Source: Chloroflexota bacterium (GTDB taxonomy: Bacteria; Chloroflexota; Anaerolineae; UBA1429). From it: a stretch of DNA of 36,814 nucleotides. Shown piece by piece: positions 1 to 36,814 of this stretch. Location of the stretch: assembly GCA_019873625.1 (NCBI GenBank), contig JAIOAW010000025.1:1-36814 (forward strand). The letters are read 5' to 3'. The notes below the pieces were generated by a model. It saw nothing but the letters and a program-made list of their open reading frames with translations. It did not search any database and had not been told where the DNA came from. The first letter of the stretch is position 1. Each line of letters begins with the position of its first letter. Both the position numbers and the translations under genes were made by a program.

Positions 1-1249
1 CCGATCTCACCTTTTCGCCGATGCGGAAGGCCACGCTCGGCGTGGTGGGCGCGATGAGGGCATCGCACACCTCCAAGGCGCGGTCAAAATCCTCTTTGAT
101 GAGCGTGCGCACCTTTTGCGCCTTGAGGTAATAGGCGTCATAGTATCCCGCCGAGAGGGCATAGGTGCCCAGCATAATGCGCCGCTTCACCTCAGCGCCG
201 AACCCATATTGGCGCGTCTTGCGGTAGGCATCCCAAATATCCTGCGCCTCGGGGTAGAGGTAGCCATAGCGCACCCCGTCGTAGCGCGCCAAGTTCGCCG
301 AGGCCTCAGCCGGCGCGAGGAGATAATAGGTGGGGAGCGCATACTCGGTATGCGGCATCGAAACCTCGACGAGTTCCGCCCCCAGCGCTTCCCACACGTT
401 GAGCGCCGCGCGGATGGCGCGCTCCACCTCCGGCTGAATCCCTTGGCCAAAGTATTCCTTGGGCACGCCGAGGCGCATCCCTTTGATTTCGCCCGTAAGG
501 GCCGCCGCATAGGGCGGCACAGGGAGGTCCGCCGAGGTGGAATCCTTCGGGTCATAGCCGGCTAGGGCCTCGAGGAGGAGGGCACAATCCACAACGTCTT
601 TGCCGAGGGGGCCGGCCTGGTCCAGCGAGGAGGCAAAGGCCACCAGCCCATAGCGAGAGACGCGCCCATACGTGGGCTTTAGCCCGGCCACGCCGCAAAA
701 GGCTGCCGGCTGGCGGATGCTCCCCCCCGTGTCGGTGCCCACAGCGCCGAGGCACAAATCGGCGGCTACCGCTGCGGCGCTCCCCCCGCTTGAACCGCCC
801 GGCACGCGATCCAGCGCCCAGGGGTTGTGCGTGGGAAAGTAGGCTGAGTTCTCGGTGGAGGAACCCATGGCGAATTCGTCAGTGTTCGTCTTGCCCAGGA
901 TCACGGCCCCGGCGGCGCGCAGTTTGGCCACCAGCGTGGCATCATAGGGCGGCACAAACCCTTGTAAGATGCGCGAGCCACAGGTCGTCTCGATGCCCTT
1001 GGTGCAGAGGACGTCTTTGATGGCTAGCGGGATGCCTAATAGGGGATGATCCTCCCCCTCGGCGCGGCGGCGGTCGGCTTCTTGGGCCGCGCGAAGAGCT
1101 GCCTCGGGGGTGACGCGCAGATAGGCCTTTACCAAGGGGTCAAGGCGTTCGATGCGCTCCAGGACGGCTTGCGTCAGTTCGACGGAAGAGATTTCTCGGC
1201 GGCGCAAGAGGTGCTGCGCCTCGTGGATGGTGAGTTCGTACAATTCCAA
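1..1249 (-). CDS. gatA: Asp-tRNA(Asn)/Glu-tRNA(Gln) amidotransferase subunit A (partial, C-terminus off the window)
   Basis: This is the amidase subunit of GatCAB. It releases ammonia from glutamine and feeds GatB, which converts misacylated Glu-tRNA(Gln) or Asp-tRNA(Asn) in the cytoplasm. The frame stays open from a TTG at 1249 to the window edge, giving 416 of roughly 485 usual residues; about 70 C-terminal residues are missing. The amidase-signature triad is intact: Lys78 in LAIKDV, cis-Ser153 in PGGSSGGS and nucleophile Ser177 in [13 protein letters not shown] chose the TTG because GGAGG lies 7 bases upstream and the product begins directly with the family sequence ([11 protein letters not shown]). 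An alternative TTG lies two codons downstream. It follows gatC by 50 bases and shares its promoter. gatB is not in the window. Confidence 0.95.
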
Positions 1250-1299
1250 GGAGGGGCCTCCAAGGTTGGGTTGGTTTATCCGAGCGGGTTTACGCCGCG

Positions 1300-1590
1300 C
1301 TATTCCTCCAGAATGGGCTTCACCCGAAAGAAATCGTCTTGGCGTTGGGGCGCGTTAGCCAGCACCTCTTCAACGGGCAAGGAGGGCTGCACCACGTCAT
1401 CCCTCGTGACGTTGCGCTGGATGATGGCCTGCGCCATAGGCGAGATGGCCTCCGTATCGAGCGCGTTCAGCCGCTCCGCGTAGGCTAAAATCTCCGAGAG
1501 TTGTTCGGTAAACCGCTCCACCTCTTGCTCGCTCAAGCCGAGTTTAGCGAGTTCCGCGATGTGAAGCACCTGCTCACGGCTCAAAGGCAT
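1300..1590 (-). CDS. gatC: Asp-tRNA(Asn)/Glu-tRNA(Gln) amidotransferase subunit C
   Basis: This is a 96-residue small subunit that wraps around GatA and stabilises the GatA-GatB contact in the cytoplasmic amidotransferase. The N-terminal half ([20 protein letters not shown]) and the C-terminal stretch ending in [10 protein letters not shown] are typical of GatC. The frame is open further upstream, but the ATG at 1590 has AGGAGG ten bases before it and the protein then starts where GatC proteins usually start. It is the first gene of a gatCA unit, about 60 bases downstream of a near-consensus promoter. Length and motifs are normal for the family. Confidence 0.95.
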
Positions 1591-1656
1591 CGGCCGTATT
1601 CCTCCTGCTGGGTGGGGCCTTGCCCTGCCCAGCCCTATGGGGATGTGTACATCGCC

Positions 1657-1685
1657 ATTATAGCCGTATTGGGGCGGCCTGTCTA
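1657..1685 (-). promoter_or_regulatory. Sigma-70-type promoter of gatCA
   Basis: On the minus strand TAGACA (1685-1680) is followed after 17 bases by TATAAT (1662-1657), eleven of twelve matches to consensus. Transcription would start near 1650, leaving a leader of about 60 bases before gatC. Confidence 0.75.
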
Positions 1686-1737
1686 TAAGCGCCCTGCGAG
1701 CGCACAAACGCGCAGCCTATCCCCAGCACATGCGGAC

Positions 1738-1767
1738 TTGCGGCCCGCCGCGCCTTGCGGCTACAAT
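1738..1767 (+). promoter_or_regulatory. Promoter of the exported nuclease-like gene
   Basis: TTGCGG (1738-1743) and TACAAT (1762-1767) are 18 bases apart. The predicted start of transcription near 1774 lies only about 8 bases before the ATG at 1782, so the message would be almost leaderless. This promoter overlaps an upstream in-frame TTG at 1755, which argues against that TTG as the start codon. Confidence 0.55.
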
Positions 1768-1781
1768 CCTTCGAAGAGGCG

Positions 1782-3731
1782 ATGATGCACCATTCCGATT
1801 TATGGAAACGATTGGGCCAGCCGTTGGCCCTCTGCGCGGCGCTCCTGTGGGGCCTTGCAGAGGCCTGTGTGCCCTTTGGCATCCGCTCGTGGGCCTTGCC
1901 CAGCCCCACGCCGCGTGCGGCCACCTATGCAGCGCGAGGCAAGGGCACTTCCGCCGTTTGGCCGCAGGCGCTCCATCTGCCCATTTATGCCATCCAAGGG
2001 GCCTCGCACCGCTCGCCCTATGTGGAGAGCCTGGTCGTTACCGAGGGCATCGTGACGGCGCGCTCGGCCCAGGGGTTCTGGATGGAATCCCCTACCCCCG
2101 ATGGCGATGAGGCGACTTCGGAAGGGTTGTACGTCTACACGGCGAGCGCCCCTGACGTAGCGGTGGGAGATCGCGTCGTGGTGACGGGCACCGTGGCGGA
2201 GTACTATCCCGCCGGATATGCCTCGGGGAACCTCTCCACCACCGAGATGATCAACCCCACGCTGCACGTCGTCTCTTCCGGGCACCCTCTGCCGGTGACC
2301 CTCGTGGGGCTGGGCGGGCGCCTACCGCCGGGCGAGATCATCGAGGATGACGCCACCGGAGACGTGGAGACGAGCGGGGTTTTTGACCCGGCCTCGGACG
2401 GCCTCGACTTCTACGAGAGCCTGGAAGGGATGCACCTGCGGGTGGAGAATGCCCTCGTCGTCGGCCCCAAGGACGCCTCCGGCGAGATCGCCATCGTGGG
2501 AGATGGCGGCGCCCACGCCGGCCTGCGCACGGCGCGCGGGGGGTTGCTCCTCCGCGCCCAGGATGCGAACCCCGAGCGCATCCTGCTGGATAACGCGCTG
2601 ACGCCCCTCCCCGCCGCCCAGGTGGGCGATCGGTTCGCTTTCGTCGTCGGCGTGCTGGATTACCGCTACGGCAATTTCAAACTGCTCGTAACCGAGATCG
2701 CGCCGCACGAGCAGGGCGTTCTCCCTCAAGAGGTAGCCCCGCCGCGCGATGAGAGTTGGCTGCGCGCAGCGACGCTCAATGTGCAGAACCTGGCCCCGAA
2801 CAGCCCGCGTTTGGCCGCCTTGGGCGAGGAAATCGCACACAACTTGGGGGCGCCCGATATCCTCGGCCTGCAAGAGGTGCAGGATAACTCCGGCCCCAGC
2901 GATGACGGCGTGACGGCGGCCGACACCACCTGGGAAGCGCTCATAAGCGCCATTGCAGCGGCGGGCGGGCCGACCTACGCCTGGCGAGATATCGCCCCTC
3001 TCGATAATCAAGATGGCGGCGCACCGGGCAGCAACATCCGCGTGGGGTTCCTCTTCCGGCCAGATCGCGTCACGTTCGTGGATCGGCCAGGCGGCGATGC
3101 GGTAACGCCTGTTACGGCCACGTTGGGGGCCGATGGCCCGCAACTCTCCCTTAGCCCTGGGCGCATCGCCCCTTTGGACCCCGCCTTTGTGGATAGCCGC
3201 AAACCCCTCGTGGGCGAATTTCTTTTTAAGGGGCAAAAGGTCTTTGCCATCGTGAACCACTGGAAATCCAAAACGGAAGATGGCCCCCTCTTTGGGCGCC
3301 TTCAGCCGCCCCTTTCGGCGACCGAGCCACAAAGGCTGGCCCAGGCTCAAGCCGTGAGCGCCTTTGTGCGGCATCTCCTCGCGCTGGACCCCCAAGCGCG
3401 CGTCCTCCTTTTGGGAGATTTGAACGATTTCCCCTTTTCGGCATCGCTTCAGGCTCTCAAGAGCGCCGGCTTGAGGAACCTGGTCGAGGCGCTCCCCCTC
3501 GCCGAACAGTACACCTATGTGTATGATGGGAATGCCGAGGCGTTGGATCATCTCTTTGTCACGCCGGCCTTGTATGCGCGGTCTTGGGGGGTGGATATCG
3601 TCCACCTCAACGCCGAGTATCCCGCCTCCAGCCGGCCTACGGATCACGACGCGGTGGTGGCCGATTTCGGGTTTGCGGTACGTTGGTACCATTTGCCCTT
3701 TCTAATGGCCCTTTCGTCGCAAATACCCTAA
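1782..3731 (+). CDS. Exported endonuclease/exonuclease/phosphatase-family protein (ExeM/NucH-like)
   Basis: This 649-residue protein has an N-terminal hydrophobic segment (about residues 11-28), then a Pro/Ala-rich spacer, an OB-like beta region (about 80-320) and a C-terminal endonuclease/exonuclease/phosphatase (EEP) domain. The EEP landmarks are present: LNVQNL, LGLQEVQDN with the metal-binding Glu, IVNHWKSK, LLLGDLNDFP, LDHLFVTP and a terminal TDHDAVVADF. The order matches secreted nucleases of the ExeM/NucH type, which cut extracellular DNA for nutrition or biofilm turnover. Other EEP enzymes are phosphodiesterases or lipid phosphatases, so the substrate is inferred. The start at 1782 was chosen because the promoter covers the upstream TTG; ATG 1785 is also possible. 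The next gene follows after 18 bases, probably in the same transcript. Confidence 0.82.
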   Translation: MMHHSDLWKRLGQPLALCAALLWGLAEACVPFGIRSWALPSPTPRAATYAARGKGTSAVWPQALHLPIYAIQGASHRSPYVESLVVTEGIVTARSAQGFWMESPTPDGDEATSEGLYVYTASAPDVAVGDRVVVTGTVAEYYPAGYASGNLSTTEMINPTLHVVSSGHPLPVTLVGLGGRLPPGEIIEDDATGDVETSGVFDPASDGLDFYESLEGMHLRVENALVVGPKDASGEIAIVGDGGAHAGLRTARGGLLLRAQDANPERILLDNALTPLPAAQVGDRFAFVVGVLDYRYGNFKLLVTEIAPHEQGVLPQEVAPPRDESWLRAATLNVQNLAPNSPRLAALGEEIAHNLGAPDILGLQEVQDNSGPSDDGVTAADTTWEALISAIAAAGGPTYAWRDIAPLDNQDGGAPGSNIRVGFLFRPDRVTFVDRPGGDAVTPVTATLGADGPQLSLSPGRIAPLDPAFVDSRKPLVGEFLFKGQKVFAIVNHWKSKTEDGPLFGRLQPPLSATEPQRLAQAQAVSAFVRHLLALDPQARVLLLGDLNDFPFSASLQALKSAGLRNLVEALPLAEQYTYVYDGNAEALDHLFVTPALYARSWGVDIVHLNAEYPASSRPTDHDAVVADFGFAVRWYHLPFLMALSSQIP

Positions 3732-3749
3732 AAAAAGAGGAGGTTGAAA

Positions 3750-5363
3750 ATGGCTCTACGCGTTTGGTTAGCCCCTTCGTGGGCGCGGCAATATCCCGAT
3801 ACGCCCGCCCCGCCCGCCGAAAGGCCGCTGATGCTGCACACGGCCCGCAACGAGCGCTCCAGCGCCCAACTCGCTGTGCGCCTGGAGGAGGATAGGCCCC
3901 AACCGGTTCAGGTCCGTGCCCAGGGGCCGGAGGGCTGGCAGGTGCGCGTGCGGCGCGTGGGCTATGTGCCCGTGCGCCACCACAACTGGCCCGTGAGCGC
4001 CGACCCTTTGGAGACGGAACGCCCGGGCCATTTGCCTGGCTATGTGCCCGACCCCCTGTTTGAGGAGGATGCCCTCATCCTCTTCCCCGGCGAGACGCAT
4101 GCCTTCTGGCTCACGCTCCAGCCGCCGGAAGGCGCTGCGCCGGGCGACTACACCATCGCCCTCACCGTGGAGATGGCCGGCGAGACGGCCGCGCGGCGCG
4201 AATTGGCCATCCGCCTGTACGATGTGGCCCTCGAGCGGCGACGAGACTTTCATTTTACGCACTGGTTCTATGTGGATGCCTTGATAGACTGGTACCGCAC
4301 CGACCTCTTTGACGCACGTTTTTGGGAGATTCTCCCGCGTTACTTGCGCGACCTGGCCGAACACGGGGCCGATACGGTCTATGTGCCCGTCTTTACGCCG
4401 CCGCTCGATGGGGTGAAGCGGCCCAGCCAACTCCTCAAGGTGGCGCGCCGAGGCGCGGGGGAATACGCCTTTGATTGGAGCGATGTGCGCCGCTACGTGC
4501 GCCTAGCCCAGGAGTGCGGCCTCACCCATTTCGAGTGGTGCCACCTCTTTACCCAGTGGGGCGCCCGTTATGCCCTGCGCGTGTATGAGGGCCAAGGCCG
4601 AGAGGAGGTGCTCCTTTGGCCGCCGGAGACGCCGGCCACCTCCGAAACGTACCGCGCCTTCCTGGCCCAATTCCTCCCGGCCCTCAAGCGGTTCATCGAG
4701 GAAGAGGGCATCGCCGATCGCTCCTTCTTCCACCTCTCCGATGAGCCTCACGGCGAGGCCCAACGGGCCACTTACGGCGCGGCGCGGGCGCTCTTGCGCG
4801 AACTGGCCCCCTGGATGCGCGTGATGGATGCCCTGACCGAAATCGCCTTTGCCCGCGAAGGGCTGACAGATGTGCCCATCCCTTCCATCTCAGTGGCGCC
4901 CCAGTTCGCCCAAGAGGGCATCCCTTGTTGGTGTTACTATTGCTGTGAGCCGCGCGGCCCCTATCTCAACTGGCTGTTGGATACCCCTCTGCCCAAGGTG
5001 GCGATGCACGGGTTCCTCTTTTATCGTTGGCCCTTCCAGGGGTTTCTCCATTGGGGATATAATTATTGGTACAAACGGGCCACGCGCCAACTGTTGGACC
5101 CCTTCTGCGAGCAGGATGGCTTGGCCTGGCATGAGGGGTGGGCCTATGGGGATACGTTCCGCGTCTACCCGGGGCCGGAAGGGCCAGTGGATTCTATCCG
5201 TTGGGAAGTGTTCGCCGAGGCGATGCAGGATTACACCCTTCTGCAAACCCTGAGCATCGCCCGGGAGGATGCGCTCTTGGCGCCCATCGTGAGTTTTGCC
5301 GAGTTCCCCAAAGAGGCTTCGTGGCGCGAGGAGGCACGCAAGAAACTCCTGATGCGCCGCTGA
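3750..5363 (+). CDS. DUF4091 / GH123-like glycoside hydrolase-family protein
   Basis: This is a 537-residue protein with an N-terminal beta-sandwich (about 1-160) and a TIM-barrel-like C-terminal part (about 170-480), the arrangement of DUF4091 proteins related to GH123. The family's paired acidic residues appear as HLSDEPHGE (Asp331-Glu332); in GH123 hexosaminidases such a pair supports substrate-assisted cleavage of N-acetylated sugars. Aromatic-rich segments near the end (FLHWGYNYW, AWHEGWAYGD) fit a sugar pocket. I see no signal peptide, so it probably acts inside the cell. AGGAGG at 3738-3743 places the start at ATG 3750 rather than TTG 3744. It sits 18 bases after the nuclease-like gene. 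The substrate is unknown. Confidence 0.75.
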   Translation: MALRVWLAPSWARQYPDTPAPPAERPLMLHTARNERSSAQLAVRLEEDRPQPVQVRAQGPEGWQVRVRRVGYVPVRHHNWPVSADPLETERPGHLPGYVPDPLFEEDALILFPGETHAFWLTLQPPEGAAPGDYTIALTVEMAGETAARRELAIRLYDVALERRRDFHFTHWFYVDALIDWYRTDLFDARFWEILPRYLRDLAEHGADTVYVPVFTPPLDGVKRPSQLLKVARRGAGEYAFDWSDVRRYVRLAQECGLTHFEWCHLFTQWGARYALRVYEGQGREEVLLWPPETPATSETYRAFLAQFLPALKRFIEEEGIADRSFFHLSDEPHGEAQRATYGAARALLRELAPWMRVMDALTEIAFAREGLTDVPIPSISVAPQFAQEGIPCWCYYCCEPRGPYLNWLLDTPLPKVAMHGFLFYRWPFQGFLHWGYNYWYKRATRQLLDPFCEQDGLAWHEGWAYGDTFRVYPGPEGPVDSIRWEVFAEAMQDYTLLQTLSIAREDALLAPIVSFAEFPKEASWREEARKKLLMRR

Positions 5364-5394
5364 AATAGGGCGTGCTGAAAGAGGTTTCGGCAAG

Positions 5395-5431
5395 ATCTGG
5401 GGTGCGGAAAGAACGCTTCCGCCCCCCAGAT
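5395..5431 (+). terminator. Strong hairpin between the DUF4091 gene and csoR
   Basis: ATCTGGGG (5395-5402) pairs with CCCCAGAT (5424-5431), and after one T-C mismatch GCGGAA (5404-5409) pairs with TTCCGC (5417-5422) around a 7-base loop. No T-tract follows, so it is not a textbook intrinsic terminator. It may work with Rho or protect the 3' end of the upstream message. Confidence 0.5.
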
Positions 5432-5441
5432 GCAGGATGGC

Positions 5442-5470
5442 TTGACGCCTTCCGCGCCCTCGCCTATACT
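5442..5470 (+). promoter_or_regulatory. Promoter of csoR
   Basis: TTGACG (5442-5447), 17 bases, TATACT (5465-5470). Transcription would begin near 5477, about 30 bases before the GTG start. It is one of the best promoter matches in the window. Confidence 0.75.
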
Positions 5471-5485
5471 AGGGGGGCCTTCTAG
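5469..5485 (+). promoter_or_regulatory. Candidate CsoR operator
   Basis: CTAGGGGGGCCTTCTAG is an imperfect inverted repeat with a G-tract core. It overlaps the end of the -10 box and the likely transcription start. CsoR repressors bind pseudo-palindromes with G/C tracts and normally control their own gene. The symmetry is only partial. Confidence 0.35.
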
Positions 5486-5507
5486 GAAATGGGCGAGGGA
5501 ATGGGCC

Positions 5508-5834
5508 GTGTCAGAGAGCGACCAAAAAGTGAAAGAGGAGATCCTGACGCGGCTGCGCCGCGTCGAGGGGCAAATTCGGGGCATCCAGCGTATGGTAGAG
5601 GAAGATCGCGCCTGCGAGGCCATCGCTACCCAGTTGATGGCCGCCCGCGCCGCGTTGGATAAGGCCAGCCTGCACATTATGAGCCATCACATCGAGCGTT
5701 GTTTGATGGCCCCCGAAGGCCGGGTTGATAAGGCGCAGATCGAGCGCGTCATCGCCTTCTTTATGCGTTTCGTGGGTGAATCGGCCGAGTTGCCGCCGGA
5801 GGATGCGGCGGGGCAAATGCCCCCCGAAGATTAG
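5508..5834 (+). CDS. csoR: CsoR-family copper-sensing transcriptional repressor
   Basis: This is a 108-residue all-helical DUF156 repressor that leaves DNA when it binds a metal or thiol-reactive ligand. The Cu(I) ligand set Cys-His-Cys of CsoR is present: Cys36 (RACEAIA), His61 and Cys65 (SHHIERC, spacing H-x3-C). This separates it from formaldehyde-type FrmR and nickel-type RcnR members. The helix-1 signature (LRRVEGQIRGIQRM) is typical. The GTG at 5508 was chosen because it lies about 30 bases after the promoter and GAGG lies 9 bases upstream; the frame extends further upstream, but that stretch contains the promoter. No copper ATPase or chaperone gene is adjacent, and nusA downstream has its own promoter, so its targets are elsewhere or only itself. 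Confidence 0.9.
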   Translation: MSESDQKVKEEILTRLRRVEGQIRGIQRMVEEDRACEAIATQLMAARAALDKASLHIMSHHIERCLMAPEGRVDKAQIERVIAFFMRFVGESAELPPEDAAGQMPPED

Positions 5835-5864
5835 GGGCGCGTCTGCGCTCAAGTAGACGTAAAT

Positions 5865-5893
5865 TTGCATCTTTGCCCTGCGCATGATATACT
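5865..5893 (+). promoter_or_regulatory. Promoter of the nusA-infB operon
   Basis: TTGCAT (5865-5870), 17 bases, TATACT (5888-5893). The predicted start near 5900 gives a nusA leader of roughly 85 bases that contains a terminator-like hairpin. Confidence 0.65.
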
Positions 5894-5910
5894 GATTGCA
5901 GATTGACGAG

Positions 5911-5945
5911 GGAAAGTGGGCGTCCGATCTCCCACTTTTCTTCTT
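5911..5945 (+). terminator. nusA: Terminator-like hairpin in the nusA leader (possible attenuator)
   Basis: AAAGTGGG (5913-5920) pairs perfectly with CCCACTTT (5931-5938) around a 10-base loop, and two more pairs can form outside it. The 3' arm runs into TTTTCTTCTT (5936-5945). This lies between the promoter and the nusA start, so full termination would silence the operon; partial, regulated termination is the sensible reading. NusA-dependent termination in the nusA leader is known from Bacillus subtilis; autoregulation here is inference. Confidence 0.5.
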
Positions 5946-5983
5946 GTAGCAGCCCTTGCTGCTATGGGGAGGTTCAGGAGCGC

Positions 5984-7585
5984 ATGAAAAGCGAGTTTGA
6001 GATTGCGATCACCCAGTTGAGCGCCGATCGCAACCTAGCGCCCGAAGTGATCATCGAGGCGATTGAGACGGCGTTGGTCTCCGCCTACAAGCGCAACTTT
6101 GGCTCCAACCAGAATGTCGAGGTGGTCATCAACCCACGGACGGGGCAGGCGCAGGTGTTCGTGCGCAAAACGGTGGTCGAGCGCGTTGAGGATGAACAAA
6201 CGGAAATCTCCCTGGCCGAGGCGCGTCTGTATAACCCGAACGCCAAATTGGGCGATACGGTCTCCATCGAGGTCAAGCCGCGCAATTTCGGGCGCATCGC
6301 CGCGCAGACGGCCAAGCAAGTCATCACCCAACGCATTCGCGAGGCCGAACGCGATTCGGTATATCAAGAGTATTTCGAGCGCGTGGGCGAGATCGTCAAT
6401 GCCACGGTGCGCAATATAGATGGCCGCACGCAGAACGTCATCTTGACGTTGGGCAAGGCCGAAGCCGTCTTGCCCAGGAGCGAGCAGATTCCCGGCGAGC
6501 ACTATCGCGTGGGCCAGAGGCTGCGCGTCTATCTCCTTTCGGTGGAGCGCACGCCCAAGGGGCCGCAGATTACCGTCTCTCGCGCCCACCGAGACCTGCT
6601 GCGCCGCTTATTGGAACTCGAGGTGCCCGAAATTTATAACGGCATCGTAGAGGTCAAGTCCATCGCGCGAGAGCCGGGCTTCCGGTCCAAGGTGGCCGTG
6701 GCCGCCCTCCAGCCGGGCGTGGACCCCGTCGGCTCCTGCGTGGGGATGCGCGGTGTGCGCATTCAGAACATCGTGAACGAACTGAGCGGCGAAAAGATTG
6801 ACGTGGTGGCCTGGTCGTCGGACGAGCGCACCTTCATCGCCAATGCCCTCAGCCCCGCCAAGGTAGTGGCCGTCTATTTGAACCCCGTGGATAAGGCGGC
6901 CAAAGTCATCGTGCCCGATCATGCGCTGTCTCTCGCCATCGGCAAAGAGGGGCAGAACGCCCGCCTGGCGGCCAAATTGACCGGCTGGCGCATTGATATC
7001 AAGAGCGAGAGTGAGGCCGCCGCCGAGGCCGATCAACTCAAGGCCGAGATGGAAGAGGCCATGCGGCGGGCGCGCGAATTGGAAGAGGCGCGGCGCGCTG
7101 CCGCTGAGCTCTTGGCGCAGGCCCAGGCCTCTTTGGAAGAGGAAGAGGATCTCGAGCAAGAAGAGCCGCTTGTTGAGGAAGAAGCGCCTGTCGCCGTCGA
7201 GGAGCCAGAGGCCCCGGCCGAGGTGCCCTTATCCCTTGAAGTGGAGGCTGGGGAGGCCGCTCCCGCCGCCGAGGCGGCCGAGGTCGCCCCGGTGAAAGAG
7301 GCGGAGCCTGCCCCTGCCTTTGATTTGGATACGATACCCACTCCTGTGATATCACGCCAAGTCGAGGATCAGGAACAAGTGGAAGACGTGTTCGAAGAAG
7401 AGTTCGCTGAGGAAGAGGACGAGTTCGAGGAAGAAGAGGATGAGGAGGGTCGGCCTGCGCGCGGCCGCAAGGGCAAGCGCCGCGGGCGTTACCTCGAATA
7501 TGATGAGCGTGCCGGCCGCCTCGTGGCCCGCAAACAGCGCAAGCGCGGCCGCCGCCAAGATTGGGACCTTTGGGAAGAAGACTAA
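5984..7585 (+). CDS. nusA: Transcription termination/antitermination factor NusA
   Basis: NusA binds RNA polymerase and nascent RNA and controls pausing, termination and antitermination. The 533-residue product has the N-terminal polymerase-binding domain (about 1-130), an S1 domain (about 135-200), KH1 (about 230-285, with [12 protein letters not shown]) and KH2 (about 300-345, with [13 protein letters not shown]). After residue 345 comes an unusual tail of about 185 residues: a long Glu/Ala/Pro-rich acidic stretch followed by a strongly basic Arg/Lys-rich end that closes with DLWEED. ATG 5984 was chosen because the domain starts there (MKSEFEIAI) and AGGAG/GGGGAGG lie upstream; the frame is open for 27 more codons. 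It heads the operon, with ylxR 22 bases downstream. The usual upstream partner rimP is absent. Confidence 0.96.
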
Positions 7586-7607
7586 GCCGTAGCACGCACA
7601 AAAGGCA

Positions 7608-7940
7608 ATGACACAGCGCCATATCAAACGGCAGCCGCAGCGCACCTGCATCGCCTGTGGGCGGACGGATGCCAAACGACAATTGATGCGTTTGGTGCGC
7701 CGGCCCAATGGCGAGGTCGTGGTGGACCCCACGGGCAAACTGGCCGGGCGCGGCGCGTACCTTTGTAAAACGAGGGCCTGCTGGGAGCGCGCCCTTCAGC
7801 AAAAACGCATCGGGCGCGCCCTCAAGGTGGAACTGACGGCCGAGCAGCAGGCCCAATTGGCCGAGTTCGCCAAAACCTTGCCGGAGGAAGAGGCAGCCGA
7901 GGCGGCACCCGAAGATGGCACGCCAACTGCATTGCGATGA
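7608..7940 (+). CDS. rnpM: YlxR/RnpM family RNA-binding protein
   Basis: This is a 110-residue DUF448 protein. The YlxR landmarks are RTCIACGRTDAKRQLMRLVR near the N-terminus and GRGAYLC in the middle. In B. subtilis this family (RnpM) binds the RNase P RNA and modulates its activity. The last 25 residues are an acidic, low-complexity tail outside the usual domain. The gene lies between nusA and infB, the standard position of ylxR in many bacteria. The SD (AAAGG just before the ATG) is poor, suggesting translation coupled to nusA. Confidence 0.9.
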   Translation: MTQRHIKRQPQRTCIACGRTDAKRQLMRLVRRPNGEVVVDPTGKLAGRGAYLCKTRACWERALQQKRIGRALKVELTAEQQAQLAEFAKTLPEEEAAEAAPEDGTPTALR

Positions 7941-8152
7941 TAAACTGTATAGATCCAGTGGGCCGCTGGGCCAAGGGAGAGGCATAATGTAACCGCCGGT
8001 CGAGCGCGTTCGCCCAAACTCCCCCGGTTCGTTCCCCTCTCCCTTCCCCCACGGCCTACCCAAGGTTTTTTATAGCACAGCGCCCGGCTTTTTGTGTGCT
8101 TGTGCATCGCCAAGCCGACGGGCCAGGGCGCTGGCAAGAAAGGGGGATCCCT
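7941..8152 (+). other. Non-coding leader between ylxR and infB (212 bases)
   Basis: There is no convincing ORF, tRNA or known riboswitch here. It contains a pyrimidine-rich stretch (about 8018-8050), a T6 run at 8066-8071 and a weak stem (AGCACA with TGTGCT, about 8073-8100). Weak -10-like boxes (TATAGA 7948-7953, CATAAT 7983-7988) have no matching -35. The gap is long for this tight operon, so a leader that controls IF-2 synthesis is possible but unproven. Confidence 0.4.
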
Positions 8153-10150
8153 ATGGCAAACCAACCCGCACCCAAGAGTAAAGCGGCCAAAGGCGGCCCG
8201 GCCTCTCGCCGCCCTGCGCCGAGCCGCAGCGCCGAATTTGTAGAAGAGATGGATGAGGGGGCGCGCTCCTCCCGCCGAGGCGGCCCTGCCAAGCGCCCGG
8301 AGGAAAGGCGACCTAGCCCCGCGCCTCAAAAACCGGCCCCCGAGGCCCCTGCTCAGCCGGAAAAACCGCGCCTGCTGGAACTCCCGCCCTCCATCACCGT
8401 GCGCGATTTGGCGCAAAAAATGGGTTGCAGCCCCATTGATCTCATCAAGGCGCTGATGAACGCCGGCGTGATGGCGAACATCAACCAACAGATTGATTTC
8501 GACACGGCCGCCATCGTGGCCGAGGATATGGGCTTCACGGTGCAAGAGTTCAAGGCGCCCGAGCCGCAGGTCGCTGTGGAAGAGGCCAAACCGGCGCCTG
8601 CCGCCAAAAAACAACGCGAGTACACCGAAGAGGAGCGCAAATACTTGCGCGAACGGCCCCCTGTGGTAACCATCCTGGGCCATGTGGATCACGGCAAGAC
8701 CTCACTTCTGGACGTCATCCGTTCGACGAATGTCCAGGCCCGCGAGGCGGGGGGCATCACCCAGCACATCGGCGCCTACCAGGTGGAGATAGATGGCAAG
8801 GCCATCACCTTCCTCGATACGCCCGGCCATGAGGCCTTTGCCGCTATGCGGGCGCGCGGTGCGATGGTTACAGATATCGCCGTGCTCGTGGTGGCCGCCG
8901 ATGACGGGGTTCAGCCCCAAACGCGGGAGGCCATTGACCACGCCCGCGCCGCCCAGGTGCCCATCATCGTGGCCATCAACAAGATAGACCTACCCAACGC
9001 CAACCCGGATTATGTTAAACAACAACTGGCCGATTTAGGCTTGGTGCCGGAGGATTGGGGCGGCGAGACGATCTGCGTGCCCGTTTCGGCCAAGCAAAAG
9101 ATCGGCATTGACGCCCTGCTGGAATCCATCCTCCTCGTGGCCGAGATGGCCGAACTGAAGGCCAACCCGCGCGCCAACCCCAGGGGCTGGGTCATCGAAA
9201 GCCGCCTCGACCGCGCTTTGGGGCCTACGGCCACGCTTCTCATCCAAGAGGGCACCCTCAAGGCGGGAGATACCATCCTGGTGGGCACCACCTATGGCAA
9301 GATCCGCGCGATGTATGATTACAAGGGCAAACCGGTCAACCGCGCCACGCCGGCGATGCCCGTGGTGGTGGCCGGCTTGAAAGACGTGCCCAATGCGGGC
9401 GATCAATTCGAAGCCGTAGAAAGCGAGCGCGTCGCACGCGAGATGGCCGCCCAGCGCGCCCAAGAGGCCCAGCAGAAGGCCCCTCGGCCCGCCCAACCGC
9501 TCAGTCTGGAGGAGATTTACGCTCAGGCGCAAGCCGGCAATGTGCAATCGCTGAATATCGTCCTCAAGGCGGATGTACAAGGGAGCATCGAACCGATCGT
9601 CAACTCCCTCTCCAAGATCAAGGTGGGCGAACTGGGCATCGAGTTCATCCACCAGGGGCTGGGGAACATCACCGAATCGGACGTGATGCTGGCCATCGCC
9701 TCCAAGGCCATCGTCATCGGGTTCAATGTGGATATCGAGCCGGCGGCGGAACGCTTGGCGAACGCCGAAGGGGTGGATGTGCGCACATATAACGTCATCT
9801 ACCGCCTCATTGAAGATGTGCAGTTGGCCTTGGCCGGTATGCTGGAGCCGCAGTATCACGATGTGTTCCAAGGGCGGGCCATCGTGCGCCAGGTGTTCCA
9901 CATCTCCCGCGTGGGTGACGTGGCCGGCGCGCAGGTGGTGGAAGGCAAGGCCTTGCGCAACGCCAAGATGCGCATCCTGCGCAACGGCGAGGTCCTTTTC
10001 GAAGGCCCTGTGGCCTCGCTCAAGCGTTTTACCGAGGATGTGCGCGAGGTGCTCACGGGCTTTGAGTGCGGCATCGGCGTGGGAGATTTCAAGGGCCTGC
10101 AAGTGGGCGATATCATCGAATTTTACACGCGAGAACGGGTTACGGGGTAA
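8153..10150 (+). CDS. infB: Translation initiation factor IF-2
   Basis: IF-2 is the GTPase that brings initiator fMet-tRNA to the 30S subunit and drives subunit joining. The product has 665 residues: a short basic, Ala/Pro/Lys-rich leader, an IF2-N domain (about 80-128, [11 protein letters not shown]), then the G domain with G1 GHVDHGKT (176-183), G3 DTPGHEAF, G4 NKID and G5 SAK, followed by domains II, III and the fMet-tRNA-binding C-terminal domain (ending [12 protein letters not shown]). The N-terminal region is shorter than in enterobacterial IF-2. ATG 8153 follows an AAGGGGG SD; the frame is open for 19 more codons without a comparable SD. rbfA starts one base after the stop codon. Confidence 0.97.
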
Positions 10151-10151
10151 G

Positions 10152-10532
10152 ATGCTGCACCACCGCCGCGAAAGGGCTGAACAATTCATCTTGGAGGAAC
10201 TCTCCCTCATCCTGCAGAACGAGGTGGCTGACCCGCGCGTGGCACCTTTGACGGTTACGGCCGTATCGCTGACCAAAGATCGGCGCATTGCCAAAATCTA
10301 CGTCACGGCCTACTCCGGCGAGGAGGACCTGCAAGCGGGCCTTGCCGGCCTAGAGAGCGCCAAGGGGTACCTTCGTTCGCGTTTGAGCGAACTCTTGGCT
10401 TGGCGCTTTACGCCGGAACTCCTCTTTGTGCCCGACCGGACGTGGCAAAAGGCCGCGCGCCTCGAGCAGTTGTTCCAGGAAATCGAGCGGGAGAAGGCCG
10501 CGCGCGAAGGCCATGAGCAATCCCCTTCCTGA
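10152..10532 (+). CDS. rbfA: Ribosome-binding factor A
   Basis: RbfA is a KH-fold protein that binds the immature 30S subunit and helps 16S rRNA processing and cold adaptation. This copy has 126 residues, normal for the family. Recognisable segments are MLHHRRERAEQFILEELS (helix 1), LQNEVADPRVAPLTVTAV and RIAKIYVTAYSG, ending with the FTPELLFVPD strand. It starts one base after the infB stop, which implies translational coupling. Its last 20 bases overlap the start of the next gene. Confidence 0.93.
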   Translation: MLHHRRERAEQFILEELSLILQNEVADPRVAPLTVTAVSLTKDRRIAKIYVTAYSGEEDLQAGLAGLESAKGYLRSRLSELLAWRFTPELLFVPDRTWQKAARLEQLFQEIEREKAAREGHEQSPS

Positions 10533-11478
10533 GATTCGCCGCCTGCTCGAGGGGGCCAAACGCGTCCTCATCGTCAGCCACGTGTCGCCGGATGGCGATA
10601 CGGTAGGGTCGGCCCTAGGGCTGGCCTGGGCGCTTCGGGCCGAGGGGAAGGAGGTGCGCCTGGCCTGCGCCGATCCTATCCCGCTCGAGTTGGCCTTTTT
10701 GCCGGGCGCCCACGAGTTCTCCACCCGCCGCGCGGGCGATGAGGAGATCATCTTTTGCCTGGACGCCTCGGACCCGGCCCGCCTAGGCGCGCTATATGAC
10801 GCGGAGGCATTCCAGCGGGCGCCGGTGGTCAACCTCGACCATCACATCACGAATACCCTCTATGGCGATATCCATTGGGTCCTGCCGCTGGCCTCGACGG
10901 CGGAGATCGTCCTCGAGGTGATCCGTGGGGTGGGCCTATCCCTCGACCGCGCCGTGGCCACCTGCCTCTTGACCGGCATCGTGACGGATACGCGCGGCTT
11001 TCGCACGCCGAACACCACGGCCGAGACCTTGCGCCACGCCTGCGACCTGATGGAGGCCGGTGCGCCCCTCGCCGAGATTACAGAGGCCGTGTTCGATCAC
11101 CGCGCGCTCCGCACGCTGCGCCTTTGGGGCGCGGTGCTATCGAGTATGGAATGGGAGGAGGGCCTCTTGTGGGCCGAACTGCCCCTCGCGCTCCTCGAGG
11201 CCTACGGGGCAACGAGCGAGGCGAGCAAGGGCCTAGTGAACTTTATGAGCACCTGCGCCGAGGCCGAGATCACGGTGCTTTTGCGCGAGATGGAGGGCGG
11301 CCAAGGCGTGGATGTGGGCCTGCGCGCCCGGCCGGGATATGACGTCTCGGCCGTGGCGTTAGCCTTTGGCGGGGGAGGGCATCCTCAAGCGGCGGGTTGC
11401 CAATTGCGCGGGTCGCTTCAAGAGGCGAAAGAGCGCCTTTTGCCGGCGCTCAAGGCGCTCATCGCCCAAAAGGCATAA
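10513..11478 (+). CDS. nrnA: DHH-family phosphoesterase, NrnA-like (nanoRNase / pAp phosphatase)
   Basis: This 321-residue enzyme belongs to the group that degrades oligoribonucleotides 2-5 nucleotides long and can dephosphorylate pAp. The DHH metal motifs appear in order: SHVSPDGDT (motif I), DASD (II), NLDHH (III) and TDTRGF (IV). The C-terminal DHHA1 domain carries the substrate-binding GGGGHPQAAG. ATG 10513 overlaps rbfA by 20 bases. The order rbfA-nrnA-truB is common in Gram-positive and Chloroflexota genomes and links RNA turnover with ribosome maturation genes. Choosing between NrnA and other DHH oligonucleotide hydrolases rests on context and length. Confidence 0.88.
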   Translation: MSNPLPEIRRLLEGAKRVLIVSHVSPDGDTVGSALGLAWALRAEGKEVRLACADPIPLELAFLPGAHEFSTRRAGDEEIIFCLDASDPARLGALYDAEAFQRAPVVNLDHHITNTLYGDIHWVLPLASTAEIVLEVIRGVGLSLDRAVATCLLTGIVTDTRGFRTPNTTAETLRHACDLMEAGAPLAEITEAVFDHRALRTLRLWGAVLSSMEWEEGLLWAELPLALLEAYGATSEASKGLVNFMSTCAEAEITVLLREMEGGQGVDVGLRARPGYDVSAVALAFGGGGHPQAAGCQLRGSLQEAKERLLPALKALIAQKA

Positions 11479-11500
11479 AGCCGAAGAAAGGGGGCGTTCT

Positions 11501-12658
11501 ATGGCACGGACGGTTACCTTCCATACCGCCGGCGAGATCGTCTTCGGCAAGGGTTGCGCCGAGACGGTGGGCGAACGGGCGCGCCGCCTAGGGGCAAGCC
11601 GCGTCCTCCTCCTGACGGATGCGGGGGTGGCCCGCGCCGGCTTGGCCGAGCAGGTGCGCGCTTGGCTGGCCAAGGCGGGCCTTTCGGTGGAGGTCCTTGC
11701 GGAGGTCCAGCCCGAGCCGAGCACGCACACGGTGGCTGCGCTCTTGGAAAAGGCCAAGGCGGCCCAGGCGGACCTCCTCGTGGGCGTGGGCGGCGGGAGC
11801 ACGCTGGATTGCACCAAGGCTGTGGCTATGCTCCTCGTCAACGGGGGCCGCGTAGAAGACTACCTAGGCGCCGATTTAGTGCCGCGCCGTGGGCTGCCCA
11901 CCATCCTCTTGCCCACGACGGCGGGCACGGGGTCTGAAGTGACGCCGAACGCCGTCTTTGCCGTGCCCGAAAAGCACACCAAACAGGTCATCGTGAGCCA
12001 CCTCATCCTGCCCTCCATTGCTATGGTGGACCCCGTTTTGACCTACACCGCGCCGCCTTCGGTGACGGCAGCCTCTGGGATAGATGCCCTCTGCCATGCC
12101 ATCGAGGCCTACACCGGCCTTACGCCCAACCCCCTTGGCGACCCCTATGCCCTGGCCGCGATGCGCCTGATTGCCCAGCACCTGCGCGCCGCCGTGTACG
12201 ATGGGCATAACGCCGAGGCGCGCGAGGGGATGGCCCTGGGGAGCCTTTATGCCGGTTTGGCGCTGGCCAACGCGCCGATGAACGCCGTGCACGCTCTGGC
12301 CTATCCGCTCCAGGGGTGGCACCATATCGCCCATGGGTTAGCCAATGCGCTCCTCTTGCCCCATGTGGTGGCCTATAACGCGAGCGGCCATATCGAGCGC
12401 TTTGCCCGCGTGGCCGAGGCGTTGGGCCAGCCCACTGCGCACCTCTCGCCGCGCCAGGCCGCCGCCGCAGCGGCCGAGGCCTGCCGCATCCTCAACGAGG
12501 ATGTCGGCATCCCCAAAGGGCTGCGGGAGGTGGGCATTTCGGCGGAGCAGATTCCCCTCCTTGTGGAAGGGGCCTTGCAAATCGAGCGCCTCCTCCGATA
12601 CAACCCGCGCCCCTTGCGGGCCGAGGATATCGCCGCGATTTACGAACGCGCGCTCTAG
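11501..12658 (+). CDS. Iron-containing alcohol dehydrogenase (group III)
   Basis: This is a 385-residue NAD(P)-dependent alcohol dehydrogenase of the Fe-ADH family. It has the dinucleotide-binding GVGGGSTLDCTK (about 95-106), the PTTAGTGSEVT motif (138-148) and the four metal ligands Asp195, His199, His264 and His278 (in SGIDALCHAIE, NAVHALAYP and HIAHGLAN). Substrates in this family range from ethanol and butanol to lactaldehyde and glycerol, so the substrate cannot be assigned. ATG 11501 follows GAAAGGGGG. It is inserted between nrnA and truB with gaps of 22 and 9 bases, which is odd because it has no evident link to translation. Confidence 0.9.
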   Translation: MARTVTFHTAGEIVFGKGCAETVGERARRLGASRVLLLTDAGVARAGLAEQVRAWLAKAGLSVEVLAEVQPEPSTHTVAALLEKAKAAQADLLVGVGGGSTLDCTKAVAMLLVNGGRVEDYLGADLVPRRGLPTILLPTTAGTGSEVTPNAVFAVPEKHTKQVIVSHLILPSIAMVDPVLTYTAPPSVTAASGIDALCHAIEAYTGLTPNPLGDPYALAAMRLIAQHLRAAVYDGHNAEAREGMALGSLYAGLALANAPMNAVHALAYPLQGWHHIAHGLANALLLPHVVAYNASGHIERFARVAEALGQPTAHLSPRQAAAAAAEACRILNEDVGIPKGLREVGISAEQIPLLVEGALQIERLLRYNPRPLRAEDIAAIYERAL

Positions 12659-12667
12659 GGAAGGGCG

Positions 12668-13612
12668 ATGGCGGAGCAGTCTGGCGGCTCGAAGGGCCTA
12701 GATGGCTTCCTTATCCTCGATAAACCGCGCGGCTTTACCTCCCACGACGTCGTTGCCCGCGTGCGGCGCCTTACCAGGGTGCGGCGCGTGGGCCACGCCG
12801 GCACGCTCGACCCTTTAGCCACGGGCGTGCTCGTGGTGTGCTTGGGCAAGGCGACGCGGCTCGCCGAATACATCGCCGAGGGGGATAAGATGTACCGCGC
12901 GGAGATACGCCTAGGCGTGGAGACGGACACGTGGGATGCCGACGGCGCCCTCCTCGCCGAGAGGGATGCTTCGCACGTCGCGCGCCAAGCCGTGGAAGAG
13001 GTGCTAGCGCGGTTTACCGGCGAAATCTGGCAGAGGCCCCCGGCCTTTTCGGCCCTCAAACATCAGGGCCGCCCCCTGTATCGCCTGGCGCGCCAAGGGG
13101 CGCCCGTTGAACCGCCCCTCCGGCGGGTGATGATCCACCGCATCTCCCTCGACCTTTGGGCGCCCCCTACGATGACCCTCACCGTGCACTGTTCCAAGGG
13201 GACCTATATCCGTTCTCTGGCGCACGATATCGGCCAGGCTTTAGGCGTGGGGGCGCACTTGGCGGGGTTGGCGCGCCTGGCAGTAGGGCCGTTCCGCCTG
13301 GAAGAGGCCATCTCCCTCGATGCGCTGGCGCAGGCGACCCAAACGGGAGATTGGGCTAGGCACCTCGTGCCTATGGCCCGCGCCCTCGGCCACTGGCCCT
13401 CCGTCAGGGTGGAGGGGCCAACGCTCCAGGCGATTCTCCACGGCCAACAAGTGCCGCTCGATAGCCCTCCGGAGGCCGGCCTTTGCGCCGCCTTGAGCGC
13501 CGCAGGGGAATTGGTGGCCATCTTGGCTTATGAGGCAAAGAGCGGCCTTTGGCAGCCGCGCAAGGTATTGATGGAAGAACCCACAGGGCGAGGGAACGCC
13601 GATGCGGGGTGA
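12668..13612 (+). CDS. truB: tRNA pseudouridine(55) synthase TruB
   Basis: TruB converts U55 in the T-arm of nearly all tRNAs to pseudouridine. The 314-residue product carries the catalytic Asp48 in GHAGTLDPLATGVL, the N-terminal LILDKPRGFTSHDVV, the RNA-contacting RPPAFSALKHQGRPLYRLAR, and CSKGTYIRSLAHDIG. A C-terminal PUA-like segment follows (about 245-305). It starts 9 bases after the alcohol dehydrogenase with AGGGAAGGG as SD. Here birA follows it rather than ribF, the gene often found next to truB. Confidence 0.95.
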   Translation: MAEQSGGSKGLDGFLILDKPRGFTSHDVVARVRRLTRVRRVGHAGTLDPLATGVLVVCLGKATRLAEYIAEGDKMYRAEIRLGVETDTWDADGALLAERDASHVARQAVEEVLARFTGEIWQRPPAFSALKHQGRPLYRLARQGAPVEPPLRRVMIHRISLDLWAPPTMTLTVHCSKGTYIRSLAHDIGQALGVGAHLAGLARLAVGPFRLEEAISLDALAQATQTGDWARHLVPMARALGHWPSVRVEGPTLQAILHGQQVPLDSPPEAGLCAALSAAGELVAILAYEAKSGLWQPRKVLMEEPTGRGNADAG

Positions 13613-13622
13613 AGGAGGCCCA

Positions 13623-14423
13623 ATGGCCGATGCGGATATCCTCACGCGCGAAGCGATCTGGGCGGTGTACACGCCACGCCTTTTAGGGCGCGAGATGGAA
13701 ATCTATCGCGAAATAGATTCCACAAATACGCGCGCTGTAACGCTCGCCCAAAAGGGCGCGCCGGAGGGGCTGCTCGTCCTCGCTGACCACCAAACGCAGG
13801 GGCGGGGCCGCCTGGGGCGGCAGTGGTTTGCCCCGCCGGGGAGTTCGCTCCTCTTTTCGCTTCTCCTGAGGCCGCCCTTGGCGGTAAGCCAGGCCCAACG
13901 CGCCACGATGGTCTGCACGGTGGCGATGGTAGAGGCCATCGCCGAGGTGACGGGCCTCAAGGCCCAGATCAAATGGCCCAATGACATCCTTCTATGCGGC
14001 GGTAAACTGGGCGGGGTGTTGACCGAACTGGGCGCGCGGGGCGCGGCGCTGGAATACGCCGTAGTGGGGATGGGGCTGAACGTCAACCTTGATCTCGCCT
14101 CCCTCCCCCCTGTGATGACGCCGCCGGCCAGCCTTTCGGCGGCCTTGGGGCGAAAGGTCCCCCGCGCGGTGCTCCTCGGCGCCTTTTTGCGGCACGCCGA
14201 GGCCCTCTATGAGGCCTTGAAGGGAGGCTGGTCCCCCTATGAGGTTTGGCGAGAGCATTTGGCCACGCTTGGCCAGCGCGTAGCCGTCGGCACGGCGGAA
14301 GAGGTGATCGAGGGCCTCGCAAAAGATGTAGATGCCGACGGCGCCCTCCTCATCCGCACCGACGCGGGGGATTTACGGCGCATCCTCGCCGGAGACGTCA
14401 CCCTCCGCGGAGAGCGGCTCTAA
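13623..14423 (+). CDS. birA: Biotin--[acetyl-CoA-carboxylase] ligase, monofunctional BirA
   Basis: The enzyme activates biotin to biotinyl-5'-AMP and attaches it to the carboxyl carrier protein. The 266-residue product has the ligase core: DSTNTRA, the biotinyl-AMP loop GRGRLGR (60-66), KWPNDIL (Lys117-Asp121) and GMGLNVN, followed by a C-terminal SH3-like cap. The N-terminal winged-helix domain of bifunctional BirA is absent, so it should not repress transcription. ATG 13623 is chosen because GAAGGAGG lies just before it; ATG 13602 in the same frame overlaps truB and lacks an SD. Its last 51 bases overlap, tail to tail, the acetyltransferase gene on the other strand. Confidence 0.92.
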   Translation: MADADILTREAIWAVYTPRLLGREMEIYREIDSTNTRAVTLAQKGAPEGLLVLADHQTQGRGRLGRQWFAPPGSSLLFSLLLRPPLAVSQAQRATMVCTVAMVEAIAEVTGLKAQIKWPNDILLCGGKLGGVLTELGARGAALEYAVVGMGLNVNLDLASLPPVMTPPASLSAALGRKVPRAVLLGAFLRHAEALYEALKGGWSPYEVWREHLATLGQRVAVGTAEEVIEGLAKDVDADGALLIRTDAGDLRRILAGDVTLRGERL

Positions 14424-14888
14424 AGGCTTTTCCATCGGGATAAAGACGATGCCTTCTTGGGCCTGCCGGGGGCCGGTGGCCCGGAACCCCAGCCGCTCGT
14501 AGATGAACGCCGAATTGGGCGAGGCGTTCACGGTGATCTTGGCCACGTTCGGATCCCGCCGGCGCGCTAGGGCGATGGCCTCCTCCAGCAGGGCGCGGGC
14601 GATGCCCCTCCCTTGGAACATCGCGTCCACAAAGAGGAGTGAGATGTGCCGCCCCTCGCGGAGTTCCACCATACCCACTGGCGCCTTATCCACAAAGGCC
14701 AAAAGGATGTCATAGCCTTGGGCCGCCCGTTCGCGCAGGCGCTGCGGTTCGATGTAGCGGTAAAACGATTCCACGCCCTCCGGCTCATATTCGGGCGCCA
14801 CAAAGCGGTCAAACACGCGGCGCACGAGGGCGCTCACCATCTCCTCTTCGCCAGGTTCCATAGGGCGGATGGTCCAAAAGTCGTGCAT
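14373..14888 (-). CDS. GNAT-family N-acetyltransferase
   Basis: This 171-residue protein transfers an acetyl group from acetyl-CoA to an unknown amine. The acetyl-CoA motif A is visible as VDAMFQGRGIARALLEEAIALA, preceded by the beta-4 strand RHISLLFVD and followed by ITVNASPNSAFIYERLGF, typical of GNAT proteins. ATG 14888 has AGGAGAGG upstream. The frame is open for 83 more codons, but that stretch lies inside the methyltransferase gene. It starts 11 bases after that gene's stop, so the two form an operon. Confidence 0.85.
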   Translation of the reverse strand: MHDFWTIRPMEPGEEEMVSALVRRVFDRFVAPEYEPEGVESFYRYIEPQRLRERAAQGYDILLAFVDKAPVGMVELREGRHISLLFVDAMFQGRGIARALLEEAIALARRRDPNVAKITVNASPNSAFIYERLGFRATGPRQAQEGIVFIPMEKPLEPLSAEGDVSGEDAP

Positions 14889-14899
14889 AGCCTCTCCTC

Positions 14900-15664
14900 T
14901 CACTGGGCCACGGCGGCTATCATCACATACCAGTGGTTGATGTGCAGTTCGCCGTTCACCTCGCGCAGCCCTAGGGCTTGGCGTTGGGCCTCTGTTAAAC
15001 CGTCGAGAAACGCGTAAAGGGTGCGGGCATCTTCGGGGGCAGCCCGTTCCACGAGCGAGGAAGCCAGCGGCCGGTGCTGGAGATACGGCTCCACCGCCTC
15101 GACGTGCAACCCCGCCCCCTCGAGCAGGCCCACCCACTCGCTCGCCCGATATTCGCGCACGTGCGAGGGATCATGCAGGGTGTCGAGGTAATTCATCGCC
15201 GTGTCGAGCCAATCCTCCTCCGGCACAGAGCGGTCGTCAATCACCAAACGGCCTCCGGGCCGCAGGGCGCGGCGCATCTCGGCCAGGGCTTTGGGCAAAT
15301 CCACAAAGTGGTGGGCGGCGCGGCGGCACGTGATGAGGTCCACCAACCCCGAGGCGACGGGCAGGGCGTGGGCATCTGCCACGGTGAAAAAGACGTTCAT
15401 CAGCCCCTTTTGGGCGCGCAAGGCCTCCCCTTCGGCGAGCATTTGGGGCGTAAAGTCAATGCCCAACACGTAGGCGACGTGCGGCGCCACGGCAAAGGCC
15501 GTGTGGCCCGTGCCCGTGCCCACATCGAGGGCGAGCCACGATTTCTGCGCTTGCGCCAGGGCGACGACGCGCCCCAGCACGACGGGATCCGTATGGGTGG
15601 CGCTGTACGTATACGTTGCCGCACGCGCCCCGAAGACGTGTTGTGCGGAATCTCGTGTAGGCAA
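14900..15664 (-). CDS. Class I SAM-dependent methyltransferase (UbiE/type-11-like)
   Basis: This 254-residue methyltransferase has motif I LALDVGTGTGHTAFAVAP, the acidic residue that holds the ribose hydroxyls in VLGIDFTPQML, the motif around VADAHALP, and RALRPGGRLVIDD after beta-5. The set resembles small-molecule methyltransferases such as UbiE/MenG or type-11 enzymes, but the substrate is not evident. The start is TTG 15664, since AGGAGG lies seven bases upstream; the frame continues upstream through the promoter, which excludes longer forms. It is first in a two-gene minus-strand unit with the GNAT gene. Confidence 0.85.
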   Translation of the reverse strand: MPTRDSAQHVFGARAATYTYSATHTDPVVLGRVVALAQAQKSWLALDVGTGTGHTAFAVAPHVAYVLGIDFTPQMLAEGEALRAQKGLMNVFFTVADAHALPVASGLVDLITCRRAAHHFVDLPKALAEMRRALRPGGRLVIDDRSVPEEDWLDTAMNYLDTLHDPSHVREYRASEWVGLLEGAGLHVEAVEPYLQHRPLASSLVERAAPEDARTLYAFLDGLTEAQRQALGLREVNGELHINHWYVMIAAVAQ

Positions 15665-15697
15665 TGGATGGCCTCCTAAGGGGCAAAACCTGCCCCC

Positions 15698-15726
15698 ATT
15701 ATAAGCAAGGCCCGCCCTCCATCCAA
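15698..15726 (-). promoter_or_regulatory. Promoter of the methyltransferase-acetyltransferase unit
   Basis: On the minus strand TTGGAT (15726-15721), 17 bases, TATAAT (15703-15698). The leader to TTG 15664 would be about 27 bases. Confidence 0.75.
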
Positions 15727-15800
15727 GAGAGGGGGTTCGAGGGCAGGCGGGGCGCCTCCTCACAGGTTGCGCCGAAGCAGGGCTTCACCCACGGGGCGGC

Positions 15801-15829
15801 TTGCCAAAATAGAACAATTGTTCTATACT
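15801..15829 (+). promoter_or_regulatory. Promoter of the small HTH gene
   Basis: TTGCCA (15801-15806), 17 bases, TATACT (15824-15829). A perfect 18-bp palindrome fills most of the spacer and enters the -10 box, so a bound protein would block RNA polymerase. The predicted transcript starts near 15836, about 35 bases before the ATG. Confidence 0.7.
15809..15826 (+). promoter_or_regulatory. Perfect 18-bp palindromic operator (SOS-box-like core)
   Basis: ATAGAACAATTGTTCTAT reads the same on both strands. Its core GAAC-N4-GTTC matches the LexA box of Gram-positive bacteria. It lies between the -35 and -10 of the HTH gene, a classic repression site. Either LexA or the HTH protein itself could bind it. 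Confidence 0.7.
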
Positions 15830-15870
15830 CTCCCTGCGCGGGCCTGGGGGTTGGCTATGCGGAGGCAAGG

Positions 15871-16113
15871 ATGGACGATCGCGAGATCGAAGCGATCATC
15901 GAAGCCCTTGAACGCGCCCGCGAAGAAGAGTTCCTCTCTCTGCGGGGGTTGGCCAAGCGGCTGGGCTTTTCGCCCAGCCACCTTTCGATGATCTTGGCGC
16001 GCAAACGCCGCCCAGGCAAGCGCTTTCTTTGGGCCGCCGCCCAATCCATTGAGCCTGTGCGCCGCTTGCTGGCGGCCCATTTTGAAGAGACAAAAAGGCC
16101 CCCACGCCGCTAG
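15871..16113 (+). CDS. Small helix-turn-helix DNA-binding protein
   Basis: This 80-residue basic protein is probably all-helical. An acidic helix (about 1-19, MDDREIEAIIEALERAREEE) precedes a Cro/XRE-like helix-turn-helix: LRGLAKRLGFSPSHLSMILARKRRP (about 23-47), with the second helix after the GFSPSHL turn acting as recognition helix. I do not recognise a named family. ATG 15871 has GGAGG five bases upstream. The stop codon TAG (16111-16113) lies in the loop of the terminator of the convergent bioY gene, so the end of this message folds into the same hairpin. The palindrome in its promoter suggests autoregulation or LexA control. Confidence 0.75.
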   Translation: MDDREIEAIIEALERAREEEFLSLRGLAKRLGFSPSHLSMILARKRRPGKRFLWAAAQSIEPVRRLLAAHFEETKRPPRR

Positions 16114-16127
16114 GGCGTGGGGGCCTT
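16092..16127 (-). terminator. Intrinsic terminator of bioY (overlaps the 3' end of the HTH gene)
   Basis: AAGGCCCCCACGCC (16095-16108) pairs perfectly over 14 bp with 16114-16127 around a 5-base loop. On the minus strand the stem runs into TTTTT (16096-16092) seven bases after the bioY stop, a textbook intrinsic terminator. On the plus strand only two T residues follow, so it would end the HTH transcript less efficiently. Confidence 0.85.
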
Positions 16128-16134
16128 GGCGCCT

Positions 16135-16677
16135 TTAGCGGCGGCGCACCGAAAGCGCCGCGACGGCGATGGTTACTTTGAGAAGGTCAGCCAAGATGAA
16201 GGGAGCCACGCCCAACTTCCAGGCTGCGCCCAAGCCGCCCACGAACGCGCTCAGCCAGGCCATCCCGCTGAGGTAGATGATCGCCAGGGCCGCCAAACCG
16301 CCCAAGGCACGCCACGCGGCACCCCGGCTCGCGCGGCGGCTGAGCCAACCCGCCGCAAAGGCGGCCAACGGGAAGGCCAACAGATACCCCGCCGTGGGCG
16401 AGGCAAAGGCCGCCAACCCGCTCAAGCCCGAGGCGGTATAGGGCGCGCCAAGCAAAATGGCCTGCAGATAGGCCACCTGCGCGGCCAAGGCGCCCCACGG
16501 CCCCAACACGAACCCGCTAAGCACCACCATCAATACCTGGAGCGTGAGGGGCACCGGAGAAAAGGGCAAAAAGACGCGGACTTGAGCGCTGAGAGCCGTG
16601 GCTACGGCGAACAAGGCAGCGCCCAGCACCTTGACCCACAGCGCGGAATGGACCCGAACCAATGCGCGCGATTGCAT
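16135..16677 (-). CDS. bioY: Biotin transporter, BioY family S component
   Basis: BioY captures biotin outside the cell and imports it, alone or with an ECF module. The 180-residue protein has about six hydrophobic helices and the family segments PFSPVPLTLQVL (about 40-51), LGAPYTASGL and SPTAGYLLAFPLAAF. The usual GLPVF motif appears here as GAPYTASG. The end is basic (SVRRR). The start is supported by AAAGGAGGG before ATG 16677. It has its own promoter and terminator, so it is a single-gene unit. No EcfA or EcfT genes are near. Confidence 0.92.
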   Translation of the reverse strand: MQSRALVRVHSALWVKVLGAALFAVATALSAQVRVFLPFSPVPLTLQVLMVVLSGFVLGPWGALAAQVAYLQAILLGAPYTASGLSGLAAFASPTAGYLLAFPLAAFAAGWLSRRASRGAAWRALGGLAALAIIYLSGMAWLSAFVGGLGAAWKLGVAPFILADLLKVTIAVAALSVRRR

Positions 16678-16707
16678 GCCAACCCTCCTTTATGCAAACT
16701 GGGCGTA

Positions 16708-16736
16708 ACTATAGGGGAAAGGGAACCGCTTGTCAA
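16708..16736 (-). promoter_or_regulatory. Promoter of bioY
   Basis: On the minus strand TTGACA (16736-16731), 17 bases, TATAGT (16713-16708): a perfect -35 and a good -10. I see no clear operator palindrome overlapping it, so control by biotin is not visible. Confidence 0.8.
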
Positions 16737-16762
16737 AACACTGCCCTGCCCCGGCCGTTGCG

Positions 16763-18088
16763 CTAGCGGGCGAAAAAGAGTTTTGCCAAATCTTCGCGCA
16801 AAAAGCGCCCCGCATTCAGGCGCTGGCGCAATTCGGCCACCTGCTGAAGGAAGGGGATGGCCCGCAAGTTGCGCAAAGTGCCGCTCGGCTGAGGGAGCGC
16901 CTCCGGCAGGCTGCACTGGCCGCTCTGGATGAGGCTCACCACGGCCTCCAGCACTTGGGGGTTGGCAGGCAGGCCCTGGTGGTTCTCTTCGACGTAATAG
17001 GTCTTGACGCCCTCCAGCCGCGTGGACCACAAGGGCACCTGCTCATCGCCCGAATCCTCGCCCTCATCCTGGTAGCATGGCTCGTAGGAGGGGGCGCCCC
17101 CGTCGGCATCCCCCTCGGCCTGGAAGACGTCCGTAATGGTGCGCTGGTGGCAGCCGGCGATTTCGATGATCTCCACCTGGGGGTCGGCCTTGGCCCACAG
17201 GGCGTGGAGCGCTCGCGCCTCGTCGAGGTAGCGCTGGCGGACGTTCGGCAGCCCCCAGGCCTGGGCATCGTAAAGATCCCAGTTCACGGGGTAGGGGCGA
17301 TCGGTGCCAAAATACTCTGGCGGTGCGGGCAAGAGTTGGTAGACGGAGGGCAGGTTCGAGGCAAACCGCACCACGTCGTTCCCCGGGTGAATCTTGCTCA
17401 CCACGCGGGAGGGCTGAGTTTGCCCGGAAAAGACGAGCGTCGCGATGGCCGCGCCGCGTAGGGGCGAGCCGAGCATAATGACGCGCTCGATTTTTTGCTC
17501 CGCCGCGCGCGGGTAGCGCGCCAGATAGGTGCGCGCGAGCATCCCGCCCATGCTGTGGCCCACCAGGGTAAAGCGCCGCTGGGGGTTCGCCCAAGACCAA
17601 CGCTCGAGCGAGCGGTGCAACATATCGGCATTCCATTCTAGGTGGCGCCGCCAGTCATACGGGAATTCGTACAGGCGCGTCTCTCGCGCCAGGGTGACGA
17701 TCATCTTCAAGTAGGTCAGTTTTTCGATGCCCACCGGCACGATTTCCACATCCGGCGAGCGGTCGGTTTGGCCATCCTCATCCAGGTCGAGGAGGTTGAT
17801 ATGGCCGTTGGTGATGATCTCTGGGTTGAACCAGAGCACCGTGCTGATGCCGCGAACGCTCGCCAAGAGCGACCCCATAATCCCCGGCAAAAAGACCGTC
17901 GCCAGGCGAGGCTGTTCCTTCAAGGGGCGCGAAAGGAGGGCGCGCACCTCCTCGGCCTCGCGTTCGCCCAAAAGGTAGTCAATCAATCGGCTGGGGGCGC
18001 GCAACTCGGCCCCTTGGCGGAGGAGCGCCATCGGCATCATTTCCAATTGAGAAATCAGCCACTGCCCGAGCAGGTTACCCCAGTCCAT
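16763..18088 (-). CDS. LCAT-like alpha/beta hydrolase (putative lipase/acyltransferase)
   Basis: This 441-residue protein has the lecithin:cholesterol acyltransferase (LCAT) fold pattern: the oxyanion strand ATVFLPGIMGS (63-73), the nucleophile elbow LVGHSMGG with Ser179, the acid loop SGDEQVPLWS with Asp348, and the catalytic His370 in EENHQGLP. The Ser-Asp-His triad is therefore complete, so it should be an active esterase, phospholipase or acyltransferase. A calcium-type loop DLDEDGQTD (101-109) sits before the elbow. I see no signal peptide or membrane helix, so it probably acts in the cytoplasm. ATG 18088 has TTGGAGG upstream. It follows the STAND gene by 33 bases in the same direction, suggesting an effector partner. 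A housekeeping lipase role is also possible. Confidence 0.8.
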   Translation of the reverse strand: MDWGNLLGQWLISQLEMMPMALLRQGAELRAPSRLIDYLLGEREAEEVRALLSRPLKEQPRLATVFLPGIMGSLLASVRGISTVLWFNPEIITNGHINLLDLDEDGQTDRSPDVEIVPVGIEKLTYLKMIVTLARETRLYEFPYDWRRHLEWNADMLHRSLERWSWANPQRRFTLVGHSMGGMLARTYLARYPRAAEQKIERVIMLGSPLRGAAIATLVFSGQTQPSRVVSKIHPGNDVVRFASNLPSVYQLLPAPPEYFGTDRPYPVNWDLYDAQAWGLPNVRQRYLDEARALHALWAKADPQVEIIEIAGCHQRTITDVFQAEGDADGGAPSYEPCYQDEGEDSGDEQVPLWSTRLEGVKTYYVEENHQGLPANPQVLEAVVSLIQSGQCSLPEALPQPSGTLRNLRAIPFLQQVAELRQRLNAGRFLREDLAKLFFAR

Positions 18089-18121
18089 CGTTCGTCCTCC
18101 AAGATGTAAGGCAGGTTTAGA

Positions 18122-21100
18122 TCAAGAGGTCGTCTCGCTGGGCGCGATCTCCTGAAGGATGGCGCGAATCACCACCGCATCCATATAATCCAGCGAGGTA
18201 AAGAGCGCCTCGCCGCGTTCCCCATCCATCACGCGCCAGATGGCCTCGGCCAGGTTGCGCCATTCCGGCGCTTGTTCGAGTTTTTCAAGCGCTTGGGCGG
18301 CCTCGGCGTCGAGCGCCTCGCCTCGGCAACTCGCGGCCACCGCGCGGATCAGTTCGCCCCACTTTTGGCGCACGGCCTCGGCGGCAGGAGAGGAAGCAAA
18401 GGCCTCCTGGGCGCGCAGCCGCCAGGTCAGCGCCTCTTCCGCGTTTCCTTCGGCCTCGGCCACCTGCTGGAGGAGGGTGTACACGCTCCAGGGTTGGCTG
18501 TCTCCGCCTTGCTCCGCATAGGCGAGCGCGGCCTGGGCGTGGGCGCGGGCCGTGGAGAAATCCTGGTGGCGCAGAGAATAGGCGCTCAGCGCCGTCTCAG
18601 CGGCCACCAGGCCGGGCAGGTGCTCGTGCTTTTGGTAAAGGCCCAACGCCTGGTTCAAACGCGCCTCCGCATCGGCCGGGCGATCCGCGTCCTCGGCGAG
18701 GTCGGCCATCTCAAAAAGGATCTGCCCCTGCAAGGGGATGTTCCCGGCCTTTTCAGCCCAAGAGAGGGCCTGGTCGAAACAATCCTGCGCCTCTTCGGCA
18801 TCTTGTTCGGTGCGCCAGGCCACCTGGCCCAGCCGCCGCCACAGCGTAGCCACAGCGTGGGCATCGCCTTCGGCCTCCAAGAGTTCGAGTGCGGCGCGAA
18901 AATGCTGGCGGGCGCGCTCCACCTCCCCTTCGGCCAGCGCGATGTTCCCCAACTGCGCCCGCAGCGTGCCCGTGGCGCGGCGGGCCTCCAGGGCCTGTGC
19001 CGTCCCTAGGGCCTGTTCGCAGAGGGTTTTGGCCTCCTCCCACTGGCCGGCGGCCATCAACACGTCGGCCATATCGCTGCGGATGGAGACCAGCATCTGC
19101 TGGGCCTCGCGAGTCACTGCGCTGGAAAGGAGTTGCGTCGCCAGTTGCCAGGCGCCCAAGGCTACCTCCGGGCGCCCCATAGCCCGCAAAACGCGCCCCC
19201 AACTGTGGAGCACCGCACCCCGGTCGAGCGTGGCCTCGATGCCGCTGTAAGAGAGGCCATCTTCCCGGTTGATGCGCACGTTCAGTTCCTGCAAGAGCGC
19301 GGCGCTCTCGCTCAGCCGGCCCGCCTGGGCCAACTGTTCGCTCTGCCGCAAGATAAAGTGCACGCCAGCGCGCCCTAGGGGGCCTTCGGGCGGGGCGATC
19401 TCTTGAGAAACGTGCGACACGCGCGCGGCAAGGAGGTTCCAGGCATCGCGGAACCCCAACGGCCTCAAGAAGGCCAACATCGCCTGAACCATAGCCATCG
19501 CCTCGTTCACCTCTTGGCGCGCCAGGAGGAACTCGACGGCGCGCCGCAAATTGGCAAGTTCCAGGCGAAAGAGCGTTTCGGCCAGTTTGGGCGCACGGGA
19601 GGCAAGCCCCCCAAGCCACCCCAAAAAGCCGCCGTATTCCACCAAGAAGCGCTCTTCGAGTTCGGCGCGTTGCGTTTTGGTCCATTGGCGCGCCCAGGTG
19701 CGCCCCAACGCCGGGTGCAAGCGGATGAGCGGCACCGTTAGCCCCGGCAAGGGGGTGGTGCGCAGGAGATGGCCGGCCTCTAGGCGCTGGATCGCCTCGG
19801 TCCAAGGGGCCTCATCCAGGCCGGCGATGTGCCGCCCTAGGGGGCTCATCATCCCGCTGGCAAAGATGCCCAGCCGCCCCAAGGCAAGGCGCGTCCCCTC
19901 GTTGAACGTATTCAGGGCATAGCCGATGGCCGCCTCCAAGGCTTGGTTGCGCAGGCGCGCCTCGCCCATATCCAGCCCCGGCAGGAGCGCCCGCAGGCCC
20001 TCCAGCGCCTCGGCAGGGGACCCGGCAAAGTGGGCTAGGATGACCAAGGCGAGGGGGTGGCCGCCCAGCCGCTCGATGAGCGCCTCGGCCGAGGCCCGGT
20101 CTGGCAGGGCGTGATGCGCCCTTTGCCAAAGGCGCCCCAAAAGGGCGAGCGCCTCAGCAGGGGGCAGTGCTTCTATCGGGAGCGCCCGCGAGGTTTCGGC
20201 GATCGTGAGGGCATCTTGGGGCAAGGCCGGCCCATTGGCGAGGAGACACAGCCGGCTTGGCCCCGTGTTGAAACGTTGAGCCAGCTCCTTGAGGCCGGCA
20301 ATCTGCCCCGCGGGCAGGGGGGCCTCCCCTTCGGCCAAGATGGTCTCCACATCATCCCAAAGGATGAGCGTTTTCGTAGTGCGCAGGGCCTCCGCCAGGC
20401 GCTCGAGAGGGTTCTGCTCCCCGCCGGGGAAGGCCTCTCCTAAAAGGGTTTGGCCCGCGTCATACAGGGCCTCTTCGGGGAGGTTACCCCCCGCAAAAGA
20501 AGTATAGATGACGCGCTCAAAGCGCCCCGTGCGCACCAACCACCGCGCCGTATGGAGGATGAGGCTCGTCTTGCCCAGGCCCTCATAGCCATAGAGCCAG
20601 ATGGGCGGTTCGGCCTCTTCGGAGGTAAGCCACCTTTCCAAGGTGGCGCGCTCTTGGCCTCGCCCCACAAAACCATGGGGCAGGTCGGGGGGCAGGCCGC
20701 CCGGCATCGGCTCGCTCGGCAGGCGTTGCCAGGCCGGCAGGAGGTCTGGGCTGGGGAAGCGCACCACCTTGCGGATGCCCGAAGTTTCGCCCTCGGCCGT
20801 GGGCCAAAGGGCCAAGGTCGGCTCGGCGCCGACCGCTCGGCATTGGAAGGCCCCCCCTTTCAGGCCGAAGGGGGCCTCTTGCGCCCCGCCCAACCAGGCG
20901 GTCAAGGCGTCTCTCCCGGCCTGGTGCGAGGCCTCGGCGGCCGCCTGATGGAGCGAGCGACCGGCAAGCAGGGCCTCCCAAAAGGCCGCCCACCCCCGTG
21001 AGGCCGCCTCGCCCACCAAGTCGGCGCTAAGGAGTACCAAGGGCGCCCCGCTGAATGCCTCAAACGCCGCGAGTGCCTCTTCGGTAAGGCCGCCTATCAT

Positions 21101-21427
21101 CACGAGCGAAGCGCGGGAAGCCATCTCCCCAAGGGCCTGGCAAAGGAGAAGGTCCTCGCCCGCGGGAGCCTCCAGGGCCAGTGCCCACCCCTGGGGGGTG
21201 GGCAGGATCGGCCCCTCTATGTAGAGGATGGGCGTATCGTCCCTTTCCAGGCGCCGGGCAAGGGCCTCTCGGGTGGCCGGGCGCAGGTATTCGATGGCGA
21301 TGGGGGCGCCTTGGGCCTCCAAAGCGCCGTAAAGCGCCTCGATGCGATGGAACGCGGCGGAGACATCGCGCCCTGACGGTTTGGGCGCTACGATGACGAG
21401 GCGCGCACGCGGCGCAGAGGAATCCAT
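18122..21427 (-). CDS. CHAT-like/STAND NTPase/TPR protein
   Basis: This large 1101-residue protein has three parts. Residues 8-180 look like a CHAT (caspase-like) fold, but the positions expected for the catalytic His and Cys read LYIEGPI (68-74) and SLVMIGG (107-113), so the site appears lost. Residues 250-470 are a STAND-type NTPase: FVGRGQER entry, P-loop GYEGLGKTS (280-288), Walker B TLILWDDVE (353-361) and a GLPL-like GGHPLAL (455-461). A winged-helix-like stretch follows (about 500-620), then tetratricopeptide-type helical repeats to about residue 1060. STAND proteins of this form act as ligand-triggered switches in immunity, death or transcription control. ATG 21427 has AGGAGG upstream. 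It shares an operon with the LCAT-like hydrolase. Confidence 0.82.
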   Translation of the reverse strand: MDSSAPRARLVIVAPKPSGRDVSAAFHRIEALYGALEAQGAPIAIEYLRPATREALARRLERDDTPILYIEGPILPTPQGWALALEAPAGEDLLLCQALGEMASRASLVMIGGLTEEALAAFEAFSGAPLVLLSADLVGEAASRGWAAFWEALLAGRSLHQAAAEASHQAGRDALTAWLGGAQEAPFGLKGGAFQCRAVGAEPTLALWPTAEGETSGIRKVVRFPSPDLLPAWQRLPSEPMPGGLPPDLPHGFVGRGQERATLERWLTSEEAEPPIWLYGYEGLGKTSLILHTARWLVRTGRFERVIYTSFAGGNLPEEALYDAGQTLLGEAFPGGEQNPLERLAEALRTTKTLILWDDVETILAEGEAPLPAGQIAGLKELAQRFNTGPSRLCLLANGPALPQDALTIAETSRALPIEALPPAEALALLGRLWQRAHHALPDRASAEALIERLGGHPLALVILAHFAGSPAEALEGLRALLPGLDMGEARLRNQALEAAIGYALNTFNEGTRLALGRLGIFASGMMSPLGRHIAGLDEAPWTEAIQRLEAGHLLRTTPLPGLTVPLIRLHPALGRTWARQWTKTQRAELEERFLVEYGGFLGWLGGLASRAPKLAETLFRLELANLRRAVEFLLARQEVNEAMAMVQAMLAFLRPLGFRDAWNLLAARVSHVSQEIAPPEGPLGRAGVHFILRQSEQLAQAGRLSESAALLQELNVRINREDGLSYSGIEATLDRGAVLHSWGRVLRAMGRPEVALGAWQLATQLLSSAVTREAQQMLVSIRSDMADVLMAAGQWEEAKTLCEQALGTAQALEARRATGTLRAQLGNIALAEGEVERARQHFRAALELLEAEGDAHAVATLWRRLGQVAWRTEQDAEEAQDCFDQALSWAEKAGNIPLQGQILFEMADLAEDADRPADAEARLNQALGLYQKHEHLPGLVAAETALSAYSLRHQDFSTARAHAQAALAYAEQGGDSQPWSVYTLLQQVAEAEGNAEEALTWRLRAQEAFASSPAAEAVRQKWGELIRAVAASCRGEALDAEAAQALEKLEQAPEWRNLAEAIWRVMDGERGEALFTSLDYMDAVVIRAILQEIAPSETTS

Positions 21428-21461
21428 GGCGATGACCTCCTACAAGCGCGGTGATAAAAAG

Positions 21462-21490
21462 ATTATAGGCGAGAAGCGGAGCCTTGCGAA
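21462..21490 (-). promoter_or_regulatory. Promoter of the STAND-LCAT unit
   Basis: On the minus strand TTCGCA (21490-21485), 17 bases, TATAAT (21467-21462). The -10 is perfect and the -35 weak. The leader to the ATG is about 28 bases. Confidence 0.55.
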
Positions 21491-21540
21491 AAGCCGCCCT
21501 CGAAAGTACGATTTTAGATGAACGAACACGCCCTTAGTGC

Positions 21541-21556
21541 AGGGGCACAAACCCCT
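21541..21556 (+). repeat. Short inverted repeat upstream of the apnO promoter
   Basis: AGGGGCACAAACCCCT has 5-bp arms around a 6-base spacer and directly abuts the -35 box of the apnO promoter. It could be an activator or repressor site; with arms this short, chance is possible. Confidence 0.3.
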
Positions 21557-21585
21557 TTGACACGCCCCACCCCTGATTCTAGAAT
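21557..21585 (+). promoter_or_regulatory. Promoter of the apionate-type cluster
   Basis: TTGACA (21557-21562), 17 bases, TAGAAT (21580-21585): close to full consensus. The -10 lies in a 10-bp palindrome ATTCTAGAAT (21576-21585). The leader to apnO is about 25 bases and contains GAGGAGG. Confidence 0.75.
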
Positions 21586-21617
21586 GCGCGCGAATAGCCC
21601 TTTGTGAGGAGGCCTTT

Positions 21618-22466
21618 ATGATCACCGTGGCCCTTTTCGGCGCGGCCGGCAAGATGGGCACGCGCCTGGCGGAGAAATTGCGTGCTGCCCCCGAATACCG
21701 CCTGCTATGTGTAGAGGCGGGCGAGGCGGGCCTGGCCGCCCTACGCGCTCGCGGCCTCACGCCTATGCCGGCGGAGGAGGCGGCTCGCGAGGCGGAGATC
21801 GTCATCCTCGCCATTCCCGATCGGCTCATTGGCCGCGTGGCGAGCCACATCGTGCCGCTCCTCAAGAGCGGGGCCATGGTCGTCTGCCTAGACCCCGCCG
21901 CGCCTTACGGCGGCCAACTCCCCGAACGGGCGGATATCGCCTATTTCGTGGCGCACCCCTGCCATCCGCCTTTGGTGAAGGAGGAGGAGACGCCCGAGGC
22001 CCGCGCCGACTTTTTCGGGGGCGTGGCCAAGCAGAGCGTGGTCTGCGCCCTGATGCAGGGCACGGAGGAGGATTACCAGCGCGGCGAGGCCCTCTGCCGG
22101 ACGATCTTTGCGCCCATCCTGCGCGTCCACCGCATCACCGTGGAGCAGATGGCCATCCTCGAGCCGGCCATGGCCGAGAGCGTAACCCTCACGCTGATGA
22201 TGGCCATCCGCGAGGCGCTCGATGAGGCCATCGCCCGTGGGGTGGATGCCGAGGCGGCGCGCGATTTTATGTTGGGGCACCTCGGCGTGAATGTGGGCAT
22301 CCTATTCGGGTTTATCGAGGCCGAAGTCTCCGACGGGGCCAAGATGGCCGTCGAGCGGGGCAAAGCGCAAATCCTCCAACCGGGTTGGAAAAGGGTCTTT
22401 GAGCGCGAGAGCATCCTCGCCGAGGTGCGCGCCATTACGGAAGGTCTTCAGGGGGCAAAGCGATGA
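21618..22466 (+). CDS. apnO: D-apionate oxidoisomerase-like dehydrogenase
   Basis: This 282-residue NAD-dependent enzyme has an N-terminal Rossmann fold (VALFGAAGKMGTRLAEKL) and a 6-phosphogluconate-dehydrogenase-type C-terminal helical domain. Family-like segments are DIAYFVAHPCHPPLV and AARDFMLGHLGVNVGILF. I assign it to the ApnO group, which oxidises and isomerises D-apionate to 3-oxo-isoapionate. The next two genes encode homologues of the flanking pathway steps, which strengthens the call. It begins after GAGGAGG and a near-consensus promoter and overlaps the next gene by four bases (ATGA). An alternative is another 2-hydroxy-acid oxidoisomerase acting on a related sugar acid. Confidence 0.78.
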   Translation: MITVALFGAAGKMGTRLAEKLRAAPEYRLLCVEAGEAGLAALRARGLTPMPAEEAAREAEIVILAIPDRLIGRVASHIVPLLKSGAMVVCLDPAAPYGGQLPERADIAYFVAHPCHPPLVKEEETPEARADFFGGVAKQSVVCALMQGTEEDYQRGEALCRTIFAPILRVHRITVEQMAILEPAMAESVTLTLMMAIREALDEAIARGVDAEAARDFMLGHLGVNVGILFGFIEAEVSDGAKMAVERGKAQILQPGWKRVFERESILAEVRAITEGLQGAKR

Positions 22467-23275
22467 GGCTGGGCGTCAGTTCCTTCACTTTTACCTGGGC
22501 GGTTGGCCTGCCGGGATATGTCCCCGCGCGGCCCCTCGGGCCGGTGGACCTCATCCGTCGCGCCGTGGAACTGGGCGTCAAGGTGGTGCAGTTTGGCGAT
22601 AATTTGCCCTTGCATCTGTGCCCCACGGAGACTTGGCGCGACCTCCGACGCGCCGCGCTGGCCGAGGGCATCTCGCTGGAGGTGGGGGCGCGCACCTTGG
22701 AGGAATCTCTCCTTAGGCGTTACGTGGGCCTGGCGGCGGAACTCGGCTCGCCCATCTTGCGCCTAGTGGCCGACCCTGCCGAAGGGGAACCCTCCGTGAG
22801 CGCCATTGCCGATCGCCTGCGGCCGATCCTCCCCGATTTGCGCGCGGCGGGCGTTACGCTCGCCATCGAGAATCATGACCGCCTCACCTCCGCCCAACTG
22901 GTGGCCCTCCTTGAGGCCTTGGCTAGTGAAAACGTCGGCATCTGCCTCGATACGGTGAACTCCTTCGGCGCGCTGGAGGGGCCTCCGCTCGTCATCGAGA
23001 CGCTGGCGCCCTATGCCGTCAATCTGCACCTCAAAGATTTCGTCATCTTTCGCGCGCCGCAGAATATGGGGTTCATCATCGAGGGGCGTCCTTTGGGGCA
23101 AGGGAGGTTGGATATCCCCTGGGTGCTGGAAGCCCTCCGCGCCCACGGGCGCGACCCAAACGCCATCCTCGAATTGTGGACGCCCGCCCAAAAGACGCTT
23201 GAAGAAACCATCGCCCTGGAGCGCCGTTGGGCCGAGGAGAGCGTGCGTGCGGCGCGGCGCTTTATCGCCGAATAG
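22463..23275 (+). CDS. oiaC: TIM-barrel sugar-acid decarboxylase/isomerase, OiaC-like
   Basis: This 270-residue protein has the AP-endonuclease-2/xylose-isomerase-like TIM barrel. A metal site is visible as the usual Glu-Asp-His-Glu series: TLAIENHD, ICLDTVNS, NLHLKDF and AILELWTP. In D-apiose degradation, OiaC of this superfamily decarboxylates 3-oxo-isoapionate to L-erythrulose. The neighbours, an ApnO-like enzyme upstream (four-base overlap) and an ApnL-like lactonase downstream (20-base gap), support this role. By sequence alone a sugar phosphate isomerase/epimerase would be equally acceptable. Confidence 0.72.
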   Translation: MRLGVSSFTFTWAVGLPGYVPARPLGPVDLIRRAVELGVKVVQFGDNLPLHLCPTETWRDLRRAALAEGISLEVGARTLEESLLRRYVGLAAELGSPILRLVADPAEGEPSVSAIADRLRPILPDLRAAGVTLAIENHDRLTSAQLVALLEALASENVGICLDTVNSFGALEGPPLVIETLAPYAVNLHLKDFVIFRAPQNMGFIIEGRPLGQGRLDIPWVLEALRAHGRDPNAILELWTPAQKTLEETIALERRWAEESVRAARRFIAE

Positions 23276-23295
23276 GGCGCGCCGGAGGGAGTCCG

Positions 23296-25173
23296 ATGGT
23301 CACTGATGTCCACATCCTGCGCTACGGCTCTCCCGATCCCCTCCCCGAAGCGGTGCCCCTGAGGGCGGGGCCGATTTCCTGCGTCTTTATGGCAGGGGAG
23401 TTGCGGGATATCGCGCTCGCTGGGCAGATCGTCCTCCGGCGCATCTATGTGGCCGTGCGAGATGCCCACTGGGGCACGGTGCCGCTCATCCTGCGCGATG
23501 TGGAACTCGTCCACCGCGAAGGGGAGTTTGAAATCGCCTTTTGGGCCGAGCACCATCAGGGGGAGGTCCATTTCGCCTGGCGCGGTGCCTTCTATGGCGG
23601 CCTCGAGGGCACACTCGATTTGGTGATGGAAGGCCGGGCGCTGGCGGCCTTCTCGGCGAACCGCATCGGCTTTTGTGTTCTATATCCGGAGACGTGCGCC
23701 GGCGCGCCGTGCACTGTGGAACACACAGATGGCTCGGTGGAAGAAGGGCACTTTCCCCAGGCCATCTCGCCACACCAGCCCTTTTTCGCCATCCGCGCCA
23801 TCTCTCATACAGCGTGGCCCGGTGTGCGCCTTCGCGTGGATCTCGAGGGCGATACCTTCGAGATGGAAGACCAGCGCAATTGGAGCGATGCCTCGTTCAA
23901 GGTGTACAGCCGGCCGCTGGCCCTGCCCTACCCCTTTGCCGTCGCGCACGATGGCCGCATTGCCCAGGCGGTGCGCGTCAAGGTGTCGGGCTGCGCTCCT
24001 CGGATTCTAGCGAAAGACGAGCCGACCCTTCTCGAGATCCTCCCCCAAAGCGTGGGCCGCTTGCCCGCCTTGGGGTTCGGCATTCCCCACCGGCCGCCTC
24101 CTGCGGGGCCGGCGCGCGAGCGCCTGAGGGCGCTCCGCCCTGCCCACTTGCGCCTGGACCTCGACCCAACGCTCGATGGGTGGCCCCGCGATGCCGAGCA
24201 AGCCGCAGCCTGGGCGCAGGCGTTGGGCGCGCCGTTGGAGATAGCGCTCTTTTTGCCCGATGAATGGGGAAGCGCCCTCGAGGGGTGCGCGCGTGCTCTG
24301 CGCGGCTGCGGGGCGCCCATTTGCCGCTGGCTTCTCTATAGGCAAGGGCAGCCGGCGACGCCTCCGGGGCTGATCTCCTTGGCGCGCACGGTGTTGGCGC
24401 CGCTTGCGCCAGGGGCTAAGTTCGCGGTGGGCACGCCGATGCACTTTACGGAACTCAACCGCGCCCGCCCCAGCCTCGAGGGGGCCGAGGCCGTGGCCTG
24501 GTCGCTCACGCCTCAGGTGCACGCCTTCGATAACGCCTCCCTCATAGAGACGCTCGCCATCCAGGCGCAAATCGCCGAGAATGCCCGCGCCCTTTACCCC
24601 CAAGCCCGGCGGGTCATCTCGCCCATCACGCTCAAACCTCGGCCCCCTTTGGCCGATCGGCGCCGCGAGGGGGCCACTCCCGCGCTCGGCGTAGATGTAC
24701 GCCAACCTTCCCTCTTTGCAGCGGCTTGGACGTTAGGCAGCATCGCATCTCTTGCCGGGGCCGGCGCCTCAAGCCTAACCTATTATGAGGCGCTGGGGCG
24801 CCGTGGGCTGATGGAGGAAGAGCGCGTTTTCCCCGTGTACCACGCCTTGGCATGGCTTGCGCCCTGGCGCGGGGCGGAGGTGCTTCGCACCACCTCAAGC
24901 GCTCCTTTGAAGGCCGTGGCCTTGGCACTCGAGAAAGAGGGGCAGCGCGCGGCTTTTTTGGCGAACCTTACGCCTCAGCCCCAGCCCGCCCTCCTGAGGC
25001 CGGCTAGGAAAGAGGTGCGCCTCGTGCGGCTGAACGAGGTGAACGCCGAAGCGGCGATGGCCTGCCCAGAAGGGGATTGGCCTTTGCGATCCACCCTCAC
25101 CCCCACCGTAGGGGGCGCGCTGGCCATCCTCCTATGGCCCTATGAAGTGGCGTGGGTTGATGGGCTCCTTTAG
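23296..25173 (+). CDS. apnL: D-apionate lactonase-like protein
   Basis: This is a 625-residue protein, close to the roughly 610 residues I expect for D-apionate lactonases. It has an N-terminal beta-sandwich (about 1-260), a TIM-barrel middle part (about 280-540, including GVDVRQPSLFAAAWTLG and SLTYYEALGRRGLM) and a small C-terminal beta domain. ApnL opens apionolactone to D-apionate, the substrate of ApnO. GGAGGGA just before ATG 23296 fixes the start; the open frame extends 23 codons into oiaC. No signal peptide is seen. Family membership rests on length, domain layout and context; I cannot point to catalytic residues. Confidence 0.65.
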   Translation: MVTDVHILRYGSPDPLPEAVPLRAGPISCVFMAGELRDIALAGQIVLRRIYVAVRDAHWGTVPLILRDVELVHREGEFEIAFWAEHHQGEVHFAWRGAFYGGLEGTLDLVMEGRALAAFSANRIGFCVLYPETCAGAPCTVEHTDGSVEEGHFPQAISPHQPFFAIRAISHTAWPGVRLRVDLEGDTFEMEDQRNWSDASFKVYSRPLALPYPFAVAHDGRIAQAVRVKVSGCAPRILAKDEPTLLEILPQSVGRLPALGFGIPHRPPPAGPARERLRALRPAHLRLDLDPTLDGWPRDAEQAAAWAQALGAPLEIALFLPDEWGSALEGCARALRGCGAPICRWLLYRQGQPATPPGLISLARTVLAPLAPGAKFAVGTPMHFTELNRARPSLEGAEAVAWSLTPQVHAFDNASLIETLAIQAQIAENARALYPQARRVISPITLKPRPPLADRRREGATPALGVDVRQPSLFAAAWTLGSIASLAGAGASSLTYYEALGRRGLMEEERVFPVYHALAWLAPWRGAEVLRTTSSAPLKAVALALEKEGQRAAFLANLTPQPQPALLRPARKEVRLVRLNEVNAEAAMACPEGDWPLRSTLTPTVGGALAILLWPYEVAWVDGLL

Positions 25174-26032
25174 CCCTTTCCCAGGCGCATCCGAAGGGGC
25201 GGCCTCGTCAACGCTGGGGCCTCTCCTGGGGCGGGGGCGCACGGCGGAAATCTATGCCTGGGGAGAGGGCCAGGTCATCAAACTGTTCCTCGAAGGCTGG
25301 CCGGAGGAGGCCATCTCGCACGAAGAGGAGGTGGCGCGCCTCGTCACGGCGCTAGGGCTGGCGGCTCCCAAACTCTTGGGGCGCGCCCAGGTGGGGCGCC
25401 GAACGGGCCTCCTCTACGAGCGCATCGAAGGCCCCTCGATGCTCCAGGCGCTATGCCGCACGCCCTGGCGTTTCGTGCGCTATGCCGAGCGCTTCGCCGC
25501 GCTCCACGCCGCGATGCATCGCCAAACTCAGCCGGGCTTGCCCTCGTATAAAGAGGGCCTGGCGCAACGCATTCGCCGCGCCCCGCTCCTCACGGAGGCG
25601 CAAAAAGGGATCATCCTCTCCTACCTAGAGGCCCTGCCGGAGGGGGACGCCGTGTGCCACGGCGACTTTCACCCCGATAACATCCTGATGGCCCCGCGCG
25701 GGCCAGTGGTGATCGATTGGAACGATGCCAAGCGCGGCCACCCGGCCGGCGATGTGGCCCGTACCATCCTCCTTTTTCGGGCGCCCCTTGCCCTGGAAGG
25801 CCTCAGCGGCCCCAAACGATGGCTCCTTGCGGCGGCAAAAGGGGCCTTTTTGCGGGCCTATCTGCGGGCCTACCGCCGCCTTCATCCTCTTTCCCCAAGG
25901 GATGTCGAAAGATGGATGCTCCCCGTGGCCGCTGCCCGCCTCGCCGAAGGCATCCCCGGCGAGGCGGGGTTTCTCTTGGCCATAATCCGCTCGAGGGTTC
26001 GGCTAGGCCCCCCGATGCAAGGCGCTTACTGA
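25142..26032 (+). CDS. Aminoglycoside-phosphotransferase-fold kinase
   Basis: This 296-residue kinase-like protein shows the APH catalytic loop VCHGDFHPDNILM (catalytic Asp and Mg-binding Asn) and the metal-binding Asp in VVIDWNDAKRGHPAGD. The N-lobe lysine is in QVIKLFLEG. Such proteins phosphorylate small molecules (choline, homoserine, fructosamine, aminoglycosides). It is the last gene of the apionate-type cluster and overlaps its predecessor by 32 bases, or by 14 bases if it starts at ATG 25160; neither start has a clear SD, so coupling is likely. A metabolic kinase role is inferred. Its 3' end overlaps the convergent enolase-superfamily gene by 7 bases. Confidence 0.78.
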   Translation: MKWRGLMGSFSPFPGASEGAASSTLGPLLGRGRTAEIYAWGEGQVIKLFLEGWPEEAISHEEEVARLVTALGLAAPKLLGRAQVGRRTGLLYERIEGPSMLQALCRTPWRFVRYAERFAALHAAMHRQTQPGLPSYKEGLAQRIRRAPLLTEAQKGIILSYLEALPEGDAVCHGDFHPDNILMAPRGPVVIDWNDAKRGHPAGDVARTILLFRAPLALEGLSGPKRWLLAAAKGAFLRAYLRAYRRLHPLSPRDVERWMLPVAAARLAEGIPGEAGFLLAIIRSRVRLGPPMQGAY

Positions 26033-27345
26033 TCCCACCGGCGGTCTGGTTGCCAGAAGCCCAATTTGGGCGTGTTCCATTCCTCCGTCGGCTCAAACAA
26101 GCCCCCGGAACGCAGGTTCGCCGCGATGCCCTCCAGATGGAGATCCACCCCCAACCCCGGTTTCTCGGGCACGCGCACATAGCCCTCTTCGATGAGGGGA
26201 TCAGCCAGGCCGGTGACGAGGTCCTTCCAGAAGGGCAGGTCGAGCCAGTGCGCCTCGAGCGCGATGAAACTGGGGAGGGCCGCCGCGCAGTGCACGTTCG
26301 CCATAAACCCGATGGGCGAACTCGCGCAGTGGAGCACGGTGGGCAGGCCGTAGCGTTCAGCGTAATCGGCAATCTTTTTCGTCTCCAGCATCCCGCCCGC
26401 CGTGAGGAGGTCAGGCTGGATGATATCTATGGCGCGGCGCTCGATCATCTCGCGCCACCCATCGAGGAGGTAGATATCCTCGCCGTTCAGAGTGGGCACG
26501 TTGATGGCCCGCGTGACGATGCGGTTGGCCTCCACATCCTCCCAGGGCATCAAATCCTCCAGCCAGGCCAGGGCATAGGGTTCCAAGGCGCGGCCGATGC
26601 GGATGGCATCTTTGATGCTGATGGGGCCGAAATGGTCAATAGCGAGGGGGATTTCCCAACCCACGGCCTCGCGCACCGCGGCGGTGATCTCCGCAAAGCG
26701 CGCCACGCCCTTTTCGGTGAGTTGCGTGCCCACGAGGCCCCGCGCGTTACGCCTTTGGCTAAAGCGCATCGCGTATTCATAAGGGCTGGGCGAGCCGACG
26801 AGGTATCCCTCGCCTGGCGGGAATTGGTGAATGCCCACGTCGAACTTGATGAAGGTGAGGCCCATCTTTTTGCGGCCGAGGACGCGCTCGGCATAGCCCT
26901 GCGGCGTTTTCTCCTTCGGCGCGGGCGTATCGGCATAGATGCGCACCCGATCGCGATATTTGCCCCCCAGGAATTGGTAGCAGGGCACGCCGTAGGCCTT
27001 GCCGATGAGATCCCACAGGGCCACCTCAATCCCCGAGACGCCCCCGCCCTCGCGCCCCCAGGAGCCGAACTGCTTTATCGTGCGAAAGATGAAATCAATA
27101 TTGCAGGGGTTCTGCCCCAAGAGGAAACTCTTGAAGCGCAGGGCGTCCTCTTTGTGGCCCGCGTCGCGCACCTCGCCCAGGCCGTAGAGGCCCTGGTTCG
27201 TGTCAATGCGCAGGATGGGGTAATCATAGTTCGAGGCGACCACCGCCACGCGCAGGTCGGTGATCTTGAGTTGCGAGGGGCGGGAATAGGTGCGGAGGGC
27301 ATCCTCCACACGCCCCAGGGCCGTTTGGTCATCTTGGCTCATCAT
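26026..27345 (-). CDS. Enolase-superfamily (mandelate racemase/muconate lactonizing) enzyme, probable sugar-acid dehydratase
   Basis: This 439-residue protein has the N-terminal capping domain (GLGEVRDAG, GVSGIEVALWDLIGKAYGVP) and the modified TIM barrel of the superfamily. Metal ligands can be assigned to Asp in LAIDHFGP, Glu in LEDLMPWED and Glu in LNGEDIYL. The Asp-His dyad is QPDLLTAGG with VLHCASSP. The usual KxK appears as FIKFDV, so one base is replaced. Such enzymes abstract a proton next to a carboxylate; many dehydrate sugar acids. Its operon partner is a DapA-family protein, and such pairs often dehydrate and then cleave a sugar acid. ATG 27345 has GGAGGGAAG upstream. Confidence 0.85.
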   Translation of the reverse strand: MMSQDDQTALGRVEDALRTYSRPSQLKITDLRVAVVASNYDYPILRIDTNQGLYGLGEVRDAGHKEDALRFKSFLLGQNPCNIDFIFRTIKQFGSWGREGGGVSGIEVALWDLIGKAYGVPCYQFLGGKYRDRVRIYADTPAPKEKTPQGYAERVLGRKKMGLTFIKFDVGIHQFPPGEGYLVGSPSPYEYAMRFSQRRNARGLVGTQLTEKGVARFAEITAAVREAVGWEIPLAIDHFGPISIKDAIRIGRALEPYALAWLEDLMPWEDVEANRIVTRAINVPTLNGEDIYLLDGWREMIERRAIDIIQPDLLTAGGMLETKKIADYAERYGLPTVLHCASSPIGFMANVHCAAALPSFIALEAHWLDLPFWKDLVTGLADPLIEEGYVRVPEKPGLGVDLHLEGIAANLRSGGLFEPTEEWNTPKLGFWQPDRRWDQ

Positions 27346-27361
27346 CGCTTCCCTCCGAGGT

Positions 27362-28273
27362 TCAAGGATACCACCGCAGATACGGCCCCAGCCGCTCCCA
27401 CACGCGGTCTATCTCGCGCAGATCGTCCTCATCGAGCGGCCGGGCCTGCAGGCGCATACGGTGATTTTTGAAGACGCCCCGCCGCACCATAATCTCCTTG
27501 GCGAAGGCCATACCCATCAGGCCCTCCAGGTCAATGGCGGGCAGGGCGCGCTCAAAGAGGTCGCGGGCGGCCTCCTCTTGGCCGGCTTCGAGGAGGTCCC
27601 AAATGGCCTGGATGACGTCGCATATCTCGCAGGCATGGACGACCCCCTTCGACCCGCGCGCCCATTCGGTGATCATATAGCGCCCGCCCGCGCCGCCCAT
27701 CACCCCTTTGAGCGCCGGGCAGTTCCTTTTGACCAGGGCGCTGATGCTGTGCGTGCTGGGGGGCACTTCTTCCTTCACCCAAGAGACGCGTTCGATTTCG
27801 GTGCAGAGGGTGATGATTTGATCGGGAGAGAGGGCGGCAACCCCCGCATTCTGGATCCACACCGGCACGCTGACCACGTCTGAAATGGCCTGATAGTAGC
27901 CCAAAAGGCGCTCCCAATCGGGCCGGTGGATGTACGGCGGCATAGCGATGACGGCATCGGCCCCCACTTCTTCGGCATAGCGGGCATAGGAGACGGCCAA
28001 CGGCGTGTTCACGGCGGCGCAGTTCGCCACCACCGGCACGCGCCCCGCCGCCTGCTCCACCGGAATGCGGATCATCGTGCGCCGTTCCTCTTCCGAGAGG
28101 TAAAAGAACTCGCTCACCATCACCGGCGTTACGATGCCCCGCGCCCCGGCCTGGATGCAAAACTCGATTTCGGCGCGGAGCACGTCCTCATCTATGCGAT
28201 CCTTCTCGTCAAAGGGCGTCATTGGGATGGCGAAACTGCCCCGCCACGCCTCTTCTCCCACGGAACTGGGCAT
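27362..28273 (-). CDS. DapA-family (dihydrodipicolinate synthase/N-acetylneuraminate lyase) aldolase
   Basis: This 303-residue class I aldolase-fold protein has a Schiff-base lysine in VSWVKEEVPPS and the partner tyrosine in AMPPYIHRP. The substrate loop that reads GTTGE in true dihydrodipicolinate synthase is here VTPVMVSEFFYLSEEER, so lysine biosynthesis is unlikely. A 2-keto-3-deoxy-sugar-acid aldolase or dehydratase is more plausible, given the adjacent enolase-superfamily gene (16-base gap). The start is ATG 28273, seven bases after GAGGAGG. It overlaps the uvsE stop by one base (TGATG), so translation is coupled. Two upstream GTG codons are too close to the SD. Confidence 0.85.
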   Translation of the reverse strand: MPSSVGEEAWRGSFAIPMTPFDEKDRIDEDVLRAEIEFCIQAGARGIVTPVMVSEFFYLSEEERRTMIRIPVEQAAGRVPVVANCAAVNTPLAVSYARYAEEVGADAVIAMPPYIHRPDWERLLGYYQAISDVVSVPVWIQNAGVAALSPDQIITLCTEIERVSWVKEEVPPSTHSISALVKRNCPALKGVMGGAGGRYMITEWARGSKGVVHACEICDVIQAIWDLLEAGQEEAARDLFERALPAIDLEGLMGMAFAKEIMVRRGVFKNHRMRLQARPLDEDDLREIDRVWERLGPYLRWYP

Positions 28274-29190
28274 CACCACACCTCCTCGGCCAAGGCCGGC
28301 GCGTAACGCGCCAGGTCTTGGCGCAGTTTGAAAAGGGCCAAATCTCGCGCTTTGGCCTCGAGCATCACGTCGAAGGCAGGCAGGCCCCGCGCCATCTCCA
28401 TAAAGCGGATGAATTCAAAGGGGTTGACGCAGTCGGCATGCTCCGTCCACGAGGGCATTTTGATGCGGCCGTTTGCCCCGAGGCCGCGCAGTTCGGTGCG
28501 CGGCGAACTAAAGTGCACCTTGGGGCGCACGCCGCTTGGCCAGGTGCTCAGGCAGTAGGCGAGCGCCTCGCGCGCGGGCACACCCTGGGGGTTGAGCACA
28601 TCGTGATGGAGGGTGTCGAACACCAAAGGCACGCCAGAACGGGCGTGGATGGCCTGCACATCGGCAAAACTGAAACGGCGGTCATCCTGCTCGAGCACGA
28701 CGCGGCGGCGCACAGCCTCCGGCAGGGCCTCATAGCGCCGTATAAAACGCTCGCGCGAAGAAAGGGGGTCATCATACACCCCGCCCACGTGGAGCACGAC
28801 GACGGCTTCTGGCCCCAGGCCAAGCGCCTCGAGAAAGGCGGCGTGGGCCTCGAGGAGCGCGCAGGAGCGGGCCGCTTGCTCCTCGTTCAGGGCGCTGAGG
28901 ATGACGCTGCTGTAAGGGTGAAAGGAGAGGCGCACCGCCGCCGAGGCGATGAGGCCGCGCACGGTCTCTAACTGCGCCTGGCACTCGGCGATTTGCTCCT
29001 GGAGGCGCTCGCCTACGGCGGGGAGCAAGCGCGAGTGCAGGCGGTACATCCGCACCTGGTTGGCCTGGAGGTAGAGGAGAATATCGCGCAGATAGGCCAA
29101 ACTCACGCTGAGGTGAGGCCCTCTCACCCCGTTCAGGGCGGGGTGAGAGGGTAAATTCGCCTCGCCAAAGATGCGGATGGAAAAACCCAA
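28273..29190 (-). CDS. uvsE: UV damage endonuclease UvsE
   Basis: UvsE/UVDE nicks DNA 5' of UV photoproducts to start repair without nucleotide excision repair. The 305-residue TIM-barrel protein keeps the metal and lesion-recognition residues: LSFHPYSS, VVLHVGG, VVLEQDDRRFS, LVFDTLHHDV, KVHFSSP, HADCVNP and MLEAKARDLAL. The start is a TTG at 29190 without a good SD; the N-terminus (FSIRIFGEANLPSH) aligns with where I expect the family to begin. A 13-bp perfect hairpin lies within codons 14-24. It follows the unknown conserved gene by 55 bases and overlaps the DapA-family gene by one base. Confidence 0.85.
   Translation of the reverse strand: MGFSIRIFGEANLPSHPALNGVRGPHLSVSLAYLRDILLYLQANQVRMYRLHSRLLPAVGERLQEQIAECQAQLETVRGLIASAAVRLSFHPYSSVILSALNEEQAARSCALLEAHAAFLEALGLGPEAVVVLHVGGVYDDPLSSRERFIRRYEALPEAVRRRVVLEQDDRRFSFADVQAIHARSGVPLVFDTLHHDVLNPQGVPAREALAYCLSTWPSGVRPKVHFSSPRTELRGLGANGRIKMPSWTEHADCVNPFEFIRFMEMARGLPAFDVMLEAKARDLALFKLRQDLARYAPALAEEVW
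29119..29151 (+). repeat. 13-bp perfect inverted repeat inside uvsE
   Basis: CCCTCTCACCCCG (29119-29131) and CGGGGTGAGAGGG (29139-29151) form a perfect stem with a 7-base loop. It lies about 40 bases downstream of the uvsE start codon, so the mRNA would fold strongly near the initiation region. It could be a translation brake or a small repeat insertion kept in frame. Confidence 0.75.
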
Positions 29191-29245
29191 GCGTATACGT
29201 TCCGTCAGGGGCTGCCTCCTCGGCGCCGGCGCGCCGATAAACGGG

Positions 29246-29989
29246 CTAGATGAGCGGTGGCTCGCCCTGGATGCTCTCTACGAGGGCCACGGCCCTCTTG
29301 ACGACCTCCTCGCTCCCCACGAGGAGAAGGCGCACCGCCCCTTCCGCCCCGGCGATGCCCCCCGCCGCCACGGGGATGGCCTCCACGCCGCAGAGCGTCT
29401 CCAACGCCTCGATTTCGGTAAAGATGTGCCCCCGCACGGGCCACAACGAGTGCACCGTGCCCAGGCGCTCGTCGGGTTCAGCGAGGAGCGCGGCCGCCTC
29501 CTCGATATCGAAGGGGATTTCCTTCTCTAGCCCCACGGGGATGAGCAGGCGCAGTTTGCTCCCCACGATGGTGCCCAGGGCGCCGCCGAGCGTCCCTCCG
29601 CGGGGGTGGCCGATGCTCACCCCGGCCACGCCCGCTGCATAGTTCAGGGCGTTCGCCCCTTTGATGTAGACGTCGCCCGAGGACATCCTCTCCAGGGCGC
29701 TAAAGCGATCCAGCGTGGGGTCGGGCCGCCCATCCACCAAGACGAGGTCTGGGAGGGGTTTTACATCCCACGCGGGTGTGGCCTTGGCTGGCGTGGTGCG
29801 CCCCGTCAGGTAGGCGCGGCGATCAATCTTTTGGCCGGTGAGTTCCTCATAGATGTACCCGTTCGTGCTGCCCGTGGTGACCACGATGATGCCTTTGTGC
29901 ATCTTTTCCTGGATGTAATCCAGCGCCGCCACGCCCTTGGCGATGAGGCGTTTCGACTCGGCCACGGTGAGGACGACTTCTGCTCGCAT
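29246..29989 (-). CDS. Conserved protein of unknown function
   Basis: I do not recognise the family. The 247-residue protein looks like a compact alpha/beta enzyme: GIIVVTTGSTNGYIYEELTG (about 33-52), DLVLVDG (about 80), a glycine-rich centre HPRGGTLGGALGTIVGSKL (about 127-145) and a closing strand EGAVRLLLVG. The glycine-rich loops suggest nucleotide or phosphate binding. No signal peptide or membrane helix is seen. ATG 29989 is preferred because GGAGGAAACAGGA precedes it; ATG 30007 overlaps the comEA-like stop (ATGA) and is the alternative. It lies between a ComEA-like gene and uvsE, but nothing in it points to DNA metabolism. Confidence 0.7.
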   Translation of the reverse strand: MRAEVVLTVAESKRLIAKGVAALDYIQEKMHKGIIVVTTGSTNGYIYEELTGQKIDRRAYLTGRTTPAKATPAWDVKPLPDLVLVDGRPDPTLDRFSALERMSSGDVYIKGANALNYAAGVAGVSIGHPRGGTLGGALGTIVGSKLRLLIPVGLEKEIPFDIEEAAALLAEPDERLGTVHSLWPVRGHIFTEIEALETLCGVEAIPVAAGGIAGAEGAVRLLLVGSEEVVKRAVALVESIQGEPPLI

Positions 29990-30003
29990 TCCTGTTTCCT
30001 CCA

Positions 30004-30591
30004 TCATTGAATGGTGATATAAGGGGCGATTTTCTCATAGCAGGCTGGGCCAATCCCCTGCACCTGCATCACCTCCTCGGGCGCCTTGAACGGCCCGTGC
30101 GCTTGGCGGTAGGCCACGATGCGCTCGGCATACACGGGGCCGATGCCGGGCAGGGCCTCGAGTTCAGCGGCCGTGGCCGTGTTGATGTTCACCTTTTGCG
30201 CACCGCCCGCCGTTTTCGGGGCGTTCAAAGGCGTTGGGCTGGGCGGGGGCGGCGTCCCCGCGAAGGGCACGTAGAGTTGCGCCCCATCGCGGAGAAAATC
30301 CGCCAGGTTGATGCCTTCCGTATCGGCCCCCGGCGCTGGGCCGCCGGCGGCGTTCACCGCGTCTATCACGCGGCTCTGCGCCGGAAGGGTGTACACACCG
30401 GGGCGCACCACGGCCCCCACCACGTGCACATAGATGGGCGCCGGCGTGGGGCGGGGCGCCTCCGTGGGTGTGGCGATTTCGATGGGCACGACGGAGTTGG
30501 CCCCCCATGAGGCGCACCCCCCGCACAAGGCACCGGCGAGGAGCAAAGATAAGCCGCCAACCCAACGGAAGCGCGTCGCCCTGCCGGCCAT
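30004..30591 (-). CDS. ComEA-like SLBB/helix-hairpin-helix DNA-binding protein
   Basis: This 195-residue membrane-anchored protein has an N-terminal hydrophobic segment (about 10-27), a Pro/Thr-rich linker, an SLBB domain (IYVHVVGAVVRPGVYTLP, about 52-110) and a C-terminal double helix-hairpin-helix (VNINTATAAELEALPGIG and VMQVQGIGPACYEKI). This is the layout of ComEA, the surface DNA receptor of natural transformation. No comEC or pilus gene is in the window, so uptake is inferred only from homology. ATG 30591 begins one base after the pepA stop and is preferred; ATG 30630 in the same frame overlaps pepA and has no SD. Confidence 0.85.
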   Translation of the reverse strand: MAGRATRFRWVGGLSLLLAGALCGGCASWGANSVVPIEIATPTEAPRPTPAPIYVHVVGAVVRPGVYTLPAQSRVIDAVNAAGGPAPGADTEGINLADFLRDGAQLYVPFAGTPPPPSPTPLNAPKTAGGAQKVNINTATAAELEALPGIGPVYAERIVAYRQAHGPFKAPEEVMQVQGIGPACYEKIAPYITIQ

Positions 30592-30592
30592 C

Positions 30593-32119
30593 TCAGCGAT
30601 CTGCCGCCTCCGGCGCTTGGCGGGCCGCATGGCGCAGCCACTGGCACAGGAGCCTCACGCCATAGCCCGTGGCGCCTTGGGGCGTCTCAAATTGGGCCTT
30701 TTCAGACCAGACCATACCGGCAATATCCACGTGCGCCCATGGGTACCCTTCGGCGAACCGCTTGAGGAACATCCCGCCGATGATGGGGCTGGCCTCGCGC
30801 CCGCCCGAGTTTTTGAGATCTGCCACCTCGCTCTTGATCTGTTCGGCGTATTCATCATACAAGGGGAGCGGCCAGGTCTTTTCGCCGCTCTCTTCGGCGG
30901 CCTGGCGCAAGGCCTGGATGAGCGCCTCGTCGGTGCCCATAAGGCCGCTCGCCACGCGCCCCAGGGCCACCACGCACCCGCCGGTGAGGGTGGCCAAATC
31001 TACCACGGCCCTGGGTTGGTAACGTTTGGCATAGGTTAGGGCATCCGCCAAGATGAGCCGGCCCTCCGCATCTGTGCTGATGACCTCGATCGTCAACCCG
31101 GAGAGGGATTTCAGCACGTCGCCCGGCTTGTAGGCCTTGCCGCTGGGCAAATTCTCGGTGGCGGCGATGAGGCCCACCACGTGGATGGGCAGTTTGAGGA
31201 GCGCCACGGCGCGCAGCACTCCCAATGTGGCCGCCGCGCCGGCCATATCGTTCTTCATCAGGTGCATCCCCTCGCCCGGCTTGAGGGAGATGCCCCCCGA
31301 ATCGAAGGTGATGCCTTTGCCCACGATGACATAGGGCGCCGCTTTAGGCTCGCCGCCCGAATATTCCAAGATGATAAAACGCGGCGGCTGGTCGGAGCCT
31401 TGGGCCACGCCGAGGAGCGCGCCCATCCCGAGGGCAGCCATCTGTTCCTCGTCGAGCACATCGCAGCGCAGGCCCACCTCTTGCGCCATGGCCAAGGCCG
31501 CCTGGGCGAGCATCGCCGGCGTCATATAGTTCGCCGGGCGGTTGACGAGGTCGCGCACAAAGCAGGTGGATTCAGCGATGATCCGCCCAGCGCGGGCGCC
31601 TTCCTCCACCTCTTGCTGCTGCGCCGCGCCGAACAGGACGATGGCCATCCGCTCGATGGGCGCGGGCCTATCCGGCGAGGGCGCACCATACCCCGTAAAG
31701 GCATAGGTGCCGAGGATGGTCCCCTCGACGATGGCCTGCGCCGCCTCGGCCGGGGGAACCCCGCCGGCCCCCGCGCCGTGCAGGATGGTGTGAAAGGTCC
31801 TCACGCCCAGCCTTTGCGCCGCCTGCGCGGCGCTGGCCGCCGCGCGGCGCACGGCCTGAGCGTTGAAAGAGGCCCTCTCTCCCAAGCCCACCACCATCAC
31901 GCGGCGCGCGGGGATGGCCCCGCGCGGGTAGAGCACGGCCGTCTCGCCGAGTTTGCCCCGAAAGTCGCCCGCCGCGATGAGTTCTGTGATGGCGCCCCCT
32001 AGGGCGCGATCTACCGCGCCCGTGGCCCCGCCGGGCTGTTCCACCCCTTGAAAGAGGTTGACGACGATCAACTCCGAGGCGATCTCTTGAATCGAACCCA
32101 GACGAATTTCGACCTCCAT
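30593..32119 (-). CDS. pepA: Leucyl aminopeptidase, M17 family
   Basis: PepA removes N-terminal amino acids from peptides in the cytoplasm as a two-metal hexamer. The 508-residue product has a macro-like N-terminal domain and an M17 catalytic domain with VGKGITFDSGGISLKP (metal-binding Lys and Asp), MKNDMAGAA and the signature STDAEGRLILADAL. The usual Asn of NTDAEGR is Ser here, which is common. ATG 32119 has AAGGGG upstream; a GTG two codons earlier lies closer to it. It follows the M20 peptidase gene by 20 bases. Confidence 0.95.
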   Translation of the reverse strand: MEVEIRLGSIQEIASELIVVNLFQGVEQPGGATGAVDRALGGAITELIAAGDFRGKLGETAVLYPRGAIPARRVMVVGLGERASFNAQAVRRAAASAAQAAQRLGVRTFHTILHGAGAGGVPPAEAAQAIVEGTILGTYAFTGYGAPSPDRPAPIERMAIVLFGAAQQQEVEEGARAGRIIAESTCFVRDLVNRPANYMTPAMLAQAALAMAQEVGLRCDVLDEEQMAALGMGALLGVAQGSDQPPRFIILEYSGGEPKAAPYVIVGKGITFDSGGISLKPGEGMHLMKNDMAGAAATLGVLRAVALLKLPIHVVGLIAATENLPSGKAYKPGDVLKSLSGLTIEVISTDAEGRLILADALTYAKRYQPRAVVDLATLTGGCVVALGRVASGLMGTDEALIQALRQAAEESGEKTWPLPLYDEYAEQIKSEVADLKNSGGREASPIIGGMFLKRFAEGYPWAHVDIAGMVWSEKAQFETPQGATGYGVRLLCQWLRHAARQAPEAADR

Positions 32120-32139
32120 AGCCACCCCTTTTCGCCCAT

Positions 32140-33489
32140 TTAGGGAACTTTGCTACAAAAGCGATAGGTTACATCATACAACACATCGAACATAAAGGGC
32201 AGGTTCTCCAACCAGAGGCGCTCGTTGTGGGCATGGGCGCCGGCTCCCTCTACCCCCTCCGGCAGGGGCAGAGAGGGAATGAACCCGTACACGGGGATAC
32301 CCCTCGGCACGAGGTGTTTCGCATCGGTGGACCCCGCACACTGCCAGGGGATGACCATCGCCTCCTCGCAGCGCTCGGCGATGACCCGGCGGATCACCTC
32401 GACGATGGGCGCCTCAGTAGGGGATTCCAGCCCCGGCGAATATTCCTCGCGGTAGAGGGAGATTTCCACCTCCTCTCCGGCGCAACGCCGCAGAGATTCG
32501 ATGAACCCCTCCTGCGTTTGGCCAGGGAGGATACGGCCATCCACATAGGCCGTGGCCGTGAGGGGGATGACGTTGATGCTTTCGGGGTCGCCGGCGCGCA
32601 GGCCCGTTACAGAGGCCGTATCGTAAAAGAGGGGGCGTGCCCGCGCCAGGCTTTCGCCCTCAAAACCGGCCTCGGCCAGGGCCTGCTCGATTTGTCCCTG
32701 AGCGAGCAGGCGCTGGACGCGCTTTTCGGCTTTCTCCGATTGGGCCGCGGCGATCATCCCCAGGGCGATGCGCATCGTCTCGATGGCGCGCCCGTTGAGG
32801 TGCCCATCTCCCAGGCGGGCGATGGCGCGGGCCAGTTTGAAGGTGGCAAGGTCCGCTCGCGGCTGTGAGGCATGGCCGCTACGCCCCTGCGCCCGCCACA
32901 CCGTGCGGCAAACGCCCTTTTCTGCCGTTTGGCAGGTAAAAAAGAGCCGGTCGTTGATGCGCAAGGCCGCGCCGCCCCCCTCGTTGAGGACGCAGGCAGC
33001 CCGCACGAGTTCGGGGTATTCGCGCACCACATAGCCGATGCCCAGGCGCCCCCCGCGCTCTTCATCGGCCGTGGCCGCCAAGATTACGTCGCGCTTCAAG
33101 GGGCGGCCCAGGCTGGCCAACGCCAAGAGGATCACCGCCCCCACGGCGACCATCTGCTTGTTATCGGTGCTCCCCCGGCCCCACAGGAACCCTTCGGCGA
33201 TCTCCGCGCTGAAAGGCGGGTAGCGCCATTCCTCGGCGTTCGCCGCCACCACATCGAGGTGGCCCATCATCATCAGCGGTGCGGCCTCGCCGCTCCCCCT
33301 CAGCCGCGCGATGAGGCTCCCACGCCCGGGCGCCGGTTCGATGATGTGCGTTTCGATGCCGGCCGGCTCTAGGAGCGCCTTGAGGTAGCGCGCACAGGCG
33401 ATCTCGTTCCCTGGGGGGTTCGTCGTATCCATACGCACCAGGTCGCGCAGCACCTGGAGCACCTGCTGATGAAGGGCCTCTGGATCCAT
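32140..33489 (-). CDS. M20-family metallopeptidase
   Basis: This 449-residue zinc peptidase is of the M20/M25/M40 type (dipeptidases, carboxypeptidases, deacylases). Metal and catalytic residues are visible: MGHLDVV, GRGSTDNKQM, the Glu-Glu pair in TADEERGG, VLNEGGG and the late His in GAHAHNERL. The central dimerisation domain carries RSGHASQP. No signal peptide is seen, so it probably works with PepA on peptides in the cytoplasm. ATG 33489 has GAGGAGCGAGG upstream. It is fifteen bases from the SDH-type protease gene. Confidence 0.9.
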   Translation of the reverse strand: MDPEALHQQVLQVLRDLVRMDTTNPPGNEIACARYLKALLEPAGIETHIIEPAPGRGSLIARLRGSGEAAPLMMMGHLDVVAANAEEWRYPPFSAEIAEGFLWGRGSTDNKQMVAVGAVILLALASLGRPLKRDVILAATADEERGGRLGIGYVVREYPELVRAACVLNEGGGAALRINDRLFFTCQTAEKGVCRTVWRAQGRSGHASQPRADLATFKLARAIARLGDGHLNGRAIETMRIALGMIAAAQSEKAEKRVQRLLAQGQIEQALAEAGFEGESLARARPLFYDTASVTGLRAGDPESINVIPLTATAYVDGRILPGQTQEGFIESLRRCAGEEVEISLYREEYSPGLESPTEAPIVEVIRRVIAERCEEAMVIPWQCAGSTDAKHLVPRGIPVYGFIPSLPLPEGVEGAGAHAHNERLWLENLPFMFDVLYDVTYRFCSKVP

Positions 33490-33504
33490 CGTCTACCTCG
33501 CTCC

Positions 33505-34350
33505 TCACGATTCGCCGCGCGGCCGAGGGCGCTCCGGCTCGCGCGAACGCGGCAGAGGGATGTACTCGACGGACGGGCGCCGTTGGGCCGTCTGCGGGTA
33601 GAGCGCCATAATGCGGTAAATCTCTTTCGGCATCTCCGTGCTCACGGGCAGGCCCAACTCGCGCGCCTCGCGCACCGTGATGGGGTAATCATGCGTCCAA
33701 ACGCCGGTCGAGAGCATCGTGGCCACCCGCTCGGCCTGGTCTGGGGCCATCTTGTCGGAGAGCAAATCCAAGACGGTCGCCTTTACCTGGCGAATCGCCT
33801 TTTCGGCTACGTCGGCCATAATAACCGTGTCATCGTCCACCTCGGCGATGGGCTTGCGCTCCAACACCTTGAGGATGGAGGCGGCCGGGTACTGCCCAAG
33901 TTGCGGGTCCACCGGCCCGAGCACGGCGTTCTCGTCCATCACGATCTCATCCGCCGCCAGGGCGATGAGCGACCCACCGGACATCGCATAGTGCGGCACG
34001 AACACGGTGACCTTGGCGCGGTGCTTCTTCAAAGCATAGGCGATTTGCTCGGCGGCGAGCACCAACCCGCCAGGGGTGTGCAGGATGAGATCAATGGGCA
34101 CGTCGGGGTCCGTCATATGGATGGCCCGCAAGACGGCCTCCGAATCCTCAATATTGATGTAGCGCACCAAGGGGAACCCCAATAAGCTCAAGGTCTCTTG
34201 CCGGTGGATGAGCACGATGACACGGCTAGAACGCCGGCGCTCCAACCGTTCCAGCAACTTGAGCCGTTCCATCTCGAGCATCTTCTGGCGGATGATCGGC
34301 TGAAGCGATGAGATGATGAAAAAGAGCCAGAAAAACGAGAGAAAGTCCAT
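33505..34350 (-). CDS. SDH-family (ClpP-fold) membrane serine protease
   Basis: This 281-residue protein belongs to the SDH/SppA-like group of ClpP-fold proteases. It has an N-terminal membrane anchor (about 4-19), then a charged linker (MLEMERLKLLERLERRR) and the protease domain. The likely nucleophile is Ser124 in HYAMSGGSLIALAADEI, with the substrate strand HTPGG (91-95) and the conserved LGPVDPQLGQ (144-153). These enzymes cut membrane-associated or signal peptides; some members are called serine dehydrogenase proteinases. The tail is Pro/Arg-rich. AGGAGG lies six bases before ATG 34350. It sits between a rhomboid gene and a peptidase gene. Confidence 0.85.
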   Translation of the reverse strand: MDFLSFFWLFFIISSLQPIIRQKMLEMERLKLLERLERRRSSRVIVLIHRQETLSLLGFPLVRYINIEDSEAVLRAIHMTDPDVPIDLILHTPGGLVLAAEQIAYALKKHRAKVTVFVPHYAMSGGSLIALAADEIVMDENAVLGPVDPQLGQYPAASILKVLERKPIAEVDDDTVIMADVAEKAIRQVKATVLDLLSDKMAPDQAERVATMLSTGVWTHDYPITVREARELGLPVSTEMPKEIYRIMALYPQTAQRRPSVEYIPLPRSREPERPRPRGES

Positions 34351-34368
34351 GCCCCACCTCCTGCGCGC

Positions 34369-35064
34369 TTACCAAGGAAAGTATTCGTCCCAATACACGC
34401 GGCGGATGTAGCGCCGCCGGCCAAAGAGCGGCGCGGCCACAAGCCCGGCCACGAACCCTCCCACATGCGCCCACCAGGCCACCCCGCCAAAGGCCTGCAT
34501 CCCGCTGATGATGGTCAAAAAGCCGTTGAGCAGTTGCGAGATGAACCAAAGGCCGATGTAAAGAAGGGCAGGAATCTCGACGAACCAGGGCAAGAAGAAG
34601 AGCGGCACCAACGTGATGACCCGCGCAAAGGGGAAAAAGAGGAGATAGGCCGCGAGCACCCCGCTGATGGCGCCGCTGGCCCCGATGGTAGGGACCGTCG
34701 AACGGGGGTTAAAGACCACATGGACGAGCGCGGCCACCACGCCGCACAAGAGATAGAACAGCAGATAGCGGCCGCTCCCCATACGGTCTTCGACGTTATC
34801 TCCAAAGATGTACAGGGCGAACATATTACTAAAAAGGTGTGCCCATCCCCCGTGCAGGAACATCGAGGTCAGGAGCGTCAAAGCGTTATGCAGGTCAAAA
34901 TGGCGGAGCAGCCGCTCAGGCACCACGCCTAGGGCGTTCGCCCAAGCCTCCGCCTGGGGGCCGAGGCCGAGGAGCACGATGAAAATCAAGACGTTGAGCG
35001 CGATCAACAGCCAGTTGACGATGGGGAAGGACCGCGCGCGAACCGTATCTCTCAAGGGGAACAT
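34369..35064 (-). CDS. Rhomboid-family intramembrane serine protease
   Basis: This 231-residue integral membrane protein has about six or seven helices. The catalytic dyad is Ser130 in TIGASGAISG and His200 in WWAHVGGF; Asn80 in HGGWAHLFSNM contributes the oxyanion hole. Rhomboids cleave transmembrane helices of other proteins within the lipid bilayer. The product has no extra soluble domain and ends with RRRYIRRVYWDEYFPW. AAGGAG lies just before ATG 35064. It is the first gene of the long minus-strand run, with its own promoter. Confidence 0.92.
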   Translation of the reverse strand: MFPLRDTVRARSFPIVNWLLIALNVLIFIVLLGLGPQAEAWANALGVVPERLLRHFDLHNALTLLTSMFLHGGWAHLFSNMFALYIFGDNVEDRMGSGRYLLFYLLCGVVAALVHVVFNPRSTVPTIGASGAISGVLAAYLLFFPFARVITLVPLFFLPWFVEIPALLYIGLWFISQLLNGFLTIISGMQAFGGVAWWAHVGGFVAGLVAAPLFGRRRYIRRVYWDEYFPW

Positions 35065-35141
35065 ACCATCTCCTTACTAGCCGGTGTGGGCCTCGTGGCG
35101 TTTGCGCTGCAAGGCGTGAACCCCCGTTCGAGTTGGCACCG

Positions 35142-35170
35142 AGCATACTCGATAACGCGTGCTCAGGCAA
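35142..35170 (-). promoter_or_regulatory. Promoter of the rhomboid-led operon
   Basis: On the minus strand TTGCCT (35170-35165), 17 bases, TATGCT (35147-35142). The leader to the rhomboid ATG would be about 70 bases. This could serve all nine minus-strand genes down to 26026, since I see no strong internal promoter. Confidence 0.6.
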
Positions 35171-35224
35171 GTACCCGGGCGCCTTTTAGGCCCAATCCGG
35201 TTATTCGCCGCCTGCGGCCCGGGG

Positions 35225-35233
35225 TGCTATAAT
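35225..35233 (+). promoter_or_regulatory. Extended -10 promoter of the TPR gene
   Basis: TGCTATAAT (35225-35233) is a perfect extended -10; no good -35 is found 17 bases upstream. It starts a transcript near 35240, about 35 bases before ATG 35276. Confidence 0.65.
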
Positions 35234-35275
35234 CGCCCTTGCCCACGCCGGGCGATGATAGGTTGGGTGCAGACG

Positions 35276-36403
35276 ATGTATCTTGAGACGCGCCGCAAAC
35301 GCCGCCGAGGCGGCGAGTATTGGCCTTGGCTCCTTTCGGTGCTCGTGGCCTTTAGCGCAGCTTGGTATCTCTACAGCCGGCAGACGCGCATTATCGAGGC
35401 CGTGCGTGGCCCCCTGCCCACGCCCACGCCCACCGAGATCAGCGCCGCGCAGTACGTCTCTCGCGGGGATGCCCTCTTCGAGCAGGGCCAATACGATGAG
35501 GCGATCGCGGCCTATCGGCGCGCTACGGAACTCGACCCCGCCTTGACCGTGGCCTACGCCCGCTGGGGGCGCATCCTGGCCCTGCGCCACAAGGCCGCCG
35601 AGGCGGAACGCCTAGCGCGCCGCGCCGTGGAACTCGACGCCGAGTGCGCCGAGTGCCAGGCCATCCTCGGTATGGTGCTCGACTGGGCGGGCAAGGTGCC
35701 CGAGGCCGTCGGCGCCTGCCTGCGCGCTACACAAATCGCCCCCGAAGAGGCCCTGGGGTACGCCTGCTTGGCCGAGGCCTATGGCGATTACGGCCGCCTG
35801 GCCGAGGCCGCCGCCGCGGCCGAAAAGGCCGTGCAACTCGGGCCAGAGAACCTCTTTGCCCTGCGCACGTTGGGCTATATGGACGAACTCGCCGGCCGCT
35901 ATCAGGAGGCCATTCCGAAATACCAAGCAGCCGTGGAACGCTACCCCAACCACGCCTTCCTTTACCTCGATTTGGGGCGAAACTATCGCGCCTTGGGCAA
36001 GATGGAAGAGGCCGCCGAACAGTTCACCCGCGCCACCCAGGTGGACCCCACCGACGCCATCGGGTTTGATCAACTCGGCTGGACCTATTTCGCCCAAGGG
36101 CTGTATGCTACGGCCATCGAACAACTGCAAAAGGCTATCCAGGTGGATCCTTCTTATGCGCCGGCCTACGGCCATTTGGGGGTTACCTATTACGTCCAGC
36201 GCAACTACGAAGAGGCCATCGTACACCTAGAGAAGGCGAACGCCCTGGGCAAACCCGTCGAGGAATACTGCTATACGCTGGGGTTTTGTTACGCCTACTT
36301 GGGGCGTTGTGAGGAGGCCCTCCCTTGGTTTGAGAAGGCCCTCGAACTGAACCCCGGCTCGCAGGTGGCCCAACAAGGTTTGGAATACTGCGGCGCACGC
36401 TGA
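35276..36403 (+). CDS. Membrane-anchored tetratricopeptide-repeat protein
   Basis: This 375-residue protein starts with a basic segment (RRKRRR), then one transmembrane helix (about 16-32), a short Pro-Thr linker (LPTPTPTE) and about nine consecutive TPR units of 34 residues, e.g. GDALFEQGQYDEAIAAYRRA and GVTYYVQRNYEEAIVHLEKA. TPRs form a protein-binding superhelix, here probably on the outer face. The frame is open for 39 codons upstream, but the promoter lies there; ATG 35276 is preferred and ATG 35255 is possible. No enzymatic domain is seen, so the role (scaffold or assembly factor) is open. A small membrane-protein gene follows after 20 bases. Confidence 0.85.
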   Translation: MYLETRRKRRRGGEYWPWLLSVLVAFSAAWYLYSRQTRIIEAVRGPLPTPTPTEISAAQYVSRGDALFEQGQYDEAIAAYRRATELDPALTVAYARWGRILALRHKAAEAERLARRAVELDAECAECQAILGMVLDWAGKVPEAVGACLRATQIAPEEALGYACLAEAYGDYGRLAEAAAAAEKAVQLGPENLFALRTLGYMDELAGRYQEAIPKYQAAVERYPNHAFLYLDLGRNYRALGKMEEAAEQFTRATQVDPTDAIGFDQLGWTYFAQGLYATAIEQLQKAIQVDPSYAPAYGHLGVTYYVQRNYEEAIVHLEKANALGKPVEEYCYTLGFCYAYLGRCEEALPWFEKALELNPGSQVAQQGLEYCGAR

Positions 36404-36423
36404 GCGCCAAACGGGAGAGGCAT

Positions 36424-36624
36424 ATGAAGAGGTCAAGCGCCTATCGGCGCCAAAGGCAACGCGTGTTGATATGGATCTTGAGCGGGCTTGTGGTCTTGAG
36501 TATGGTGTGCGGGTATGCCTTTTCCTTCAGTATGCCCAAGTCAACGCCCCAGCCCACCTCGCCGGCGCCCACCCTCACGCCCTCCCCCACACCCACCCTC
36601 ACGCCCACGCCGAGCGTCGGCTAG
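36424..36624 (+). CDS. Small membrane-anchored protein with Pro-Thr tail
   Basis: This 66-residue protein has a basic N-terminus (MKRSSAYRRQRQR), one hydrophobic helix (about 14-35) and a low-complexity tail of TPTP-type repeats. GGGAGAGG precedes the ATG and it follows the TPR gene by 20 bases, so it is probably co-transcribed. The layout equals the N-terminal anchor and linker of the TPR protein without the repeats. It may be a genuine small surface peptide or the remnant of a larger anchored protein whose C-terminal domain was lost. Confidence 0.6.
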   Translation: MKRSSAYRRQRQRVLIWILSGLVVLSMVCGYAFSFSMPKSTPQPTSPAPTLTPSPTPTLTPTPSVG

Positions 36625-36701
36625 GGGCCTTGGAAGTGAGTTGTATCATTGGCCTACCCTATACACACGAGGATACATCCATAGTGTTAGGAGAAAAACT
36701 A

Positions 36702-36812
36702 ATGATGCACCCGCAGGTGCCGAGAGAGAAGGCGGGTAATACAGTGTGTCGCAGCCCTTTCGCGCGGTCGCACCCCTTGCTTTTGCCCTTATGCAAAGTG
36801 GTGCTAAAATAA
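36702..36812 (+). CDS. Possible 36-residue small ORF
   Basis: AGGAG (36689-36693) lies eight bases before ATG 36702, ideal spacing, and a 36-codon frame follows to TAA 36810-36812. The product has two Cys, several Pro and a hydrophobic end (HPLLLPLCKVVLK); I recognise no family. It overlaps a promoter at the window edge, so it may instead be a leader peptide or chance. Confidence 0.3.
   Translation: MMHPQVPREKAGNTVCRSPFARSHPLLLPLCKVVLK
36783..36810 (+). promoter_or_regulatory. Promoter reading out of the right end
   Basis: TTGCCC (36783-36788), 16 bases, TAAAAT (36805-36810), with TG at 36802-36803 giving an extended -10. It presumably drives a gene beyond the window. Confidence 0.5.
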
Positions 36813-36814
36813 AA

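Follow-up and report, generated by a model that had tools for sequence, protein, structure and literature searches.

The locus described here raises the question of whether a genome that carries three genes for the oxidative breakdown of the plant sugar D-apiose, but no orthologue of the dehydrogenase that opens the route, can still use that route. The oxidative pathway was reportedly described by Carter et al. in 2018 (Nat Chem Biol) with the enzymes ApsD, ApnL, ApnO and OiaC. ApnL is the only one of these names given by a library (NCBIfam); ApnO, OiaC and ApsD are names that we assigned from the pathway. We think it probable, judging from sequence, that the cluster forms the lower, non-phosphorylating part of the oxidative D-apiose route, with a first oxidation that is unlinked and not due to ApsD, and with an unlinked DhaK-DhaL or an APH kinase downstream. 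ApnL would open D-apionolactone to D-apionate, ApnO would oxidise and isomerise D-apionate with NAD(P)+ to 3-oxo-isoapionate, and the metal-dependent OiaC would decarboxylate 3-oxo-isoapionate to L-erythrulose. The lactone would be supplied from D-apiose by an unlinked dehydrogenase other than ApsD, and the kinase for L-erythrulose would be either an unlinked one of the DhaK-DhaL type or the APH kinase whose gene follows ApnL. We infer every reaction and every substrate in this scheme.

Layout and recurrence of the cluster

The window, that is the whole stretch of DNA analysed (36,814 nucleotides), is the entire contig C25 of a 2.76 Mb genome in 47 contigs (label G000). The earlier note on this DNA had claimed three consecutive apnO-, oiaC- and apnL-like genes, and domain matches, family matches and reading frames confirm them at 21618-25173 on the plus strand (Table 1). 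The range given in that note, 21618-26032, also takes in a fourth ORF, the APH kinase, without naming it.

Table 1. Features of the cluster, with the basis of each assignment
Feature	Position	Strand	Basis
ApnO-like NAD-binding oxidoisomerase	21618..22466	+	PF16896 C-terminal domain; PDB 5t57
OiaC-like xylose-isomerase-type TIM barrel	22463..23275	+	AP_endonuc_2; model; conserved residues
ApnL-like D-apionolactonase	23296..25173	+	NCBIfam NF049900; motifs; model
APH-family small-molecule kinase	25142..26032	+	Pfam; start 25142 or 25160, overlaps ApnL stop
Promoter-like site TTGACA-17-TAGAAT	21557..21585	+	consensus scan only

The ATGA overlap of the ApnO and OiaC genes (22463-22466) and the 20-base gap between OiaC and ApnL (23276-23295) are both present as claimed. 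The ApnL ORF is listed from 23227, and the start chosen here agrees with relatives in the alignment; the APH kinase gene overlaps ApnL by 14-32 bases, according to its own start. All four ORFs have a GC3 of 0.77-0.83, which fits coding sequence. The promoter-like site matches the consensus at 11 of 12 positions and is one of three sites in a scan of the region (two on the opposite strand), where shuffles give 0.7. Of the proposal that one strong promoter yields a single transcript, the promoter-like site and the tight spacing stand, and the single transcript is a reading of spacing and consensus.

Several other genes of the window were considered. Tail to tail with the cluster, 26026-28279 on the minus strand encodes an MR_MLE protein (an enolase-superfamily sugar-acid dehydratase) and a DapA-family aldolase. 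We rejected these genes as part of the cluster because they are on the other strand and the other ApnL stretches show only one DapA-like match (G141); they are likely a second, separate sugar-acid unit. Divergent from the cluster, 18122-21427 on the minus strand encodes a 1101-residue TPR protein in which a GxxGxGKT-like P-loop can be seen by eye, and this protein is a possible regulator. At 11366-12658, within a nusA-infB-truB-birA-like run, an iron-containing alcohol dehydrogenase gene is flanked by a DHH-family gene and by truB. It was rejected as the counterpart of the iron-containing alcohol dehydrogenase that adjoins OiaC in G045, to which it is just 26% identical; in G045, OiaC and ApnL are adjacent, and our census registered a single long ORF there.

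ApnL was found in 37 of the 396 genomes of the class searched. ApnO and OiaC are both near it in 17 of the 37, counted on stretches around ApnL, many of which end at contig ends; the same stretches hold ApsD in 11 cases, a RuBisCO-like gene in 4 and an apiosidase-like gene in 7. The trio thus recurs in related genomes, several with the same gene order, and the cluster is not a chance assembly. In many of the 37 genomes ApnL stands without ApnO or OiaC within the stretch seen, many stretches again reaching contig ends. Further afield, the run that contains the ApnL homologue on two annotated rhizobial plasmids also encodes a Gfo/Idh oxidoreductase, an ABC transporter and a PF16896-type protein, the last of which has its place inside our ApnO tree. 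On a Paraburkholderia plasmid ApnL is accompanied by a Gfo/Idh protein, an ABC transporter and a RuBisCO-like gene. Since ApnO-type genes occur in other contexts and ApnL occurs without its partners, neither alone proves an apionate substrate; the argument is the trio.

An apiosidase-like gene (PF13204) directly adjoins ApnL in three genomes of family f38. The seven apiosidase genes in ApnL loci compare with 0.6 expected at the rate of the window genome (P 3.5e-6), with the background taken from the Pfam model and the neighbours counted with a four-sequence profile for which three of the seven themselves were used. P rises to 2.7e-4 at twice the background rate and weakens to 0.035 at five times that rate, and we therefore regard the adjacency as suggestive and not as proof.

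The three enzymes

The ApnO-like protein has a Rossmann N-terminal domain and a PF16896 C-terminal domain (187.5 bits, Pfam), and its gene is the sole PF16896 gene found in the genome. No NCBIfam ApnO match was obtained for it; its PDB relative, 5t57 (E 5.9e-83), bears the deposited name semialdehyde dehydrogenase NAD-binding protein. Scanning genomes with the protein gave 152 relatives. Among the best 80 loci of the 152, the nearest named relatives are mostly Chloroflexi and Poribacteria MAGs at 56-66% identity, and proteobacterial relatives are about 47-54% identical. In a tree of 88 rows the window belongs to a starred set of 13 (98/95) that includes Chloroflexota and Poribacteria, and it falls together with PF16896 genes from clusters of the apiose type; the tree also contains copies from outside such clusters. 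By these kinships the window genome is likely to be one of Chloroflexota. Its neighbour there (98/77) is the second ApnO copy of G029, which adjoins an HpcH aldolase, a 2-hydroxyacid dehydrogenase and a gene weakly resembling D-threonate/3-oxo-tetronate kinases. This pairing with a copy in a four-carbon-acid kinase context indicates that PF16896 enzymes serve other routes. The set at L017:11572-16799, in which the second ApnO-like gene accompanies a four-carbon-acid-type kinase, an HpcH aldolase, a GntR regulator and a 2-hydroxyacid dehydrogenase, probably belongs to another pathway that employs a PF16896 enzyme. Compared with L081 omitted, the window ApnO has unusual residues in 2 of 78 conserved columns; one of these changes, P210D, is at a site invariant in 84 others.

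The OiaC-like protein matches AP_endonuc_2 (85.4 bits, Pfam), and its predicted structure (pLDDT 92.5) resembles the barrels of sugar 3-epimerases and isomerases. E136, D163, H189 and E237, which from superfamily knowledge we take to be the metal ligands, are kept in all 20 rows with letters at these positions (21 rows, one a fragment). The window protein departs at none of 35 conserved columns in a comparison that omitted L028 and L032. No sequence bearing the name of a characterised OiaC came to light. The OiaC tree, in which resolution is poor (2 of 18 inner branches are starred), places the window with 14 rows, apart from Paenibacillaceae. Phylogenetic placement, which had been put forward as a check, sets ApnO among apiose-type clusters, in a tree shared with copies from other contexts.

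The ApnL-like protein scores 295 bits with NCBIfam model NF049900 (D-apionate lactonase), in a match over almost the full model; the curated equivalog cut-off is higher, at 750 bits. As none of 60 relatives attains this value, the threshold may have been drawn closely around other members. The protein has no Pfam match; its homology to the family is near full length, and it shares the FEMEDQRNW and ELNR motifs. For all three genes, the names given earlier are upheld by trees, conserved residues, models and neighbourhoods, and are weakened by the distance of ApnL from its cut-off and by the ApnO-like enzymes of other contexts.

The predicted structure of ApnL (pLDDT 90.8) shows an N-terminal beta domain, which carries the FEMEDQRNW motif, and a GH-A-like barrel with a beta domain in residues 240-625. 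The structure alignment took in the Foldseek top chains, mostly over residues 240-625, which match beta-glucuronidase, GH30 and GH51 types (Z <=28.9, 366 residues, 3.5 Å, 12% identity); a search by sequence for a solved relative of ApnL found none. Such a fold, together with the apiosidase-like neighbours in 7 of the 37 loci, could be read as that of a glycosidase that cooperates with apiosidases and is no lactonase. Retaining GH-A glycosidases have two catalytic carboxylates (glutamates) at the ends of strands 4 and 7. At the inferred ends of these strands in ApnL, counted on the model, no acid is conserved in 16 rows, in which the invariant acids are D56, E189, E191, D192, D198 and E386. The members of the ApnL family moreover accompany ApnO, OiaC and ApsD, and we give the glycosidase reading hardly any credence. 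If the model of the lactonase is right, ApnL would be a GH-A-like sugar lactonase without the usual catalytic pair and an instructive example of an enzyme put to a new use.

In the ApnL tree the window pairs with G005 (99/97), and both fall, with G003, a fragment from G013 and L033, in one group (89/92, not starred). The window ApnL differs at E45, H130, N451 and P452, all invariant in 23 other rows; G005 likewise lacks N451. We rejected these changes as a sign of a new substrate on the basis of a leave-one-out control, in which unique departures number 7 in L081, 5 in L040, 4 in L035 and 3 in the window. The control omitted L032, L083 and L023, which are very long-branched or partial; the other conserved-column comparison for ApnL omitted L032 and L083.

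The missing steps

In the window genome (97.57% complete) no ApsD orthologue was found: a profile of nine ApsD sequences gave 42 matches, the best at 122 bits, and ApsD-bearing relatives score 273-618 bits among the matches listed. The Gfo/Idh proteins that we call ApsD meet no NCBIfam cut-off (one was tested). Among 25 proteins of the window, taken without small ORFs, Pfam gave no ApsD, transporter or DhaK-type match, and tblastn with reference ApsD and ABC proteins gave no match in the window. The absence of ApsD bears out the suggestion of the earlier note that the pathway is a variant or split one, and means that either another enzyme performs the first step or the set acts on a different sugar acid. 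The accompanying claim, that dehydrogenase, transporter and erythrulose kinase are missing, holds for the window and, for ApsD, for the genome; the search of the remaining contigs recovered a DhaK-DhaL pair on C12, ABC permeases on C3 and apiosidase-like genes.

The DhaK and DhaL ORFs lie side by side, 6 bases apart; the score of DhaL is above its NCBIfam cut-off, that of DhaK below (382 vs 406 bits). The other candidate, the APH kinase, is possibly the erythrulose kinase of this genome. As a conserved part of the pathway it was ruled out, since it is present in 1 of 37 ApnL loci, that of the window alone, and has a homologue in only 1 of 14 other genomes of the family, G005, at the end of a short contig different from that of ApnL. 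The run that holds the G005 homologue (L197:1-4881) also encodes a GHL6 protein and an aldehyde:ferredoxin oxidoreductase, a possible aldose-oxidising neighbour. Three PF13204 apiosidase-like genes are present in the window genome, the best at 417 bits. The strongest of them lies, at L126:2871-10575, near a class II aldolase, a phosphoribulokinase/uridine-kinase-type protein, a TIM-barrel isomerase and a BcrAD-type ATPase.

An ApsD match at E<=1e-50, anywhere in the genome, is found in 27 of the 37 ApnL genomes. The ten without one are G000, G003, G005, G013, G108, G127, G340, G352 (f38), G212 (f4) and G316 (f50), the first four of which belong to the family of the window, where 4 of 5 ApnL-bearing genomes therefore have no ApsD. 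With G003 95% and G005 99% complete, missing assembly is an improbable cause in all ten. One of them, G212, shares with its congener G230 the order ABC permease (91% identity), variable slot, ApnL (71%) and epimerase (88%); the slot is filled by an SDR in G212 and by ApsD in G230. The first enzyme of the pathway thus seems to be exchangeable, and this pair of genomes gives the clearest indication of it.

The frequent absence of ApsD could also mean that the remaining genes are relics without a working pathway, and the end branches of ApnL are long (0.95 in the window, 1.31 in G005). Branches of 0.95 and 1.59 are found, however, in the ApsD-bearing L033 and in L041, all three frames of the window are open with coding-type GC3, the core motifs are intact, the genes are still closely spaced, and G212 is a case in which the first enzyme has been exchanged in situ. 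We consider decay to be very unlikely.

A more serious alternative, though still an unlikely one, is that the same chemistry acts on the lactone of a different branched sugar acid (for example, a hamamelonate-like one) and ends in another ketose, the starting sugar not being apiose and no ApsD being needed. A hamamelose route belongs to the general background; no paper on one was found, judged by titles and abstract starts. The distribution of ApsD in the family of the window, the common ApnL group of its ApsD-less genomes, the altered sites of the window ApnL and the P210D change in ApnO would all suit such a substrate. Yet L033, a member of that ApnL group, does have ApsD; in the control, departures are as many or more in other members of ApnL and ApnO, OiaC is typical, and the genome carries apiosidase-like genes.

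A possible lead to the first dehydrogenase lies on C3, where two ABC permeases, an SDR (G000:C3:59178-59978) and an apiosidase-like gene (118 bits) form a run on one strand, the last two separated by a 14-base gap with GGAGG. In a comparison that covered part of the genome, this SDR is 37% identical to the SDR of G212 and 41% to an SDR beside ApnL in G037. Identities of 37-41% are ordinary among SDRs, and the best solved matches of the C3 SDR (2-deoxy-gluconate and gluconate 5-dehydrogenases) differ from those of the G212 SDR; we therefore rejected it as a proven replacement of ApsD. Elsewhere in this genome, G000:C4:47564-65756 contains ten Gfo/Idh/MocA-like matches on one strand within 18 kb. 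Speculatively, and with more doubt than conviction, we suggest that unrelated dehydrogenases have replaced ApsD in several Chloroflexota-type lineages, the C3 SDR being the candidate in the window genome, that the cluster is the lower half of a two-locus system, and that its lactonase arose from a glycosidase fold minus the catalytic carboxylates.

Relation to known apiose systems

Like the oxidative D-apiose pathway, the window has homologues of ApnL, ApnO and OiaC in one operon-like run. It differs in that its genome has no ApsD orthologue, the cluster contains an extra APH kinase gene and no transporter, and its ApnL is only 30-33% identical to the proteobacterial rows. The 2018 work of Carter et al. 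is cited in PMC6302742. A second branch, with RuBisCO-like OiaX and OiaK, is annotated in Rhodobacteraceae LCG007 and suggested by the Paraburkholderia loci; according to PMC11747546, D-apiose supports the growth of a Rhodobacteraceae strain whose annotated apiose cluster is of the kinase/decarboxylase branch. ApnO and ApnL are common to that branch and to the window, whereas the window genome has an OiaC-type TIM barrel and no RuBisCO-like match, which makes the OiaK/OiaX branch unlikely there.

A further comparison is with the ApsD clusters L018 (G002, in the family of the window), L027 and L033 (Chloroflexota MAGs) and L199 (G100). In all of these, as in the window, ApnO and OiaC are adjacent, and the window proteins share 49-66% identity with their counterparts in L018, L027 and L033. 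ApnL is present in L018, L033 and L199 and was not seen in the short L027. These clusters carry ApsD beside the set, whereas the window does not. Among the papers listed, we found none on apiose breakdown in Chloroflexota, judged by titles and abstract starts.

We therefore regard the window cluster as a variant of the known oxidative apiose route, all of whose reactions here are predicted. It would add a lineage near Chloroflexota MAGs to the bearers of oxidative apiose breakdown. With ApsD as the marker, annotation would overlook roughly one in four ApnL-bearing genomes (10 of 37), and the exchange seen in G212 names a concrete gene, its SDR, as a candidate first enzyme.
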